A DNA stretch of 64,000 nt, taken from NCBI RefSeq assembly GCF_000238275.3, contig NZ_AHCF03000003.1:1674001-1738000 (forward strand). Direction: 5' to 3'. The translations under genes and the position numbers were made by a program. The stretch is from Pseudoalteromonas undina. GTDB lineage: Bacteria; Pseudomonadota; Gammaproteobacteria; Enterobacterales; Alteromonadaceae. The notes below the pieces were generated by a model. It searched no databases, was not told where the DNA came from, and worked only from the letters and a program-made list of their open reading frames with translations. Position 1 is the first letter of the stretch. Each line of letters opens with the position of its first letter. This document shows positions 1-64,000 of the stretch, one piece after another.

Positions 1-617
1 TGGCCATCTTGACTGTTTTCGCAATCAGCTTTGGTGCATTGGTAGAAATTACTCCGCTAATGTTCCAAGACGACACAACTAAGCCAGTTGATGGGTTACG
101 CCCGTTAAATGCGCTAGAGTTTGAAGGTCGTGACATTTATGTGCGTGAAGGTTGCGCTAACTGTCACTCACAGATGATTCGTCCATTTCGTGATGAAGTC
201 GAGCGCTATGGTCACTACTCTGTAGCGGGTGAATCAGTATGGGATCACCCATTCCTGTGGGGCTCTAAACGTACTGGTCCTGACTTAGCCCGTGTAGGTA
301 AACGTTACTCAGACGACTGGCATTATGCGCACTTAGTTGACCCTCGTGCAGTGGTTCCTGAGTCGAATATGCCAGGCTTCCCTTGGTTAGCAGAGAACAC
401 GCTTGATACAAGCTTAACTCTGAAAAAGCTACAAATTTTCCGTGACACGTTTGCTATTAACCCAGAAAACCCAAAACACCCGGGGTTAGGTTATGGCAGT
501 GACGAGGAATTAATCGCTGACATTGCTAAAGTTGACGCAATGAATGACGGTAAAGGTGCAACAGAAATGCAAGCCCTTATTGCTTATTTGCAACAACTTG
601 GCACACATTTGAAGTAG
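1..617 (+). CDS. ccoO: cbb3-type cytochrome c oxidase subunit II, 5' end cut by window
   Basis: This is the mono-haem c subunit of the cbb3 terminal oxidase, which passes electrons from the di-haem subunit CcoP towards the catalytic subunit CcoN in the inner membrane. The frame is open to the left edge, so the true start and roughly the first 20 residues lie outside; the TTG at 9 is only an internal codon. What remains begins in the N-terminal membrane anchor, followed by a periplasmic domain with the haem c motif CANCH and the family signature [10 protein letters not shown]. The protein ends 6 bp before ccoQ, so ccoO, ccoQ and ccoP form one operon. The Met ligand is probably in the SNMPGFPWL segment. 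Identity is very secure. Confidence 0.96.
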
Positions 618-623
618 ATTATT

Positions 624-809
624 ATGGACTACGGGACATACAGAGGCATTTTGACTCTGGTAATTTTAGTATTATTTATTGTGATTGTTGGATGGGCATA
701 TAGCAAGCGTAGTAAAAGTCGTTTTAAAGACGCTGCTAATGTCATATTTGAAGATGAAAAAAAACACAACAATACACTCTCTAACGAGGAAAAGGGGTCT
801 GAGAAATGA
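624..809 (+). CDS. ccoQ: cbb3-type cytochrome oxidase small subunit CcoQ
   Basis: This 61-residue protein has one N-terminal membrane helix (about residues 8-25) followed by a short basic stretch and an acidic, charged tail. That is the standard shape of CcoQ (FixQ), which stabilises the assembled cbb3 oxidase rather than carrying redox cofactors. The C-terminal FEDEKK segment is a recurrent feature in this family. It sits between ccoO and ccoP and its stop overlaps the ccoP start by 4 bp (ATGA), indicating translational coupling. Placement and shape make the call firm although the sequence itself is short. Confidence 0.93.
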   Translation: MDYGTYRGILTLVILVLFIVIVGWAYSKRSKSRFKDAANVIFEDEKKHNNTLSNEEKGSEK

Positions 810-1840
810 CTAGCTTTTGGAGTATATGGGTTATTGTATTAACCCTTGCATGCTTAATCATTATCTTTGGTCTACTAGTTTGGAACTTAAAAAACTATGT
901 AGGTGTAAAAGAAGGTGAAAGCTGTGGACATGAGTTTGACGGCATTGAAGAATTAAACAATCCACTACCAAAATGGTGGACTTACATGTTCTTCGCAACG
1001 TTTGTATGGTCTGTTTATTACTTAGCAGCATACCCAGGTTTAGGTAACTGGGAAGGCTTAGCAAAGTGGACCAGCTCAAACCAAGGTGTTACTTCTTTAA
1101 CTGAATCGAAAGAAGCAGTCATTGATGCTAAAGAAGATGGCCGCTTTGTAAAGCTAGATGCAGAATATCGTGCTGCTGAAGAGCGTTTTGGCCCAATTTT
1201 CAATGAATTGGCACAAATCCCTGTTACTGATTTAGTAGAGTCTAAGTTTGCTGGTGATGCAGCACAACAAGTAGCACTAGAAAACGGTACTAAGCATGAG
1301 CAAACGCAAGGTCAACTAGCGGTTGAAATTGGTCAGCGCTTATTTGCTCAAAACTGTGCACAGTGTCATGGCTCTGATGCTCGAGGTGGTACTGGCTTCC
1401 CTAACCTAACAGATAAAGATTGGTTATACGGTGGTACACCTGACAAAATCAGAGAAACATTACTTTTAGGTCGAGTTGCAGCAATGCCACCTTGGGGTGA
1501 TGCATTAGGTGAGCAAGGCGTTAAAGAAATGACAGCTTATGTACTTAGCCTATCTGGTCGTACTGTTAACCAAAAAGATGCCGATGCAGGTAAAGCGAAA
1601 TTCGCGATGTGTGCAGCATGTCATGGTGCAGATGGTAAAGGTTCAGTTGCACACAACTTACCGTTTGGTGCACCAAATCTAACTGATAACATTTGGTTGT
1701 ACGGTGGTTCTCAACGTGCAGTTGAAGAAACACTTAACCATGGCCGCGCTGGTGTAATGCCTGCTTGGAAAGAGATTTTAGGCGAAGATAAAATTCACCT
1801 ATTAACTGCTTACGTTTACAGCTTATCGCAAGATAAATAA
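806..1840 (+). CDS. ccoP: cbb3-type cytochrome c oxidase subunit III (di-haem)
   Basis: CcoP is the di-haem cytochrome c subunit that accepts electrons from soluble or membrane cytochromes and passes them to CcoO. The 344-residue protein has two N-terminal membrane helices (about 6-27 and 58-76), a linker, then two tandem cytochrome c domains with haem motifs CAQCH at 184-188 and CAACH at 269-273. Each is followed by a matching WLYGG and MPxW element (LYGG at 207-210, MPPW at 227-230), where the Met is the likely axial ligand. The two-helix N terminus is the longer CcoP form. It is the last gene of the ccoNOQP operon and is followed by a strong terminator about 60 bp downstream. Confidence 0.96.
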   Translation: MTSFWSIWVIVLTLACLIIIFGLLVWNLKNYVGVKEGESCGHEFDGIEELNNPLPKWWTYMFFATFVWSVYYLAAYPGLGNWEGLAKWTSSNQGVTSLTESKEAVIDAKEDGRFVKLDAEYRAAEERFGPIFNELAQIPVTDLVESKFAGDAAQQVALENGTKHEQTQGQLAVEIGQRLFAQNCAQCHGSDARGGTGFPNLTDKDWLYGGTPDKIRETLLLGRVAAMPPWGDALGEQGVKEMTAYVLSLSGRTVNQKDADAGKAKFAMCAACHGADGKGSVAHNLPFGAPNLTDNIWLYGGSQRAVEETLNHGRAGVMPAWKEILGEDKIHLLTAYVYSLSQDK

Positions 1841-1901
1841 CGATAAAGTTAACAAAACGTTTCAGTTATAATCTTTTTATTTCAATAGATTAATACAGAT
1901 C

Positions 1902-1931
1902 AAAAAAGCCTCCACTCGGAGGCTTTTTTTT
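1902..1931 (+). terminator. Rho-independent terminator after ccoP
   Basis: A 12-bp stem (A6GCCTCC paired with GGAGGCT6) closes a 4-nt loop ACTC and runs directly into eight T residues. It separates ccoNOQP from the ccoH-ccoI-ccoS group, so the assembly genes need their own promoter; a TATAAT hexamer at 1952-1957 just before ccoH is a candidate -10 element. Confidence 0.92.
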
Positions 1932-1989
1932 AGTCTTTTCGATCTATTTATTATAATATAGCCGCACATTAATTAATTTTAGAGCGACT

Positions 1990-2481
1990 ATGCAACCGAC
2001 TCCGTGGTATAAAAATTTTTGGCCTTGGTTTTTAATCTTCTTTCCATTAGCTGCAATTATTGGCTGCATTAGTTTATTTATTACAGCCATTGGTAACGGT
2101 CCAGATATGGTTGTGGACGATTACTATAAAAAAGGCAAAGCAATCAACTTAGAGCTGATCAAGTTTGATAAAGCAAAAGCCTTGTATTTACATGGTGACC
2201 TAAATGTATCTGATGAGCGAGTAAGCTTTAAATTTACTAAAGGCGATACCAGTAATATCCACGCGCTAAAATTATCGTTTTTTCATCGCACTATAAAAGC
2301 TCATGATTTTGAAGCTACCCTCACTCCAAATGCTAATCAAGAGTTTACTGCATTATTAGAAAGCTACACGCCTGGTGCTTACTCAGTGTTTATTGAACCC
2401 GTTGATGCTAGTTGGAAAATGAAAGAAAGTATTACTTTACCAACCACAGCCACCGTTTTAGTTACTCCTAATTATAAGTAG
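1990..2481 (+). CDS. ccoH: FixH/CcoH family cbb3 oxidase assembly protein
   Basis: FixH/CcoH is a small single-span membrane protein that helps assemble the cbb3 oxidase and is usually co-transcribed with the copper pump CcoI. This 163-residue protein has one N-terminal helix (about 10-33) after the typical PWYKNFWPWFLIFFP start, then a periplasmic beta-rich domain with the family motif VVDDYYKKGKAIN. It lies 8 bp upstream of ccoI. The usual partner ccoG (fixG, a polyferredoxin) is not between ccoP and ccoH here. A TATAAT sequence at 1952-1957 may serve as its promoter -10 element. Confidence 0.9.
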   Translation: MQPTPWYKNFWPWFLIFFPLAAIIGCISLFITAIGNGPDMVVDDYYKKGKAINLELIKFDKAKALYLHGDLNVSDERVSFKFTKGDTSNIHALKLSFFHRTIKAHDFEATLTPNANQEFTALLESYTPGAYSVFIEPVDASWKMKESITLPTTATVLVTPNYK

Positions 2482-2489
2482 TATTTAGT

Positions 2490-4862
2490 ATGTCTAAAAA
2501 TTGCTTTCATTGTCTTGAAAGTGTGCCGGCAGGGTTTAACGCACACGTTATTATAGACAATACCGCTGAGCCAATGTGTTGCATTGGCTGTCAAGCGGTT
2601 GCTCAAAACATCATTGACCAAGGAATGACCGACTACTACAAATACCGCACCGTAAGTGCCGGCAAAGTAGAGCAACTTGTCCCTGAACAGCTCGCTTTTA
2701 TTAAAAGCTATGACAATGAAGATATCCAAGATGAGTTTATTAGTACGCACAACGACAACTCTGAGGTATTACTGAGTGTTGAAGGTATAACCTGCGCCGC
2801 CTGTGCATGGCTAATTGAAAAGCAATTATTGAACCTTAAATCGGTAAAGCGCGTTGATGTAAATACCTCAACAAATCGTGCCATGATCCACTGGGATAAA
2901 AGTGCCACGCCTTTAAGTGAGCTAATTACCTCATTGGCTGAAATAGGCTATAAAGCTTACCCCTTCCAATCAGATTTAGAAGCCCAGCAAAAGCAACAAA
3001 CAGCCAAAGCGTATATTCGCCGCCTTGGTGTCGCAGGCTTGATGACCATGCAAGTCATGATGTTTGCCTTTGCAATGTACTTCGGCATGTTCTCTGGAAT
3101 GGATAGCAACTTTGAACAGTACTTTAGATGGATCAGTTTAATTCTAGCCACTCCAGTCATTTTATACAGCGCCCTTCCCTTTTTAAGTAACGCAATTAAC
3201 GGCTTAAAGGCAAAGCAGCTGAATATGGACTTACCAGTATCATTGGCTATTTTTGGTGCTTATGGCGCCAGCTGTTATGCCACCGTAATGGAAGTAGGCG
3301 AAGTTTACTTTGAATCTATTTGTATGTTTACCTTTTTACTCTTACTAGGTAAATACTTAGAATTTAGAGCGCGTTTAAAGGCCAGTGAATTCACTGCCAA
3401 CTTGCAAAAGTTGTTACCCCTTACTGCACGTACGCTCGATGAGCAAGGTAATGAGCACATCATTGCCGCCAAAAAACTCAAACTTAACGATATTGTGTCA
3501 ATAAAGGCTGGCGAAACCATTCCTGCTGATGGCATATTGGTTAAAGGCAGTACCAGTGTTGATGAGTCTATGATGACCGGCGAACATCAACCAGTACGAA
3601 AGTATATTGATCATAATGTGTATGCGGGTACGGTGAATCATGATGGTATTATTGAAATAAAAATCAATAAACTAGGCCAAAACACCCTACTTAATCAAAT
3701 TATTCGCCTGCAACATAATGCCCTAACAAAACGCCCAAGACTGGTTGAAATTACCGACAAAGTGGCGCAGTGGTTTGTTGCTGTATTATTGGTGTTTGCC
3801 TCTCTAACCGCCATTGGTTGGTACCAGGTAGACCCTGATGTTGCTTTTTGGATCACTATATCGGTGTTAGTGGCCACTTGCCCGTGCGCATTAAGCTTAG
3901 CAATTCCCACCGCGTTAACCTGTGCTGTAGCAACCTTAACTCGCAAAGGTATACTGATTAAGCAAGCACATGTGCTAGAAACTCTATCAAAGCTCACTTT
4001 ATTTGCCTTTGATAAAACCGGTACGCTTACACAAGGTAAATTTAGCCTCGACGTGGTTGACATACTTGATGATAACTACAGCAAAGAGCAAATTCTTGAT
4101 ATTGCAGCCCAGCTTGAAAGTTACTCTGAACATCCTATTGCCAGCGCATTTAAGGAGTTTAAGGGACAACGTAAATTTGACGATGTACAACTGCATCCAG
4201 GTATTGGGATAAGCGCTCAGTTTGATAATACCCATTACGCTATTGGTAAAAGTGGCTGGTTTGACACAAAAAAAACCAACGCGCAGGCCACGCTTTATAT
4301 AAACAAGCAAGCCGTTGCACGCTTTTACTTTGTAGATAAAGTAAAAACAGATGCCGATAAACTCATTAACTCGTTAAAGGCTGCCAATCTCAATTGCCAT
4401 ATGCTGACTGGTGATGCATCTGATGCCGGTGCCAAAGTCGCTAAAAAATTAAAGCTTGATTCAGTACTTGCAAGCTGCAGTCCAAAAGATAAACAAGTCG
4501 CAGTTGAACGCTGGTCATCGCAAGGTGAAATTGTTGCTATGGTTGGTGATGGCGTAAACGACAGCCCAGTATTTGCCAGCGCCCATTTATCTATCGCCAT
4601 GGAAACCGGTGCCGATATATCTAAAAATAGTGCTGATGTTGTATTGCTAAACAGTGACTTAGCTTCTATCTCGCATTTGTTAACTATTGCTAAACAAACA
4701 CGACGCATAATTAAGCAAAACTTGGCGCTTTCTTTATTATATAATGGCTCTATATTACCGCTAGCGGCTATGGGCTTAGTTGCGCCATGGATGGCCGTTA
4801 TTGGTATGTCTGCCAGCTCTATTATTGTGATATGTAATTCACTAAGGCTATTAAAGTTATGA
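2490..4862 (+). CDS. ccoI: Cu(+)-exporting P1B-type ATPase CcoI/FixI
   Basis: This inner-membrane P-type ATPase moves copper(I) to the periplasm for cbb3 oxidase maturation. The 790-residue protein starts with the FixI-type cysteine-rich segment (C5, C8, then C30, C31, C34), then a heavy-metal-associated domain with CAAC at 102-105, membrane helices, the actuator motif TGE, the CPC transport motif at 464-466, the phosphorylation site D508 in DKTGT, and the hinge GDGVNDSP. The N-terminal cysteine-rich domain and the company of ccoH and ccoS separate it from the CopA detoxification pumps. Its stop overlaps the ccoS start by 4 bp. Confidence 0.95.
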   Translation: MSKNCFHCLESVPAGFNAHVIIDNTAEPMCCIGCQAVAQNIIDQGMTDYYKYRTVSAGKVEQLVPEQLAFIKSYDNEDIQDEFISTHNDNSEVLLSVEGITCAACAWLIEKQLLNLKSVKRVDVNTSTNRAMIHWDKSATPLSELITSLAEIGYKAYPFQSDLEAQQKQQTAKAYIRRLGVAGLMTMQVMMFAFAMYFGMFSGMDSNFEQYFRWISLILATPVILYSALPFLSNAINGLKAKQLNMDLPVSLAIFGAYGASCYATVMEVGEVYFESICMFTFLLLLGKYLEFRARLKASEFTANLQKLLPLTARTLDEQGNEHIIAAKKLKLNDIVSIKAGETIPADGILVKGSTSVDESMMTGEHQPVRKYIDHNVYAGTVNHDGIIEIKINKLGQNTLLNQIIRLQHNALTKRPRLVEITDKVAQWFVAVLLVFASLTAIGWYQVDPDVAFWITISVLVATCPCALSLAIPTALTCAVATLTRKGILIKQAHVLETLSKLTLFAFDKTGTLTQGKFSLDVVDILDDNYSKEQILDIAAQLESYSEHPIASAFKEFKGQRKFDDVQLHPGIGISAQFDNTHYAIGKSGWFDTKKTNAQATLYINKQAVARFYFVDKVKTDADKLINSLKAANLNCHMLTGDASDAGAKVAKKLKLDSVLASCSPKDKQVAVERWSSQGEIVAMVGDGVNDSPVFASAHLSIAMETGADISKNSADVVLLNSDLASISHLLTIAKQTRRIIKQNLALSLLYNGSILPLAAMGLVAPWMAVIGMSASSIIVICNSLRLLKL

Positions 4863-5026
4863 GCATAATTTATATTTTAGTTCCTATCGCTATTTTGTTT
4901 GTATTAATTGCTATTGGCGTATTTTTTTGGGCAGTAAAAGGTGAGCAATTCTCTGATTTAAACAAGCAAGGCCATAGTATTTTGTTTGAAGACGACAAAG
5001 AGCAGCACAATAAAAGTAATGATTGA
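4859..5026 (+). CDS. ccoS: cbb3 oxidase maturation protein CcoS
   Basis: A 55-residue reading frame starts at the ATG that overlaps the ccoI stop (ATGA, 4859-4862). It encodes one N-terminal membrane helix (about residues 3-24), followed by FFWAVKGEQFSDL and a short acidic tail containing ILFEDD. The W-x-V-K-x-G-Q-F-D/S-D-L region is the hallmark of CcoS/FixS, a small protein needed to insert cofactors into cbb3 oxidase. Its 3' end overlaps the next gene by 8 bp, so ccoI, ccoS and the SafE-like gene are translationally coupled. It is short enough to be missed by length-filtered gene calling. Confidence 0.93.
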   Translation: MSIIYILVPIAILFVLIAIGVFFWAVKGEQFSDLNKQGHSILFEDDKEQHNKSND

Positions 5027-5690
5027 CCCTGTTTTTGTTAGCGCTTTTTTAATGGGCTTAATTGGCAGTGGCCATTGCATTGCTATGTGTGGCGGTATTG
5101 CCAGTTCGTTACAGCTTGCCAGCAACAAACGCCAAACGTGGTTATATTCTCTAGCTTATAACAGCGGTAGAGCTTTAAGTTATATGCTTGCAGGAGCCCT
5201 TGTTGCGGGTATTAGTAGCCAGTTTGCCACGCAAAATTCTGCCTTTTCATTATTTTTGTCATTTTTAGCTGGTATTTTTATGTTACTGGTTGGCGTTTAT
5301 ATTATGCGCCTAGCCGCCACCTTACAGTGGCTCGAAAAACTAGGTAAAACCCTCATTTGGCAGCACTTAATTAAACTTAATAAGTATTTAATGCCCATTG
5401 ATTCGCCTCTAAAAGCGCTTGGTTATGGCGCGTTATGGGGCTGGTTACCGTGCGGTTTAGTATATTCTGCACTTACTTGGGCAATGACCAGTGGCAGTTC
5501 CATTAATGGTGCTTTAGTTATGCTGGCATTTGCCCTAGGCACATTTCCTGCCATGATCACCTTAGGCATGGCTGCACAAAAGCTAAATACGCTTTTTAAT
5601 CACCCATGGACACGAATAACATTAGGCAGTGTTATCATTTGGTATGGTATCTACCTTCTGATCATTGCAACAGATAAGCTAGTGCATTAA
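5019..5690 (+). CDS. Sulfite exporter TauE/SafE-like membrane protein of the cbb3 cluster
   Basis: This 223-residue polytopic membrane protein begins with MGLIGSGHCIAMCGGI, the characteristic motif of the short SafE-like family found next to ccoS and fnr in many gammaproteobacteria. About six hydrophobic helices are visible, with a second conserved segment WGWLPCGLVYSAL. I chose the ATG at 5019, which overlaps the end of ccoS by 8 bp, over the TTG at 4986, because the residues encoded between them are hydrophilic and outside the family pattern. The biochemical role is not established; the conserved Cys and His residues and the neighbourhood suggest metal or thiol handling during oxidase assembly. 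The transport substrate is unknown. Confidence 0.83.
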   Translation: MIDPVFVSAFLMGLIGSGHCIAMCGGIASSLQLASNKRQTWLYSLAYNSGRALSYMLAGALVAGISSQFATQNSAFSLFLSFLAGIFMLLVGVYIMRLAATLQWLEKLGKTLIWQHLIKLNKYLMPIDSPLKALGYGALWGWLPCGLVYSALTWAMTSGSSINGALVMLAFALGTFPAMITLGMAAQKLNTLFNHPWTRITLGSVIIWYGIYLLIIATDKLVH

Positions 5691-5732
5691 CATTAGAAAA
5701 TGTCGTGCATAGAAATTTAACGGATTGAACTT

Positions 5733-6470
5733 ATGGATTTTTCTCAAAGTCGTGCTAAAGGTAATTGTGCCATTAGCTGTAATAACTGCAGTATTAGCCA
5801 GTTATGTTTACCATTTTCTTTAAATGGCCAAGAAATGGATAAACTTGATGAGATCATTGAGCGAAAAAAACCATTACACAAGGGTGACTACTTATTTGAA
5901 TCGGGCGCGCCTTTAAATGCAATTTTTGCGGTTCGTTCAGGTTCGTTTAAATCGTATACTTTGTCTGAGCAAGGCGATGAACAAATTACCGGCTTTCACT
6001 TAGCTGGCGACCTTGTTGGGTTTGATGCCATTAATAAAATGCAGCACCAAAGCTTTTCTCAAGCACTAGAAACCTCAATGGTATGTGAAATCCCCTTTGA
6101 CACACTTGACGAACTCGCTGGTAAGCTGCCTAAGCTACGCCAACAAATTATGCGCTTAATGAGTAGTGAAATAACCTACGATCAAGAAATGCTGTTATTA
6201 CTCAATAAAAAGTCTGCCGAAGAGCGCCTAGCGAGTTTTATTTATAATTTATCAGAGCGTTTTGGTGAACGTGGTTTTTCACGTAAAGAATTTAGATTTA
6301 CCATGACCCGCGGTGAAATTGGCAACTACCTCGGTTTAACAGTAGAAACTATTAGTCGTTTGTTAAGTCGTTTCCAAAAAGCTGATTTGATCAAAGTAGA
6401 AGGCAAGTTTATTACTATTTTAGATAATGACGCGCTTGCGAAAACAGCTGCGATTGTAAAGCCACGTTAA
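5733..6470 (+). CDS. fnr: Oxygen-sensing transcription regulator Fnr (EtrA/Anr)
   Basis: Fnr is a CRP-family regulator that binds a [4Fe-4S] cluster in the absence of oxygen and switches on anaerobic and microaerobic genes. The 245-residue protein has the N-terminal cysteine cluster C12, C16, C19, C25 ([14 protein letters not shown]); by family comparison C16, C19 and C25 with C118 are the expected ligands. A cyclic-nucleotide-binding-like fold follows, then the C-terminal helix-turn-helix with recognition helix [12 protein letters not shown], whose E-x-x-S-R pattern is the classical Fnr reading head. It follows the cbb3 assembly genes by about 40 bp and may control this cluster and uspE. Confidence 0.95.
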
Positions 6471-6482
6471 TAAATCAATAAA

Positions 6483-6496
6483 TTGATATAGAACAA
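6483..6496 (+). promoter_or_regulatory. Possible Fnr site upstream of uspE
   Basis: TTGAT-ATAG-AACAA matches the Fnr consensus TTGAT-N4-ATCAA at 9 of 10 defined bases. It lies about 90 bp before the uspE start, directly after fnr itself. Such matches occur by chance in AT-rich DNA, so this remains a candidate. Confidence 0.35.
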
Positions 6497-6577
6497 TAAT
6501 CTTAGTGCTCCCCCCTTTAACTGTTGTGTATTTGCGTTACACTAAATGTATAACCGTTAAGTGAATGGAGTAGCACA

Positions 6578-7504
6578 ATGGAAACGATTAAACGTATTAT
6601 CGCGGTTATTGACCCAACTAAAGACGATCAAAATGCCCTCGCGCGTTCAATAGATTTAGCCAAAAAATCGGGTGCGAGCATTACCGCCTTTATGACGGTT
6701 TATGATTTCTCTTACGAAATGACTACTATGCTATCAGGTGATGAACGTGAAGCAATGCGCCAAGCCGTCCTCAAAGATCGCGAGCTATGGCTTAAAGATC
6801 TAATCTCTCCTTATCAAAATATTAATATTGATACGCAAGTTATTTGGCATAATCGCCCATACGAGGCAATAATTAATACCGTTATCAATGATAAATACGA
6901 CTTGGTTATCAAAGGTACTCATCAACACGGTGCGCTTAAAGCGGTCATTTTTACTCCTACAGACTGGCACTTAGTCAGAAAGTGTCCAACGCCCGTTTTA
7001 TTTGTCAAAGATATGCAATGGCCAGCACAAGGGAATATTTTAGCTGCTGTGAACGCAGTCAGTGAAAATGAGCAGCACTTATCACTTAATAAACGCATAA
7101 TTAAAGATGCACAATTTTTATGTGAACTAGCTAATGCTAAACTTAACTTAGTCAATGCCTACCCTGCTACACCGGTAAATATTGCCATAGAAATCCCAGA
7201 ATTTAATCCTGGGCTTTACAATGAATCGGTTAAAAAACATCATATTGAATCAACCAATGAACTAGCTAACGAGTTTAACCTAACCTCTGATCAATGCTTT
7301 ATTGAAGAGGGATTGCCAGAAGATGTGATACCGGATGTTGCAAGTCGTTTAAATAGTGAGTTAGTGGTTATTGGCACTGTGGGGCGTACCGGCTTAAGTG
7401 CTGCATTAGTGGGTAACACCGCTGAACATGTTATTGACAGCCTCGATTGTGATGTACTGGCATTGAAACCTGATGGCTATGTAAGTCCACTCGCAGAAAG
7501 TTAA
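6578..7504 (+). CDS. uspE: Tandem universal stress protein UspE
   Basis: UspE proteins are cytoplasmic stress proteins made of two fused universal stress domains. This 308-residue protein shows the first domain (about 1-145) beginning IKRIIAVIDPTKDDQNALARSIDLAKKSG and a second (about 150-300) ending with VVIGTVGRTGLSAALVGNTAEHVI, which resembles the nucleotide-binding G-2x-G-9x-G(S/T) element. E. coli uspE also lies beside fnr, so the fnr-uspE pair is conserved. An imperfect Fnr site precedes the gene. The start ATG has GGAG (6566-6570 region) at a good distance. Confidence 0.93.
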   Translation: METIKRIIAVIDPTKDDQNALARSIDLAKKSGASITAFMTVYDFSYEMTTMLSGDEREAMRQAVLKDRELWLKDLISPYQNINIDTQVIWHNRPYEAIINTVINDKYDLVIKGTHQHGALKAVIFTPTDWHLVRKCPTPVLFVKDMQWPAQGNILAAVNAVSENEQHLSLNKRIIKDAQFLCELANAKLNLVNAYPATPVNIAIEIPEFNPGLYNESVKKHHIESTNELANEFNLTSDQCFIEEGLPEDVIPDVASRLNSELVVIGTVGRTGLSAALVGNTAEHVIDSLDCDVLALKPDGYVSPLAES

Positions 7505-7596
7505 CGTTTGCTGTAGCTGTGATATTGCATATGGCATATAATACGCCCCTTTATTTTTAGCAATTAATTTTGCCGTACTGTTTATAAGGGGGCGTA

Positions 7597-8511
7597 GTGT
7601 CTCATTCTGCTCAAGCCAAAGCTCAACACAACTTAAATAAGCTTCAAAAGCGTTTACGCCGCCTCACAGGTCAAGCTGTCATGGACTTTAACATGATAGA
7701 AGAAGGTGATCGTATCATGGTGTGCTTATCGGGCGGTAAAGACAGTTACACTATGCTCGATATGCTGCAACATTTACAGCGTGTTGCCCCTATTAAGTTT
7801 GACCTTTTTGCGGTTAACCTTGACCAAAAGCAACCAGGCTTTCCTGAGCATGTACTGCCTGAATACCTTGATAATTTAAATATTGAATACAAAATTGTCG
7901 AAGAAGATACCTACAGTATTGTTACCGATATTATTCCTGAAGGTAAAACAACGTGCTCACTTTGCTCTCGTCTGCGTCGTGGTATTTTATATCGTACGGC
8001 TAAAGAGCTAGGCGCCACAAAAATAGCTTTAGGTCATCACCGCGATGACATGATAGAAACCTTGTTTTTAAATATGTTTTACGGCGGAAAACTCAAAAGT
8101 ATGCCAGCTAAACTAATGAGTGATAACGGCGAGCACATGGTTATTCGCCCGTTGGCTTATTGTAAAGAAGCCGATATTAGCCAATACGCATTTAGCCAAG
8201 GCTACCCTATTATTCCGTGTAACTTATGTGGCTCACAAGAAAACTTACAGCGTAAGCACACTAAAAACATGCTAGAACAATGGAATAAAGAGCACCCAGG
8301 GCGTATAGAAAGTATTTTTACTGCCATGCAAAATGTTGTACCTTCGCATTTAGCTGATAACCAATTGTTTGATTTTGCTAATCTGCAAACCGGTGACGTT
8401 ATTGATGGTGGAGATATCGCGTTAGATAAACCAGATATTCCAAAAGCGCCGGTTAATCCTGAACAAGATGAAACAGACCAAGCCGACGTGGTTACTATTA
8501 ATTTAAGCTAA
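7597..8511 (+). CDS. ttcA: tRNA 2-thiocytidine(32) synthetase TtcA
   Basis: TtcA thiolates cytidine 32 of certain tRNAs, using ATP and a [4Fe-4S] cluster. The 304-residue protein carries the PP-loop SGGKDS (45-50), the first CxxC at C120 and C123 (CSLC), and a second CxxC at C208 and C211 (CNLC), which together provide the cluster cysteines known from the family. The start is GTG at 7597, preceded by a strong AAGGGGG ribosome-binding site ending about 4 bp upstream. The gene follows uspE by 92 bp, the order seen in several gammaproteobacteria. The last 30 residues are an acidic extension of no clear function. Confidence 0.95.
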
Positions 8512-8517
8512 TTTTTT

Positions 8518-8543
8518 AAGGGTTTGCAGTAATGCAAACCCTT
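8518..8543. terminator. Hairpin between convergent ttcA and the next gene
   Basis: A perfect 11-bp stem (AAGGGTTTGCA with its complement) with a 4-nt loop lies between two convergent genes. It lacks a clear T-run on the 3' side in either direction, so it may act as a weak bidirectional terminator or as an RNA-end stabiliser. Confidence 0.5.
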
Positions 8544-8560
8544 CACTCTGCTCTATGCTG

Positions 8561-9622
8561 CTACTTACCGGCAGCTAATCCTTGTAAAAACTCTAAACTC
8601 TGCAATTCTTGTTTATTCGCCTGATAAGGCAGCTGCTGTAAGCTATCATAAGCAAAATCTTCAATAGTAAACTCACTCACTTTACTTTGCCCAAAGCTGT
8701 TTCGCTCACCTGGGCTTGGCGACATACGTTCAATAACAAAGTCGCTCAACCGCAAATCATTCGTTTGCTTAGGCAAAACAGACCAATGCGCTTTAAAATC
8801 AATTTGTTCGCTGCCCTCATCTAAGCGAGCTTTAGCAACTAAATGTGCTAATGGCGAAGTACCACTGTATAAGTTAGCTCTTAAGCGATATAAGCCACTT
8901 TTTATCACTGTTAAATTAGCAGGCACTATCATATTATCATTACGTGGATATGCGTTATCAAAGCTAGTTAGGGTTGCACTAGGCGGCATATATTGTATTT
9001 GTGCCACCACAGGAACCATTTTACCCGCAATGTCGGCTTCAACTAATAACTGTAAATTGCGAGGATAGTCCTCCTCACCTTTAAACGTAATTGCCAGCTC
9101 ATTGTCACGAGCAACACCGCTGTGTGTTTTTAACAGCTGTTTAGTATCAGTATTACTGAGTGCCACCTGTACTTTGTCTAAATTTTGTGCACTTATGGTT
9201 AATTTAATCGCTTGCGGATAGACATAGCGATATTGAGATAAACTTAAGGTTAACTCCCCGCCCTGCTCCCCCACTGGGCTAGTAACCGGAAAAAACTGAT
9301 TTGGCTTAAGCCGGTCTTCATCATTTACCGTTAAAGGTTGTGAATAAGGCGGGAATACTAAGTTTTGTTGATATTGCTGCGCCACCGCCGATGCTGCTTT
9401 AGCTATATCTTCATTAAACTCATGCTGCTCTTTAGGTGTTTTTTTTATGCTTGGTTTAACATCTAGTACCTTAGGTTTTGCTGGCATAGCTACAAATTCA
9501 GGTGTTTTTTTATGCTCTTTAGCTGTTGTTTGCGAAGCTGAATAACTAGCATTGCCTTTACCTAAAAACCACATCAAGCCGGTAACTATTATTACTAAAA
9601 CAATAACGTAGGATTTTTTCAT
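8561..9622 (-). CDS. Membrane-anchored protein of unknown function
   Basis: I do not recognise this 353-residue protein. It begins MKKSYVIVLVIIVTGLMWFLG, a single N-terminal membrane anchor or uncleaved signal, followed by a Lys/Pro-rich linker (about 35-70) and a large soluble part that should lie in the periplasm. The soluble part is rich in beta-prone segments (for example the stretch around LTISAQNLDKVQVALSN and a second near GLYRLRANLYSG), suggesting two or more Ig-like domains. No catalytic motif or cysteine cluster is evident. It converges on ttcA and is followed upstream by a MITE-like element, so its promoter region may have been disturbed or supplied by that insertion. Confidence 0.75.
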   Translation of the reverse strand: MKKSYVIVLVIIVTGLMWFLGKGNASYSASQTTAKEHKKTPEFVAMPAKPKVLDVKPSIKKTPKEQHEFNEDIAKAASAVAQQYQQNLVFPPYSQPLTVNDEDRLKPNQFFPVTSPVGEQGGELTLSLSQYRYVYPQAIKLTISAQNLDKVQVALSNTDTKQLLKTHSGVARDNELAITFKGEEDYPRNLQLLVEADIAGKMVPVVAQIQYMPPSATLTSFDNAYPRNDNMIVPANLTVIKSGLYRLRANLYSGTSPLAHLVAKARLDEGSEQIDFKAHWSVLPKQTNDLRLSDFVIERMSPSPGERNSFGQSKVSEFTIEDFAYDSLQQLPYQANKQELQSLEFLQGLAAGK

Positions 9623-9642
9623 TGTTATTTATCCTATAAATA

Positions 9643-9912
9643 CTAGGGTCTGTTGACCTTTCAAGGTTGAATTTGCAGCAGTCTGTTTGGTATTTAGGCA
9701 AGGCAGAGCCTATGTGGTGTGGTTATTCCCCATAAATAGGCGATAACGCAGCATCGATACCAAACAGGCGCAGCCCTTCGGGTTCTGCCTAGGGGCGATT
9801 TACTCTTTGTTGCTCGGTTTTGACTTAGCCCACTAGGTTACAAACCTCGCGCCGCGATTAAACCGCCCCTAGTTTGAACAAATTGTAATCCGCAAAGGTC
9901 AACAGACCCTAG
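9643..9912 (+). mobile_element. MITE-like element, copy 1 (inverted relative to copy 2)
   Basis: A ~270 bp non-coding element begins CTAGGGTCTGTTGACC and ends with the reverse complement GGTCAACAGACCCTAG, giving terminal inverted repeats of about 19 bp. Nested inverted repeats lie inside (CTGTTTGGTAT/ATACCAAACAG and CTAGGGGCG/CGCCCCTAG), so the RNA or single strand would fold extensively. A second, highly similar copy in the opposite orientation lies at 12767-13036. No transposase is encoded. The CTAG at both ends fits a YTAR-type 4-bp target duplication as made by some IS5-family elements, so it may be mobilised in trans; that link is an inference. Confidence 0.85.
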
Positions 9913-10044
9913 CAGTTAATCATTGTTAGAGCGATAACCTGTTGCAATTTGCATTCAGGTTTTCTTACCTAAAAATAAATAACTGCATAAAGCGAATTGG
10001 TATAAAAAAGCGTGCAACATATAAAGCCGCACGCACAATCACCT

Positions 10045-11103
10045 TTATGGGATCACATTATATATGAGCGTTGAAGCACTCAAATTATCAGAGCCTTTTA
10101 CATAGCGGTATTGTTTTTTCCAAAACCAGCTACCGGTAGTTTCATCGACAGTTTCATATCCTAATGTATCGCCAGCCACGCTAATATTATTCATTGCCAC
10201 CGTTACATTACCTTGGTGCTGCGCTTGTTGAATTTCGTTATGGCTGTAACTGTTAGTCATCATTAATGGATAATGGTATGGCATGAAGCTACTAACAGCA
10301 TCACCTTGTGATTTTAAACGCCCATTGGTATCAATATTGGCGCTACAACTGCCAAATGAGCTTACCGAGCTTGCACCGCATGATGAGTGAATAGCGACTA
10401 CCGAATCATCGTTACCACGCAAAAAGCCAGCCGTTAAACCTAAGTATGCATTACCATCGGCCACAAAGCGTAAACGCGGTGTGCGCGCATCAGGTAATGG
10501 CGCGATTCTACGTGCATTATTAACTTTTAAATCATGTAATACGCCAACCGCCTCGTTAACTTCACTGCCTAGCCACCAAGTTAATGCAGCATCTACAGCA
10601 AAATTCCACGATGCGCCGGTTAACGCACTCACCGCTAAGTCGGCTAATTCACTACCGCCACCAGCACCTGCTAAATCAAAGGTAGCAATAATATTAAGCG
10701 GTTTTAAACCCGCGTTTTCTAGCCAGTTTTCCTGGTTATCTATAATATATCGGGCAACTAAGTCACCGGTAGAGTGGGTTACAAACACGCAGCCTGGCTC
10801 GCATAAATTTGAGCGAGAGATCTGTTGTAGCTTGGGCCATACCCAATCTGTAGTAATTTTTCCTTCTATTCGTTCATACGCAGGCCAGTCAATGCGCTCG
10901 TCGGCACGGTTTACCCAATAAGACTGCCAATAGCTTTGGCCATCGTTTACTACATCACTACCTGCTTTATTGGTAAGTTGGGATACTTGCAAACCATGAA
11001 TTAAAACTACTTTATACTCTTTACTGAGCGCAGAAAAACTCATTAAGAGCCCTATTGCTGCTGCAAATAAAGTCGCGCGTTTAAAAGTGTGTGTGTTGTT
11101 CAT
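10045..11103 (-). CDS. Secreted alpha/beta-hydrolase, lipase-like
   Basis: This 352-residue protein looks like a secreted triacylglycerol lipase or esterase. An N-terminal signal peptide (about 1-27, cleavage near ALS-KEY) leads into VVLIHGLQ, where HG forms the oxyanion-hole segment, and the nucleophile elbow THSTGD with Ser111. A later Asp and His, for example in the DDSVVAIHS segment, may complete the triad. I chose the ATG at 11103, which has AAGGA five bases upstream, over the longer frame starting at 11184, whose extra 27 residues are not signal-like. It lies, with the next gene, between two inverted MITE-like elements. Confidence 0.82.
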   Translation of the reverse strand: MNNTHTFKRATLFAAAIGLLMSFSALSKEYKVVLIHGLQVSQLTNKAGSDVVNDGQSYWQSYWVNRADERIDWPAYERIEGKITTDWVWPKLQQISRSNLCEPGCVFVTHSTGDLVARYIIDNQENWLENAGLKPLNIIATFDLAGAGGGSELADLAVSALTGASWNFAVDAALTWWLGSEVNEAVGVLHDLKVNNARRIAPLPDARTPRLRFVADGNAYLGLTAGFLRGNDDSVVAIHSSCGASSVSSFGSCSANIDTNGRLKSQGDAVSSFMPYHYPLMMTNSYSHNEIQQAQHQGNVTVAMNNISVAGDTLGYETVDETTGSWFWKKQYRYVKGSDNLSASTLIYNVIP

Positions 11104-11430
11104 ATTAATCCTTAACTGATTGAATATTTTTATTATGCTTAGCTTGTTACACGCTGTTGTCAGTGCATGGTAAAAGCAGTGCATTGACCAGTATTGGGAA
11201 CAAATTTAAAAAATGCAACATTTTGTTATCATTTTCACCGTTGAAGCTAAATATTTGCGTTAAAATACGACAAAAGCGCCAAACTATTGTGTTAAACAAA
11301 ATAGCTTTATCCCCTTCTTAAGCAGTATCAATAAACTTTCTTTTAACTGTGGTTAACTATTAAACAACACTACTTTTTATTGATGTAATAGCGTAAGTTA
11401 ATTACACACGATGAAAACCAAGGAATTAAA
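11104..11430. other. Intergenic region between divergent lipase and amidohydrolase genes
   Basis: This 327-bp AT-rich stretch must hold the promoters of the two divergent genes. I see no convincing operator palindrome, RNA structure or further coding sequence in it. Confidence 0.6.
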
Positions 11431-12720
11431 ATGATAAAAAAAATAATTTTTGGCAGTGTTTTATTTACTGCAATTTCAGCGCCTAGTTTTGCTAGTAGTA
11501 TTAACACCCAACTTGAACAAGCAACACAAAGTGTAAGTGAAAAAGTCATTACATGGCGTCGCCATTTGCATCAATATCCAGAGCTGAGTAATCGCGAATT
11601 TGAAACCGCTAAGTACATTACTAACCATTTAAAATCTTTGGGTCTTGAAGTACAAACCGATGTTGCGCATACCGGTGTTGTGGCTAAATTAAGCGGTGGT
11701 AAAAAAGGCCCTTTAATCGCCCTTCGTGCCGATATGGATGCTTTACCCGTTACCGAACAAGTTGATTTACCCTTTGCCTCTAAACAAACCTCAACCTATC
11801 GTGGTAATGAAGTAGGCGTTATGCATGCCTGCGGGCACGACACTCATGTTGCTATTCTAATGGCCGTAGCAGAGTCACTGGTAAAAATTAAAGATCAATT
11901 AGCGGGTGAAGTACTGTTTGTATTTCAACCCGCTGAAGAAGGTGCCCCCGAGGGAGAAGAAGGTGGCGCTGAGCTAATGCTAAAAGAAGGTTTATTTAAA
12001 CAAAAACCTGAAGCGATGTTTGGCTTGCATGTCACCAGCTCACTTAATACTGGTCAAATTGGCTTTAGAGAAGGGCCTCTAATGGCCAGTGAAGACTCTT
12101 TCACAATTAACGTAACGGGTCGTCAAACTCATGGCTCGCGCCCTTGGAATGGCGTAGATCCCATTGTTGCTTCATCACAAATTATAATGGCAACTCAAAC
12201 AATTGCCTCTCGCCAGGTAGATGTAACTAAAGCGCCTTCTGTTATTTCATTTGGCGCGATTAACGGCGGCATACGCTCAAATATTATCCCCGATAATGTA
12301 GAGCTTATTGGTACAATTAGAACCTTTGATCAAACGATGCGTGCCGATATTAAAAAACGTTTAGCTAAAACCGCTGAACTGGTTGCCGAATCCGCGGGGG
12401 CTAAAGCTGATGTGCATATAGATCACGGCTACCCTGTAACAGTAAATAATGTTGCACTGACCCAAAAAATGACCCCTACACTTGCCCGTATTGCAGGTGC
12501 TGACAACATTATTACCACAGATTTAATTACCGGTGCAGAAGACTTTAGCTATTATGCATTAGAAACCCCTGGGCTGTTTTACTTTTTAGGTGTTACTCCA
12601 AAAGATCAAAACGCTAAAACGGCACCAAGTAATCATTCACCTCAGTTTTATGTTGACGAAAGCGCATTACAACTTGGCGTAGAATCATTATCTCAACTGG
12701 TCGTTGACTACTTACAATAA
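11431..12720 (+). CDS. Secreted M20 family amidohydrolase (aminoacylase/hippurate hydrolase type)
   Basis: M20D metallopeptidases remove acyl groups from N-acyl amino acids and related amides using two metal ions. The 429-residue protein has a signal peptide (about 1-21, ending SFAS) followed by WRRHLHQYPELSN, DMDALPV, HACGHDTH (first His near 132), and the catalytic glutamates in PAEEGAPEGEEGGAELML. GAEDFSYYALETPGLFYFLG near the C terminus supplies the last metal region. The signal peptide implies periplasmic or extracellular action, unlike cytoplasmic aminoacylases. AAGGA lies 6 bp before the ATG. It is divergent from the secreted lipase, and the pair is flanked by inverted MITE-like copies. 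Substrate is not deducible. Confidence 0.9.
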   Translation: MIKKIIFGSVLFTAISAPSFASSINTQLEQATQSVSEKVITWRRHLHQYPELSNREFETAKYITNHLKSLGLEVQTDVAHTGVVAKLSGGKKGPLIALRADMDALPVTEQVDLPFASKQTSTYRGNEVGVMHACGHDTHVAILMAVAESLVKIKDQLAGEVLFVFQPAEEGAPEGEEGGAELMLKEGLFKQKPEAMFGLHVTSSLNTGQIGFREGPLMASEDSFTINVTGRQTHGSRPWNGVDPIVASSQIIMATQTIASRQVDVTKAPSVISFGAINGGIRSNIIPDNVELIGTIRTFDQTMRADIKKRLAKTAELVAESAGAKADVHIDHGYPVTVNNVALTQKMTPTLARIAGADNIITTDLITGAEDFSYYALETPGLFYFLGVTPKDQNAKTAPSNHSPQFYVDESALQLGVESLSQLVVDYLQ

Positions 12721-12766
12721 GAACCAGCATAACAAGCACTGGGCTAATAACCTTGTGCTTGTAAAG

Positions 12767-13036
12767 CTAGGGTCTGTTGACCTTTGCGGATTAATATTTG
12801 TTCAAACTAGGGGCGGTTTAATCGCGGCGCGAGGTTTGTAACCTAGTGGACTAAGTAAAAACCGAGCAACAAAGAGTAAATCGCCCCTAGGCAGAACCCT
12901 TCGGGCAGCGCCTGTTTGGCATTGATGCTGCGTTATCGCCTATTTATGGGGAATAACCACACCACACAGGCTCTGCCTTGCTTTAATACCAAGCAGAGTG
13001 CTGCAAATTCAACCTTGAAAGGTAAGCAGACCCTAG
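12767..13036 (-). mobile_element. MITE-like element, copy 2 (inverted relative to copy 1)
   Basis: This is a second copy of the element at 9643-9912, in the opposite orientation and almost the same length. It begins CTAGGGTCTGTTGACC and ends GGTAAGCAGACCCTAG, so its right terminal repeat has two mismatches relative to copy 1. The internal segments around TTGTTCAAACTAGGGGCGG and GCGTTATCGCCTATTTATGG are shared with copy 1 in reverse complement. CTAG borders it on both sides, as in copy 1. It carries no open reading frame of note. Confidence 0.85.
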
Positions 13037-13116
13037 TGTTATTCAGCTAATATAAATCCCCAATCGCTTATCTTTTAATGTCTAATATAAATTCTCAATC
13101 TGGTAAGGACACCTCA

Positions 13117-13749
13117 ATGACGGCAGAGTATTTTAATTTTTTAAGCCTTATTGGCGTGGCATTCTTTGCAATTTCAGGTTCATTATTAGGCCACGACAAA
13201 GATATTGGTGGATTTGGTGTTGTCGTTGTTGGCTCAGTCACCGCGTTAGGCGGTGGCACGCTCAGAGATATTCTGCTTAATCAACCTGTATTTTGGATAG
13301 CCAACCCCGATTATTTATATGCCACCTATGGCGCTATTTTTGTCACCGTTATGTTTATTCGCCACTTACCTGATGTGTCTAACTATTACATGTTGCTGGT
13401 TGACGCTATTGGTATGGCTATTTTTAATGTGGTCGGTATTGAAAAAGCATTAATTGAAGGTACAACCATGGTGGTTGCGCTTACAATGGGAATGACGACG
13501 GGTATATTTGGCGGCTTAATACGTGATGTGATCTGTAGAGAAGTACCACTGGTGATGCGCGAAGAGCTATACTCCACCGCGTGTTTTGCAGGAGGCTTAA
13601 CCTATGCCACGCTATTTTTATTAGATGTCCCTTATTTATGGTGCATTATAGGTTCATTATTGGTAACCGTCTTTCTAAGATTGGGCGCACTGCATTTTGG
13701 CTGGCAACCCAACCTATTTAGAAAACGAACCCCAAAAATAAGAGATTAG
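13117..13749 (+). CDS. TRIC-family cation channel protein (YicG type)
   Basis: This 210-residue membrane protein belongs to the prokaryotic TRIC family (formerly UPF0126), homotrimeric monovalent-cation channels. About seven hydrophobic helices are visible, arranged as two similar halves each carrying a glycine-rich Arg/Asp motif: TALGGGTLRDILL in the first half and GIFGGLIRDVICREVP in the second, the signature of the family. I chose the ATG at 13117, preceded by TAAGGAC at a 7-bp spacing, over the ATG at 13078, which has no ribosome-binding site. It lies just after MITE copy 2 and converges on recD with only 13 bp between the stops. Confidence 0.88.
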   Translation: MTAEYFNFLSLIGVAFFAISGSLLGHDKDIGGFGVVVVGSVTALGGGTLRDILLNQPVFWIANPDYLYATYGAIFVTVMFIRHLPDVSNYYMLLVDAIGMAIFNVVGIEKALIEGTTMVVALTMGMTTGIFGGLIRDVICREVPLVMREELYSTACFAGGLTYATLFLLDVPYLWCIIGSLLVTVFLRLGALHFGWQPNLFRKRTPKIRD

Positions 13750-13762
13750 TATAAGTATGGCT

Positions 13763-15781
13763 TTACACTAATCGCTCATACAAGCCTGACGCCCGTGATA
13801 CACTTTTACCCATGGCCAGTTGTAGCACTTTTTTATCTGCCGCCAGCTCAAAGGTCTGTTTTGCGCGGGTAATTCCCGTGTACACTAATTGCCTATTAAT
13901 ACCGATACTCGCCTGCTTGAGCGGTGGTAACACCATCGCGGTATAACTAAACTCTGAGCCTTGGGATTTATGAATGGTCATTACATACACTTTATCGTGC
14001 GCCGGAAGCCGTGCGGGTGAAAATGCCCGTTCATTACCTTGTTCATCAATAAACACTGCCTTGAGTTGGCCGCTATCATCGGGCATTAGAATTCCTATAT
14101 CACCGTTAAATAATTTTAGCTGGTAGTCGTTTTGACTAACCATTATCGGCATCCCTATATAATGCCGCTGATTAGGATTAACGCTAATTAAACCTTGCTG
14201 CTGTAATACCCGTTCAATACGCTGGTTTAAACTATTAACGCCGTAATCGCCTTCACGTACTGCAGCAAGTAACTGATAACTGGCAAAAGCTGCATGCACT
14301 TGCGCAACACTGGCACCTTGCGCTATCAGTGTTAGGTAATTAGCATAATGACTTGCGGCACTATTTACTAACTTTTCAATTGGTGTGGAAACAAAATCAT
14401 AGTCTAAAATAATATCGCTAAAATGCCCTTCGCTACTTTGTTGTTCAACATAGTTTAATATCCCACGGTTGTTGGTATTAACCGCCAGCGCCAATTGACC
14501 TATGCCACTTTTTGCATCAAACCGATAGCTATGTTGTAAAAAGGCAATGCAGTCAGCGAGTTTAAACTCACTTTGAGTTTGCGCGTTGAGTTTTACAGTG
14601 CCATTAAAGCACAGCGTGTTCAATTGCTCACAGCGTACTTTTGAATAACGCGGTGTTTGTTCAAGTACTAACCCTTGGCATAAATCACTCATTACGCTAC
14701 CAGTATCAACCGAAGCAAGTTGGTCTTTATCGCCGAGTAAAATCAATCGAGCATGATCTGGCAAGGCCTCAATTAATTTAGCCATAAGTGATAAGTCGAC
14801 CATGCTGGCCTCATCAATAATCAATACATCAACATGCAACGGATTGCTTTTATCGTGCCGAAATTTATTGGTAAATGGCTTAACTCCCAACAACCGATGA
14901 ATGGTTTGCGCGCTTTGCGGGATCAACGAATTAATATCATCTGGTATTTCACTAAGCTTATTTTTAGCCCCTAAAATTGACTCTGTTAGTCGTGCCGCTG
15001 CTTTACCGGTGGGTGCTACTAATTTTATGCTCAATGGCGCCGCTTGATATAACGATTGTAAAATCGCTAACAGCTTTGTTACTGTGGTGGTTTTACCGGT
15101 GCCAGGTCCGCCCGTGATCACACTAAAACCTTTTGTGGCGGCAATCGCACACGCTACTTTTTGCCAATCAATGTCAATACTCGGGTCATCAGGAAAGTAA
15201 CGGGTTAATAACTGGGCAAGTACTGCATCATCAAGGTTAAGTTGTCGTTCGCTCATTGTCAGTAATCGTTGGGCAAGAGTCTGTTCATAGCCTGCTAAAC
15301 GAGAAAAATATAATCGTTGATTAAACAATTGCAGCGGCTTTTGCTCCCCAACACTGTGATGTGAGAGTAAATAACGTATTGCTGCCTCAGTCGTATAGTC
15401 ATCACTAAATGGGCTGAGAGTATCAGGCTGTGTGCCCTCTAGTTTAATAAAGTCGCTTTGACGTAAATTAAACGGATTAGTCCAGTCAACCTCTGTTAGG
15501 GTTAAACAGCTATGTTGGCTTTGCTGCGATAAACACAGCATTAAAATTATATAAAAGAGGTCGTCATACCCTTGCTGTGCGTTTGTGCCACTGAGCAATT
15601 CAGCCAGTTTTACATCAACCACTCGCACTCTATGTTCGTCCGTTAAATACGTTAGCAACGGCACGACTTCAATACTTTCGCTGGCCTGCATCGTTGGCTG
15701 TGCTGTTGTGAGCACAGGTTCATCTAAAGGCGCATCATCTAAGTCATCAAACAAACCCGGTTGTTGATTTAAATCACTCAT
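13763..15781 (-). CDS. recD: RecBCD exonuclease V subunit alpha (5'-3' helicase)
   Basis: RecD is the fast 5'-3' helicase motor of RecBCD, which processes double-strand ends for recombination and degrades foreign linear DNA. The 672-residue protein carries the Walker A motif GGPGTGKTT (about residue 220), the Walker B segment VLIIDEASMVDL, and the C-terminal helicase motif MTIHKSQGSEF with GITRAK close to the end. Its ATG overlaps the recB stop by 4 bp (ATGA), so recB and recD are coupled. Length and motif order match the normal family; no defect is visible. Confidence 0.95.
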   Translation of the reverse strand: MSDLNQQPGLFDDLDDAPLDEPVLTTAQPTMQASESIEVVPLLTYLTDEHRVRVVDVKLAELLSGTNAQQGYDDLFYIILMLCLSQQSQHSCLTLTEVDWTNPFNLRQSDFIKLEGTQPDTLSPFSDDYTTEAAIRYLLSHHSVGEQKPLQLFNQRLYFSRLAGYEQTLAQRLLTMSERQLNLDDAVLAQLLTRYFPDDPSIDIDWQKVACAIAATKGFSVITGGPGTGKTTTVTKLLAILQSLYQAAPLSIKLVAPTGKAAARLTESILGAKNKLSEIPDDINSLIPQSAQTIHRLLGVKPFTNKFRHDKSNPLHVDVLIIDEASMVDLSLMAKLIEALPDHARLILLGDKDQLASVDTGSVMSDLCQGLVLEQTPRYSKVRCEQLNTLCFNGTVKLNAQTQSEFKLADCIAFLQHSYRFDAKSGIGQLALAVNTNNRGILNYVEQQSSEGHFSDIILDYDFVSTPIEKLVNSAASHYANYLTLIAQGASVAQVHAAFASYQLLAAVREGDYGVNSLNQRIERVLQQQGLISVNPNQRHYIGMPIMVSQNDYQLKLFNGDIGILMPDDSGQLKAVFIDEQGNERAFSPARLPAHDKVYVMTIHKSQGSEFSYTAMVLPPLKQASIGINRQLVYTGITRAKQTFELAADKKVLQLAMGKSVSRASGLYERLV

Positions 15782-18700
15782 AGCATGGCTCCTTGGCTAA
15801 ACAAGCCATCTAAAATAACGACTTGATCTGCACTTAGCTGTTTAAAGTACACTCCCTCACCTGCTGGCATACCGCGTAAAAAAGTATAATAAACACCGCC
15901 TAAATGCGCCTCTATTGAATAATCGGGAATTCGCTGTTTAAGCAAGCGATGCAGCGCTACGGTATAAATTAAATACTGTAAATGATATTGGTGGCTGGTC
16001 ATGGCTTGCTCTAGCTGCTCTGGCACATAATCAGCGGCGGTACTGCCCAAATAATTCGATTTATAATCTAAAATATAATACTTGCCTTGGTAGCAAAAAA
16101 TTAAATCAATAAAGCCTTTTAGTAACCCTTTAACATGGGCAAACTCAAGTTTACTTTGGTTAAAGCCAAAATGTTTAATCAACACTTCATTAAGCTTAGG
16201 GGCACTGAGGCTGCTAAGCGGTAAGTTAAACTCCATTTCGACTAAACAGTCACTTGGCGCTAATTGGCTCAAACTTAAATTATTCTCGCTGTTTAACGGG
16301 CAATTAAGTGCATCGAGTACCCATTGCTCGGTAATTTGCTGCCATTGCTCATCAATATGGTATTTTTCAAAAGCACGCTCAATCACAGCCGTTAAGTTTT
16401 GCTCTATATTCGTGGGATGATTTACCGGACTGGTAAAATCAAGCTGCTCAAATATTTCGTGCAAGCAACTCCCTGGTTTTGCGCCCTTTGGAAAGCTATA
16501 CGGTGAAGGAAGTTCATCTTGCTGCACGGCAAACTCATCTTTTTGATGATCTTCATCGCTGCGCCCTGGAGCAAGTTGATCAGCATGCTTTTTAAAGCTC
16601 AAAGCACTAAAGCTAGTTGCTCGCCAGTCACGTTCTATCTGCGCCGTTACTGTATTAATAAGTAAATCGTGCTGTTTAGTGTCACTATTTTTTAAGCGAA
16701 GTATGCCCTGCTCATGTAATTCGCCTGAGGTAAATTGCTGGTATTGCATAGCATGATTAGCCTCACAAAATTCACTTAAATGGGTGCGCCACACTTGGCT
16801 ACTGCTTATCTCTAATCCTGAGAACAACACATGCCCCAGCGCACTACTTTGAATTGCTAAACGGCTACTTTGCCCTTGAGAAATGTTATACACGCCCAGC
16901 GAACAAAAATGCACTGCTCGGGTCAGTGCCACATAAAGCAAACGTAAGTCTTCTGCTAAACGTTCTTGTTCGGCTTTTTGCAGGGCGTCTTCGTCTTTAC
17001 TTAAATCGTATATCAGCTTGCCATTTTGATGATAAAGCGCGTCTTTAGTTTCACGATAACCACTGGCAAATGGCATAAATACCAATGGGTATTCAAGCCC
17101 TTTAGAAGCGTGCATAGTCACAATTTTAACTAAGTTCGCATCACTTTCTAAGCGAACTTGCACTGTTTCGCCATCTTGCTGGCTCACCTTTTGCGCAAAC
17201 CAACGTAATAAACGAAGTGTCCCTTCAAGCTCTATTTGTTTTTGCTGCAGTATTTCGCCAAGGTGCCTAAAATCGGTAAGCCACCGTTCTACGTTATAGC
17301 CCAAGCCTTGCCATTTGGCACTGAGCTGATTGTGACTCAGTAAGCGTTCGAGCATTGCCATTGCCCCTTGCTTATGCCAAATATGGCTAAGTTGAGCAAA
17401 AAAGTTTAGGTGTTCTTGCCAGCTATTTTCATCATCGGCTAGAGCAAAAATATCGTTATAGCTTAAACAAAATAACGGGCCAGCTAATACACCGCGTAGT
17501 AACGCCTCATCGTACTGACCATGCAAAGCCGTTAAAAAATTGAGCAAGTGATGACTTAACTCTTGGCTAAATACACTGTCGCGCGACAAATACACACTGG
17601 CAATATTAGCTTTACTCAGCGCTTGCTTCATTATTTGTGCTTCAACGCGGTCGCGCACCAAAATACAAATATCAGCAGCGCTTACCGGCGTACTGCCAAT
17701 ACAGGCTATTCCTTGGTTTGCCTGCTCAAGTAAAGTAACAATTTTATTAGTAAAATGGGTGGCTAAATGAGCTTGCCCTAAGCCTTTACTGGTCGGCTTA
17801 TTTTTTTCATCGCCGGCTTCATCTACAAACACATTAAACTCAAACGCGGTGGCAGGTTTACCGTCAATTAAAAACGACTCATCTGCTTTTTTTCCTTTCG
17901 CTTTCACTTTATTAAATGGAATGGCGTCGTTATAAATAAAGCTGTTTTCGTATTTGCTAAATAAGCTATTTACGCTATTTACAATATCACTGCTTGAGCG
18001 AAAGTTAGTGCCCAATGTAAATTGTTGTGGCTCATCTACCGCTTCTTTTGCGCCAATGTAGGTAAATATATCTGCGCCCCTAAACCCATAAATTGCTTGT
18101 TTGGGATCGCCTATCATAGCTAAAGTGGTATTGCTTTGAGCATAAATTTTACTAAAAATCCCGTACTGAATCGGGTCAGTATCCTGAAACTCATCTATCA
18201 TTGCCACCGGAAATAACTGCGCTATTTTTTGTGCGAGCACATCACCTTGTTCACTCTTTAAGGCACTGTGTAAATTAGTCAGTAAATCGTCAGGGGTGAT
18301 CACGCTTTGTTCTTGTTTGCGTTTAACTATGGCCGCTTTTACCCAGCTCGCCGCATATTGCACTATCGCAATTTTTAACCCTTGGTTAATGGTGTTGTTA
18401 AGTGCGGCTAAGGCATCGAATTGGCTAATAAGTGGATGAGTCAGTAATGTGCCATTTTTTTTATAATTAGCGGCATTACTTAAGTTCTCGCTACTCCACA
18501 CCTCAAACGAATACTTACTGGTACCAAATTCAAAAAAGTCATCACTGCCTAAGCAAAATGCTTCAAGTGCAGCAAGACTGCCCTTTCGCCCAGGTGTTTT
18601 TGAGCCACTTAAATCGGATGCTTTAACAGCACCAATAAACTCTTGCTCTAGGCAGGCTTTTTTAAAGGCTGGAACACACGCCAAGTATTCATCTCGCGCT

Positions 18701-19344
18701 TGCCATACCGCATCTAAACTAACTTGCGGGGTTATCTCTGCGTTCGCCTTATTTAAAATACTACTTACATGACTAAATAGTGATTCGGGCGCAGCAAATA
18801 CCGCTAAAATCGCATCTGTTCTTTCTTTACTGAGTGGGTATACAAACGCACGCCAAAAGTCTTTTATGGTTTCAAGCAGAATATCGCGCTCATCTAAAAT
18901 GAACTCTAAGTTAAATGCCACACCGGATTCAAACGCATGCTGCTTTAGCATTCGCTGACAAAAACCATGAATGGTAAAAATAGCCGCTTCGTCCATTGAT
19001 TTAGCTGCGGCATCGAGTAAGTCAAATGCACGGTGCTTGTCATCAACGCCCGCTATTACACTCTCAATTAGCTCATCATTGGGTACTTGCCCAAGTAACG
19101 CATCACGCGCGGCAATAATTCGGCTACGAACACGATCTTTAATTTCTTGCGTGGCGGCATCGGTAAAGGTGACTACCAAAATTTGATCAACACTCAATGG
19201 CGTATTCAGCTCACCAGGTATTTGCATGCCCAATAAATAGCGCAAATACAAACCCGTGATCGTGTAGGTTTTACCTGTGCCTGCACTGGCTTCAATTAAG
19301 CTTTGTCCTGATAATGGCATAGTGAGTGGATTAAGCGCTTGCAT
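15778..19344 (-). CDS. recB: RecBCD exonuclease V subunit beta (3'-5' helicase/nuclease)
   Basis: RecB combines a UvrD-type 3'-5' helicase with the single nuclease site of RecBCD. The 1188-residue protein has Walker A AGTGKT at residues 21-26, the motif DEFQDTDPIQY, GDPKQAIYGFRGAD, and the helicase motif VTMHASKGLEYPLVF. The C-terminal nuclease domain contains the GFIDLIF and LDYKSN motifs whose Asp and Lys are catalytic. I chose the ATG at 19344, which has AAGGAGAG five bases upstream and fits the known N terminus, rather than the longer frame from 19422. It overlaps recC by 14 bp. No ptrA-like protease gene is inserted between recC and recB, unlike E. coli. Confidence 0.95.
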   Translation of the reverse strand: MQALNPLTMPLSGQSLIEASAGTGKTYTITGLYLRYLLGMQIPGELNTPLSVDQILVVTFTDAATQEIKDRVRSRIIAARDALLGQVPNDELIESVIAGVDDKHRAFDLLDAAAKSMDEAAIFTIHGFCQRMLKQHAFESGVAFNLEFILDERDILLETIKDFWRAFVYPLSKERTDAILAVFAAPESLFSHVSSILNKANAEITPQVSLDAVWQARDEYLACVPAFKKACLEQEFIGAVKASDLSGSKTPGRKGSLAALEAFCLGSDDFFEFGTSKYSFEVWSSENLSNAANYKKNGTLLTHPLISQFDALAALNNTINQGLKIAIVQYAASWVKAAIVKRKQEQSVITPDDLLTNLHSALKSEQGDVLAQKIAQLFPVAMIDEFQDTDPIQYGIFSKIYAQSNTTLAMIGDPKQAIYGFRGADIFTYIGAKEAVDEPQQFTLGTNFRSSSDIVNSVNSLFSKYENSFIYNDAIPFNKVKAKGKKADESFLIDGKPATAFEFNVFVDEAGDEKNKPTSKGLGQAHLATHFTNKIVTLLEQANQGIACIGSTPVSAADICILVRDRVEAQIMKQALSKANIASVYLSRDSVFSQELSHHLLNFLTALHGQYDEALLRGVLAGPLFCLSYNDIFALADDENSWQEHLNFFAQLSHIWHKQGAMAMLERLLSHNQLSAKWQGLGYNVERWLTDFRHLGEILQQKQIELEGTLRLLRWFAQKVSQQDGETVQVRLESDANLVKIVTMHASKGLEYPLVFMPFASGYRETKDALYHQNGKLIYDLSKDEDALQKAEQERLAEDLRLLYVALTRAVHFCSLGVYNISQGQSSRLAIQSSALGHVLFSGLEISSSQVWRTHLSEFCEANHAMQYQQFTSGELHEQGILRLKNSDTKQHDLLINTVTAQIERDWRATSFSALSFKKHADQLAPGRSDEDHQKDEFAVQQDELPSPYSFPKGAKPGSCLHEIFEQLDFTSPVNHPTNIEQNLTAVIERAFEKYHIDEQWQQITEQWVLDALNCPLNSENNLSLSQLAPSDCLVEMEFNLPLSSLSAPKLNEVLIKHFGFNQSKLEFAHVKGLLKGFIDLIFCYQGKYYILDYKSNYLGSTAADYVPEQLEQAMTSHQYHLQYLIYTVALHRLLKQRIPDYSIEAHLGGVYYTFLRGMPAGEGVYFKQLSADQVVILDGLFSQGAML

Positions 19345-22300
19345 AGTCACTCTCCTTGGCGTGCTCAAATAATGGGGCGAGTAACTTATCGCTCCAATGT
19401 ATAAATTCGTCTTGGCAGTCATTAAGTGATTGCACCGTTAAACGAATATAAGGGTTTTCTCCTTCGCCTCGGCCAATATACTGTGGACTAAATTTACTGT
19501 TGGCTTTTGCCATATCACCACCGCTTTTTACGTATTCATAACCACTTACCGGAAAAAACGCCACGGGCTTGTTGCGTAAAGCTTTATAAAGCTCAAACCA
19601 ATCTGCGAGCAGTAAATCGGCATCGGCTTTACTCATTGGGGCAAAACTAATTTGTTTATCTAAACCTAGCAATAAGGTTTCAACCTCTTGTTGCATGCTT
19701 TGTGCAGCAAGATGATAAATAAAGCCTTTAATTAAATCTTTAGCTTTAATACTGGCACTGCGATAAAACACTTGTTTTTGCATATACACATGGTTTAACC
19801 AGCCTTCAATGGTGGTGTTTTCAAGCGACAGTAACACTTCTATCGGTTCGCTTTTACCCGCTTTTATTTGTTGTTTTACTTGCCCTGCAAGCGCATCAAC
19901 GCGATGTTGCATGCTCTCATAAATTAAGCTGCCAACATGGGCTTGCGGCAACTCACCGCGCTGCAGTATTTGTTCGGTACTCAGTGGTGTATCGTTAATA
20001 TTAGCTTCAAGTATTTCATCAAGGTAAAAATAACGGCGCAGCGCATCTAAGCTAAACGGTTCTTCATCTTTGGCTATATCGTTAAATTGCGGCAAACGTA
20101 ACCCTAGGCTTTGCTGATAAAAGCTCTCTTGGGCGTGGCACACACTGCGAATAAACATATCAAGATCAAACAGCTCTGGAGGCGTTACATCAAGCGCAGT
20201 GATTGCTTTTGGCTCAATTGCCTCGCTAGGCAGCCAAATTGGGTTATAGCTGTGGTTGTTAAGCCCTGCCTGTTCAGCGCTAGCTGGCAAATAATAATGA
20301 CTATTAAAAGGTTGTAAATGTTGTTGGCTAATAAGACAATCTGGCAAAGGTTTATCACTGGGTTCGCTAAGTTTGAAGCTGCGACCTATGTATTCTAACA
20401 ATTCACTGACAAGTGTTGATGGCATTCGTGGCTGGTTATCAAAACATGAGCGGCCAATGTAGCTCATATATAAATTATCCCGGGCACTAAGAAGTGCTTC
20501 TAAAAAGAGATAACGGTCATCGAGTTTTCGTGAACGGTCACCTTTTTGCTTTTTCGAATAAGGCACTAAGTCAAAACCAATAGGCTGTACGGTACGCGGG
20601 TAATCGGCATCATTCAAGCCTAGCATACACACCACCTTAAACGGCACGGCGCGCATTGGCATTAGCGTACAAAAATTCACTTGCCCCACTAAAAATCGCT
20701 GGCCGACACCTTTTTCTTGTATGCCTTGTTTAATTAAATAGCTAACAATGCGCTGCGATACGGCCTCACTGTAATCACCGTTATCGTGGTGCTTACCTAT
20801 ATCTTCGAGTACTTTTTGTAGTACTAATAAATCCCAACTGTCGTCGCTTTCGCTTTCATAAATAGTATTGAGCAGCTCATTTAAAATTTGCGCTTTATTG
20901 GTGAGTGTGTCATCAGGGGTGAGCTTAGCTTTAAAGTCTTGCAGCACATCAATAAAATGTACCAGCTTATTAAGTGTATCGAGTGCCATACCCTCAACCT
21001 CATCGGCACTGTAAATACCATTAAATGGGCATTGTTCATCGCGCATGGCAATACCCAGTAGTAACCGGTTTAAGCCATGTTGCCAAGTGTTTAGCTCTAT
21101 TGCGGGTAAGTCAAAGCTACTTTTATGTTCCGCGTTTACACCCCATTTAACGCCAACGCGCTCTAACCAATACTGAATTTGCTCATATTCATGCGCTTCT
21201 AAACCAAACTTTTCAGCAATTTGGGTAACCTGTAATAAATCGAGAATATCCGACACGCCGAAGCGCGAAAACGGTAAGTTAGCCAAACTGGCAAACGAAC
21301 TCAGTACAGGTTTTTCTTGCTCTATGGCTAAATCAGCTAGCGCATAAGGTATAAATCGACTGCCCTGTGCACCGCCAAAAACCGCTTCAATGTAAGGGCT
21401 GTAGGTACCAACGTCGGGCATCATCACGATGATGTCTTTCGGGGTAAGCGCTGGATTTTGATTAAATAAATTAAGTAAGTAATCGTGCAAACGCTCTACT
21501 TCTCGAAGCGGTGTATGGCAATCGCTAAGTGTAATGCTTGCATCGTTTGCAGTAATTGGCAGCTTGCCCTCGTCGTTAATAAACCATTCTTTGTTATCGG
21601 TGAGCGACTCACCTTTAAAGGCAAGTTGGTAAATTTCACTTTGCACTTGGCCAAGTAAGCTGTCGTCAAATGCATCTATAAAGCCATCAATCCAGCGGGC
21701 ATCAAGCTGCACTAGTTGCTCAAAATAATCGCGGCCGAGTTTACCCCACGACGATAACAGCGGATTACCAATAAAATAGTATTCCTCATCGGGGTTGGTG
21801 TGCTTTTTTTGCTGTGCTTCCAAAAGCGGCATTTTGGCATATTTAGCGGTGATTTTAGCCGCTGTTTTTTCATCAATTATATCGCCCCAATAATGCTCGC
21901 TGGGGTTAAAAAAGAACAAAAACACTTCAGTTTTTTTACTCAAGGCTTCAAACACCTCAAGCTGCGAGCTGGCAATCGCCGATATGCCAAATAAACTAAT
22001 GCGTTTTGGCAATAAGCTGCTATCCATGCTCTCAAGTGCACTGAGTAACTGCCCTTGCATGTTGGCACGGTGAAATTGGCTTTGCCCTAGTTGTTTGCTT
22101 AATTTGACGATACGACGCCATAAATCGGGTTGCCAAGGCGCAATCGATATATCAACATCGTCAAGCTCATCGGTGCCACTATCCCATTTGGCTATCCAAT
22201 GGGGGCGATACATCAAATATTGGTCGTACACATCGGCTATTTTTTCACATAGAGCAAAGGTTTTTTGGCCGTCAATATCGCCCTCTAAATAGGTTTTAAG

Positions 22301-22630
22301 CGGTAAGTACAGCGGCTCATTTATGCACTGGGGTAAAATGGCAAATAATTTCCAAGCAAGGTTAGGTTTGTTAAAGGCCGACTCTTTAGGCACGTTTGGT
22401 AGTAATTGCTGATACAACTGCCAAATAAAACTCGACGGGAGCGGAAAGTCTACCTGTGCAGCTACGCCTAAATTTTCACTTAAACCGATTTTAAGCCATT
22501 GCGACATACCCGGCGATTGCACTAGCACCACTTCTTTATCAAATGGGCTTTGCAATGGGTTTACTTTTAATAGCTGATGAAACTGCGCTTGCAGGGCTTC
22601 CATACGGTTTGATTGAATAATATTGAGCAT
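19331..22630 (-). CDS. recC: RecBCD exonuclease V subunit gamma (Chi recognition)
   Basis: RecC is the inactive-helicase subunit that holds RecB and RecD together and reads the Chi sequence on the 3' strand. The 1099-residue protein begins MLNIIQSNRMEALQAQF, the usual RecC start, and shows VLVQSPGMSQWLKIGLSE, the conserved segment after the first strand, and MPMRAVPFKVVCMLGLNDADYPR further on. Size agrees with gammaproteobacterial RecC. It is the first gene of recC-recB-recD on this strand. The Chi sequence recognised by this species cannot be read from the protein by eye. Confidence 0.95.
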   Translation of the reverse strand: MLNIIQSNRMEALQAQFHQLLKVNPLQSPFDKEVVLVQSPGMSQWLKIGLSENLGVAAQVDFPLPSSFIWQLYQQLLPNVPKESAFNKPNLAWKLFAILPQCINEPLYLPLKTYLEGDIDGQKTFALCEKIADVYDQYLMYRPHWIAKWDSGTDELDDVDISIAPWQPDLWRRIVKLSKQLGQSQFHRANMQGQLLSALESMDSSLLPKRISLFGISAIASSQLEVFEALSKKTEVFLFFFNPSEHYWGDIIDEKTAAKITAKYAKMPLLEAQQKKHTNPDEEYYFIGNPLLSSWGKLGRDYFEQLVQLDARWIDGFIDAFDDSLLGQVQSEIYQLAFKGESLTDNKEWFINDEGKLPITANDASITLSDCHTPLREVERLHDYLLNLFNQNPALTPKDIIVMMPDVGTYSPYIEAVFGGAQGSRFIPYALADLAIEQEKPVLSSFASLANLPFSRFGVSDILDLLQVTQIAEKFGLEAHEYEQIQYWLERVGVKWGVNAEHKSSFDLPAIELNTWQHGLNRLLLGIAMRDEQCPFNGIYSADEVEGMALDTLNKLVHFIDVLQDFKAKLTPDDTLTNKAQILNELLNTIYESESDDSWDLLVLQKVLEDIGKHHDNGDYSEAVSQRIVSYLIKQGIQEKGVGQRFLVGQVNFCTLMPMRAVPFKVVCMLGLNDADYPRTVQPIGFDLVPYSKKQKGDRSRKLDDRYLFLEALLSARDNLYMSYIGRSCFDNQPRMPSTLVSELLEYIGRSFKLSEPSDKPLPDCLISQQHLQPFNSHYYLPASAEQAGLNNHSYNPIWLPSEAIEPKAITALDVTPPELFDLDMFIRSVCHAQESFYQQSLGLRLPQFNDIAKDEEPFSLDALRRYFYLDEILEANINDTPLSTEQILQRGELPQAHVGSLIYESMQHRVDALAGQVKQQIKAGKSEPIEVLLSLENTTIEGWLNHVYMQKQVFYRSASIKAKDLIKGFIYHLAAQSMQQEVETLLLGLDKQISFAPMSKADADLLLADWFELYKALRNKPVAFFPVSGYEYVKSGGDMAKANSKFSPQYIGRGEGENPYIRLTVQSLNDCQDEFIHWSDKLLAPLFEHAKESDYASA

Positions 22631-22749
22631 ACGATACCAGCCTTACTTGAGATAAAACCAGTGTAAGATATTTTCAATTTAAGCGGTAGCGCTAAGAGGG
22701 AATTGGCATCAATAAATCAGCAAGTTAGCCCGCCGATAGATGAAATTTT

Positions 22750-22778
22750 AAACGCACAGCTTTAACCGCAGTGCGTTT
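22750..22778 (-). terminator. Terminator-like hairpin after the phosphatase pair
   Basis: An 8-bp stem AAACGCAC/GTGCGTTT with a 13-nt loop lies about 20 bp after the stop of the PhoD-like gene on the minus strand and is followed by TTAAAATTT. The T-tract is poor, so termination may be partial. Confidence 0.5.
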
Positions 22779-22796
22779 ATTATTTAAATGGTGATG

Positions 22797-23858
22797 CTAT
22801 TTATAAGGACTAATACTTGAAAGACTAAAATCACTTTGCATGATAACTTGGCCATCAATGCCTTTAAGTTTTAATGAAATAGCAGGGTCGACTTGTTGCC
22901 AGTCTATGCTTAAATCACCATAGTTAACATTATGTGTGTAATCACCGACACGATGCTGGTTAGGGCTAACGTCTTTCCACTTTTCTGTCAGACCTGAGCT
23001 GGTCATTTCAATAAGCGGGTAATCAAGGTTATGTTGATACCTTGAAATCTCGCCCCAGTGAGTATCGCCACTAATAATAATCACACCATTTACTTGGTGT
23101 TTTTTAATTAGCGCAAATAAACGGTTTCGATCCTCAGGAAAATTTGCCCACGACTCCCAGCCGGTAAAATCTGGCAGTAACTGCAAGCTTGACGCTATTA
23201 GCTTTATTGCCGCTGGCTTTTTAAGCTCGGCTTCAAGCCATTGCCACTGTGCTTCCCCTAGCATTGATGCGCCTTTAACTTCAGTTGGACTGTACGGGCC
23301 TTGGTTATTTGCTTTACGCTTGGTGTAATACTCAATCTCGCTAACAGAATTAAGTGTGTCACGATTAAAGCGTAAATCTGGCATGATCACCTGCACGGTT
23401 TGCTCGCCTTCGCCATACATGTACGAGGTATAAATGCCGTCAGCACGGGTACGGCGTTTTGAGTTTGCCGGTTCTTGCCAAAAATCGAGCATGATTTGCC
23501 GCGATGCTTCTTTATGCGGATACTCTTTCCCCGCGTCATTTTGACCATAATCGTGATCATCCCACATAGCTATTATTGGTGTTTGTGCGCGTAGTGCTTT
23601 AAAGCCTGGCTTTGCTCCAAGGCGTTGGTATTTATTTTTAAGCACAGTCATGTCGTTAGTATCGCCGTAGATGTTATCCCCTAAAAATATAAATAAATCA
23701 CTCTGCTCTTTGTTAATGGCGTTAAATATAGGAATGTCTTTATCTTGATGTCCGCAAGAGCCAAATAATATTTTAGACGGCGCAGCCATTGCTCCAATGC
23801 TAATCACAATAGTCAGTGACAGTGCAAAATGCTTAAGGGTTTTTAGTAACTGTTTCAT
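22797..23858 (-). CDS. PhoD-like exported alkaline phosphatase/phosphodiesterase
   Basis: This 353-residue protein has a signal peptide (about 1-25, ending AMA-APS) and a calcineurin-like metallophosphatase fold of the PhoD family. Visible metal-site motifs include FGSCGHQD, FLGDNIYGD, MWDDHDYGQND and the later IISGDTHWGEI, which follow the family order. It should release phosphate from phosphomonoesters or diesters outside the cytoplasm. Its start overlaps the stop of the upstream phosphatase gene by 4 bp, and a TonB receptor lies further upstream, so the three look like one phosphorus-acquisition unit. A PhoB-like promoter region precedes the receptor. Confidence 0.87.
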   Translation of the reverse strand: MKQLLKTLKHFALSLTIVISIGAMAAPSKILFGSCGHQDKDIPIFNAINKEQSDLFIFLGDNIYGDTNDMTVLKNKYQRLGAKPGFKALRAQTPIIAMWDDHDYGQNDAGKEYPHKEASRQIMLDFWQEPANSKRRTRADGIYTSYMYGEGEQTVQVIMPDLRFNRDTLNSVSEIEYYTKRKANNQGPYSPTEVKGASMLGEAQWQWLEAELKKPAAIKLIASSLQLLPDFTGWESWANFPEDRNRLFALIKKHQVNGVIIISGDTHWGEISRYQHNLDYPLIEMTSSGLTEKWKDVSPNQHRVGDYTHNVNYGDLSIDWQQVDPAISLKLKGIDGQVIMQSDFSLSSISPYK

Positions 23859-24985
23859 TTTAAAATCTCGTTAATAGCCGGTGCCATATTAGGGTTAATT
23901 ATGTGTGGATTTTGCCCAAGTGCTTTTAAAACGGTGGCGGCAACTTGCGCTTGTTTAAGCTCGTTTTTAGTTTTAATTAAGCCGTTATTTTTAATTGCAG
24001 GGCCAATAGCTGCCAGCCAAATATGCTCAGAGCCAACTATGCCGTTAGGAAACACATCTGCGCCTAGGTTAAGCTCTAGCAATGCTCGACGAGAGCTGTG
24101 ATGCTGCCAATCACTGGCATGACTTCCACGGCCATGATCAGTAGTAACGATCAGCGTCGTATTATTTTTATAACCTGCTGTACTTTGAATGGTTTGCCAC
24201 AAATCTTTTATAAATGCATCGCTTTGCTTAGCCGATTTTAAATAGGCGTCGTAATGCCCATCGTGAGCAAAGTCGTCAGTTTCTCCTAAACTAATAACCA
24301 GTAATTTAGGCTTTTTAGCCAGCATATACGCTTTAGCAAATCGATAGGTAAAACTATCAAGCCGCACATTGTGCCAAGGGCTAGGTATCTCTGTTTGTAG
24401 CGCATTAAGTAGCGCTGCGTCGGCAAATAAATCATCAGCAACGGGCATAAACCCCGCATTCACCTGCACCTTACTGCGCTGGGTATTTACAATGAAAGGA
24501 AACACATCCCAACTACCAAATAACGCGGTGCTGTTTTTAAATTCAGGCTGGGCATTTAAACGCTCTAAAATAGTTTTATTTGGGTTGAATACCTTGTCGT
24601 TACTGTTGATACTTTCATCCACTTCACCAGTAAGAATTTCGTTATACCCTGGATATGAAAAATACCACGGATTACTCACCGACATAGTTGAGCCTTTAGC
24701 CCTATCGCCAATAATAACGCCTTGTTTTGCAATGGTTTGAGTTAAAAATGGCATTAACAACTGTTGACGCTGTTGCGGACTTTCATGCCAAAATTGGCTC
24801 TTTAAATGTGCCGGTTGCTTAACAAATTCTTTATTATTAATCAGCTTGCTATCGGCACCATTAAATACTTCTTGCCAGCGAACCCCATCTAAAGTTACCA
24901 ACACCACATTTTGTGGTGCTGCCAAAACCGCCTGACTGTTAAGTAAAACCAAACCGATTATTAGTATTGTTACTATTGTTTGCAT
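23855..24985 (-). CDS. Exported alkaline-phosphatase-superfamily phosphodiesterase
   Basis: The 376-residue protein has a signal peptide (about 1-23, ending VLA-APQ) and the alkaline phosphatase superfamily core. VTLDGVRWQEVF provides the first metal Asp, the segment FSYPGYNEILTG lies in the nucleophile region, GETDDFAHDGHYDAY gives Asp and His ligands, and TTDHGRG the final Asp-His pair. This pattern resembles nucleotide pyrophosphatase and type I phosphodiesterase relatives more than PhoA. I chose the ATG at 24985, with GAGG five bases upstream, over the start at 25015. It overlaps the PhoD-like gene downstream by 4 bp. A hairpin terminator sits between it and the upstream TonB receptor, so its expression may be attenuated. 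Confidence 0.83.
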   Translation of the reverse strand: MQTIVTILIIGLVLLNSQAVLAAPQNVVLVTLDGVRWQEVFNGADSKLINNKEFVKQPAHLKSQFWHESPQQRQQLLMPFLTQTIAKQGVIIGDRAKGSTMSVSNPWYFSYPGYNEILTGEVDESINSNDKVFNPNKTILERLNAQPEFKNSTALFGSWDVFPFIVNTQRSKVQVNAGFMPVADDLFADAALLNALQTEIPSPWHNVRLDSFTYRFAKAYMLAKKPKLLVISLGETDDFAHDGHYDAYLKSAKQSDAFIKDLWQTIQSTAGYKNNTTLIVTTDHGRGSHASDWQHHSSRRALLELNLGADVFPNGIVGSEHIWLAAIGPAIKNNGLIKTKNELKQAQVAATVLKALGQNPHIINPNMAPAINEILK

Positions 24986-25001
24986 ACACACCTCGTTTAA
25001 T

Positions 25002-25025
25002 AAAAAGCCCATCAATGATGGGCTT
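25002..25025 (-). terminator. Terminator after TonB receptor, before phosphatases
   Basis: On the minus strand AAGCCCATCA and TGATGGGCTT form a 10-bp stem with a one-base loop (or slightly opened), followed by TTTA. It begins 18 bp after the receptor stop and ends about 17 bp before the downstream start, so it would set the receptor-to-phosphatase expression ratio. Confidence 0.75.
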
Positions 25026-25043
25026 AATTACGTTTATTACGTT

Positions 25044-27317
25044 TTAAAACGTGGCCGTTAACGTCACGGCTGCTGTGCTTGGGGCGCCAATAAAGTAAGT
25101 GCTTCCATTACCTGTACCGCCCGCTAGGTAGCTTTCATCAGTAATGTTGTAAACCACAAAAGCAATATCAATTGCTTTGAAGGGGCCAGCATTAACTTCA
25201 GCTGCGTAGCCTGCATTTAAATCAACCACGGTATAGCTATCTACATCGCCACGCTCGCCAGTGTATTTAGCCGATAAACCAAAGCGGAAATCACCGCTGT
25301 AATAATCGGTTGAAAGCACAAATAAATCATCTACTGAATCAATTACTTTGCTTCCTGCTTCAAAGCCTGGCGCATCGCCTTTATATTCAGAGTTATTATT
25401 GGTGTATGAGCTATATACATTCCACTGTGGGCTCAACATATAACTTGCTGATAGCTCTAAACCTTTCGATTCAATACCGCCCACATTTAGGTACGAGCCG
25501 TTAGTACCTATGGTGTAATCAATACCACCCGTGTCGCTACCTGGCGCTATAAAGGTAATACGGTTATCAAATTCAATTGAGTAAGCCGTTGCCGTTAATT
25601 TAAGTGCGTTATTGTCATAACGCACCCCTAAATCAATATTTTCTGCGGTTTCTGGCTCAATAGCTGACAAGTCAGAGCTATCGCGCTCAAGCACACCATC
25701 TTTAATGGCGGCAAAGTTTTCGCTGTAGCTGGTAAATAACTCAGTGTTACTGTTTAACTGATATAAAATACCGCCACTAAATAGAAGGTCTGAATCACTG
25801 TTTACTTTAGCTGTGGTGGCGTTTTGATAATGGTCATACTTTTCTATGTCTACTAAGTACTTTTTCACCCCTAGATTAAGGGTTAAGTCGCCAAATGCCA
25901 TTGAGTCTTGGGCGTACCATTTGAGCGTATCGGTCTCAAAGGTGTTTTTATATTGCGTCCAATAAGGGGTGTTATCAAAATGATGATAAATACGCGCATC
26001 TATAACTTTATGCCAATCTCGTGACTCATCACGGTCGCTTTGCTCATACCAAAAACCGGCTTCAATATCGTGCATGCCAATGCTTGCTTGATAATTAGCA
26101 GTTACCCCTAAACGGTCTTTATTATAATGTGTATGACGATAAGACATAACTGGCGTTGCATCAGCATCGTAACATGCAGGATTAAGCTCAGGGCCTGACT
26201 CCCACGGCCAGTTTAAGCTAGCCGTACAACCTGCATTGGGAGCAAGTGGGTTACCATTACTATCTGTAAAGCCATAAGAGCCTGCGTTTGTGCCACCTTC
26301 TGTGGTTGGGTTACCATTTTCATCTACAGGGGACGTTAAATAAGGAGGGATCCAATCACCTCGGCCTGAGTTTTTATGATAATAAGGGCTAATGGTTAAC
26401 AATGAGGTGGGTGAAATCGCGTATTCAAACTTTAAATACCCTAGAGTGTTTTCACGCAGCGTGCCCCAACCTTCTGCAAACATTTGGTCAAAGTGCGGAA
26501 CGCCTGTCCAGTTCCATGTTAGTTGATCCCAATCTGGAGTTTGTTCAAATTGTGCTAAGCTCACGCTATTATAATTCGTCTCGCTTACATCATCGTAAGA
26601 TAAACGCCCTGTTATAGTTAACTCATCAAGGGTGGTGACAAATTTCGCTTCAGCATGTTGGTTATCTTTCCCACCATTGCTGCCCGAGCCAATCCAGCGG
26701 CTAGTATCGGTTTGCGAATAACTCACATACGCTTGAGTATTATCAAAAATGGTGCCAGTTTCGTGTTTAACGTAATAGCGACTTGCGTCATGGCTGCCTG
26801 AGGTATATGCAAAAGTGGTGCTTTTTTCAAAGCTAGGCGCTTTACTTACAAAGTTAAAAGTACCACCTAGCGCCTCTAACGAGGCTGATTTAATATCTGA
26901 AGTGCCCTGACCTACTTCCACGGTGACAAGATTTTCGCTATCTAGGTAACGATTCGCTTTAGCACCACCGCCATAATTTGAACCGCCATTAGGAATACCG
27001 TCTACCGTCATACCTAATTGCTGCTGGTTTGAGTCAATACTAAAACCACGCATGGTAATAGTGGTTGACCAATCGTCGCCACCAAATGCGTCGCCTTCGT
27101 TTATGCTAATGCCAGGTAAGTTATCTATTACTGATAACACACTCGATACCGAGCTTTGTTGCTCAAGCATGGTAGGTTCAATAACGTTGTTTGCATAACT
27201 GGTTGGTTTTGCAGTAACGGTTACTTCTTCTATCACGTTATCGTTAGCATAAGCTGAAGTTGATACCGCCATGGCCACAGCCATGCTCAAAATCGATTTA
27301 TTTTTTAAAGCGTACAT
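25044..27317 (-). CDS. TonB-dependent outer-membrane receptor, phosphate-ester locus
   Basis: This 757-residue protein is a TonB-dependent receptor: a signal peptide (1-24, ending AYA-NDN), a TonB box-like segment VIEEVTVTA, a plug domain with TITMRGFSID and VTVEVGQGTSDIKSASLEALGGTFNFVSK, then a 22-strand barrel ending in a terminal Phe (VTLTATF) as needed for Bam-dependent folding. It imports a ligand too large for porins at the expense of the proton motive force. Its position upstream of two exported phosphatases, and two PhoB-like half sites in its promoter, suggest a phosphorus-containing ligand such as an organic phosphate ester. The ligand itself cannot be read from the sequence. Confidence 0.88.
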   Translation of the reverse strand: MYALKNKSILSMAVAMAVSTSAYANDNVIEEVTVTAKPTSYANNVIEPTMLEQQSSVSSVLSVIDNLPGISINEGDAFGGDDWSTTITMRGFSIDSNQQQLGMTVDGIPNGGSNYGGGAKANRYLDSENLVTVEVGQGTSDIKSASLEALGGTFNFVSKAPSFEKSTTFAYTSGSHDASRYYVKHETGTIFDNTQAYVSYSQTDTSRWIGSGSNGGKDNQHAEAKFVTTLDELTITGRLSYDDVSETNYNSVSLAQFEQTPDWDQLTWNWTGVPHFDQMFAEGWGTLRENTLGYLKFEYAISPTSLLTISPYYHKNSGRGDWIPPYLTSPVDENGNPTTEGGTNAGSYGFTDSNGNPLAPNAGCTASLNWPWESGPELNPACYDADATPVMSYRHTHYNKDRLGVTANYQASIGMHDIEAGFWYEQSDRDESRDWHKVIDARIYHHFDNTPYWTQYKNTFETDTLKWYAQDSMAFGDLTLNLGVKKYLVDIEKYDHYQNATTAKVNSDSDLLFSGGILYQLNSNTELFTSYSENFAAIKDGVLERDSSDLSAIEPETAENIDLGVRYDNNALKLTATAYSIEFDNRITFIAPGSDTGGIDYTIGTNGSYLNVGGIESKGLELSASYMLSPQWNVYSSYTNNNSEYKGDAPGFEAGSKVIDSVDDLFVLSTDYYSGDFRFGLSAKYTGERGDVDSYTVVDLNAGYAAEVNAGPFKAIDIAFVVYNITDESYLAGGTGNGSTYFIGAPSTAAVTLTATF

Positions 27318-27379
27318 TGTTGTCCCGTTTGATTCTAATTATAAAAGGTAATTATGAAAGCGGGCACAGTCTATTTTTT

Positions 27380-27412
27380 AAATATGACAACGAGGGGGAA
27401 CTTTATTGACAG
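27380..27412 (-). promoter_or_regulatory. PhoB-like half sites upstream of TonB receptor
   Basis: On the minus strand CTGTCAATAAA and TTGTCATATTT occur exactly 22 bp apart, that is two 11-bp Pho-box periods, with a non-matching unit between them. They lie about 63 bp before the receptor ATG, where activator sites are expected. The Pho-box consensus is CTGTCAT plus an AT-rich tail repeated every 11 bp. Confidence 0.42.
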
Positions 27413-27512
27413 CAAGATTAAACAATTATGAGTATATTATGGCAAATAAATGTATAAAAAAAGACACTCACAGTTGTCCATGAGTGTTCTATGGTTTTTA
27501 CTAAATTAGCTG

Positions 27513-28556
27513 CTATTTCAATTCAGCTAGCATTTCATCACTGTAAGGTATGACTTCTTCGCCGTTTTTAATTTTGCTAATGTAATCTGGGTTAGCTATA
27601 AGCGGGCGACCAATAGCAATTAAATCAAATTTATTGTCGTTAATCGCTTCTTTCGCAGTTTCAAAACTATAACTACCTACACCCACTAAGGTACTTGCAT
27701 AACCAGCTCGTAAAAATTCAGAGGTTGATTTACCTTCTAGTGAATCAAAACGCATGCTGTCGTCAAAAATACCGCCGTGTAAATAAGCTAACTTGCGGTT
27801 TTCAAGTTCTGGTAATAAGTAGTCAAATACTGCTTTATCGCGATTGTCTTCGCTCATATTAAAATAAGCACCTGGCGTTAAACGCATAGCGGTACGCTCA
27901 TTGCCTACAACATCAATAACTGCATCGGTTACTTCCAATGCAAAACGAGACATGTTTTCTGGTGTTTGCCCGTACTCGTCATCACGTTCATTTGCCGCAT
28001 AATGTAAAAATTGGTCAATTAAATAACCATTAGCACCGTGAATTTCTACGCCGTCAAAACCCGCTTCCATCGCATTTTCTGCGGCCTTAGCGTAGTCAGC
28101 CACTAAGCCTTTAATGTCGTCTGTAGTTACAGGCTTTGGCGTAACATAAGTGAGCTCGCGCATACGCGGTACTGAACCATCAACCCCTATTGCCGATGGC
28201 GCCAAAACATCACCACCAAAAAAGTGAGGGTGTGCTACACGGCCAACATGCCATAGTTGTGCAAACATTTTTCCGCCATTAGCATGTACTGCGTCAGTGA
28301 CTTTTTTCCAACCTTGAATTTGTTCACTAGTGAAAAGCCCAGGTGTATTTGGATAACCTTGAGCATCAGCACGGATAATAATGGCTTCACTAATAATTAA
28401 GCCTACATCAGCACGGCGAGCGTAGTAATCAACCATGGCTTGTGTTGGCACTAAATTGTCATCTGCCATACAGCGGGTCAATGGTGCCATAAGTACGCGG
28501 TTTTGCAGTTCAATGCTGTTATTTAATTTAAAAGGTGAAAGTAAGTCAATCGACAT
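27513..28556 (-). CDS. nemA: Old Yellow Enzyme family alkene/N-ethylmaleimide reductase
   Basis: This 347-residue flavoprotein reduces activated alkenes, maleimides or nitro compounds using FMN and NADPH. It shows the family start LLSPFKLNNSIELQNRVLMAPLTR, the substrate-binding His and Asn segment VEIHGANGYLIDQFL, and the C-terminal IAIGRPLIANPD that binds the flavin phosphate. I chose the ATG at 28556, preceded by AAAGGA, over the longer frame from 28583. It is divergent from a TetR-family gene, and two matching palindromes lie between them, the same arrangement as electrophile-responsive nemR-nemA systems. The symbol nemA is by family and context. Confidence 0.9.
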   Translation of the reverse strand: MSIDLLSPFKLNNSIELQNRVLMAPLTRCMADDNLVPTQAMVDYYARRADVGLIISEAIIIRADAQGYPNTPGLFTSEQIQGWKKVTDAVHANGGKMFAQLWHVGRVAHPHFFGGDVLAPSAIGVDGSVPRMRELTYVTPKPVTTDDIKGLVADYAKAAENAMEAGFDGVEIHGANGYLIDQFLHYAANERDDEYGQTPENMSRFALEVTDAVIDVVGNERTAMRLTPGAYFNMSEDNRDKAVFDYLLPELENRKLAYLHGGIFDDSMRFDSLEGKSTSEFLRAGYASTLVGVGSYSFETAKEAINDNKFDLIAIGRPLIANPDYISKIKNGEEVIPYSDEMLAELK

Positions 28557-28571
28557 AATATTTATCCTTTG

Positions 28572-28587
28572 TTGAATGTACATTCAA
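28572..28587. promoter_or_regulatory. TetR-type operator 1
   Basis: TTGAATGTACATTCAA is a perfect 16-bp palindrome of the form TTGAAT-N4-ATTCAA, 16 bp before the nemA-like start. A second site of the same form lies 27 bp away (28599-28614). Confidence 0.75.
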
Positions 28588-28598
28588 GATAAGGTCAC

Positions 28599-28614
28599 TT
28601 GAATGAATATTCAA
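28599..28614. promoter_or_regulatory. TetR-type operator 2
   Basis: TTGAATGAATATTCAA repeats the TTGAAT-N4-ATTCAA dyad of operator 1 with a different spacer; flanking C and G extend the arms to 7 bp. Both sites lie between the divergent reductase and TetR genes, as expected for shared repression. Confidence 0.72.
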
Positions 28615-28712
28615 GTATAATTTTGAAACTTTGTTTAAGATTGCGTAAACTCCACCTAGGCCTAAGAAAAATAAATTTATTCATTACTACTCTCTCCACT
28701 AAAAGAGTCATT

Positions 28713-29291
28713 ATGAGAACTGCAGAATTTGATAAAGAGTTTGTACTGCGCCAAGCTATGGCCATGTTTATGCTTCATGGCTATGCAAAAACCAGTATGC
28801 AAAAACTGACTCAAGCCACCCATTTACATCCGGGTTCTTTGTATGGGGCATTTGGTAATAAAAAAGGCATTTTTTTAGCCGCTACGGAGCAATACCAAAC
28901 CGATCGCAATACACAATTTACAGCGCTGTTTGAGCACAGTAATTGTATTTTAGATACGCTGAAACAATACCTTAATATCATTGTGCAAGAATGTATTGAC
29001 GGCGAAGCAACTAAAGTGTGCTTGCTTACAAAAAGCATTAGCGAGGTAGAGGGTAACGATCCACAAATTTGCCACGTATTACGTACTAATTTAACGGCGT
29101 ACGAGCATGCCTTTGCGCAGCAATTACAAAAAGCGATAGATAACAAAGAAATTACCAATGGACGAAGTGCCATAGAGCTAGCACGATTTTGTGTTATGGG
29201 TATTTATGGATTGCGCACTTATGCATTAACAAATCAAGACCCTGACGCACTAAACCAACTAGCCGACGAGCTGCTTGCAGCCATTAGCTAA
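28713..29291 (+). CDS. TetR-family regulator divergent from nemA-like gene
   Basis: This 192-residue protein is a TetR-family repressor. The N-terminal helix-turn-helix runs from about residue 5 to 50 and includes AMAMFMLHGYAKTSMQKLTQATHLHPGSLYGAFGNK, with the usual tyrosine in the recognition helix. The C-terminal domain is all alpha and carries several cysteines (for example in ECIDGEATKVCLL and NDPQICHV), compatible with sensing of electrophiles, though no specific reactive Cys can be assigned. I chose the ATG at 28713, which gives a normal TetR length, over the longer frame from 28599 that would run through operator 2. It probably represses itself and the divergent reductase. Confidence 0.88.
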   Translation: MRTAEFDKEFVLRQAMAMFMLHGYAKTSMQKLTQATHLHPGSLYGAFGNKKGIFLAATEQYQTDRNTQFTALFEHSNCILDTLKQYLNIIVQECIDGEATKVCLLTKSISEVEGNDPQICHVLRTNLTAYEHAFAQQLQKAIDNKEITNGRSAIELARFCVMGIYGLRTYALTNQDPDALNQLADELLAAIS

Positions 29292-29358
29292 ACTTAATTT
29301 TAAAGCGCAGTATGTCGCTGCCTTTTGTATTCCCCCCCACAGTGAGAGAGAGCCAAAA

Positions 29359-29748
29359 ATGACCACTGACAATTTATCAAAGCAAGACGACGTAATTTTA
29401 GGCCTTGGCGCAAAAAAACGACTCGCATACATGTACGAAACTGTGCAACAGTTTAAGCAAGTGTGGATTTTAAACGATGACGACGGCTGCGTAATGCTCA
29501 CTAACGAAGACGACGATTGCGTACCCGTATGGCCAACCCGTGATTTTGCACAAGCATGGGCAACCGGTGAATGGGAAGGATGTACACCTAAAGCAATTCC
29601 AACAGCAGATTGGTTTAGCCGCTGGACGCCAGGCCTTGAAGAAGACGACTTACTAGTTGCCGTGTTCCCTACCGAAGAAGACGACGGCACAATTTTATTT
29701 CCTGATGAATTTCAAGCGCAGCTCAATGCTAAACCCAAAAAATATTAA
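29359..29748 (+). CDS. DUF2750 family cytoplasmic protein
   Basis: This 129-residue acidic protein matches the DUF2750 family by its pattern: a short helix with RLAYMYETVQQFKQVWIL, then DDGCVMLTNEDDDCVPVWP and a WATGEWEGCTP segment leading to an acidic C-terminal half ending FPDEFQAQL. Members are small soluble proteins of unknown function, often present as several paralogues in Alteromonadales and Vibrio. I chose the ATG at 29359 because the longer frame from 29275 starts inside the preceding regulator gene. It follows the TetR gene by 67 bp and may be co-transcribed. A good terminator lies 10 bp after its stop. Confidence 0.78.
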   Translation: MTTDNLSKQDDVILGLGAKKRLAYMYETVQQFKQVWILNDDDGCVMLTNEDDDCVPVWPTRDFAQAWATGEWEGCTPKAIPTADWFSRWTPGLEEDDLLVAVFPTEEDDGTILFPDEFQAQLNAKPKKY

Positions 29749-29757
29749 ACTGCCCAT

Positions 29758-29782
29758 AAAGCCATTTTGACAAATGGCTTTT
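29758..29782 (+). terminator. Terminator after DUF2750 gene
   Basis: AAAGCCATTT and AAATGGCTTT form a 10-bp stem around a TGAC loop, continuing into TT. It lies 10 bp after the stop. Confidence 0.8.
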
Positions 29783-30029
29783 AAATTACCTTCTTGTTAT
29801 TAGCAACCGTTCACGCACAAACCATCACTAGAAGCAGTCATACAATAGCCAAACTAAATAAATTATTAACCCTTTAATTAATCATTAACTATATTTTTAT
29901 AATAACAGCTCACCGTTTAGTGATTAAAGTTAGTAACTACAAAGCAAAAATACGCTAAAGCGGTCATAACTATAATTATTCTGTTAAAAATGCAGTACAA
30001 TTTTTACCGGTCACTAACTTAGGTATTAC

Positions 30030-31679
30030 ATGCGGTACACTTTCAATTTTATATGTTGTTTACTATTTCAAACCATTAGTTTTAATGCTTTTGCTGTAGC
30101 ATTAAATCAAAATGACAGCTTACAACTAAAGTCTGCTATGTGGCATCAAGTAGATTTAGCTAAACCAACCCAAGGTGAACAACTCGTTAATGCTTATAAC
30201 AATATAAGTACTCCCGTCACTTCACTGTATAGTGCCCATGGCAGTGCAATAGCAAAAATTAGTTTAACCACAACGAGTGCAGGACGCTGGTATATAATCC
30301 CCCAAATTAATTATTTAGATAGTGGCGTTGCTTTTTATCAAGATACTAGTGGGATCAGAAAAGTCGCTGATTTTTCACAAGATAGTGCCAGCCCATCAGC
30401 CATTGTAATGCACAGCCAAGCTTTTGAGTTACAGCTAGAAGCTAATTCACACGGTGTTTTATGGCTTTATATTAATGCTAAGCACTTTGCCAAACCTGTT
30501 AGTATTAACGTTATTCCTCAATCTGAGTTTGTTAAACTTCAGTTTTATATCAATTCATTAAGCTTAGTGTCTATTACGATAATGCTGACCTTGGCCTGCA
30601 TGGCCTTAATAATGTTCTTTAAAACACAACATCGCGTGGCGTTATTTTGTGCAGGTTACATAGGGTTACACGGCATTGGCTGGGCATTCGCGGCGGGGAT
30701 AGTTGCGTTACTTTTTAATTACCACGCAATTAACACCCATTACTTTGGCATGTATATTTTTGCCTTCGCTATTGCTTGTGCCAGCTCATTTGCATATTAC
30801 TTATTTAACTTTGACCAACATACCCGCACTGGTATTAGCCGATTTTTAAAATACTTCTCCATAACCGCACTTGCCTGTGGTTTTTTAAACCTCTTTTTAC
30901 CCTTTCATTGGGTGTTTTATTTAGCTCATTTCCTTGCTGCCATTTGGGTGTATTTAAGCTTAAAACTGGGCTTTACAATGCTGGGGATGAAAGACTTTAG
31001 AGCGAAATATTTTTTAACTGGCAACCTTGTTTATAGCTTGTCCTTAGTTATTTTTATTTTATCGCACCTAAATTTAATAGAAATAAGTTCACCTGAATTA
31101 TGGGTACTTATTGCTCTGGCCATTGATTGTATCTGTATTTTACTTTCTTTATCTGAATGGCTAAAAATAAAGCAAAATAATTTTATAAAAGCGCTAGAGC
31201 TATCACGCATAGACCCACTCACCAAAGTAGGAAACCGGCTGCAATTACAAGAAACACTTGATAACTTAGATAATTTTTATCTCATTGTGTTTATAGATTG
31301 CGACAATATTAAAAGCGTTAACGATCACCTAGGTCATGCTCACGGTGACAAGCTACTCATTGAGGTTACGCGGTTAATACAAAATGCGTTAGCCGACAAA
31401 GGCGAGGTATGCAGAACCGGCGGTGATGAGTTTATTTGTGTGTGTAACGTCAAATCAGCACAACAGCTCGCCCAACTCATCCTGAGCATAAACGAGTCAT
31501 TAAACTATATTCATCAACAAGTTCAAAAACATTGGCCGTTATCAGGCGTGAGCTATGGCTTAGCAAGTAGTGAGGAATGTAATGACTACAAAGCCTGCTT
31601 AACTTTAGCCGACCAACGAATGTATACATTAAAACATCAGCGTAAAAACAAACGCCAAGTACAAAGCCAACACGCTTAA
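30030..31679 (+). CDS. 7TMR-DISM type membrane diguanylate cyclase
   Basis: This 549-residue protein should make cyclic di-GMP in response to an extracellular cue. A signal peptide (about 1-24) is followed by a periplasmic beta-rich domain (about 25-175) typical of 7TMR-DISM sensors, seven membrane helices (about 180-380), and a C-terminal GGDEF domain. The active-site motif is intact: RTGGDEF at 462-468, with LSRIDPLTKVGNRLQL at the domain start and a D-N-x-K-x-x-N-D segment (DCDNIKSVND) for metal and substrate. No EAL domain follows and no clear RxxD inhibitory site was found before GGDEF. It stands alone between terminators. Confidence 0.9.
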   Translation: MRYTFNFICCLLFQTISFNAFAVALNQNDSLQLKSAMWHQVDLAKPTQGEQLVNAYNNISTPVTSLYSAHGSAIAKISLTTTSAGRWYIIPQINYLDSGVAFYQDTSGIRKVADFSQDSASPSAIVMHSQAFELQLEANSHGVLWLYINAKHFAKPVSINVIPQSEFVKLQFYINSLSLVSITIMLTLACMALIMFFKTQHRVALFCAGYIGLHGIGWAFAAGIVALLFNYHAINTHYFGMYIFAFAIACASSFAYYLFNFDQHTRTGISRFLKYFSITALACGFLNLFLPFHWVFYLAHFLAAIWVYLSLKLGFTMLGMKDFRAKYFLTGNLVYSLSLVIFILSHLNLIEISSPELWVLIALAIDCICILLSLSEWLKIKQNNFIKALELSRIDPLTKVGNRLQLQETLDNLDNFYLIVFIDCDNIKSVNDHLGHAHGDKLLIEVTRLIQNALADKGEVCRTGGDEFICVCNVKSAQQLAQLILSINESLNYIHQQVQKHWPLSGVSYGLASSEECNDYKACLTLADQRMYTLKHQRKNKRQVQSQHA

Positions 31680-31694
31680 CTTTATTACAGGCAC

Positions 31695-31719
31695 AAAAAA
31701 GGACGTCCTGAGACGTCCT
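31695..31719 (-). terminator. Terminator of tRNA-Ser transcript
   Basis: On the minus strand AGGACGTC and GACGTCCT form an 8-bp stem with a TCAG loop followed by six T residues. It lies 12 bp after the tRNA-Ser 3' end. Confidence 0.88.
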
Positions 31720-31731
31720 AATATAGAATAA

Positions 31732-31821
31732 TGGTGGAGAGAGAGGGATTCGAACCCTCGTTAGGGATTAACCTAAACACACTTTCCAGGCGTGCGCCTT
31801 CAGCCACTCAGCCATCTCTCC
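31732..31821 (-). tRNA. tRNA-Ser (anticodon GGA)
   Basis: The minus strand folds into a tRNA with a long variable arm, as expected for Ser. The acceptor stem pairs GGAGAGA with TCTCTCC, the anticodon loop CTGGAAA gives GGA, and the T arm contains GTTCGAATC. CCA is encoded. The base before CCA reads A, while most bacterial tRNA-Ser carry G at this discriminator position. Confidence 0.95.
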
Positions 31822-31937
31822 ACAATGTTGCTTTGCAACAGCGCGCTATAGTATGAAATACACTTGCTTGGTGCAAGGCCTTTTTAACATCATGCTTTTA
31901 ACTGCTCAATAATCAAACTAACTACTCATAAGCAAAT

Positions 31938-31965
31938 AAAAAGGCGATACCTGAGTATCGCCTTT
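31938..31965 (-). terminator. Terminator of nadA
   Basis: AAAGGCGATAC and GTATCGCCTTT form an 11-bp stem around a 4-nt loop, followed on the minus strand by TTATTTG. It lies about 25 bp after the nadA stop. Confidence 0.88.
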
Positions 31966-31990
31966 ATCTAATGCATTATATTGCTATTTA

Positions 31991-33031
31991 TTATTTTGCC
32001 ATATTGGCTGTAAAGTCTAGCATGCGATTTAATGATTTAAGTGCGCCTTCACGCAAATCCATATCAACAAACACTTCTTTACCGCTGGCATCAATCAGTG
32101 CTTCCTCAATCGCTTGTAAGCCGTTCATTGCCATCCAAGGGCAGTGAGCGCAAGTTTTACATGTAGCGCCGCTACCAGCCGTTGGCGCTTCAAAAAACTC
32201 TTTATCTGGGCATAGTTGCTGCATTTTATAAAAGATACCGCGATCGGTCGCCACAATAAACTTTTTATTAGGCATAGTTTGCGCTGCTTTAATAAGCTGG
32301 CTAGTAGAGCCAACAGCATCAGCGAGTTCAACAATTTCAGCCGGTGATTCGGGATGCACCAATACGCCTGCATCTGGATGCAAGACTTTAAAGTCTTTTA
32401 GCGCTTTGGTTTTGAACTCATCATGTACAATACATGCGCCGTTCCACATGATCATATCGGCGCCAGTATTCTTTTGAATATAACTGCCTAAATGCTTATC
32501 TGGGCCCCAAATGATTTTTTCGCCTTGCTCATCTAAGTGCTCTACTATTTCAAGTGCACACGATGAGGTAACTATCCAATCAGCACGCGCTTTAACCGCG
32601 GTAGAAGTGTTAGCATACACTACCACTTTACGGTCTGGGTGTTGATCACAAAACGCTGAAAACTCATCCACTGGGCAACCAATATCTAATGAACAAGTCG
32701 CTTCAAGTGTTGGCATAACCACGGTTTTGTTAGGGGTTAAAATTTTAGCAGTCTCACCCATAAAACGTACACCCGCGACGATGATCATATCGGCTTCATG
32801 GCGAGCGCCAAAACGCGCCATTTCGAGTGAATCGGCTACACAGCCGCCCGTTTCTTCAGCAAGTGCTTGAATTTCAGGATCAGTGTAATAATGAGCAACA
32901 AGTACCGCGTTTTTCTCTTGCAGTAATTGTTTTATACGCGCTTTATATTCGCCTTTTTCGTCTTGTGTTAACGGTGCCGGCTTAGGAGGGAAAATATAAC
33001 CTTCAGGCATAATAGTTTGAGCTAAACTCAT
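31991..33031 (-). CDS. nadA: Quinolinate synthase NadA
   Basis: NadA condenses iminoaspartate with dihydroxyacetone phosphate to quinolinate in NAD biosynthesis, using a [4Fe-4S] cluster. The 346-residue protein shows [36 protein letters not shown], and three cysteine regions expected to bind the cluster: CSLDIGCP, the Cys in GACIVHDEF, and [10 protein letters not shown]. Length agrees with the E. coli enzyme (347). I chose the ATG at 33031 rather than the GTG at 33043; the difference is four residues and the choice is not strongly decided by a ribosome-binding site. It is monocistronic, with its own terminator. Confidence 0.95.
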
Positions 33032-33179
33032 GTTCTCGACCACTTTATTTACAGTGCAATTAATAGCGCAAATTATACGAGAAACGAACGCTAAATAATA
33101 GCAATCTAGTCAGGCAGTTTATAAATAAAAATAAGGGAGATACTAAGAAATATATTATACGGAGAAAGTGTACCAGAAG

Positions 33180-33255
33180 TGGTGGGTCATGATGGACTTG
33201 AACCATCGACCAATGGATTAAAAGTCCACTGCTCTACCAACTGAGCTAATGACCC
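33180..33255 (-). tRNA. tRNA-Lys (anticodon TTT), downstream copy
   Basis: The minus strand gives a standard 76-nt tRNA with encoded CCA: acceptor GGGTCAT/ATGACCC, D arm TAGCTCAGTTGGTAGAGC, anticodon loop CTTTTAA with TTT, and T loop GGTTCAAGTCC. It appears identical to the copy 70 bp upstream at 33326-33401, with which it is probably co-transcribed. Confidence 0.97.
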
Positions 33256-33325
33256 GCTCACTGTGCTTGTTAACACTTTACGTAAATCCGCCGATTAAAG
33301 ACCAAACTTTATTAACAATAAAGAA

Positions 33326-33401
33326 TGGTGGGTCATGATGGACTTGAACCATCGACCAATGGATTAAAAGTCCACTGCTCTACCAACTGAGCTAATGACC
33401 C
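33326..33401 (-). tRNA. tRNA-Lys (anticodon TTT), promoter-proximal copy
   Basis: The same tRNA-Lys sequence as the copy at 33180-33255, again with encoded CCA. It is first in the transcript, about 50 bp after a strong promoter with a GC-rich discriminator. Confidence 0.97.
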
Positions 33402-33454
33402 GCTCTTTTTGTCGCATTTCGAGTGGGGTTACCATTCGTTTGCTGCGGGCGCTT

Positions 33455-33482
33455 ATAATACTTATTTATAAAATGAGTGCAA
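33455..33482 (-). promoter_or_regulatory. Promoter of the tRNA-Lys pair
   Basis: On the minus strand TTGCAC, a 16-bp spacer and TATTAT form a sigma-70 promoter, followed by the GC-rich stretch AAGCGCCCGC. A GC-rich discriminator is the mark of stringently controlled stable-RNA promoters. Confidence 0.75.
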
Positions 33483-33572
33483 CCGAAATTGTCTCTTTTT
33501 TTAAGTTTTTATGTCTAGTTGAGCAAATTTAGACCGCTTATGACAAAAAGCAGTCTAATCAAGCATCAACAT

Positions 33573-34325
33573 TTATTTTGATAAGCGATCTGTGGCTAGT
33601 TTAGCAGCAGTTGTACTTGGGTACTGATTGATTAGCTCATTCAGTATTTTTTGCGCTTCAGCCTTTAACCCTTGCTCTTGTAAAAGTGTACCAAGCTTTA
33701 ACATTGCATCTGGGCGCTTATTTGAATTTGGAAATTCGTTAACAACTACTTTGAAATGCTCGGCTGCTTTTACACCGTCATTTTTAATCGTTAATAATTG
33801 CCCAAGCCAATAATGTGCGTTTGAGGTGTACACTGAATTTGGATACGTTGTTAAGAACGCTTGAAACTCTGGAATGGCTTGATCATAGCGCTTATCTTTC
33901 ATTATAAGCGCAACAGCACGCTCGTACGCTTCGTTTTCAGATAAATCACTGCTGTAGCTCTGATCGCTACCTGGTTGCGTGTAGTCTGTTGTAGGCGCTG
34001 GAGTAGCTGGTTTAGCATATGCTTGGCTAACACGGTTTTCTATTTCTTGATAAAGCTCGCGCTGGCGCTGCAATACCTTTTCAAGTTTATAGCTTTGCTC
34101 TTCGGTAACACCGCGAATTTGACTCACTTCATCTTGCAGTAAGTTAAGCTGTTGCTGTAACTCTACTTGTAAGAAATTACGCTGTTGCATCATGCTTTCA
34201 AGGGTTGCTAAACGCTTTTCAATGCTCGACTGTGAACTTGCAGCTTCTGAAACAGGAGCGGGAGCAGCCATTAACTGGGTGCTCCCGCTCAATATCATGG
34301 CTGCCAAAATAATTTTCGGCTTCAT
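33573..34325 (-). CDS. cpoB: Cell division coordinator CpoB (YbgF)
   Basis: CpoB is a periplasmic protein that links outer-membrane constriction by Tol-Pal with septal peptidoglycan synthesis by PBP1B. The 250-residue protein has a signal peptide (about 1-21), an N-terminal coiled coil (about 30-95, IEKRLATLESMMQQRNFLQVELQQ region) used for trimerisation, a Pro/Thr/Ser linker, and C-terminal TPR repeats with YWLGQLL and DAMLKLGTLL. It is the last gene of tolQRAB-pal-cpoB, 13 bp after pal. Confidence 0.94.
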   Translation of the reverse strand: MKPKIILAAMILSGSTQLMAAPAPVSEAASSQSSIEKRLATLESMMQQRNFLQVELQQQLNLLQDEVSQIRGVTEEQSYKLEKVLQRQRELYQEIENRVSQAYAKPATPAPTTDYTQPGSDQSYSSDLSENEAYERAVALIMKDKRYDQAIPEFQAFLTTYPNSVYTSNAHYWLGQLLTIKNDGVKAAEHFKVVVNEFPNSNKRPDAMLKLGTLLQEQGLKAEAQKILNELINQYPSTTAAKLATDRLSK

Positions 34326-34338
34326 AATATCTCTTATC

Positions 34339-34878
34339 TTAGTAAACTAGTACCGCACGGCGGTTTTTAGCGAAAGCTTCTTCAGTGCGAGATTTAACCA
34401 TTGGTTTCTCTTCACCGTAGCTAACTACTGACATTTGGCTTGCAGAAACACCTAAGCTTTGTAGGTATTTTTCAACTGCTTGTCCACGGTGCTCACCAAG
34501 TGCAATGTTGTACTCTGGTGTACCGCGCTCATCTGCGTGGCCTTCGATTAATACTTTAACAGAAGGGTTTTTAACTAAAAACTCAGCGTGTGCACGAAGT
34601 AGCTCGCCGTATTGACCTTGAATCGTTGCAGTGTCAAAGCCAAAGTAAATGATTTGCTCTTGACGAAGCGCTTCGTACTTTTGACGAAGTTGCTCTTCTG
34701 CTTTTTGCTCTGGCGTCATTGTTGCTACTTCAACTGTATCAGTTGTTGTTTGCTCAACAGTTGCTTGGTTAGACTGGTTAGCTGCATTTTCATCGATATC
34801 TGAAGATGAGCTACAAGCTGCTAGCGTCATTACTGGCACAGCAATTAGCAGGCCTTTAAGTATTTTGTTAAGTTGCAT
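34339..34878 (-). CDS. pal: Peptidoglycan-associated lipoprotein Pal
   Basis: Pal is an outer-membrane lipoprotein that binds peptidoglycan and TolB, completing the Tol-Pal system. The 179-residue protein has a lipoprotein signal with lipobox LAAC near residue 22, a disordered acidic Thr/Gln linker, and a C-terminal OmpA-like domain with YFGFDTATI, VLIEGHADERGTPEYN, GEHRGQAVEKYL and KNRRAVLVY. I chose the ATG at 34878, which starts the lipoprotein signal, over the longer frame from 34935 that would begin inside tolB. The conserved Asp and Arg residues for diaminopimelate binding lie in the HADERGT segment. Confidence 0.95.
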   Translation of the reverse strand: MQLNKILKGLLIAVPVMTLAACSSSSDIDENAANQSNQATVEQTTTDTVEVATMTPEQKAEEQLRQKYEALRQEQIIYFGFDTATIQGQYGELLRAHAEFLVKNPSVKVLIEGHADERGTPEYNIALGEHRGQAVEKYLQSLGVSASQMSVVSYGEEKPMVKSRTEEAFAKNRRAVLVY

Positions 34879-34913
34879 TGAGTAGATTCCTATTTTGAGT
34901 AAACCAGCAATTA

Positions 34914-36272
34914 TTACTGTAAATATGGCGACCAAGCCGGTGCCTTCACTTGTCCATCAAGCACAGGTAAGCGTGCTTTAAAACGGCCGTCCATCGATAC
35001 TAGCGCAAGTACCTGTTTATTATTATGGAGCGTGCTGTATATAATCATCGAGCCATTTGGCGCTATGCTCGGCGATTCATCAAGGCGAGTTCGAGTTAAA
35101 ACTTGGAACGCACCTGTAGCCAACTCTTTCTTAGCAAGATGATACTGTCCGTTAGTACGGTTTACCATCACTAATTCTTTTCCGTCTGGCGAAATAGAAC
35201 CCGCTAGGTTCATGTCACCATCAAAGGTTAATCTTTGAGATCTGCCAGTTTTTAAATTTAACTTATAAATCTGAGCATTACCACCCCTTTCCGACGTAAA
35301 TACTATATCTTGACCATTTGGGTACCACGAAGGTTCGGTATCTATACTACGATGGCGTGTTAATCGTGTCTCTTTACGTGTTAGTAAGTCTAATAAGTAA
35401 ACCTCAGTTGCACCAGTTTTATCTTTTGACAGCACTAACAGTAGCTTTTTACCGTCTGGCGAGAACTGCGGCGCACCGTTAATTCCTTTATAGCTGGTGA
35501 TCAATTCACGTTTACCGGTATAAATGTCTTGAATAAAAATTTGGCTCTGGCGATTTTCGAACGTTACATACGCTAATTTAGTCCCATCGGGCGACCATAC
35601 TGGCGACATTAACGGCTCTTTTGAGCGTAATAGTACTTGTTCATTGAAGCCATCGTAGTCGGCAACCACTAACTGATACGGCTTTTCATCAGTATCACGT
35701 ACAATAACATAGGCTATTTTTGTTAAAAACGCGCCTTTTTCACCAGTTAGTTTTTCATAAATCACATCACTAATACGATGCGAGTAGCGACGAAAACCGG
35801 TTTCACCAATCACGCTTTGACGCGCTTCTAAAATATGGTCTTGGCTTTGAACCAGCTTACCGTTGCTCATCATTTGTGTTTCACCGCCAGTGATTTGGCC
35901 GCGAATAACATCAACCAACTCATAACGCACTAAATAGCGTCCATTGGTTTGCTGCTCTACTTCACCAACCAATACAGCCTCGACACCTTTATTAACCCAG
36001 GCACCATAATCAATATCAGCATCTTTATGAGGTTGTTGCGGCATTTGCGACACACTCACAGGCTTAAACTTACCGCTGCGCATTAAATCGGCAGCAATTA
36101 CATCACTTAGCTGCTGTGGAATAGGACCAATACCTTGGTATTTAAATGGCACAATCGCAATCGGTCTTGCGCCGTCAATACCTTCAGTAATAACAATTTC
36201 AAGTGCCGCATGTGCAACACCCTGAAACCCTAATATTAAAACTAAACAGGCTATTTTAATTTTGTTAAACAT
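34914..36272 (-). CDS. tolB: Tol-Pal system beta-propeller protein TolB
   Basis: TolB is a periplasmic protein that contacts Pal through its six-bladed propeller and TolA through its N terminus. The 452-residue protein has a signal peptide (1-22, ending AHA-ALE), the mature start [20 protein letters not shown], an N-terminal alpha/beta domain, and repeated blades with SPDGxx[11 protein letters not shown]-type motifs, for example [11 protein letters not shown] and [12 protein letters not shown]. It lies 8 bp after tolA. Length matches the family. Confidence 0.95.
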
Positions 36273-36280
36273 GTCATCCC

Positions 36281-37186
36281 TTAAAACTCTGGCGCGATGG
36301 TTATATTAATATTCTTTAGTTGCTCGAATACGTCTTTATCTTTAGATACCGGTAATGTGTCGGCCATGCGAACAGCTCTTAATGCAGCCTCACACACTAA
36401 CTTATCACCGCCTAACGATTTAACTTGTGTTACCAGCCCATTAAACCCAAGACGGATATTTATGCGGCATTGCTGGTTTTTCATTTTTTCATCAATTAAT
36501 AAGTTTTGTTGAATACGCGCCATAATTAATGCGCGGAATTTATCAACTTCACTCACTACTTGCTGTTGACGTATTTTATTACGTGCCGCCTGCTCTTTGG
36601 CAAGCTGCTCTTGCAGCATTTGCTCTTGAAGTGCTTGTTGGCGTTTACGCTCAGCTTCTTCAGCGCGCTTTTTACGCTCTTGTTCGGCTTTTTTAAGTGC
36701 CGCTTCTTCCGCTTTACGTTTGTCTGCAGCCGCTTTTGCTGCGTTTTCAGCCTCTTGCTTTTGCTTTTCGGCTTGCTTCGCTTTTGCTCGCTCGCGCTGT
36801 TCTATTTCACGGGCTTTTTTAGCTTGTGCTTGCGCTTGTGCGGTTTCTTTCTCTTTTGCTCTGCGTTGCTGTTCAAGCTTTTTAATGCGTCTTGCTTCAG
36901 CTTCACGCTGTTTGCGTGCATCGGTTGCTCTGCGTTCTAAATCGCGAATACGTTTATCTTCAGCACGCTTTTTATCATCTTCTTTCTTTTTAAGCTCAGC
37001 TATTTTTTGCTCAACTTGCTTTTGATCAATCGTAACCGCCGAAACCGCTTTCTCTGGCTCAGGAATAGCCGCATTGAGCGTTACTTCCATTACTTTAGGT
37101 TTAGGAGGATGAATGTTTGCTGACGCATACAAAAACCCACCTAACGCTAAATGCAGTAATACTGATTTAATTAGTGAACTACTCAT
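36281..37186 (-). CDS. tolA: Tol-Pal inner-membrane spanning protein TolA
   Basis: TolA reaches from the inner membrane to the outer membrane and transmits the force made by TolQ and TolR to TolB-Pal. The 301-residue protein has one N-terminal helix (about 5-22), a long Lys/Glu/Ala/Arg-rich helical rod (about 50-220) and a C-terminal domain with [26 protein letters not shown], which contains the usual disulfide cysteines. I chose the ATG at 37186 (MSSSLIKSV) over 37207, whose additional residues lie inside tolR. The rod has strong codon bias that creates long antisense frames with no meaning. Confidence 0.93.
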
Positions 37187-37190
37187 ACAG

Positions 37191-37622
37191 CTACTTGGTC
37201 CCCTCAAAGGATTCGGTCATTAACCCTACCGACGGTACACCTGCATTTTTTAAAAAGTCCATTAACAGTAACACTTCCTGATACGACACTTTACCCGAGC
37301 CTTTGATCATTACAGGCACATCTGGGTTTTTCATTAGTTGCAGCTTAATTACTGCAGCTACATCTAATGCTTCCATTGGTTCCTCAGGATCGGTACCTAC
37401 ACTCACATAATACTTACCATCGGCATCAATAGAAGCAATTATGGGTGGCGTATCTTTCGTATCAACTAAGTCCGACTCTTCCATTTTTGGTAGGTCTACT
37501 TTTACACCATGAGTAATTAACGGCGCGGTGGCCATAAATATAATAAGCAGCACCAACATTACATCAATGTATGGTACTACATTAATTTCTGCGACTGGGC
37601 GACGCTTTTTACGATGATACAT
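37191..37622 (-). CDS. tolR: Tol-Pal proton-channel subunit TolR
   Basis: TolR, an ExbD homologue, forms with TolQ the proton-driven motor of Tol-Pal. The 143-residue protein has a basic N terminus, one membrane helix (about 15-40) beginning [16 protein letters not shown] that contains the essential Asp (PYIDVML) used for proton transfer, and a periplasmic ExbD-like domain with the typical [27 protein letters not shown] ending. It overlaps tolQ by 14 bp, supporting coupled translation in this tolQRAB-pal-cpoB operon. Confidence 0.95.
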
Positions 37623-38313
37623 TCGCTTGAGCCTCTATTTGGGTAGCTGCTTGACGGTGTAAGATATTGGCAAATTCTTCCATAAAGTTAATGTAGTGAG
37701 ATTCTAACTTTTCAACTTTATTAGCAAATCGGTTATAAGCAATAACAGCAGGAATTGCAGCAAATAAACCCATTGCTGTAGCAATTAACGCTTCTGCTAT
37801 ACCAGGAGCAACCATTTGTAAGGTTGCTTGTTTTACTTCACCTAGAGCAATAAAGGCATTCATAATACCCCAAACAGTACCAAATAAGCCGATGTAAGGG
37901 CTAATTGAACCAACTGTTGCTAAAAACGATAAGCTTGATTCTAGTTTTTCAATTTCGCGAGAAAGCGCAACCCGCATTGAACGGTGTGTGCCTTCCATTA
38001 CAATGCCCGCACTTTGAAAGGTATTTTTTTTATGACGTGCAAACTCTTTAAAGCCTGAGGTAAATAAAGCCTCAATACCAGCAGACTGGCCACCGCGAGA
38101 AGAAATTTCGTTATATAGTTTACTTAGGTCAACACCAGACCAAAAACGTTGCTCAAATTTTTTGGCATTTGCTAAGGCGTCAGAGATGGCTTTTTTACGT
38201 TGAAAAATAATAGCCCATGACATAACCGACATAGCAACCAACGCTAGCATTACTAATTGCACAAGCAAACTGGCTTCTAGAATTAGATCTAAAAAATTAA
38301 GCCCTGATCCCAC
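37609..38313 (-). CDS. tolQ: Tol-Pal proton-channel subunit TolQ
   Basis: TolQ is the MotA/ExbB-family channel subunit that surrounds TolR and uses the proton motive force. The 234-residue protein shows three membrane helices (about 12-35, 135-160 and 165-195), the segment [35 protein letters not shown], and the third-helix motif [24 protein letters not shown]. It is the first gene of the operon. The thioesterase gene ybgC, which precedes tolQ in many proteobacteria, is absent; an 890-bp gap with a probable small RNA takes its place. Confidence 0.95.
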
Positions 38314-38793
38314 GTTAAACTCCTAAATAATTAAAAACATCAAATTGATTTATTTGAGTAAGGTAACTTAGCAATACATTAGCCACCATTAAAGTTTTGC
38401 TAGTGTATCTAGTGTATTTACTGCTGACAACGATATTGCTGTGAATAGACAACAAAAAACGTTAAAAAAACAGCTTTACTCAATATTTACTACTTAACTC
38501 TTGTTCTACTGTATAAATAAATAACAACAAAGCTTTATGGAAGCACGCTTAGTTTCACTAAAGAGTGACAAAAATGCGCTGTTTATTCAAAATTAATGCA
38601 TAAGCACTCATAACCAGCACATGCTTACCTTAACGTAATAGTAAAACTAATACCGAACGTTAATATGTTAATATACATAAACAAAGCATTTCATTAACTT
38701 ATAGAATTAATGATTAATTAACATGCAACAATAAGCAAAAACAAAAAACCGCTGCTATTAGTTTTTTTAATCTGAAAATATAAATTTTCTAGT
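38314..38793. other. Non-coding part of the tolQ-ruvB gap, tolQ side
   Basis: A very AT-rich stretch without recognisable coding sequence. It should contain the tolQ promoter on the minus strand. I found no remnant of ybgC in it by eye. The other half of the gap (38794-39203) holds the candidate RNA and the ruvB terminator. Confidence 0.6.
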
Positions 38794-38822
38794 TTGAACA
38801 AATTGTGTCGCTTCGGTATTAT
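38794..38822 (+). promoter_or_regulatory. Sigma-70 promoter of candidate small RNA
   Basis: TTGAAC, exactly 17 bp, and TATTAT form a good promoter directed rightwards, followed by TCTCCC and a likely start at A38829. The -35 and flanking bases (18 bp, 38790-38807) are identical to a segment inside MITE copy 1. Confidence 0.65.
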
Positions 38823-38828
38823 TCTCCC

Positions 38829-39004
38829 ATACCGAGCTAGCGCATTAAATGAAAGCTATTTCATTGAATCCAGTTCCTCGTAATATGATTTATTTCGTAT
38901 TACTTTTTTACTTCTTGGGGTATGACCTCAATAAGTAAAACGTAGTTCCCTAGATTACTTCCTTAAACTTGTTGTTTGCCCGCATTTTTTGCGGGCTTTT
39001 TTTT
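38829..39004 (+). ncRNA. Candidate structured small RNA between ruvB and tolQ
   Basis: A well-formed promoter and a strong terminator on the plus strand bound about 176 nt that hold no plausible coding sequence. Three further hairpins are visible: AATGAAA/TTTCATT with a GCTA loop (38848-38865), GTAATA/TATTAC (38880-38903), and a longer one pairing TTACTT-TTGGGG with CCTCAA-AAGTAA (38908-38938, one G-U pair). The linkers between them contain three UUCC motifs (near 38874, 38946 and 38960), which could pair with ribosome-binding sites. It is antisense in direction to both flanking operons. It does not resemble 6S RNA, tmRNA, Spot 42 or Qrr sequences that I know. The 5' end is inferred. Confidence 0.6.
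38978..39004 (+). terminator. Terminator of candidate small RNA
   Basis: GCCCGCA and TGCGGGC form a 7-bp GC-rich stem with a 5-nt T loop followed by eight T residues. No annotated gene on the plus strand lies upstream for 7 kb, which is why a separate transcript is inferred. Confidence 0.92.
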
Positions 39005-39120
39005 GCCTACAATTTATCAAACCATCTCAACTCGGGCTAAATAAGCAGTCGAACAATAGCCTGATATGTCTTAACGCTCAGTGAATTATTGGCAAAGTAA
39101 AATACGTAATGTTTGCGCAT

Positions 39121-39156
39121 AAAAAAAGCCACTGTCGTTAAAAAGGCAATGGCTTT
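39121..39156 (-). terminator. Terminator after ruvB
   Basis: On the minus strand AAAGCCATTG and CAGTGGCTTT pair over 10 bp (one G-T) around a 12-nt loop and are followed by TTTT. It lies about 50 bp after the ruvB stop. Confidence 0.8.
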
Positions 39157-39203
39157 AGTATTTACCCTAAACTCTGGATAATAAATCTATCTCAAGCTGC
39201 TAA

Positions 39204-40211
39204 TTAGTTTTGCTTGGGAAGTAAACCAAAATGATGATACGCATTATCCGACACTATTCGTCCGCGAGGCGTGCGCTGAATAAAACCTTGTTGAATTAAA
39301 AACGGTTCAATCACATCTTCTATGGTTTCTTTTTCTTCGCCTATGGCAGCCGCTAGGTTGTCAAGGCCAACCGGGCCACCCATAAATTTTTCAATAATGG
39401 CGAGTAAATATTTGCGGTCCATGTAATCAAAGCCGCTTTTATCAACATCAATCATATCGAGGGCTTGCTGAGCTACCTCGGCATTAACTGTACCATCTGA
39501 TTTAACTTGGGTGTAATCGCGCACACGGCGCAATAAACGGTTTGCAATACGTGGTGTGCCACGAGAGCGCTTGGCAATTTCTGCCGCGCCATCGTCACAC
39601 ATTTCTAAATCAAGGTAATGCGCTGAGCGCCCCACTATATGCGACAAATCCTCAACAGAATAAAACTCTAAACGCTGTACAATACCAAAGCGGTCACGCA
39701 GTGGTGAGGTTAATGAGCCCGCACGCGTGGTTGCGCCAATTAAGGTAAATGCAGGTAAATCAAGCTTAATAGAGCGTGCTGCAGGCCCCTCACCTATCAT
39801 TATATCGAGCTGGTAATCTTCCATTGCAGGGTAAAGTATTTCTTCTACTTGTGGGCTTAAGCGGTGAATTTCATCAATAAACAGTACATCACCTTCTTCA
39901 AGATTAGTAAGCAATGCAGCTAAATCGCCGGCTTTTTCAAGCACAGGGCCAGAGGTGGTTTTAATGTTTACATTTAATTCGTTGGCTACAATATTAGCAA
40001 GCGTGGTTTTACCTAAGCCTGGCGGGCCAAATATTAATAAATGATCCAACGCTTCACTGCGGCTACGCGCAGCTTCAATAAATATTTCCATTTGTTGCTT
40101 AACATGCGGCTGACCACGATAATCGGCCAGTAACTTAGGCCTAATAGCACGATCTATGGTGTCTTCATTGGTTTTTTCAGCAGCATCTATTAAGCGATCA
40201 GCTTCGATCAT
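39204..40211 (-). CDS. ruvB: Holliday junction branch-migration ATPase RuvB
   Basis: RuvB is the hexameric AAA+ motor that, with RuvA, drives branch migration of Holliday junctions. The 335-residue protein carries [21 protein letters not shown] (Walker A), the Walker B segment [26 protein letters not shown], the sensor region [17 protein letters not shown], and a C-terminal winged-helix domain ending with IQRTPRGR. Length agrees with E. coli (336). It is the last gene of ruvC-ruvA-ruvB and is followed by a terminator. Confidence 0.97.
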
Positions 40212-40218
40212 AATTTAC

Positions 40219-40836
40219 TCACAGCATTGATTTCAAAGATTCTTTAATTAGAACCTCAGTCGACATATCGGGTTTGCTTACTGATTTTACTGCTTTTTGC
40301 GCTTGTGGCAATTTATAACCGAGCGCCACTAACGCCGAAACCGCATCATCGGCCGCATTATTAGCTATAGTTGCATTGCTCGCAGGCTCTATTACGGCGC
40401 TGTCGCTAAATGGGGTAAATAAGTCGTTGCCCCAATTTTTTAATCGGTCTTTCATTTCGAGCACTAATCGCTCGGCGGTTTTTTTACCTACCCCTGGCAG
40501 TTTAACCAAGGCCGTAGCGTCTTCATTATTTACGCAACTTACAAACTGCTGCGCCGACATACCCGACAAAATAGCTAAACCCAATTTAGGCCCTACACCA
40601 TTGGCTTTTAACAGCTCTCGAAATAAGGCACGTTCGGTTTTATTATTAAAGCCAAACAATAACTGTGCGTCTTCGCGCACTACAAAGTGAGTGTATACAA
40701 TGGCGTTGTCGCCCACTTTGGGTAAATCGTAAAAACAAGTCATTGGCATTTGTACTTCGTAGCCAACGCCACTCACTTCTAATAATATTTCTGGGGGCTG
40801 TTTTTCAACTAACACGCCGTTTAAGCGACCTATCAT
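40219..40836 (-). CDS. ruvA: Holliday junction binding protein RuvA
   Basis: RuvA binds the four-way junction as a tetramer and loads RuvB. The 205-residue protein has the N-terminal OB-fold start [28 protein letters not shown], the two helix-hairpin-helix motifs around [13 protein letters not shown] and [20 protein letters not shown], an acidic flexible linker, and a C-terminal domain [16 protein letters not shown] that binds RuvB. It lies 2 bp after ruvC and 7 bp before ruvB. Confidence 0.96.
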
Positions 40837-40838
40837 TG

Positions 40839-41363
40839 TTATTTCCTTAGACGTCCTCTAACGGTTTTGCTTGCGCTACCCGCTAGTTTTATTAAGTTTT
40901 GTTCAGAGTGAGCATGGCAAATCGCAATCGCGAGTGCATCTGCTGCATCGGCTTGTGGCGTACCTGGCAGTTTAAGTATATTTTTAACCATATGTTGTAC
41001 TTGCGATTTATCTGCTCCACCGTTACCCACCACGGCTTGCTTTATTTGTCGTGCTGAATATTCAAACACTGGTAAGTCGGCCATAGAGGCCCCCACAATG
41101 GCAGCACCACGAGCTTGACCAAGTTTTAAAGCAGAATCGGGGTTATGTGCCATAAATACTTTTTCTATGGCAAAGGTTTCAGGCGAAAACTGCTCTATAA
41201 GCTGCGTAATACCTTGGTAGATCATTTTAAGTCGGGTGGGAAAGTCATGATCGGCTAATTTAATACAGCCACTGCCTAAGTATGTAAACTTAGCACCTTG
41301 GTGCGCAACCACACCGTAACCCGTTAAACGCGAGCCCGGATCGATCCCTAAAATAATGGCCAA
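40839..41363 (-). CDS. ruvC: Holliday junction resolvase RuvC
   Basis: RuvC is the dimeric endonuclease that cuts Holliday junctions. The 174-residue protein begins [16 protein letters not shown] with the first catalytic Asp, has Glu in [11 protein letters not shown], and [15 protein letters not shown] with the last two acidic residues, so the four-residue active site is complete. Length matches E. coli (173). It heads the ruvCAB operon. No lexA-type operator was recognised upstream. Confidence 0.96.
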
Positions 41364-41446
41364 ACAGCACTCTCATTATTGTTATTTATTAATAATGCTA
41401 ATAATGCCAGAGCACTGTATAAATTACCAGTACCAAGCCAAAACAA

Positions 41447-41473
41447 AAATGCCTACTTAAAAAGTAGGCATTT
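41447..41473 (-). terminator. Terminator after ABC permease
   Basis: AAATGCCTACTT and AAGTAGGCATTT form a 12-bp perfect stem with a 3-nt loop followed by TT on the minus strand. It separates the transporter genes from ruvCAB. Confidence 0.85.
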
Positions 41474-41495
41474 AAACTCTATTTGGCCAAAAAGT

Positions 41496-43997
41496 TTACG
41501 CCAATGCGCGCACTAAGCCTTGGGTGTTTTGTTTGAGCGTACGGGCAATCATAAAATAACCTAAACCTGCTACAAACACGCCACCAGCAACGGGGCCAAT
41601 AATCCAAATATTTGGATGCAGCTTACCCGCCAAATCAAACATTTGCTGCTGCACTATTAACAGTGCAATATCACTGAAAAATGCAGCGACCAGTCCGGCT
41701 AAACCGCCAAGCAATAAAAACTCATATAAAGTAGCATTTTTTATTAATCGACTTTTAGCGCCTAATGTACGCAATATCACAATTTCTTGCATGCGCTCAC
41801 CTAAGCTTGCTTGCACCTGCGATATTAGTACCAACGCACCACATAACACCACAATAGCCAATACAAAACCAATGGCTAACGACACTTGCTCAATAGTCGA
41901 TTGTATTTGCTTAACAAAATTATCTACATCAATTGCTGTAATGGTGGGGTATGTACGTAATAACTGGCTAAAGTCGCGCTTTTGCTCAGGTTCAATGCGT
42001 ACCGATGAAATATAGGTTGCCGGAAAGTCGCTAAGTACATCTGGGCTTAAAATAATAAAAAAGTTAGGCTTGAGTGTGGCCCAATTTACTTTTCGCACAC
42101 TGGTTATTTTAGCATCGAACGACTGCGCACCGATTAAAAATGTAAGAGTATCGCCTAATTTAACATCGAGGCGCTGCATCATTGACTCTTCCAGTGAGGC
42201 CTCGGCAACGGCGTCATCGCCAAACCACTGGCCATCGATAATGTCATTTTGCGAAGGGACTTCGTCAAGCCAGGTTAAATTGAGCTCGCGGCCAATGCCT
42301 GAGCGGGCTTCTTCGTCTTTTTTCTCGTTATCTTGCAGTGACACTTCACGCGCAACCGCTTCACCGTTGACGGCATTTACGCGACCACGAATAGTCGGGT
42401 AAAACTCCGACACCTGAATGCCTTTTTGTGCTAAATATTCATTAACTGGGTCCAGTTCATTTTGCGTAATATTCACTAAAAAAGCATTAGGTGCATCACT
42501 TGGTAATTGTGACTGCCAATCAGAAATAATATCGTTTTTAAGCACAATTAAAAATAATAGTAATTTAATCGCTAACGAAAAACTAATTAACTGTACTGCA
42601 TTAACATTGGCGCGCTTTTGAATAGACGCAATAGCCAAAGACCAGCTGTTACCCGGCTTTAAGCCAAGCTTGCGGCCACCGCCAAATATTAACTTAGAGA
42701 TTAAAAATAACACCAAAATAAGCGCAAGCGTTGAGACAAACAAAATAAGCGTAATTTTTATGTTATTACTAAATAACCACATTAATAAAAACACGGTGAG
42801 TGCACTTAGCCCTAAATGAATTTTACTTACCGCAAGGCGATCACCTAAGTTACGGCGAAGTACTCTGAGCGGTGGAATATCAAATAAATCTAAAAGTGGC
42901 TTAATAGAGAACATAACCGCACAAATAACCCCTGTACTAATCGCCACCAGCCAAGGTTTAAAACCAGCCATGGGCAGTTCGGTACCCATACTTTTAGCTA
43001 AATAACCGGTAGCCATCTCTTGCAAACCATAGCCAATAGCTAGGCCAACAACTACCGCCATGGTACATACCATTAATAAGTGCATAAGGTAAATTTTACG
43101 GATCATATCGCGGCTGCCGCCTAAGGTTTTCATCATTGCGACTGGGTCGTATTGACGCTCACAATAGCGCTTAGCCGAAACTGCAATAGCAACCGCGGCT
43201 AAAATAATCCCTAGCAAACCGGCTAATAACAAAAAGCTTTCAGCTCTATTTAAGCTATTTGAAATAGGCGATTGGCGGTCTTTAACACCATACCAATTTT
43301 GGTTTTCTTTAAGTTGCGGTTTTAGCCAATCGTAAAAACTATTTATGTCGCTTTCATCGCCTGCATACAACTGGCGGTAAAATACACGGCTACCAGGCTG
43401 TATTACTTCAGTTTTTGGTACGTCGTCAATATTAATAAGTACCCTGCGGCTACTAGAGAACACATTAAACGGCGCATCGGGTTCTTCAACAATCACCTTT
43501 TCCACATTGAATAACGCAGCACCCAGCTCAACTTGGTCGCCTACGTTTATATTTAAACTATAAAAAACCGACTCACTTAACCACACGTTACCGGGGGTTG
43601 GTGCCCCTGGGGCAACTTCTGTTTCGGCGTTTAAGCCCGACTTAACCTTTAACTGGCCTTTAAGCGGGTAACTGTTTGACGCAGCTTTTACTGAGCTAAA
43701 TTGCATTTCATCGTTTGCAAACAGCATAGTGTCAAAATACACCATTTGCGCTGTTTCAAGGTTTTGCTGTTTAGCTTGAGTAATATAAGCGGTATCTATG
43801 GCATGGTTGCTGGCCAATACCCTATCAGCGGCAATAAAGGCACTGCTTTTTTGTGCAATACTTTGTGCGATTCGCTCAGTCACCATAGATAAAGTAAGCA
43901 CCGTTAGCACCGCTAAAGCGATGGCAGCACTTATGACGGTTAGTTCACCACGGCGAAACTCTCGAGAAAATAGTTTAAGTGCTAATTTAGCCCACAT
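41496..43997 (-). CDS. ybbP: ABC transporter permease, YbbP/FtsX type
   Basis: This 833-residue membrane protein has two MacB/FtsX permease units: an N-terminal helix (about 18-45), a large periplasmic domain, clusters of helices around 250-500, a second periplasmic domain, and a last group of helices near the C terminus with ILRTLGAKSRLIK. That layout matches YbbP, the partner of the ATPase YbbA beside tesA in E. coli. Its substrate is not firmly known; the coupling to a GDSL lipase suggests lipid or lipoprotein handling. I chose the ATG at 43997 (GAGGAA upstream), which overlaps the ATPase gene by 11 bp, over the frame from 44081. Confidence 0.87.
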   Translation of the reverse strand: MWAKLALKLFSREFRRGELTVISAAIALAVLTVLTLSMVTERIAQSIAQKSSAFIAADRVLASNHAIDTAYITQAKQQNLETAQMVYFDTMLFANDEMQFSSVKAASNSYPLKGQLKVKSGLNAETEVAPGAPTPGNVWLSESVFYSLNINVGDQVELGAALFNVEKVIVEEPDAPFNVFSSSRRVLINIDDVPKTEVIQPGSRVFYRQLYAGDESDINSFYDWLKPQLKENQNWYGVKDRQSPISNSLNRAESFLLLAGLLGIILAAVAIAVSAKRYCERQYDPVAMMKTLGGSRDMIRKIYLMHLLMVCTMAVVVGLAIGYGLQEMATGYLAKSMGTELPMAGFKPWLVAISTGVICAVMFSIKPLLDLFDIPPLRVLRRNLGDRLAVSKIHLGLSALTVFLLMWLFSNNIKITLILFVSTLALILVLFLISKLIFGGGRKLGLKPGNSWSLAIASIQKRANVNAVQLISFSLAIKLLLFLIVLKNDIISDWQSQLPSDAPNAFLVNITQNELDPVNEYLAQKGIQVSEFYPTIRGRVNAVNGEAVAREVSLQDNEKKDEEARSGIGRELNLTWLDEVPSQNDIIDGQWFGDDAVAEASLEESMMQRLDVKLGDTLTFLIGAQSFDAKITSVRKVNWATLKPNFFIILSPDVLSDFPATYISSVRIEPEQKRDFSQLLRTYPTITAIDVDNFVKQIQSTIEQVSLAIGFVLAIVVLCGALVLISQVQASLGERMQEIVILRTLGAKSRLIKNATLYEFLLLGGLAGLVAAFFSDIALLIVQQQMFDLAGKLHPNIWIIGPVAGGVFVAGLGYFMIARTLKQNTQGLVRALA

Positions 43998-44709
43998 TTG
44001 CCATTTCCTCAGTTGAATTGTGAACCAGCTCACCGGCTTCAATCTGAATAATACGTTCACACTTTTGCGCCAGAGCTTCATCGTGGGTAACTAAAATAAG
44101 CGTTGTGCCATTTTGCTTATTTAAATCAAATAATAACGACTCAATCATATGGCCGTTTTTGCTATCTAGGTTAGCTGATGGCTCGTCGGCAAACAGTATT
44201 TTAGGCGAACCCACAAATGCACGAGCAATCGCAACACGTTGTTGCTCACCACCAGATAACTGCGACGGGTAATGATCAATGCGATGGCTCAGGCCAACTT
44301 TTTCAAGTAACGCGAGCGCTTGCTCTTTAGCATCATGTTCACCTGCAAGCTCGGCAGGTAGCATCACATTTTCAAGTGCGGTTAAACTTTGCACCAACAT
44401 GAAAGACTGAAATACAAAACCGACTTTAGCGGCTCTCAGTGCTGCTCGCGCTTCTTCATCTAACTTGTGCAAAGGCTCACCATCTAACATTACCTCGCCA
44501 CTGCTGGCGGTATCAAGCCCTGCTAGCAAGCTCAATAATGTAGACTTACCAGAACCCGATGTGCCAACAACAGCAACAGACTCACCATGCTTGACATTAA
44601 AGCTGATGTCGCTGAGGATGGACAACTCACCTTCGAAGGTGGAAACCACTTTAGACAAACCATTTACTTGAATTATATTTAATTGAGAAAGCGCTGACAT
44701 ATGACTCAT
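43987..44709 (-). CDS. ybbA: ABC transporter ATP-binding protein, YbbA type
   Basis: This 240-residue ATPase has Walker A GTSGSGKST, the Q-loop in FVFQSFMLVQSLTALENVMLPAEL, the signature LSGGEQQRVAIARAF, Walker B ILFADEPSANLD and the switch His in VTHDEAL. It belongs to the LolD/MacB-type group and lies head-to-head with tesA, as in E. coli. The ATG at 44709 is preceded by AGGA at a 4-bp spacing, whereas the ATG at 44700 has no good site, so I favour the former; it then overlaps the divergent tesA by 9 bp. Confidence 0.9.
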   Translation of the reverse strand: MSHMSALSQLNIIQVNGLSKVVSTFEGELSILSDISFNVKHGESVAVVGTSGSGKSTLLSLLAGLDTASSGEVMLDGEPLHKLDEEARAALRAAKVGFVFQSFMLVQSLTALENVMLPAELAGEHDAKEQALALLEKVGLSHRIDHYPSQLSGGEQQRVAIARAFVGSPKILFADEPSANLDSKNGHMIESLLFDLNKQNGTTLILVTHDEALAQKCERIIQIEAGELVHNSTEEMANVG

Positions 44710-45324
44710 TCAATCCTACGTTGTGTATTCATTTTATTTTTAGTTATTAACCCACTACACGCGGCAGCTAACAACACGATTTTAATACTTGGTGACAGTT
44801 TAAGCGCAGCCTATGGCTTAAAACAAGAACAAGGCTGGGTGCAATTGTTACAAGATAAATACGATGACGAGCAACGCAATATCAACTTAGTAAATGCCAG
44901 TATTAGCGGCGAAACCACCGGCGGTGCATTGCGCCGATTAGACGCGCTACTTGAGCAATATCAACCAACTCACGTACTTATTGAGCTCGGTGCTAATGAC
45001 GGCCTGCGCGGTTTTCCAATCACTAAAATGCAAACTAACTTAACCGCTTTAATTGAAAAAAGCCAAGCTGCAGATGCACAAACCGCACTTATGGAAATAT
45101 ATATTCCACCTAACTATGGCCCACGATACAGTAAAATGTTCACCGATAGCTTTACCAGTGTTAGTGAAGCCACTAACTCGCATTTAATGCCGTTTTTTGT
45201 GCTTAAAGTAGCAGGAAAAAGCGAGCTAATGCAAAACGATAACTTACACCCTAACAAAACTGCTCAACCAATACTACGAGATGAAATGTATAACACGATC
45301 AACCAGTGGTTAAATAAAGACTAG
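44701..45324 (+). CDS. tesA: GDSL-family arylesterase / acyl-CoA thioesterase I
   Basis: TesA is a periplasmic SGNH hydrolase with thioesterase, esterase and lysophospholipase activity. The 207-residue protein has a signal peptide (1-23, ending HAAAN), the nucleophile motif LGDSLSAAYGL (Ser33), the oxyanion Gly and Asn in NASISGET and LGANDGLRG, and the Asp-His pair in NDNLHPN. An in-frame stop directly before 44701 fixes the start there or later. Its start overlaps the first codons of the divergent ybbA, so its ribosome-binding region (GAGAAAG) lies in ybbA coding sequence. Confidence 0.94.
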   Translation: MTHSILRCVFILFLVINPLHAAANNTILILGDSLSAAYGLKQEQGWVQLLQDKYDDEQRNINLVNASISGETTGGALRRLDALLEQYQPTHVLIELGANDGLRGFPITKMQTNLTALIEKSQAADAQTALMEIYIPPNYGPRYSKMFTDSFTSVSEATNSHLMPFFVLKVAGKSELMQNDNLHPNKTAQPILRDEMYNTINQWLNKD

Positions 45325-45341
45325 GGCCGTAAAGAGTCTCC

Positions 45342-45373
45342 TGCGCAGGCGCTTAAAACTAAGCGTTTGCGCA
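45342..45373 (+). terminator. Stem-loop after tesA
   Basis: TGCGCAGGCGCTT and AAGCGTTTGCGCA pair over 13 bp with two G-U pairs around a 6-nt loop. No T-run follows, so termination is uncertain. Confidence 0.45.
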
Positions 45374-45440
45374 ATAAACATCCAAACAAACAAAAGCTTA
45401 TTGATTTTTTTATAAATACACGTACTATTGCTATCGAAGT

Positions 45441-45517
45441 CGGTATGTGGCGCAGCTTGGTAGCGCACTGTCATGGGGTGGCAGGGGTCGAGAGTTCGAA
45501 TCTCTCCATACCGACCA
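45441..45517 (+). tRNA. tRNA-Pro (anticodon GGG)
   Basis: A 77-nt tRNA with encoded CCA: acceptor CGGTATG/CATACCG, D arm GGCGCAGCTTGGTAGCGC, anticodon loop ATGGGGT reading GGG, and T arm AGAGTTCGAATCTCT. The C1-G72 start and A73 are typical of bacterial tRNA-Pro. It stands at the left edge of a less conserved stretch (45.5-47.6 kb). Confidence 0.96.
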
Positions 45518-45842
45518 TTTAAATCCTTTCATAATTCTATTTATTCAATAAAAACTGCTTTCCTTTCGTACTACCTAATTTAATACAAAAAAATATCGCA
45601 CATTTATCGCACTAACTAATCTATTAAAATTATTCCTGCTTTTTGATTTCAGAGGTATTTAGATTATGTGACGCCACAGTTAAATACTTTTCAAAAAATA
45701 AAGAAGCACATACCTACTTTTAATTTTTGATGTATTGGCTTAAGTTCGTTGATATGCTGTTATGAGTAGATGCTAAGTAGCCGTAATGCCTGAAGTTTAG
45801 GCTTAACTCTTTTGCTCTATATAGTTAAAGAACAATTCTGTT
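45518..45842. other. Non-coding stretch after tRNA-Pro
   Basis: About 325 bp of AT-rich DNA without convincing coding sequence. Direct repetition of TATCGCAC (near 45594 and 45607) is the only local pattern seen. I found no second copy of the tRNA 3' end in the window that would mark an integrated element. Confidence 0.5.
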
Positions 45843-45870
45843 AAAAAAACGACCTAAGGGCTAGATCGTT
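45843..45870 (-). terminator. Terminator of secreted unknown gene
   Basis: On the minus strand AACGATCTA and TAGGTCGTT form a 9-bp stem (one G-T) with a 5-nt loop followed by TTTTT. It lies 22 bp after the stop codon. Confidence 0.8.
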
Positions 45871-45891
45871 CTATAATTTGTATAGTAAATT

Positions 45892-46788
45892 TTATCTAGT
45901 GTATGTACAAATATATTTATCAAGATTTTTGGTTGCACAAGTGACTCTCCCTCCAGTCTGAGCCCCCTCACTAGAAGTTGAAGTAAAAGACACTCCAGCT
46001 CGTTTTGCCGCATTATAGAAATCGACAAATACATCAGCTCCACCCTTGTTAAAATCATAAGATTCAGCGTTTTTAGTATCGAAATTAGGCTTTACTTTAT
46101 TTAAATCGACGTCGGTACCACGTTCAAAATCCCAAATTAAATCCCCATTAATCACTGCATATAGAGAAAAAATTGCGGTACTTCCATCACTAAAGCTAAC
46201 TTGCACCATAATCTTGTCTACATTTAACAATCCTGAGACTTTGTCTGTTGCGTTTGCAAAATTAGTAAGGTCATTCCTGAGATTAGTATTTCCATTATAA
46301 TGTCTTGCAACTTTATTTTGAATAGAGCTTGAACCAACTAAATCCCATACGCTTCCTGCGATTTCAGACGGCACTTCATCAGCCTTAAGTGATTGTACAG
46401 ACATCATTACTTGCTTCTTAGCATCAGATAAATTGTAGAAATTATTTAAAACACTTTGTTCTACATTATGGTCTTTAACAGTGACTGAATATGTAGGTAC
46501 TTTTATACCTTTCATCTTCCCTCCACGCCCATCGGTTACAGAACCAGTTCCAGGAATGGTTCTGTAACCGCTAAACCTTTTTGAAACTTCGAACTTTTTA
46601 ATAGTTAATGCTTCTAGATTCATTACGTAAACATCGCGGGTTTTATCAAGCTGAGCATTTGACTTCGCTGAAGTTTTAAACTGCTCATAAGAAAAACAAG
46701 CTGAACACTCTGTTGTTAAAGATTGTTCATTAGCTATCGTTGAGGTAGAAAAAATAGATAGAAGAGATGCGAAAATTACCTTTTTCAT
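45892..46788 (-). CDS. Secreted protein of unknown function
   Basis: I do not recognise this 298-residue protein. It has a clean signal peptide (1-19, ending TIA-NEQ), four or more cysteines in the mature part (two in TECSACF near the N terminus, two in VTCATKNLDKYIC at the C terminus) that could form disulfides, and a mixed alpha/beta body. A 38-bp near-perfect palindrome lies in its coding sequence at 46533-46570. It is monocistronic with a terminator and is located between tRNA-Pro and a decayed gene copy. Base composition is more AT-rich than most neighbours, consistent with acquisition, but this was judged by eye only. Confidence 0.75.
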   Translation of the reverse strand: MKKVIFASLLSIFSTSTIANEQSLTTECSACFSYEQFKTSAKSNAQLDKTRDVYVMNLEALTIKKFEVSKRFSGYRTIPGTGSVTDGRGGKMKGIKVPTYSVTVKDHNVEQSVLNNFYNLSDAKKQVMMSVQSLKADEVPSEIAGSVWDLVGSSSIQNKVARHYNGNTNLRNDLTNFANATDKVSGLLNVDKIMVQVSFSDGSTAIFSLYAVINGDLIWDFERGTDVDLNKVKPNFDTKNAESYDFNKGGADVFVDFYNAAKRAGVSFTSTSSEGAQTGGRVTCATKNLDKYICTYTR

Positions 46789-47161
46789 TTATTGTCCTTA
46801 ATCTGCACTACTTTAAAGTTTAAGATAAATATATTTAAAATAAAAATCAACAAAAGGGGTACAAATACTCATTTTTAACTCACTAACTTTTTAACCCTAC
46901 ATTTAACTAAATAGACTAACATGCTCCATTTTATTGAATTAATTAGCTTTTAATTTCACACTATAGCCTACTCTCCAAAATAGAAAAATAAAGGGATTCT
47001 ATCTTAATTTCATAGCACTGTTATCACTCTTAACTATCTTCGAAACTTATATAAAATTAGCATTTTTAAAAACCACTACATTAGCTTATTGCGCCAATAA
47101 GTAACGCAATTAAAAATCGCGACAAAGCTGCTGCTGTTTGTATTAAGACTTAAAGCAAAGT
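46789..47161. other. Non-coding AT-rich stretch
   Basis: About 370 bp upstream of the secreted-protein gene. Apart from its expected promoter I see no gene or structured element. Confidence 0.5.
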
Positions 47162-47503
47162 TTATTTTGGTTGCCAGTGGTACACATAAATAGGTGTTTG
47201 TTAGAACTCTTTAAGCTTGATCACTTTAGTTGGTTTATATAAAAGCAAAGCTAAAGTGTTACTCACAATGGTGATGTTTTTAAGCACGTTTTGTTTTAAC
47301 TTTTCTTCAAGCGCTACCATAGCGCCTGGAAACAAGTAACACACTAGCGTAGACACAGTACGAAATCAGCATTTTTGAAGTCTTTGCAATAGAGAGTAAG
47401 ATTATTTAAACACTAACTATATTTAGTAAGCACTAAAGTTAACACTCCCCACCCAAAACTAAATAAATCAATGCACCTTTTTCAACCATAATGACTCGCT
47501 AAA
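47162..47503 (-). pseudogene. Decayed copy of the methyltransferase gene at 51288-51827
   Basis: This minus-strand stretch closely follows the intact methyltransferase gene 4.1 kb away over most of its 3' two thirds, including the C-terminal segment encoding TPIYVYHW. A Tyr codon has become TAA (47201-47203), about 70 bp in the middle are missing near 47446, and the 5' end with the membrane anchor is gone. It cannot encode a working enzyme. Together with the intact copy it forms a direct repeat around the three-gene signalling operon. Confidence 0.85.
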
Positions 47504-47624
47504 ATATAAGAAGAAACTATTAAAATAAGCATTTAAATAACATGATCTTCCTCTAAATTTGCTGTTCAATACTTGTTCGACTATTACTATATTATAGGAA
47601 CTACATTTACTTGCGGGATGCTTG

Positions 47625-49106
47625 ATGGACCTTAAAAAAGTAAATAAAAAATCTAATTCACCTAGTTCAAATGTAAATATGGACGAAGCCTTTTTAGCTC
47701 AACTAGTTAGTTGTTTACCCATGGGGGCAATGGTAGTCAATACCGATGCTCAGATCCTTTTTGCCAATAGTCAACTATCTGAAATACTGGGCTATGAGGA
47801 CTCAGAACTAATAGGGAAGAATATAGATAGTTTACTTCCAGCGCAATTTAAAGCGAACCATACCCACTTGATGAGTCAGTTTTTTGCTAACCCTCGAAAA
47901 CGATTAATGGGTGAAGGCCGTGAGTTATTTGCGAGTCAAAAAAATGGTAAGCAAATCCCAATCGAAATAGGTTTAAACCCGATACACGGACAACAAGAGT
48001 TAGTTTTAGCCACACTGGTTGATATATCGCAAAGGCTGCGCGCTAACAATATGTTTCAACGCTCTATTCAAGCTGCACCTCATGGTGTGTTAATAGTAGA
48101 CCAAGCGGGCATTATTCAAGCGGTTAATCAATCGTTATGTAAATCTTTTGGCTACAGTGAAATAGAATTACTCGATAAAAAAATGGAAATGCTATTACCG
48201 CATCGCTATCAAGGGCACCATTCAGCACTTCGCCATTCATTTCATCGTGAACCCAGTGTCAGAAGTATGGGAGTAGGCAGAGATTTAACCGCCTTACACA
48301 AAGACGGAAAAGAATTCCCAGTTGAAGTGGGCCTGAGTCCTTTTATAAACACCAATGACGAAGACATGGTATTTGTGTCGTTGTTAGATATAACAGAACG
48401 AAAACGAATGGAAACCGAGTTAAAAGAAAATAACACAAGTTTGAAGGAGTTTACCTATGTAGCTTCTCATGATTTACGCTCTCCATTGCGGGGTATTTCA
48501 AACTTAATTGAATGGATAAAAGAAGATTTGGGCACTACCACGCCTGAAGTCGAATATAACTTAACACGTATTGATGATCGTATTCATAAAATGGAGACGT
48601 TAATAGATAATTTATTGGCCTATGCAAGAGCAGGCAAAGCCACTCTAGATACTCAAGTAATCGATATGCATAAGTTAATTTCTAACGTTACCGAACTGTT
48701 AGATTTACCGGCTGGAATGAAGCTTCATAAAGACATTCAATTAGATACCATCGTCACTGCATGGACGCCACTTGAAACCGTGGTCCGCAATTTATTAAGT
48801 AACGCTATTAAACACCACGACAGTAAAGAGGGAACTATAGAGATTCGTTGTGTAGCAGAAAATACGCTTTGCCATATCACTGTGACTGATGATGGCCCCG
48901 GTATTCCACCAGAGGCTTACGAGCGTATTTTTAGTTTGTTTCAAACAACCTCTGATGATAAGTCGGGCTCAGGTATTGGGCTGTCTATTAGTCGGCGTTT
49001 GGCACAAGCTCATGGTGGGCGCATTTCAGTAAGCTCAAATGAACCGCAAAAAGGGTCTACATTTCATGTGTGGTGGCCTCGCTTTGCAAGGAAAGAAAAT
49101 TTATGA
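47625..49106 (+). CDS. PAS-PAS sensor histidine kinase
   Basis: This 493-residue soluble kinase has two PAS domains (about 18-135 and 140-255), each with the end motif HxDGKxxPVEVGLSP or KNGKQIPIEIGLNP followed by VDISQR/LDITERKR, a HisKA domain with phosphorylatable His282 in YVASHDLRSPLRGI, and a HATPase domain with NLLSNAIKHH, DDGPGIPPEAYERIF and GSGIGLSI. No membrane helix is present, so it senses a cytoplasmic signal or binds a cofactor in PAS. The HisKA type is that of bacteriophytochrome-like kinases. I chose the ATG at 47625. Its stop overlaps the next gene's start by 4 bp. Confidence 0.9.
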   Translation: MDLKKVNKKSNSPSSNVNMDEAFLAQLVSCLPMGAMVVNTDAQILFANSQLSEILGYEDSELIGKNIDSLLPAQFKANHTHLMSQFFANPRKRLMGEGRELFASQKNGKQIPIEIGLNPIHGQQELVLATLVDISQRLRANNMFQRSIQAAPHGVLIVDQAGIIQAVNQSLCKSFGYSEIELLDKKMEMLLPHRYQGHHSALRHSFHREPSVRSMGVGRDLTALHKDGKEFPVEVGLSPFINTNDEDMVFVSLLDITERKRMETELKENNTSLKEFTYVASHDLRSPLRGISNLIEWIKEDLGTTTPEVEYNLTRIDDRIHKMETLIDNLLAYARAGKATLDTQVIDMHKLISNVTELLDLPAGMKLHKDIQLDTIVTAWTPLETVVRNLLSNAIKHHDSKEGTIEIRCVAENTLCHITVTDDGPGIPPEAYERIFSLFQTTSDDKSGSGIGLSISRRLAQAHGGRISVSSNEPQKGSTFHVWWPRFARKENL

Positions 49107-49525
49107 TCAAAAATCTATCTATACTGCTTGTTGAGGACGACGATGTTGCCGCGGAAGCCGTTACAAGAAGCCTAAAAAAAGTGGATCCTAAAATTAAAAT
49201 AATTTGGAAACAAAACGGAAAGCTGGCACTAGATGCGTTACGAGAAAAAGCGCAACAAAAAGAAATATCAGAGCCCTACTTAGTATTGCTAGACCTGAAT
49301 ATGCCAGTGATGAATGGCTTTGAATTTTTAGAGCATATTCGTAAAGATGAAAAATTAAACGATACCGTTGTATTTATACTCACGACCTCCAATGAGGATA
49401 ACGATCGTACTCGCGCGTACCATAATAACGTAGCAGGTTACATGGTTAAACATGCAATTGGCCCGCAGTTTGCCAAATTAGCGACACTTATGGATGCTTA
49501 TATACATGCCGTTGAGCTTGAATAA
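49103..49525 (+). CDS. Single-domain response regulator (Rcp1 type)
   Basis: This 140-residue receiver domain has no output domain. The acidic pocket is EDDD near residues 11-14, the phospho-acceptor is D64 in LLDLNMPVMNGFEF, and the Thr/Lys switch residues lie in ILTTS and VKHA. The LDLNMPxMNG form with a loop between beta1 and alpha1 resembles Rcp1-type regulators that pair with phytochrome-like kinases. I chose the ATG at 49103, overlapping the kinase stop (ATGA), over the longer frame from 49070. It likely shuttles phosphate between the kinase and the downstream REC-GGDEF-EAL protein or another target. Confidence 0.9.
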   Translation: MIKNLSILLVEDDDVAAEAVTRSLKKVDPKIKIIWKQNGKLALDALREKAQQKEISEPYLVLLDLNMPVMNGFEFLEHIRKDEKLNDTVVFILTTSNEDNDRTRAYHNNVAGYMVKHAIGPQFAKLATLMDAYIHAVELE

Positions 49526-49542
49526 GCCACTTTGCAAGAGAT

Positions 49543-51270
49543 ATGGATATGATAACTTCAATAGATAATTTTGACACCTGCGACAGTATTAAACTACTCA
49601 TTGTTGATGACGATGCGGTTGATAGAGAACAAATACGCCGTATGATATCTCGCTCTAATATACAGGCTAAAATTTCAGAAGCATCTTCTATTGAAAGCTC
49701 TATGTCTTACCTTGAGCATAGGGAATTTGATTGCGTCATAGTTGATTACCGATTAGGTATCGGATCGGGGCTTACTCTGCTGGATAATATTAGAAAGTCT
49801 GTAAATAACCACTGTGCTGTGATTATGATCACGGGCTTAGGGGATGAAAAAATAGCAGCAGAAGCTATGCGCCTAGGGGCAAGCGATTATTTACTTAAAA
49901 ACCAATTAAAAAGCGATCAGTTGATACACTCTATATCTAGTTCCATTCAACGCGCAAGCTTAGAAAAAAAACTTCATAACATGGCACATTACGATAGCCT
50001 AACAGGCTTAGCAAGCCGCCCAATTTTAATTGATCAACTCCAACAAGCCATTACATCTAAGCAAAAGCTCGCCGTTGCCTATTTAGATTTAGATAATTTT
50101 AAACCCATTAATGACAAATACGGTCACGAAACCGGTGACTTCGTTTTGAAAACTATTGCCCAAAGACTAAAAAGCACATTACGCAAAGAAGATACACTCG
50201 CGCGTATTGGCGGAGATGAGTTTATCTTTTTATTAAGAGGGGCTGCGCACACGATACAAGAATATGAGACTCTGTTACAAGAGGTGCTGATTGAGGTAAA
50301 CGACCCAATAAAATTAGCAGAGTTTTCGTGCTCCGTTCAAATTTCAGTCAGCATCGGCGTTGCACTTCCCAGTGATGATGGCTTAACTTGTGATGACATT
50401 TTACGCAGAGCCGATCAAACAATGTACCAAGCAAAAAGATCAGGAACAAACCGGATTCTGTTTTTTGATCCAGAAGAAGAAAGCCTAAGGCATGCAAAAC
50501 ATGATTTATTATTGGCTGCTGAAAAAGGCATTGCTCGCAAAGAGTTTATTCTTCATTATCAACCAAAGGTCAATTTGATGGATCACCAGTTGATTGGCGT
50601 TGAAGCCTTAATACGCTGGAATCACCCTACTTTGGGTTTACTTTACCCTGGTCACTTTTCAGAGGCATTAGAGCACCCACACATTGGTATATTAATTGGT
50701 GAATGGGTACTTGCTGAGGCCTTAAAACAACATAAAATTTGGACAAGAAATCATCTTTCTATGAGTGTAAACATCTCTCCAGCTCATTTACTTAGTGAGG
50801 GCTTTGTTGAAAACCTCAGAGAGTTACTCATCAGCACTAATAATATAAAACCAAAAACCCTCGAATTGGAAATTTTAGAGAGCACTACAATTGGAAACGT
50901 TGACCAAGCAGTCGACGTTCTCAATGGCTGTAGAAATTTAGGTGTAAGTATTGCGTTAGACGACTTTGGTACAGGTTACGCCTCTTTGAGTTACTTAAAA
51001 AAATTACCTTTAGATACATTAAAAATAGATCAAAGCTTTGTTAAAAAGCTCCTATCAGACCATGAAGACAAGTCCATCGTTACGTGTATCGTGGCGCTAA
51101 GTAAAGCATTTGGGTATAACCTAGTTGCAGAGGGGATAGAGTCACAAGAGCTCGAAAAAGTACTTATAGGCATGGGTTGCTATCATGGGCAAGGTTATTA
51201 TATTGCCAAACCAATGTCTGCAGATAACATGAACTTATGGATAAAAAATATGACATCAACTAAGCACTGA
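49543..51270 (+). CDS. Response regulator with GGDEF and EAL domains
   Basis: This 575-residue protein joins a receiver domain (1-130, phospho-site D68 in VIVDYRLG), a GGDEF domain (about 145-310, intact GGDEF at 223-227) and an EAL domain (about 325-570, E354 in VEALIRW). The EAL catalytic set appears complete: VNISPAHLL, LELEILEST, ALDDFGTGYASL, LKIDQSFV and AEGIES. Both synthesis and breakdown of cyclic di-GMP are therefore possible, with phosphorylation deciding the balance. It lies 17 bp after the single-domain regulator in the same operon. The first of two close Met codons was taken as start. Confidence 0.92.
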   Translation: MDMITSIDNFDTCDSIKLLIVDDDAVDREQIRRMISRSNIQAKISEASSIESSMSYLEHREFDCVIVDYRLGIGSGLTLLDNIRKSVNNHCAVIMITGLGDEKIAAEAMRLGASDYLLKNQLKSDQLIHSISSSIQRASLEKKLHNMAHYDSLTGLASRPILIDQLQQAITSKQKLAVAYLDLDNFKPINDKYGHETGDFVLKTIAQRLKSTLRKEDTLARIGGDEFIFLLRGAAHTIQEYETLLQEVLIEVNDPIKLAEFSCSVQISVSIGVALPSDDGLTCDDILRRADQTMYQAKRSGTNRILFFDPEEESLRHAKHDLLLAAEKGIARKEFILHYQPKVNLMDHQLIGVEALIRWNHPTLGLLYPGHFSEALEHPHIGILIGEWVLAEALKQHKIWTRNHLSMSVNISPAHLLSEGFVENLRELLISTNNIKPKTLELEILESTTIGNVDQAVDVLNGCRNLGVSIALDDFGTGYASLSYLKKLPLDTLKIDQSFVKKLLSDHEDKSIVTCIVALSKAFGYNLVAEGIESQELEKVLIGMGCYHGQGYYIAKPMSADNMNLWIKNMTSTKH

Positions 51271-51287
51271 CCCTAAATAATATCCCT

Positions 51288-51827
51288 CTATTTGGGTTGC
51301 CAGTGATACACATAAATCGGTGTTTGGTAAAAATCTTTAAGCTTGATAACGTTAGTTGGTTTATATGATGGCAAAGCGAAGGTGTTACTCACAATAGTGA
51401 TGTTTTTAAACACATCATGTTTTAACTTTTCTTCAAGCGCTACCATACCATCAGGAAACAAGTAACACACCAAAGTAGACGCAGAACTGAGATCGGCATT
51501 TTTAAAGTCTTTACGATAGAGGGTAAGGTTATTTAAACCTAAACTATATTTAAAAAGCATTGAAATTAACCAAGGAAACCACGATAACTCATAGCCAATA
51601 ACCTGTTTATTAGGATGCCTTTTGGCAACCGGTATAACAAGCGTTCCCCAACCTGAACCCAAATCAATTAATGCGCCTTTTTCATCCATGCTTATTGCAG
51701 CAAGCATAGTTTGGCGCGCTTTGCTTGAGCTCATCATCGGTGAAATTCCCGTTTTTAGCGTGCTCCAAACAATAGATAAAGCGATTAGAAGAACTAAAAA
51801 GAAAAATGCGGTAGCAATAAAGTCCAT
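51288..51827 (-). CDS. SAM-dependent methyltransferase with membrane anchor
   Basis: This 179-residue protein has an N-terminal membrane helix (about 3-22) and a class I methyltransferase core with the SAM-binding motif IDLGSGWGTLVIP and a second segment VIGYELSWFPW, followed by a VSNTFALP strand. It resembles short class I methyltransferases annotated as unspecific; the substrate is unknown. Two starts are possible (GTG at 51839 or ATG at 51827); I chose the ATG. A decayed second copy lies at 47162-47503, and the two bracket the HK/RR/GGDEF-EAL operon. It converges on that operon. Confidence 0.82.
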   Translation of the reverse strand: MDFIATAFFFLVLLIALSIVWSTLKTGISPMMSSSKARQTMLAAISMDEKGALIDLGSGWGTLVIPVAKRHPNKQVIGYELSWFPWLISMLFKYSLGLNNLTLYRKDFKNADLSSASTLVCYLFPDGMVALEEKLKHDVFKNITIVSNTFALPSYKPTNVIKLKDFYQTPIYVYHWQPK

Positions 51828-51973
51828 ACTAACTAACACCTAATAACGGTTGAATATTGATGATTTCACCTGAGCTATTTCGCTTTTACATAATAAAACT
51901 AGTGAAACCATTACATAGCGTGCCATTTGTGTAAATTTATTTTATATTTAACACCTGTTTAAAATAAAACCAC

Positions 51974-52000
51974 AAAAAAAGCGCCATTTGGCGCTTTTTA
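51974..52000. terminator. Bidirectional terminator
   Basis: AAAAAGCGCCA and TGGCGCTTTTT form an 11-bp stem with a T/A-rich base on both sides. It lies just after the small hypothetical gene on the minus strand. Confidence 0.85.
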
Positions 52001-52016
52001 AATTAGTAGTAAGGTA

Positions 52017-52265
52017 CTAGTGCTTACGCCCTACGCCGTTGCGCACCATGTCTTGTCCGCTTTGGAAGATCTCTTCGGTAATTTCACGTGCTAATAAAAG
52101 TTGTTGCTTGTCATCAAACACGGCTACAAAACGGCTGCCGTCAGCATTGTTAGTTGCCATACCCACGCCTGCTACGCCGGTTAAACCTAGGCCGCCGTTT
52201 TCAACTTGCAGTAAAAAACTTTCAAGTTCAGCGAGTGTATCGATTGCAGTTAGTTTGTTTTCCAT
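52017..52265 (-). CDS. Small protein of unknown function
   Basis: I do not recognise this 82-residue soluble protein. It has an N-terminal helix (MENKLTAIDTLAELESFLLQV), a Gly/Val-rich middle (GLGLTGVAGVG), a short strand segment RFVAVFDDKQQLLLA and a charged C terminus. No cysteine, signal peptide or membrane segment is present. I chose the ATG at 52265; the longer frame to 52331 adds unrelated-looking residues without a ribosome-binding site. It is followed by a strong terminator and therefore looks like a real, separately ended transcript. Confidence 0.65.
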   Translation of the reverse strand: MENKLTAIDTLAELESFLLQVENGGLGLTGVAGVGMATNNADGSRFVAVFDDKQQLLLAREITEEIFQSGQDMVRNGVGRKH

Positions 52266-52356
52266 TAAGGTTACTCTGTGTTGCTCGCCATAGCGAGTCT
52301 GTAAATAATATGCAGTTATTTTACAGATCATAGTGGCAAACTTAAACCATCAAACA

Positions 52357-52908
52357 TTAACCTTTATGCATTCCACGAATAGGGTAATTATTATCAGGGT
52401 TTTTAATCCAAGTTATACCTCGCAATAAAGTAGACAGATCTGGTCTTACAAATGGATTATTTGAGATATCAACAACTTGTACTGTACCGTGTTCATTCAC
52501 TACATACACAGCAGGCTCAGCAAATAAATGGTCTGTTTCTTGAGCGTTGCGAGGTTGAGAAACATACAGCCCTAACGCATTCATTTGTTCAGGCTTTAAT
52601 TCAAACGCAATGGGGTAACTCACTGATAACTTCTCTTTATGTGTTAACAACTGCGCTTCGCTGTCGGCCGATACAGCAATTAAAGAAACTCCAATGTCTT
52701 GTAATGACTGTTTAATTTCTTCTAACTGATTTAGATACTGCGTACACATAGGACAATGCTGGCCACGATACACAACCACCATTTGCCAAGCAGCGTCTTG
52801 CTGGACACGCCCTAACTCTACTTCGTTACTATTTAGTACAGGGCAATTAATCTTTGGGAAACGACTCCCCGGAAGAAGTTTATTTGTATACTGTGATGCA
52901 TTAGTCAT
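52357..52908 (-). CDS. AhpC/TSA-like peroxiredoxin family protein
   Basis: This 183-residue thioredoxin-fold protein has the redox motif CPMC in VVYRGQHCPMCTQYL, a peroxiredoxin-like arrangement in which the conserved Cys sits after the beta strand VVVYRG. It lies 12 bp after the mdaB-like gene, with GAGGAA upstream of the ATG at 52908. It may reduce peroxides or organic hydroperoxides, or serve another thiol redox role; the family name is broad. Location next to a quinone reductase and a divergent HxlR regulator suggests a response to quinones or electrophiles. Confidence 0.82.
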   Translation of the reverse strand: MTNASQYTNKLLPGSRFPKINCPVLNSNEVELGRVQQDAAWQMVVVYRGQHCPMCTQYLNQLEEIKQSLQDIGVSLIAVSADSEAQLLTHKEKLSVSYPIAFELKPEQMNALGLYVSQPRNAQETDHLFAEPAVYVVNEHGTVQVVDISNNPFVRPDLSTLLRGITWIKNPDNNYPIRGMHKG

Positions 52909-52919
52909 TGTGTTTCCTC

Positions 52920-53501
52920 TCAAAAGTGTGTACTTATATGTGCTTTAAAGCGCGCTAAGTCAGTATCTATATCGGCGTTTTTCATAACATCAAAACAAGC
53001 AATGGTAGGCATTGCTGTCATACCAAAAAACTTAAAGTTCATATGCATTGGGAACATTAAGTCGTCAACACTTTTACCATTAAAAAATTCTTCTGAATTG
53101 TTAAATGACTCCTCTGGTGCGTTAAATGTGAGTGACATCATATATTTAGTATCTTTAAGTGTGCCACCTGTGCCATAACCGCTTTTTGGGTCGTCCTGGT
53201 GACGACCATCGCCATTACACATGGCGCCACCCATACCGGCTGTATACACCTCGTCCATATATCTTTTAAACGAAAATGGCACGCCCATCCAGTTAATAGG
53301 TGATTGCAGTAAGACAACGTCAGCCCATTGATGAAGTGCTAATTGTGCCTCTACATCAATACTATCTGTCATAGTTACGGTTTTAACTTCATAGCCTTTT
53401 TCTATCAGTATCGATGATGCTACATCAACTAGGGTGGCATTTAATTTGCCCTCTGAAAAAGAATAATATTGGTGTGCATTTATAATGAGTACCTTGCTCA
53501 T
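52920..53501 (-). CDS. mdaB: NAD(P)H:quinone oxidoreductase MdaB
   Basis: MdaB is an FAD-containing quinone reductase that carries out two-electron reduction and avoids semiquinone stress. The 193-residue protein has the same length as E. coli MdaB and shares [49 protein letters not shown], and [25 protein letters not shown], which align well with the family. I chose the ATG at 53501, which has GGAGAG five bases upstream. It is divergent from an HxlR regulator and followed directly by the peroxiredoxin-like gene. Confidence 0.92.
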
Positions 53502-53528
53502 GTGATCTCTCCAAAAATAGTACAAAAA

Positions 53529-53557
53529 TTGGTCTTCACTTTAATGTGGTATATAAT
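53529..53557 (+). promoter_or_regulatory. Promoter of hxlR-type regulator
   Basis: TTGGTC, 17 bp and a perfect TATAAT are placed about 65 bp before the TTG start of the regulator. A further AGTATACT palindrome lies at 53582-53589. Confidence 0.55.
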
Positions 53558-53622
53558 AGTTACCTGAAGAATAGATTCAATTAGTATACTTTTAGTAACC
53601 ACCCTATTTTAGAGGTTAAATT

Positions 53623-53982
53623 TTGGAAAGCTCTATAGAAACAGATAGTAAGGGAAGAAAAAAAGTTTTAAATGCCTGCTTAGAACCTTGTGCTATTGAA
53701 AAAGGAATGCGCTTAATTGGCGGGAAGTGGACAAGTTCTATTATTTATCACTTAAAAGATGAACCTGTTCGCTTTAATGATCTAACTCGAATGCTAGGTG
53801 GAGCGAGCAAAAAAATGATAGATCAACGTTTAAAAGAGTTAGAGGCCAATAAGATGGTTTTAAGGACGGTGATCAGCACTAGACCTATTGCTGTCACCTA
53901 CGAGCTCACTGAGTTTGGGCGCTCTGCACTAGGAATTCTTCACGATCTTAGGGTTTGGTCTGAGTCTAATATTTTAGACTAA
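53623..53982 (+). CDS. HxlR-family winged-helix regulator
   Basis: HxlR-family proteins are dimeric winged-helix regulators, some of which sense quinones or diamide by cysteine modification. This 119-residue protein has the family N terminus ACLEPCAIEKGMRLIGGKWTSSIIYHL, the helix-turn-helix with RFNDLTRMLGGASKKMIDQRLKELEAN and the wing RPIAVTYELTEFG. The Cys pair in CLEPCAIEK matches the sensing-cysteine region of YodB-like members. The start is a TTG with AGAGG upstream. It probably controls the divergent mdaB and peroxiredoxin genes. Confidence 0.88.
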   Translation: MESSIETDSKGRKKVLNACLEPCAIEKGMRLIGGKWTSSIIYHLKDEPVRFNDLTRMLGGASKKMIDQRLKELEANKMVLRTVISTRPIAVTYELTEFGRSALGILHDLRVWSESNILD

Positions 53983-53991
53983 TTACAAAAT

Positions 53992-54016
53992 AAAAACCCC
54001 GCAAATGCGGGGTTTT
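53992..54016. terminator. Bidirectional terminator
   Basis: AAAACCCCGCA and TGCGGGGTTTT form a perfect 11-bp stem with a 2-nt loop between convergent genes. Confidence 0.92.
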
Positions 54017-54021
54017 AAGTA

Positions 54022-55515
54022 TTAGCTTTGCTTCATTGTACCCTGTTGTTCAAGGCGGGTATGCCAACTAAACGCTTCTTCCAAAAGATGAGGCGTATGG
54101 CCGCCACGTACACAGGCACGCTCGTAATAATCAAGCATGGCGTTGCGATAATCTGGGTGTACACAGTGCTTAATGACTTCAATTGCACGTTCGCGTGGTG
54201 CTAAACCGCGTAAATCGGCAAGGCCTTGCTCGGTTACTAAAATATCAACATCGTGCTCGGTATGATCAACATGGCTTACCATAGGCACAACACTCGAAAT
54301 AGCGCCACCTTTGGCAATTGATTTAGTTACAAACACCGATACATGCGCATTACGTGCAAAGTCGCCTGAACCACCAATACCGTTCATCATTTTAGTGCCA
54401 CATACATGAGTTGAGTTAACGTTGCCATATATATCAAACTCAAGTGCGGTGTTAATCGCAATAATACCTAAACGACGCACAATTTCAGGGTGGTTCGACA
54501 TTTCTTGTGGACGAAGTATTAGCTTATCACGATACTTTTCAAGGTTATTAAATACTTGTGAGTTACAACGCTCTGATAAAATAATTGAACACCCTGATGC
54601 AAAATTAAGTTTACCCGCATCAATTAAATCAAAGGTAGAATCTTGTAGTACCTCTGAATACATAGTGAGGTCTTTAAAATCAGAGTCTAATAAACCCATC
54701 ATGACTGCGTTGGCTATGTTACCAATACCCGCTTGTAATGGGCCTAAGTTTGCAGGCATGCGCTGTTGCGCTACTTCTTCTTTAAAAAAGTTAACTAAGT
54801 GACGTGCAATAGAGGCTGTGTCTGCATCTGGGTCGGTAACAGTTGAAAATGAGTCACTTTGATTGGTAAATACAATACCCACAATTTTAGCCGGGTCGAT
54901 TGGAATAGCAGTGCTACCAATACGGTCATCTACTTTCACTAATGGCACTGGCGTACGTGTTGGACGATAAGATGGAATATAAATGTCGTGCAGCCCTTCA
55001 AGCTCTGGCTGGTGTAACATATTAATTTCTACAATTACCTGTTTGGCAAAAATAGCAAAGCTGGCTGAATTGCCCACTGATGTTGTAGGTACTATGTGGC
55101 CTTCTTCAGTAATAGCTACGGCTTCAATGACCGCTACATCAGGCATCGTTAACTGATGATTACGTAGCTGTTCAACGGTTTCAGATAAATGCTGGTCAAT
55201 AAACATGACCTCACCGTTGTTAATCGCTTTACGTAATGTGCTGTCTACTTGAAATGGCATACGACGCGCTAACGCACCTGATTCAGTTAGTAGCTTATCT
55301 AAGTCGTTTCCTAATGACGCGCCCGTCATTAGGTTAATTTTCATTGGGTTTTCACGCACTCGCTCTGCAAGCGCACGTGGTACAGCTTTCGCTTCACCGG
55401 CACGAGTAAAACCACTCATACCCACGGTCATGCCGTCTTTAATAAATAAACTGGCCTGCTCTGCAGACATCACTTTGTTGTGTAAGTCGCTACGACGAAT
55501 TCGTTCTAATTGCAT
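54022..55515 (-). CDS. Acetyl-CoA hydrolase / succinyl-CoA:acetate CoA-transferase family
   Basis: This 497-residue protein belongs to the family that moves CoA between succinate, acetate or propionate. It shows VGMSGFTRAGEAKAVPRALAERV near the start, the region MYSEVLQDS that holds the catalytic Glu, and the C-terminal GTKMMNGIGGSGDFARNAHVSVFVTKS and HTEHDVDILVTEQGLADLRGL. Length and motifs agree with the succinate CoA-transferase type. It has its own terminator. I chose the ATG at 55515 with GGGG 8 bp upstream, over 55536. Substrate specificity cannot be fixed by motif. Confidence 0.9.
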   Translation of the reverse strand: MQLERIRRSDLHNKVMSAEQASLFIKDGMTVGMSGFTRAGEAKAVPRALAERVRENPMKINLMTGASLGNDLDKLLTESGALARRMPFQVDSTLRKAINNGEVMFIDQHLSETVEQLRNHQLTMPDVAVIEAVAITEEGHIVPTTSVGNSASFAIFAKQVIVEINMLHQPELEGLHDIYIPSYRPTRTPVPLVKVDDRIGSTAIPIDPAKIVGIVFTNQSDSFSTVTDPDADTASIARHLVNFFKEEVAQQRMPANLGPLQAGIGNIANAVMMGLLDSDFKDLTMYSEVLQDSTFDLIDAGKLNFASGCSIILSERCNSQVFNNLEKYRDKLILRPQEMSNHPEIVRRLGIIAINTALEFDIYGNVNSTHVCGTKMMNGIGGSGDFARNAHVSVFVTKSIAKGGAISSVVPMVSHVDHTEHDVDILVTEQGLADLRGLAPRERAIEVIKHCVHPDYRNAMLDYYERACVRGGHTPHLLEEAFSWHTRLEQQGTMKQS

Positions 55516-55902
55516 TTGGAACCCCTTAAACCCCATTTTTATTTGGCGCTATTCTAAGTATTTCCTTATGCTTCGTAAGCTAGACCTAAGTCTCATTTAC
55601 GCATTGTTGATATAAAAACATCGCGAAGCGTTTTAATTTTGTACACTTTATTACTTAACTTATTGGTGATAATAAGGTTAAAATAGTAAAAAACGCATAC
55701 AACTATTTAACTCACTGAGTTTAAAAACAAACAAAACTAATTAAAATCAACCATTTAAAATTTCAATCAGGAAGGTTGAAATTTTAAATTGTATAAAAAT
55801 TTAGCCGCGCTATGCGGAGCTTACAAAATAATAAACTGTTCATTCATTGGGCAGTAACCTTGTGAGGAATAGAATCCACAATTTAGGTATTAAGGAAAAT
55901 AC
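55516..55902. other. Intergenic region with a large inverted repeat
   Basis: Holds the divergent promoters of the CoA-transferase and PilZ-like genes. A perfect 14-bp inverted repeat with a 9-nt loop occurs at 55753-55789. No coding sequence is evident. Confidence 0.6.
55753..55789. repeat. Perfect 14-bp inverted repeat
   Basis: ATTTAAAATTTCAA (55753-55766) and its complement TTGAAATTTTAAAT (55776-55789) flank a 9-nt spacer. It may be an operator or an RNA hairpin for the PilZ-like gene 113 bp downstream. Confidence 0.85.
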
Positions 55903-56499
55903 ATGGATTTGTCTGACGAAGAAATTAACTTTTTATCTGGCTTATTTGAACCTAGTCAAAGTAGTGCATTAATCAATGAAACAAAGTTAACAGTACAAGC
56001 ATCAATACCAGAGGGTATTGCGCATTTACTTGGTCAAGCTAAATTAACCTTATTAGCAGAAGTAGCCCACTACCAACTATGGTTCCCACTTCAATTTAAA
56101 ACCGATGAATTAGGCCATTTCAGTACCGTATTAGAAGCCCCCGAAGTAATTGACACTAAAGGTATTCAGCGCAGCTGGCGGTTGAGCGAATTAAATATCC
56201 AAAGCCAAGGTTTTTGCATTGAATCTATATCTAGCACAGGAATATTTTTAAAACCCACATCAGTACACAGTGAGCTTGATGAGTTGCAGAATATGCAATT
56301 TATTTTACCCAACGAAGCGGCGATATCATTAGATATAGAGCCGGTTAGGCAGAGTAAGTGTGGCATAGCAGCAAAAATTAAACACATTCACCATGGTAAA
56401 GAGCAGCTAAGAGCGTATTTATTTGAAGTTCATAAACGTCAATTTTCAAGCCTATACCAGCTAGAGCACAAACAACAAAAATTGGAATTATCAAACTAA
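55903..56499 (+). CDS. PilZ-like domain protein
   Basis: This 198-residue soluble protein probably has a PilZ domain. It shows QRSWRLSEL (Arg90 and Arg93, resembling the RxxxR element) followed about 15 residues later by ESISSTGIFLKP, where SxSSxG stands for the usual D/NxSxxG. Because the arginine spacing and the first Asp differ, cyclic di-GMP binding is possible but not certain. The N-terminal half carries an additional beta-rich domain like YcgR-N relatives. It is followed by a strong terminator. Three other c-di-GMP-linked proteins lie in the window. Confidence 0.6.
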   Translation: MDLSDEEINFLSGLFEPSQSSALINETKLTVQASIPEGIAHLLGQAKLTLLAEVAHYQLWFPLQFKTDELGHFSTVLEAPEVIDTKGIQRSWRLSELNIQSQGFCIESISSTGIFLKPTSVHSELDELQNMQFILPNEAAISLDIEPVRQSKCGIAAKIKHIHHGKEQLRAYLFEVHKRQFSSLYQLEHKQQKLELSN

Positions 56500-56524
56500 A
56501 AAAGCCACACAATGTGGCTTTTTT
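56498..56524. terminator. Bidirectional terminator between PilZ-like gene and flavodoxin
   Basis: AAAAAAGCCACA and TGTGGCTTTTTT form a 12-bp perfect stem with a 3-nt loop; it serves both convergent genes. Confidence 0.92.
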
Positions 56525-56546
56525 AACTTATTTTATCGAGTGACTT

Positions 56547-57098
56547 TTACTTTAAGCGTTTGGCTATATCAGCTACACGTTCGCCGTATAAACGGGCCGT
56601 TTCTAAATCGCCTGATGGAATTGCAGATTCATCTGCATCAGTAGGTGATTGCACTAATACGCCAACTGAACCGCCTAAGTTATTGATGTCTTGACGAGTT
56701 GATTCCAGTTTATTGGCCGGTGGTAACCCTAGGCTTACCCAAATTCCACCATGTTGCGAAGCCAATGTTTGCATACTAATTAGAGTGACTTGTTTATCGC
56801 CATTTAGGCTGCCGCTATTAGTAAACCCGCCAAATATTTTGTCTTTCCACCCCATGGTAAACCATACTTTAGAGGTAGCATCAACAAACTTTTTAAACTG
56901 CCAAGGATATGAGCCCATATAGGTAGGTGCACCAAAAATAATGGCATCTGCATTGTTTAATGCATCCCAATCGGTGTCTTTTATGTCGCCATTCTCATCG
57001 ATTGCAATAAGCTGAGCGTTTGCTCCATCAGCTACAAATTCAGCCACTTTTTTGGTATGGCCATATCCCGAAAAATAAATAACCGCTACTTTACTCAT
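56547..57098 (-). CDS. Flavodoxin-fold NAD(P)H:quinone oxidoreductase (WrbA-like)
   Basis: This 183-residue FMN protein has the flavodoxin phosphate loop IYFSGYGHTKKVAEFV, the FMN-ring segment FGAPTYMGSYPWQFKKFVD and the GFTNSGSLNGDKQ loop. It resembles flavodoxin-family NAD(P)H dehydrogenases of the WrbA group, though it is shorter than WrbA by about 15 residues. It should reduce quinones or other acceptors by two electrons. Its ATG has AAGGAAGG upstream. It is monocistronic and unrelated in orientation to the neighbouring cyanophycinase-like gene. Confidence 0.85.
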   Translation of the reverse strand: MSKVAVIYFSGYGHTKKVAEFVADGANAQLIAIDENGDIKDTDWDALNNADAIIFGAPTYMGSYPWQFKKFVDATSKVWFTMGWKDKIFGGFTNSGSLNGDKQVTLISMQTLASQHGGIWVSLGLPPANKLESTRQDINNLGGSVGVLVQSPTDADESAIPSGDLETARLYGERVADIAKRLK

Positions 57099-57209
57099 GA
57101 ACCTTCCTTTTGTTGTGATTTAATAAACACGCTTTAAATATAGTATGGCCGCTAAAGTTAAAATCAACTAAGCAGTGTGTTTAATTAAATTAGCTTGCGT
57201 GGCATTAAA

Positions 57210-58916
57210 TTAAAAGGTACTCACTGCAATTTCTAAATTACTCACCGCACAGCCATACTGCGCAGCACTAATACGATGATATGCCGACTCAGGCGTGGTA
57301 GATAAACTAATAATAAACTCATCTTGCTGGCCAACAGCCGTTTGTTCTTGGCTAAGGCACATGGCTTGCGTTAAAGAGCGTAATTTTGCATCCGTTAAAA
57401 TGCTGCCAAAACGCTGAACTGGTAAAGGCGGTATTTTAATTGCTGGCAATGCTTGGCTAATACTGCGCTGACTTAAGGTAAAATCGTTATTTTTAATATC
57501 AATCACACTGCCCACAGGCCAGTAAGAGTAACTGTAGGTTTTAGTTTTAGTTTCAGCCTGAGCTTGCTCTGTTGATTTAACCATCACCACACCATTTTTA
57601 CCAATTACGGTCATTAAATTGCCAGCTTCAGATTTAATCACCACTAAGGCTGTGGTTTCGTCTACACCAAAACCGAATGTCGGCTGATCTTGGTTTGCGC
57701 TTAAGTCGTCGAGCAAAGTGCCTAGTCTTAATGTACGGTTTCGCTCGCTAAAGTGTGTATCGAGTACACCGTAACTAAATGTGCCTAAACCCCCAAAGCG
57801 GTTGTAAGTTAAACTATCGCTGTTTGAGCGTTCACTTGGGGCATCAATGGCTTGTGCGCCTTCTTTCAATGCCGACAAGCTAGTGCCATTGGTGATCATC
57901 ACCACATTCCCGGCGTGGGCTTGCCCACCACTTTGCACCGCGGTACCTGCACTTGTTCCAACAATAACAGGGCGAGACTGTAATGCTTTTGTCCAAGGGT
58001 AAGGCTGGTTATTTTCATCAAATAATACTTTTCGGGTTAAGCTTTGATCGCCACCATTAAACATCACACCGGTACTGTTTTTTATTAGCTCTACTAAAGC
58101 GTCGGTGCCTTTTTTACACAATTTATATTCAGCTTGTGTGCGATCAGGGTAAATATGTTCGCGTTGATATAGCCCCATTTCGGAGTGCCTAAGCGTGGTT
58201 AAATCATCACACTTGTTGGTGGTTATTGCTTTAGCAAGCGCAGGGGTTAATGCAAGCCATTGCGAATTTACATTAGGGAAGCTTAGTAATCCTTCGTAAA
58301 AATCAGCAGATTCATAAGGGTCTCTACTTGAGGCGGTAATGGCCAGTATACTCGGGTTGGAGTTATTAACTTTTAAACTACCAGATATAAACTGCAAAAT
58401 CTCTGTCGCCGCCGATTCGCTATTAAGCGCAGTATTTACCTGCTCTTTTAGTCGCTTGTTGTCGCTTTGGATTTGCGCTACTTCAAGCATATCTATTACA
58501 AAATTGTATTCTTGATCCGATAAACTATTGAGCTGTTTACTATCAATGTCACGCCATAGCCATAACAACTCTTTTTTCGATAATGTGGGCGATGACTTAG
58601 CCTGCATTGTTGCTAAATTTTTAATAGTGTTATTTTTAGCTTGGCTATTTTTACTGGGCCATTGTTGCTTTATTTGGCTAATTTTAGTGTGAGAGAGCGC
58701 AAATACATTATGCGTTTTACCCGAGATCTGAGTATTTTTTTCACAGTTTTCAGGGCTTAAACTGGCACATGTTGTGAGAGCTCCACCCACTAAAACAAGA
58801 GTTTGACTAGGCTCTTTTGCGCTTAACTGTAGCGAAAAAGCAATTAAAATTGAGTAAAAAGCGGTTATTATTCGCGATTTAACTAACCGCTTGTTTGGTA
58901 AATTTATTCGTTCCAT
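57210..58916 (-). CDS. Secreted cyanophycinase-like S51 peptidase
   Basis: Cyanophycinases are serine peptidases of family S51 that cleave cyanophycin (multi-L-arginyl-poly-L-aspartate) to beta-Asp-Arg dipeptides. The 568-residue protein has a probable signal peptide (about 1-33, ending LSA-KEP). Family landmarks include VLVGGALTTC at 41-50, MFNGGDQSL with GGDQ at 288-291, the nucleophile Ser322 in VGTSAGTAV, LDTHFSERNRTLRL with DTHF at 386-389, and GFGVDETTALVV at 415-426. It is much longer than CphB (about 270), with an insertion of about 150 residues between the first strand and GGDQ. Its divergent neighbours (TonB receptor, permease, isoaspartyl dipeptidase) support a scavenging role. Confidence 0.85.
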   Translation of the reverse strand: MERINLPNKRLVKSRIITAFYSILIAFSLQLSAKEPSQTLVLVGGALTTCASLSPENCEKNTQISGKTHNVFALSHTKISQIKQQWPSKNSQAKNNTIKNLATMQAKSSPTLSKKELLWLWRDIDSKQLNSLSDQEYNFVIDMLEVAQIQSDNKRLKEQVNTALNSESAATEILQFISGSLKVNNSNPSILAITASSRDPYESADFYEGLLSFPNVNSQWLALTPALAKAITTNKCDDLTTLRHSEMGLYQREHIYPDRTQAEYKLCKKGTDALVELIKNSTGVMFNGGDQSLTRKVLFDENNQPYPWTKALQSRPVIVGTSAGTAVQSGGQAHAGNVVMITNGTSLSALKEGAQAIDAPSERSNSDSLTYNRFGGLGTFSYGVLDTHFSERNRTLRLGTLLDDLSANQDQPTFGFGVDETTALVVIKSEAGNLMTVIGKNGVVMVKSTEQAQAETKTKTYSYSYWPVGSVIDIKNNDFTLSQRSISQALPAIKIPPLPVQRFGSILTDAKLRSLTQAMCLSQEQTAVGQQDEFIISLSTTPESAYHRISAAQYGCAVSNLEIAVSTF

Positions 58917-58952
58917 TATGTTACACTCATGTAAAAAATTATAAGAAATAAC

Positions 58953-58981
58953 TTGCGAGAGCGTCTCTCACTTGCTATAAA
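58953..58981 (+). promoter_or_regulatory. Promoter with palindrome upstream of TonB receptor
   Basis: TTGCGA, 17 bp and TATAAA form a sigma-70 promoter with likely start near 58988. The spacer contains GAGAGCGTCTCTC (58957-58969), an interrupted palindrome positioned like an operator and close to the divergent cyanophycinase promoter (TATAAT on the minus strand at 58943-58938). Confidence 0.6.
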
Positions 58982-59005
58982 AAAAAGGAACTTTAAAACG
59001 CGAGT

Positions 59006-59029
59006 AAGCTAGCACCCATTTGCTAGCTT
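59006..59029 (+). repeat. 9-bp stem-loop in TonB receptor leader
   Basis: AAGCTAGCA and TGCTAGCTT are perfectly paired around CCCATT. It lies near the start of the inferred 280-nt leader RNA and before the possible leader peptide. Confidence 0.8.
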
Positions 59030-59057
59030 TGTCAAAAACCTTTTTGGAAAGAGAATT

Positions 59058-59132
59058 ATGTTTAAAAAAGCAACATTGCTTACAACATATTTCTACTCAC
59101 CACACTACCTTTCGGAGTGGTTTGACGAGTAG
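59058..59132 (+). CDS. Possible 24-residue leader peptide
   Basis: An ATG with a good ribosome-binding site (GGAAAGAG four bases upstream) starts a 24-residue frame beginning MFKKATLLTT and ending LSEWFDE, with three Tyr, one His and several Thr codons. It lies inside the inferred leader RNA of the TonB receptor and is followed closely by a hairpin (CCTCAC/GTGAGG, 59139-59158), the arrangement of leader-peptide regulation. It has no similarity that I recognise. Translation is not proven, and no run of one regulatory amino acid is present. Confidence 0.4.
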   Translation: MFKKATLLTTYFYSPHYLSEWFDE

Positions 59133-59268
59133 CCCACCACCTCACTAATTTCTGTGAGGGGCTCAGCGTGTCATTTCACCATTGCCCTGTCTAAAAACCA
59201 TAATAATTAAAGCCTTAAGAAATATTAAACCTATTTCTGCGCGCTTAAAAAAGACAAAAGGTACTACA

Positions 59269-62205
59269 ATGTTTCGTCAACTAACTATTGCGGCCACAGT
59301 AAGCGCTTTACTGAGCCCTGTCACTTGTGTGTATGCACAAGAAACTCAAACTGATACCAACATTGAACGAGTAGAAGTAACAGGATCTCGCTTAAAAGGC
59401 GTTGATCTGGAAGGCACTATTCCACTAACCGTGTTAGACCAAGATGCAATCAAACGCTCTGGTGCTAATACCATTCATGAATTACTCAAAGATTTATCTG
59501 TATTTAAAGGCGGAAGCGGTACGTTCTCAACCTCTGAAAGTGGTGGTACGTCTACCTCTACACCAGCGGGTCAATCAGCAGCGAGCTTGAGAGGCATGGG
59601 GCCATCAGCAACGCTGACATTAATAAATGGGCGAAGAGTTGCGCCTAGTTCATTTGCTGCAGGTACTGAAAACTTTGTAGATGTGAATTCTATTCCTCTA
59701 GCGGCCATTGAACGTATTGATATTTTAGCCACCGGTGCATCAGCCGTTTATGGTGCCGATGCTGTAGCGGGTGTTATTAACTACATTTTAAAAGATGATT
59801 TTGAAGGCGCTGAAATCAATACTTCGTTTGCCGATAGCTTTGATCAACATGACGAAAGTAAAAAACAATTAAACTTAGTGTATGGTACAAAAATAGGCGA
59901 GAGTAACTTAACGGTATTTGCAGATATATATGACCGTAACGCTTTTAAAGCGACCGATCGTAATTACACGGCCTCTCCCTCTTTAGTGAATGGTTACTCC
60001 TATTTACCTAAGCTGGAGAACTCACCTAATATTTATTATTTCAGCAGCCGAGATGGTAACGAACTTCCATCACCAAACTGCAAAACCGAGTTAGTTACTA
60101 CTGAACTTGATGAACAAATTTGTGCTTACTACCCTAATCAAGATGATTACCTAGAAACGCCATTTGAAAGCCTTTCAACCGGCTTTATGTTTAATAGTGA
60201 GCTTGGTGGTCTACAATGGCATACTGACTTTTTTTACAGCCAGACCAAGGCAAAAGCGTACTCATCGCCCTCACCTATTAACCAAATTAATGACGACGAC
60301 GGCCCGTATGTTTTAGAAGACGCCTTATTTATTTACGATAATGCCGATGGTAGTAATGATTTATTAGATCAACTCTACATTGACCCATTTGATACCCAAA
60401 GTGGTCGAGAAGTGTATGGTTTTGCATTTGATGCGCGCTTTAATGCCCCAAGAACGGTGGAAGTAGAAACGAAAAACTTTCGCTTAGTAAGTAGCCTAAG
60501 TGGTGAAATTGGTGATTGGGGTTGGGAATCTGGTGTTACTCTTTCTCGCTCACGTTCAGAGCAAGAAGCGATTGCAGGGGTTTATAATCGCTACCAGTTC
60601 CATGGCGCGATTACAGGCGAGCTATGTTCAGACGGTACGCTGGCAAGTTATGACGGTACTGACTTAAATTGTGCATCTGGGGAGTTGCTACCTTTTTACA
60701 ACCCTTTCCTTCAAGGCGACGCCGCTAATGATGCCGTTTTGGCAACAGCGCAAGCTCGCCCAACACGCAGTGGAGAAAGTACTGTTTACGGCTGGGATGC
60801 TAACTTTAATGGTGAACTATTTACCTTTAACGACCTACCAGCCTATGCCTCATTTGGGGTAGAAGCACGACGTGAAGAGCTAAGCGACATTCCTTCGCTT
60901 AATTCACAAGCTCAAGCAGACAAAGACTACCTTGTTGATGTATTTGGCTTTGGCTCTAGCTTATCAGAAGCCGATCGCACTCAATATGCCGCCTTTGCTG
61001 AATTAAGTATTTCACTGAGTGAGCAAATAGAGCTACAAGCAGCGGGTCGGTACGATCATTATGATGATTTTGGTGGCACCTTTAATCCTAAAATAGGTTT
61101 GAGCTATCGCCCTACTGACTCGTTAGTTGTTCGTGGCTCATGGTCAACCTCGTTTAGAGCACCATCGTTAACGCAAGCAGGGGTTAAATTAAGAACCACT
61201 CGTTCAACATTTGATTGTGGCGCTAACCAAGCGGTTTCAGAACTATACTGTGCAGGTCAAGGTACTGAGGTCAGTGTTAATTCACTTGAGTTGGGTAATA
61301 AAAGCCTAAAAGCTGAAGAGTCAGAAGCCATTAGTGTTGGTTTTGCGTGGAGCCCAAGTGTTGATACTAACTTAACCGTTGATTATTGGCAGTTTGATCA
61401 CGAAGAAGTGATTGATACCAACATGACTGCAGTACTCGATCGCGCCATTACTGATGCATCACTGCGCCATTGCGGTATTGTCCCAGAAGGCGAGCAAGGT
61501 ATTTCTTACGAAAATGAGTTATGTGGTATAACCGATGGAGAAAATGGTAGCGGCTTAACAATCGAGCAAGATGGCGCTAATTTAACTGGAATTTTAGATA
61601 ACTATCTTGAAAAGTTTCCCCAACGTAAAGATGAAGAATACTTACCTTTATTCCGTGACCACGTCATTCAACTTGAAAACACTGGTACACAAACATTAGC
61701 TGGCATAGACTTTAAGTTTGATCATAGGTTTGTATTACCAAGCGGCGATTTAACCTTTGCCTTTGACGGTACTCATTACCTTGAGTTTGAACGTAATAAA
61801 CCGGGGTCTGACTCGTTAGAGAAGTTGGTAGGAACTTATCGTTATCCTGAAAATATTGCGCGTATGTCAATAGATTGGGAAGCGCAAAATTACTACCTTA
61901 ACTTAGGTGCAAACTACACCAGCAGCTACGAAGATGATATAGAAGGCCTGCGTAGCCGTGAAATTGATGAGCTAGATTCACTTGGCGTATTAGACTCAAA
62001 AGGTGAGCATCAGGTTGATGACTGGCTCGTTTGGGATTTATCAGCGGGTTACTATGTTAATAAATCGCTGACTTTGCGCGCGCGCATCAATAATATTTTT
62101 GATAAAGAGCCACCCACTCTTTATGGTTCAAGCCGTGGCTTTGATTCAATCAACCATAATGCCCTAGGTGCTAATTACAAATTAAGTATTAGTTACCGCT
62201 TTTAA
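59269..62205 (+). CDS. Large TonB-dependent outer-membrane receptor, cyanophycinase locus
   Basis: This 978-residue TonB-dependent receptor has a signal peptide (1-24, ending VYAQE), the TonB box-like IERVEVTGSRL, a plug domain with PLTVLDQDAIKRSG, LRGMGPSATLTLINGRRVAP and DIYDRNAF regions, and a beta barrel ending SISYRF with terminal Phe. Several cysteines (for example in FDCGANQAVSELYCAGQG) may form extracellular-loop disulfides. Its size and style match peptide- or polymer-importing receptors of Alteromonadales. I chose the ATG at 59269 with AAAGG upstream over 59182. It lies between the divergent cyanophycinase-like gene and the permease/dipeptidase genes, so beta-aspartyl peptides are the suggested ligand. 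Confidence 0.87.
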   Translation: MFRQLTIAATVSALLSPVTCVYAQETQTDTNIERVEVTGSRLKGVDLEGTIPLTVLDQDAIKRSGANTIHELLKDLSVFKGGSGTFSTSESGGTSTSTPAGQSAASLRGMGPSATLTLINGRRVAPSSFAAGTENFVDVNSIPLAAIERIDILATGASAVYGADAVAGVINYILKDDFEGAEINTSFADSFDQHDESKKQLNLVYGTKIGESNLTVFADIYDRNAFKATDRNYTASPSLVNGYSYLPKLENSPNIYYFSSRDGNELPSPNCKTELVTTELDEQICAYYPNQDDYLETPFESLSTGFMFNSELGGLQWHTDFFYSQTKAKAYSSPSPINQINDDDGPYVLEDALFIYDNADGSNDLLDQLYIDPFDTQSGREVYGFAFDARFNAPRTVEVETKNFRLVSSLSGEIGDWGWESGVTLSRSRSEQEAIAGVYNRYQFHGAITGELCSDGTLASYDGTDLNCASGELLPFYNPFLQGDAANDAVLATAQARPTRSGESTVYGWDANFNGELFTFNDLPAYASFGVEARREELSDIPSLNSQAQADKDYLVDVFGFGSSLSEADRTQYAAFAELSISLSEQIELQAAGRYDHYDDFGGTFNPKIGLSYRPTDSLVVRGSWSTSFRAPSLTQAGVKLRTTRSTFDCGANQAVSELYCAGQGTEVSVNSLELGNKSLKAEESEAISVGFAWSPSVDTNLTVDYWQFDHEEVIDTNMTAVLDRAITDASLRHCGIVPEGEQGISYENELCGITDGENGSGLTIEQDGANLTGILDNYLEKFPQRKDEEYLPLFRDHVIQLENTGTQTLAGIDFKFDHRFVLPSGDLTFAFDGTHYLEFERNKPGSDSLEKLVGTYRYPENIARMSIDWEAQNYYLNLGANYTSSYEDDIEGLRSREIDELDSLGVLDSKGEHQVDDWLVWDLSAGYYVNKSLTLRARINNIFDKEPPTLYGSSRGFDSINHNALGANYKLSISYRF

Positions 62206-62212
62206 CCACTTA

Positions 62213-62248
62213 GCCGCAAAGCAAACGCTTTGCGGCATTCCTTTTATT
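62213..62248 (+). terminator. Terminator-like hairpin after TonB receptor
   Basis: GCCGCAAAGC and GCTTTGCGGC form a perfect 10-bp stem around AAAC, followed by ATTCCTTTTATT. The T-tract is interrupted, so some read-through to the permease may occur. Confidence 0.65.
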
Positions 62249-62345
62249 ACAGGTCATGGCTACAGTGACACTGCCTATTAAGTGCTAAAGTACGTTTAAG
62301 CGTTTTTTACGCATCAACACAATGACCTTTTATTAAAGTGAAATT

Positions 62346-63749
62346 ATGAAACAAAAACAATTTTCTATGCCCGATGCCAGCATTATTTTGCTGTGTGTGG
62401 CAGTGATTGCCTATACAGCCACGGTATTTATTACCCCCGGGGTATTTAATGCAGAGCCTGACAGCCATACCGTACAGCTTTCACAATATCAAGCCGTTAA
62501 CGACCAACAATCACCACCTGTTTTTGCACAAGGTGGCGACATTGGTTTAGCAAATGTATTGTTTGAAGGCTTAGTGTCGGGTGATAAATATGGTGCAGCG
62601 ATTGGCGTAATGGCGTTTATTTTAATCACTGGCGGTGCCTTTGGCATTATTATGAAAACCGGTGCGATTAATAACGGCATTATGGCACTTATTAATAAAA
62701 CCAAGCGGGTTGAATGGCTGTTTATTCCCTTACTGTTTTTACTATTTTCGTTAGGCGGCGCGGTATTTGGTATGGGCGAAGAGGCTATTGCATTTTGTAT
62801 TGTGCTGCTCCCTATTATGCAACAACTTGGCTACGACGCTAAAGTCACTGTACTTACAACTTACGTGGCCACGCAAATAGGCTTTGCCACCTCATGGATG
62901 AACCCTTTTAGCATTGCTATAGCGCAATCGATAGCTGAAATCCCAGTATTTTCTGGTGCGGGCTTTCGTATGTTAGCGTGGGCTTGTTTTACCCTTGTAG
63001 GCCTCGTGTTTACAATGCGCTATGCAAAACGGATAAAAACACAATCCCAAAAAACGGGTGATCAGCCAACGATTAAACTCAGCCTAGCCGATGCACTCAC
63101 ATTATTAGTGTTTGTATTGGGCATAGCTTGGGTCGTATGGGGGGTGATGGCGCGCCAATATTATATTCCTGAGCTTGCTGCACAGTTTTTTTGTATTGGC
63201 CTTATCAGTGCAATAATTGCCATCGTGTTTAAAAAGCTAACCGCGAATGAGTGCGCGGATGCGTTTAAACACGGTGCACAAGAATTATTGCCAGCGGCGT
63301 TATTAGTCGCACTGGCTAAAGGCATTGTATTACTATTAGGCGGTAGTGATTTAACCACTCCCTCAACTCTCAACACCCTGCTTTATTACTGTGCAAGTAG
63401 CATAGCCAGTGTGCCAGATTACATTGCAGCTTGGGGAATGCTGGTGTTTCAAAGTGTATTTAACTTTTTTGTTTCATCGGGTTCAGGGCAAGCTGCCATC
63501 ACTATGCCGTTAATGTCTCCACTTGGCGATTTGCTCAATGTATCAAGGCAAATTGTAGTATTGGCCTTTCAATTAGGCGATGGATTAACCAACATTTTAA
63601 CTCCCACCTCAGCTAGTTTAATTGGTTGTTTAGGGGTCGTGAAATTAGATTGGGGAGAATGGGCTGCGTTTATTTGGCGCTTTGCTCTAGCACTTTTTGT
63701 ATTAGCAAGCGGCTTTATATTTCTTGCTTACTTTATTAATTATCAATAA
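62346..63749 (+). CDS. YfcC-family basic amino-acid/dipeptide permease
   Basis: This 467-residue membrane protein belongs to the YfcC/DcuC-related family often annotated as a putative basic amino-acid antiporter. About 12 helices are visible, with the conserved segments ITGGAFGIIMKTGAINNGI, GMGEEAIAFCIVLLPIM, and the C-terminal VSSGSGQAAITMPLMSPLGDLL and DGLTNILTPTS. It lies 12 bp before the isoaspartyl dipeptidase gene, so the two are surely co-transcribed. In that setting it would carry beta-Asp-Arg or a similar isopeptide, or arginine, across the inner membrane; this is inference. Confidence 0.85.
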   Translation: MKQKQFSMPDASIILLCVAVIAYTATVFITPGVFNAEPDSHTVQLSQYQAVNDQQSPPVFAQGGDIGLANVLFEGLVSGDKYGAAIGVMAFILITGGAFGIIMKTGAINNGIMALINKTKRVEWLFIPLLFLLFSLGGAVFGMGEEAIAFCIVLLPIMQQLGYDAKVTVLTTYVATQIGFATSWMNPFSIAIAQSIAEIPVFSGAGFRMLAWACFTLVGLVFTMRYAKRIKTQSQKTGDQPTIKLSLADALTLLVFVLGIAWVVWGVMARQYYIPELAAQFFCIGLISAIIAIVFKKLTANECADAFKHGAQELLPAALLVALAKGIVLLLGGSDLTTPSTLNTLLYYCASSIASVPDYIAAWGMLVFQSVFNFFVSSGSGQAAITMPLMSPLGDLLNVSRQIVVLAFQLGDGLTNILTPTSASLIGCLGVVKLDWGEWAAFIWRFALALFVLASGFIFLAYFINYQ

Positions 63750-63761
63750 AAAGAATTTGTT

Positions 63762-64000
63762 ATGTTAACTTTAATTCAAGGTGCAAACGTTTATGCACCT
63801 ACCTACCTAGGCACACAAGATGTTTTAATTGGCGGTGGTAAAATCATTGCTATTGACGAAAATATAATCCTCGACAGCAGTGTACTCGTCAAACGAATTG
63901 ACGGTAAAAATAAGCTTGTTACGCCGGGGTTTGTTGACTCGTTAGTGCATATTACCGGTGGCGGTGGCGAAGCTGGATTTGCCAGCCGCACCCCTGAAAT
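63762..64000 (+). CDS. iadA: Isoaspartyl dipeptidase IadA-like, 3' end cut by window
   Basis: The first 79 residues match isoaspartyl dipeptidase, a zinc amidohydrolase that splits beta-aspartyl dipeptides: LIQGANVYAP, DVLIGGGKIIAI, VTPGFVD and HITGGGGEAGFASRTPE, the last being a hallmark of this enzyme. In E. coli IadA the metal motif reads QHVH; here it reads SLVH, so the first His is Leu61 while His63 is kept. This may define a distinct subfamily or change metal binding. The gene runs beyond the right edge, so most of the active site is not visible. It follows the permease by 12 bp. Confidence 0.87.
   Translation, partial: MLTLIQGANVYAPTYLGTQDVLIGGGKIIAIDENIILDSSVLVKRIDGKNKLVTPGFVDSLVHITGGGGEAGFASRTPE

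Follow-up and report, generated by a model that had tools for sequence, protein, structure and literature searches.

What does the gene cluster at the right-hand end of the window (the whole 64,000-nucleotide stretch of Pseudoalteromonas undina DNA analyzed here) scavenge, and what turns it on? A sequence-only reading had described a secreted cyanophycinase-like protein of the S51 family, a TonB-dependent receptor, a YfcC-type permease, and an isoaspartyl dipeptidase (IadA), and all four genes are indeed present. Three features are absent from that reading: a leader open reading frame (ORF) upstream of the receptor gene, an altered metal site in IadA, and the loss of catalytic residues from S51 copies where the operon is missing. 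The locus comprises the following features:

57210..58916, minus strand: secreted S51 cyanophycinase-like protein, 568 aa
59058..59132, plus strand: leader ORF, MFKKATLLTTYFYSPHYLSEWFDE-TAG, candidate arrest peptide
59133..59145, plus strand: C-rich, G-poor stretch right behind the leader stop, candidate Rho entry site by composition
59140..59159, plus strand: hairpin CCTCAC...GTGAGG behind the leader stop, read from the sequence
59269..62205, plus strand: TonB-dependent receptor (ATG at 59269, stop at 62205), 978 aa
62346..63749, plus strand: YfcC/DcuC-type permease, 467 aa, named putative basic amino acid antiporter by NCBI
63762..64000, plus strand, continuing beyond the window end: IadA, 388 aa, with Leu61 replacing the first metal-ligand His

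Gene set and genomic context

Both the Plug and the barrel domains of the receptor score above their Pfam cut-offs, and the permease reaches 606 bits against NCBIfam NF008611 (cut-off, 500). The iadA gene was completed from the genome sequence (L002:6763-7929), and its product scores 442 bits against TIGR01975 (cut-off, 331). Among 108 genomes of the genus, 72 encode a close S51 homolog and 41 encode IadA (called at E values up to 1e-60); the whole set is found in 41 genomes, i.e., in every iadA-bearing one, with one set split by a contig end. The conservation expected of a four-gene unit is thus borne out. The same set is also found in three further families of the order, and one relative carries an extra S51 gene directly after iadA whose product scores above the cyanophycinase cut-off.

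Arginine and aspartate catabolism genes, proposed as something to look for to the right of the locus, did not turn up in the 11 kb examined; read by eye and by profile, this region codes for an RND efflux pump, an HTH regulator, a further TonB receptor, and a hydrolase of the M14 type. Two copies of arginine succinyltransferase (AST pathway) above the cut-off are encoded elsewhere in the genome. No cyanophycin synthetase (TIGR02068) scores above the cut-off in this genome, and this profile exceeds it in 2 of the 60 genomes examined.

Clustering of cyanophycinase, iadA, and transporter genes, serving to scavenge external cyanophycin, has been described as the “cyanophycin utilization locus” (Sharon and Schmeing 2023, citing Ben Hania 2017; PMC10206079). 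The same clustering is seen here, with the cyanophycinase label resting on fold and active-site residues, as the profile score is below the cut-off. Compared to that locus as outlined in PMC10206079, the window set adds the TonB receptor, YfcC, and the preceding leader peptide. The earlier suggestion of a cyanophycin-scavenging locus with its own uptake system therefore stands with respect to the conserved gene set and the structure of the S51 protein (see below), but not with respect to novelty. Uptake through a TonB receptor is not new, either: from a Citromicrobium gene neighborhood, Tang 2012 had predicted cyanophycin as the substrate of a receptor encoded beside a cyanophycinase gene (PMC3400609), a single case for which the available part of that text mentions no iadA, YfcC, or leader. 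Cyanophycinases have also been noted in Thalassotalea (PMC7564069) and in a member of the Balneolaeota that is a satellite of cyanobacteria (PMC6243061). The scavenging gene set is therefore of a kind already described; judging from its sequence, the leader would seem to be a so far undescribed peptide switch turning such operons on.

The S51 protein and the IadA metal site

The S51 protein carries the motifs GGDQ (residues 288-291), GTSAG (Ser322), DTHF (His388), and GFGVDETT (Glu420), and the alignment retains the Ser322-His388-Glu420 triad together with Gln291 of GGDQ. In the structure model, Ser322 is flanked by strand 317-321 and helix 323-328. Scores of 77.4 bits against the curated cyanophycinase profile TIGR02069 (cut-off, 126.6) and 20 against Pfam Peptidase_S51 (cut-off, 23.9) mark the protein as divergent by sequence. 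Assignment of the model to another specificity group would have told against a cyanophycinase-like role; among solved S51 enzymes, cyanophycinase is the best match to the model. One of the three solved relatives nearest to the window protein, 7uqv, is titled pseudo-CphB, so that, given the subthreshold score, the fold alone does not prove activity. Two second-site S51 proteins scored above the Pfam S51 cut-off and below the cyanophycinase one. In genomes lacking the operon, the catalytic Ser is lost from 29 of 31 S51 copies; by their sequences, these operon-less copies are conserved pseudoenzymes.

The window IadA belongs to the same TIGR01975 family as the enzymes from E. coli (1onw) and L. 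mucor (8dqn). Aligned with them, it keeps the active-site Asp and the four remaining His/Glu positions that bind metal but differs from both in the first His of the HxH motif, which is replaced by Leu, leaving the two-metal site without a complete HxH. The same Leu is found in all 89 leader- or operon-linked IadA stretches (77 of them distinct).

Conservation and distribution of the leader

The leader consists of 24 codons and ends in YLSEWFDE-TAG. It is found in all 44 syntenic operon loci: a pattern-free listing of ORFs in the 420 nt before the receptor gene recovers it in 42, and the leaders of the other two, located farther upstream, were found with the tail pattern. Met at -24, Ala at -20, and Tyr at -14 are constant over these 44 leaders. 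A wider set comprises 77 tail-pattern leaders among the matches listed; the final eight residues are part of the search pattern, so their conservation in this set is by construction. Met at -24 is found in 53 of the 77, with a different N terminus outside the Alteromonadales-type leaders. A short upstream ORF with a conserved C-terminal tail is what an arrest peptide would present, and the codon patterns suggest that the leader is translated.

Exact LSEWFDE-stop tails are found in 40 of the 108 genus genomes, all of them among the 41 iadA-bearing ones (the 41st has YLSEWFNE), and in none of the 67 genomes without the operon. Within the genus, as these genome sequences show, the leader keeps company with this regulon alone. 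A reversed-pattern control gave matches in 0 of 108, 2 of 295, and 0 of 398 genomes. In many gammaproteobacterial genera, leaders precede TonB receptors, binding-protein/iadA pairs, YfcC, and unlinked second S51 genes; in all 16 testable cases, such second leaders lie at most 500 nt from the second S51 gene. Among 81 leaders in named records, IadA or S51 is in view in 65, only a receptor, permease, or binding protein in 10, and nothing in 6, for which at most 1527 nt of downstream sequence was available. Split operons carry one leader per part (locus L200; L173 with L232).

The stop codon and the RNA behind it

The leader stop is TAG in 56 of the 77 leaders versus 58 of 295 control frames (Fisher p 5e-18, counting related leaders as independent; the controls are stop-to-stop frames of at least 300 codons in six frames, which need not all be genes). 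A T directly follows the stop in 1 of 77 leaders versus 68 of 295 controls. Positions +1 to +12 after the stop contain 47% C and 13.5% G in the 77 leaders, compared to 25.5% and 27%, respectively, in the control; this C-rich, G-poor composition fits a Rho site. Post-stop folding has z < -1.5 in 60% of the 77 leaders versus 27% of the control segments. U-run terminators occur in few cases (6 of 78), and the leader end and the post-stop RNA pair no better than expected by chance (z +0.4), so any transcriptional step is proposed from base composition and analogy.

The analogy is with two arrest peptides outlined in PMC8429421: TnaC (tryptophan), likewise of 24 residues, which stalls at its stop codon and has a Rho site immediately behind that codon, and SpeFL (ornithine), which stalls at the stop codon with inhibition of RF1 action. 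The stop codon of TnaC is UGA, whereas the window leader type has mostly UAG. The regulon and the presumed ligand also differ, and for the window leader stalling is a prediction. In the open-licence literature, the string SEWFDE is absent, and no paper among the matches listed describes this leader, although this is not proof of absence. Its sequence is not known to resemble those of TnaC or SpeFL.

Proposed function and alternative explanations

The explanation that we favor, and consider somewhat better than an even bet, is that the locus serves to scavenge cyanophycin from outside, or the beta-aspartyl dipeptides derived from it, with the leader peptide in control. It draws on features read from the sequences, namely the gene set and its linkage, the leader, the regulon-only company of the leader in the genus, and the bias in its stop codon and context; cyanophycin would be the probable substrate. 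The metal ligand missing from IadA and the subthreshold S51 score count against it. The secreted S51 enzyme would cut cyanophycin outside the cytoplasm, the TonB receptor would carry the cleavage products over the outer membrane, YfcC would move them over the inner membrane, and IadA would split beta-Asp-X. By analogy with TnaC and SpeFL, we infer that the leader may be an arrest peptide whose signal is a product of cyanophycin breakdown. An intracellular ligand (beta-aspartyl dipeptide, arginine, or aspartate), caught with the nascent YLSEWFDE tail, would stall the ribosome while the UAG stop codon occupies the A site. The stalled ribosome would shield the C-rich RNA behind the stop from Rho, so that transcription could reach the receptor, permease, and dipeptidase genes.

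An alternative, to which we give perhaps one chance in four at best, is that the gene set takes up beta-aspartyl (isoaspartyl) peptides in general, arising from aged protein, rather than cyanophycin in particular, with the leader sensing such peptides or aspartate. The window S51 protein, scoring under the cyanophycinase cut-off, would agree with this, as would the leaders that precede solute-binding-protein/iadA pairs with no S51 gene in the stretch examined. Many leader loci, of the Halomonas and Aeromonas types, likewise have no S51 within the stretch examined, which makes a beta-aspartyl peptide of a general kind a possible ligand.

The other two alternatives concern the leader itself. Leaders of this length before amino acid genes often act through ordinary attenuation, which responds to the supply of charged tRNA, or through translational coupling, with no ligand captured by the nascent chain, and a hairpin often follows the leader stop. 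However, the leaders examined contain no stretch of Arg or Asp codons or of any other single codon, conservation centers on the tail, in which Ser is encoded by codons of both families, and the stop codon shows a bias of its own, which attenuation on tRNA supply does not need; we regard this mechanism as unlikely. Even less credible is a riboswitch-like RNA element in which the ORF arose by chance. The Asp codon is GAC in 76 of the 77 leaders, hinting at an RNA-level constraint, but synonymous codons vary (Ser is TCN in 43 and AGY in 34 of the 77), the ATG at codon -24 is retained in all 44 operon loci, and first- and second-site leaders share the tail and not the N-terminal part. Rfam searches found nothing up to an E value of 1 at the window leader and nothing at gathering scores in 16 further loci.

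Implications

For the sensing leader, the broadest form of the proposal could equally well prove right or wrong. YLSEWFDE-stop would define a new family of nascent-chain sensors, in which the ribosome and the tail jointly bind either a beta-aspartyl dipeptide or a product of it, and RF1 is blocked at UAG. It would serve as an in-cis command at each transcription unit of a Gammaproteobacteria-wide cyanophycin-eating regulon (a receptor, uptake by permease or ABC system, the dipeptidase with its changed metal site, and secreted S51 enzymes). Few bacterial arrest peptides are known to sense a metabolite; if the proposal is true, this leader, with its strict tail, biased UAG stop, and defined regulon, would add another, presumably with a different ligand. 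As a marker, the leader also finds probable cyanophycin and beta-aspartyl uptake operons that are missed by profile cut-offs, such as those with the divergent S51 protein of the window or of the binding-protein/iadA type, and this bears on the recycling of cyanobacterial nitrogen by marine bacteria.

Conservation of the gene set

The genes for the TonB receptor, the YfcC permease, and isoaspartyl dipeptidase (IadA) adjoin the divergent gene for the secreted S51 cyanophycinase-like protein in 41 of the 108 Pseudoalteromonas genomes sampled (a contig end splits one set). The same set was detected in further genera of the family and in three other families of the order, which bears out the sequence-only reading that these four genes belong together. 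Close S51 homologs are encoded in 72 of the 108 genomes (74 matches minus two genomes with a distant one only); IadA, at E values up to 1e-60, was found in 41 and in none of the operon-less genomes. In genome G003, iadA is directly followed by a second S51 gene whose product scores 190 bits, above the cyanophycinase cut-off. Cyanophycin synthetase exceeded its cut-off in 2 of 60 genomes and was not found over cut-off in the P. undina genome itself, which carries two copies of arginine succinyltransferase, so arginine could be used. To the right of the window, an M14-type hydrolase gene (L002:16949-17863) adjoins another TonB receptor gene; its product weakly resembles N-acetylornithine deacetylase and shares its annotation class with reported cyanophycin dipeptide hydrolases.

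The novelty of the locus, the main claim of that reading, falls because precedents exist. A cyanophycin utilization locus with cyanophycinase, iadA, and a transporter has been published (Sharon and Schmeing 2023, PMC10206079), cyanophycin has been predicted as a TonB receptor substrate (Tang 2012, PMC3400609), and P. tunicata has been credited with a putative secreted cyanophycinase (PMC2536512).

S51 homologs with and without the operon

The putative catalytic residue Ser322 is kept in all 41 operon-linked S51 copies of the genus and lost, mostly to Gly, in 29 of the 31 operon-less ones; the exceptions are G104, with a protein 94% identical to that of the window, and G128, with a broken frame. 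On the tree, at least 6 changes are required for the operon state, 5 of which follow necessarily from starred branches, and 4 for the Ser state. Since the median dN/dS is 0.18 for the lost-Ser copies (24 pairs) versus 0.12 for the operon copies (57 pairs), the former are kept as proteins without the nucleophile, and the following genes are, judging from their sequences, predicted conserved pseudoenzymes:

L033-L035, L037, L041, L042, L045-L047, L049, L053, and those rows of L075-L121 that lack the operon: S51 homologs outside the operon context

A distant S51-like family lacking both Ser and His (L058-L063) is encoded next to large genes resembling a histidine kinase of the window, which Pfam identified as ArcB-like hybrid kinases in the two cases checked (L060 and L061). 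Given these neighbors, this family may act as a sensor partner of the adjoining kinase.

A conserved leader ORF

A short ORF precedes the receptor gene:

59058-59132: leader ORF MFKKATLLTTYFYSPHYLSEWFDE-TAG, between the S51 and receptor genes

When all ATG ORFs of 14-45 codons within 420 nt before the receptor were listed without any pattern, the leader was recovered at 42 of the 44 operon loci; at the other two, it was found farther upstream with a tail pattern. Tail variants across these loci were limited to WWDE, WFDN, and WFNE. The exact LSEWFDE-stop occurs in 40 of the 108 genus genomes, all with iadA, and in 0 of the 67 operon-less ones; the sole operon genome without it carries YLSEWFNE. 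The reversed pattern matched 0 of 108 genus genomes and 2 of 295 in the order sample, and a longer reversed pattern 0 of 398. The leader was present in 5 of the 398 genomes of the phylum sample, none of them outside the class. No tail variant was seen in five loci read around leader-less iadA genes (G038, G043, G044, G045, and G047).

The IadA encoded in the operon has an altered metal site:

L002:6763-7929 (window 63762 onward): IadA, whose first metal-ligand His is replaced by Leu

All 89 IadA stretches read that go with the leader or the operon, 77 of them distinct, belong to a subfamily in which Leu occupies the place of the first HxH histidine; the solved IadAs shown have His at this position, as do 3 of 5 leader-less IadAs, the other 2 having Leu.

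Leader contexts beyond the main operon

The leader occurs in 16 of the 295 genomes sampled from the order, at 17 places in all: 12 have iadA in the stretch read, and 3 are the operons of G000, G066, and G054. In G066 (L147), the leader is followed by a second secreted S51 gene; in G223, a contig end interrupts a gene whose product, on visual inspection, is similar to the neighboring binding proteins. Within the genus, 17 of 18 second-site leaders were fetched: 16 have a second S51-type gene within 500 nt, and one lies too close to a contig end to judge. The two such proteins tested exceed the Pfam S51 cut-off and contain a PPC domain, scoring 83 bits, under the cut-off, on the cyanophycinase profile.

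A scan of named genomes, taken as Gammaproteobacteria by record titles (two doubtful names were checked), yielded at least 120 matches; 80 of the matches listed were made into loci, giving 81 leaders. Among these, the nearest recognized downstream gene encodes the receptor (49), a solute-binding protein (18), S51 (4), or YfcC (2), with none in 8 cases; the binding-protein query and two S51 queries were themselves taken from within this collection of loci. IadA or S51 is in view for 65 of the 81 and a receptor, permease, or binding protein alone for 10; for the other 6, whose downstream DNA spans 84-1527 nt, none of these is in view. IadA is present in 14 of the 16 loci among the matches listed with at least 6 kb downstream. 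Of 36 first genes after these leaders that were run against Pfam, 22 matched Plug, 8 SBP_bac_3, 3 S51 (at E 1e-5), and 2 DcuC.

In Aeromonas- and Halomonas-type loci (L139-L144, L157, L164, L169, L179, and similar), the same leader precedes a family-3 solute-binding protein gene, with iadA next where the stretch suffices; this arrangement probably serves the same pathway with ABC-type uptake. Split operons (L200; L173 and L232) have one leader copy per separate transcription unit.

Possible mechanism of the leader

Among the 77 distinct leaders from the matches listed, the Ser codon is TCN in 43 and AGY in 34, and this use of both codon families indicates selection at the peptide level. TAG ends 56 of 77 leaders versus 58 of 295 long stop-to-stop control frames taken from these loci (Fisher p 5e-18, although related leaders are not independent), and TGA ends 2 versus 117; T directly follows the stop in 1 versus 68. 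Positions +1 to +12 are 47% C and 13.5% G (control, 25.5% and 27%), and 60% of the post-stop 60-mers have a fold z below -1.5, versus 27% of control segments. The biased stop and the C-rich, folding DNA after it would fit a ribosome that stalls where RF1 reads the stop and a candidate Rho site behind. PMC8429421 describes the RF1 feature for SpeFL and the Rho site for TnaC; for the present leader, the stall, a putative ligand, and a role of Rho are inferred.

Among the matches listed in searches of the open-licence literature, no description of this peptide was seen. The four-gene locus is a further example of a locus kind already described; it stands out by its leader, a short ORF that is conserved, belongs to a single regulon, and shows bias both in its stop codon and in the sequence that follows.
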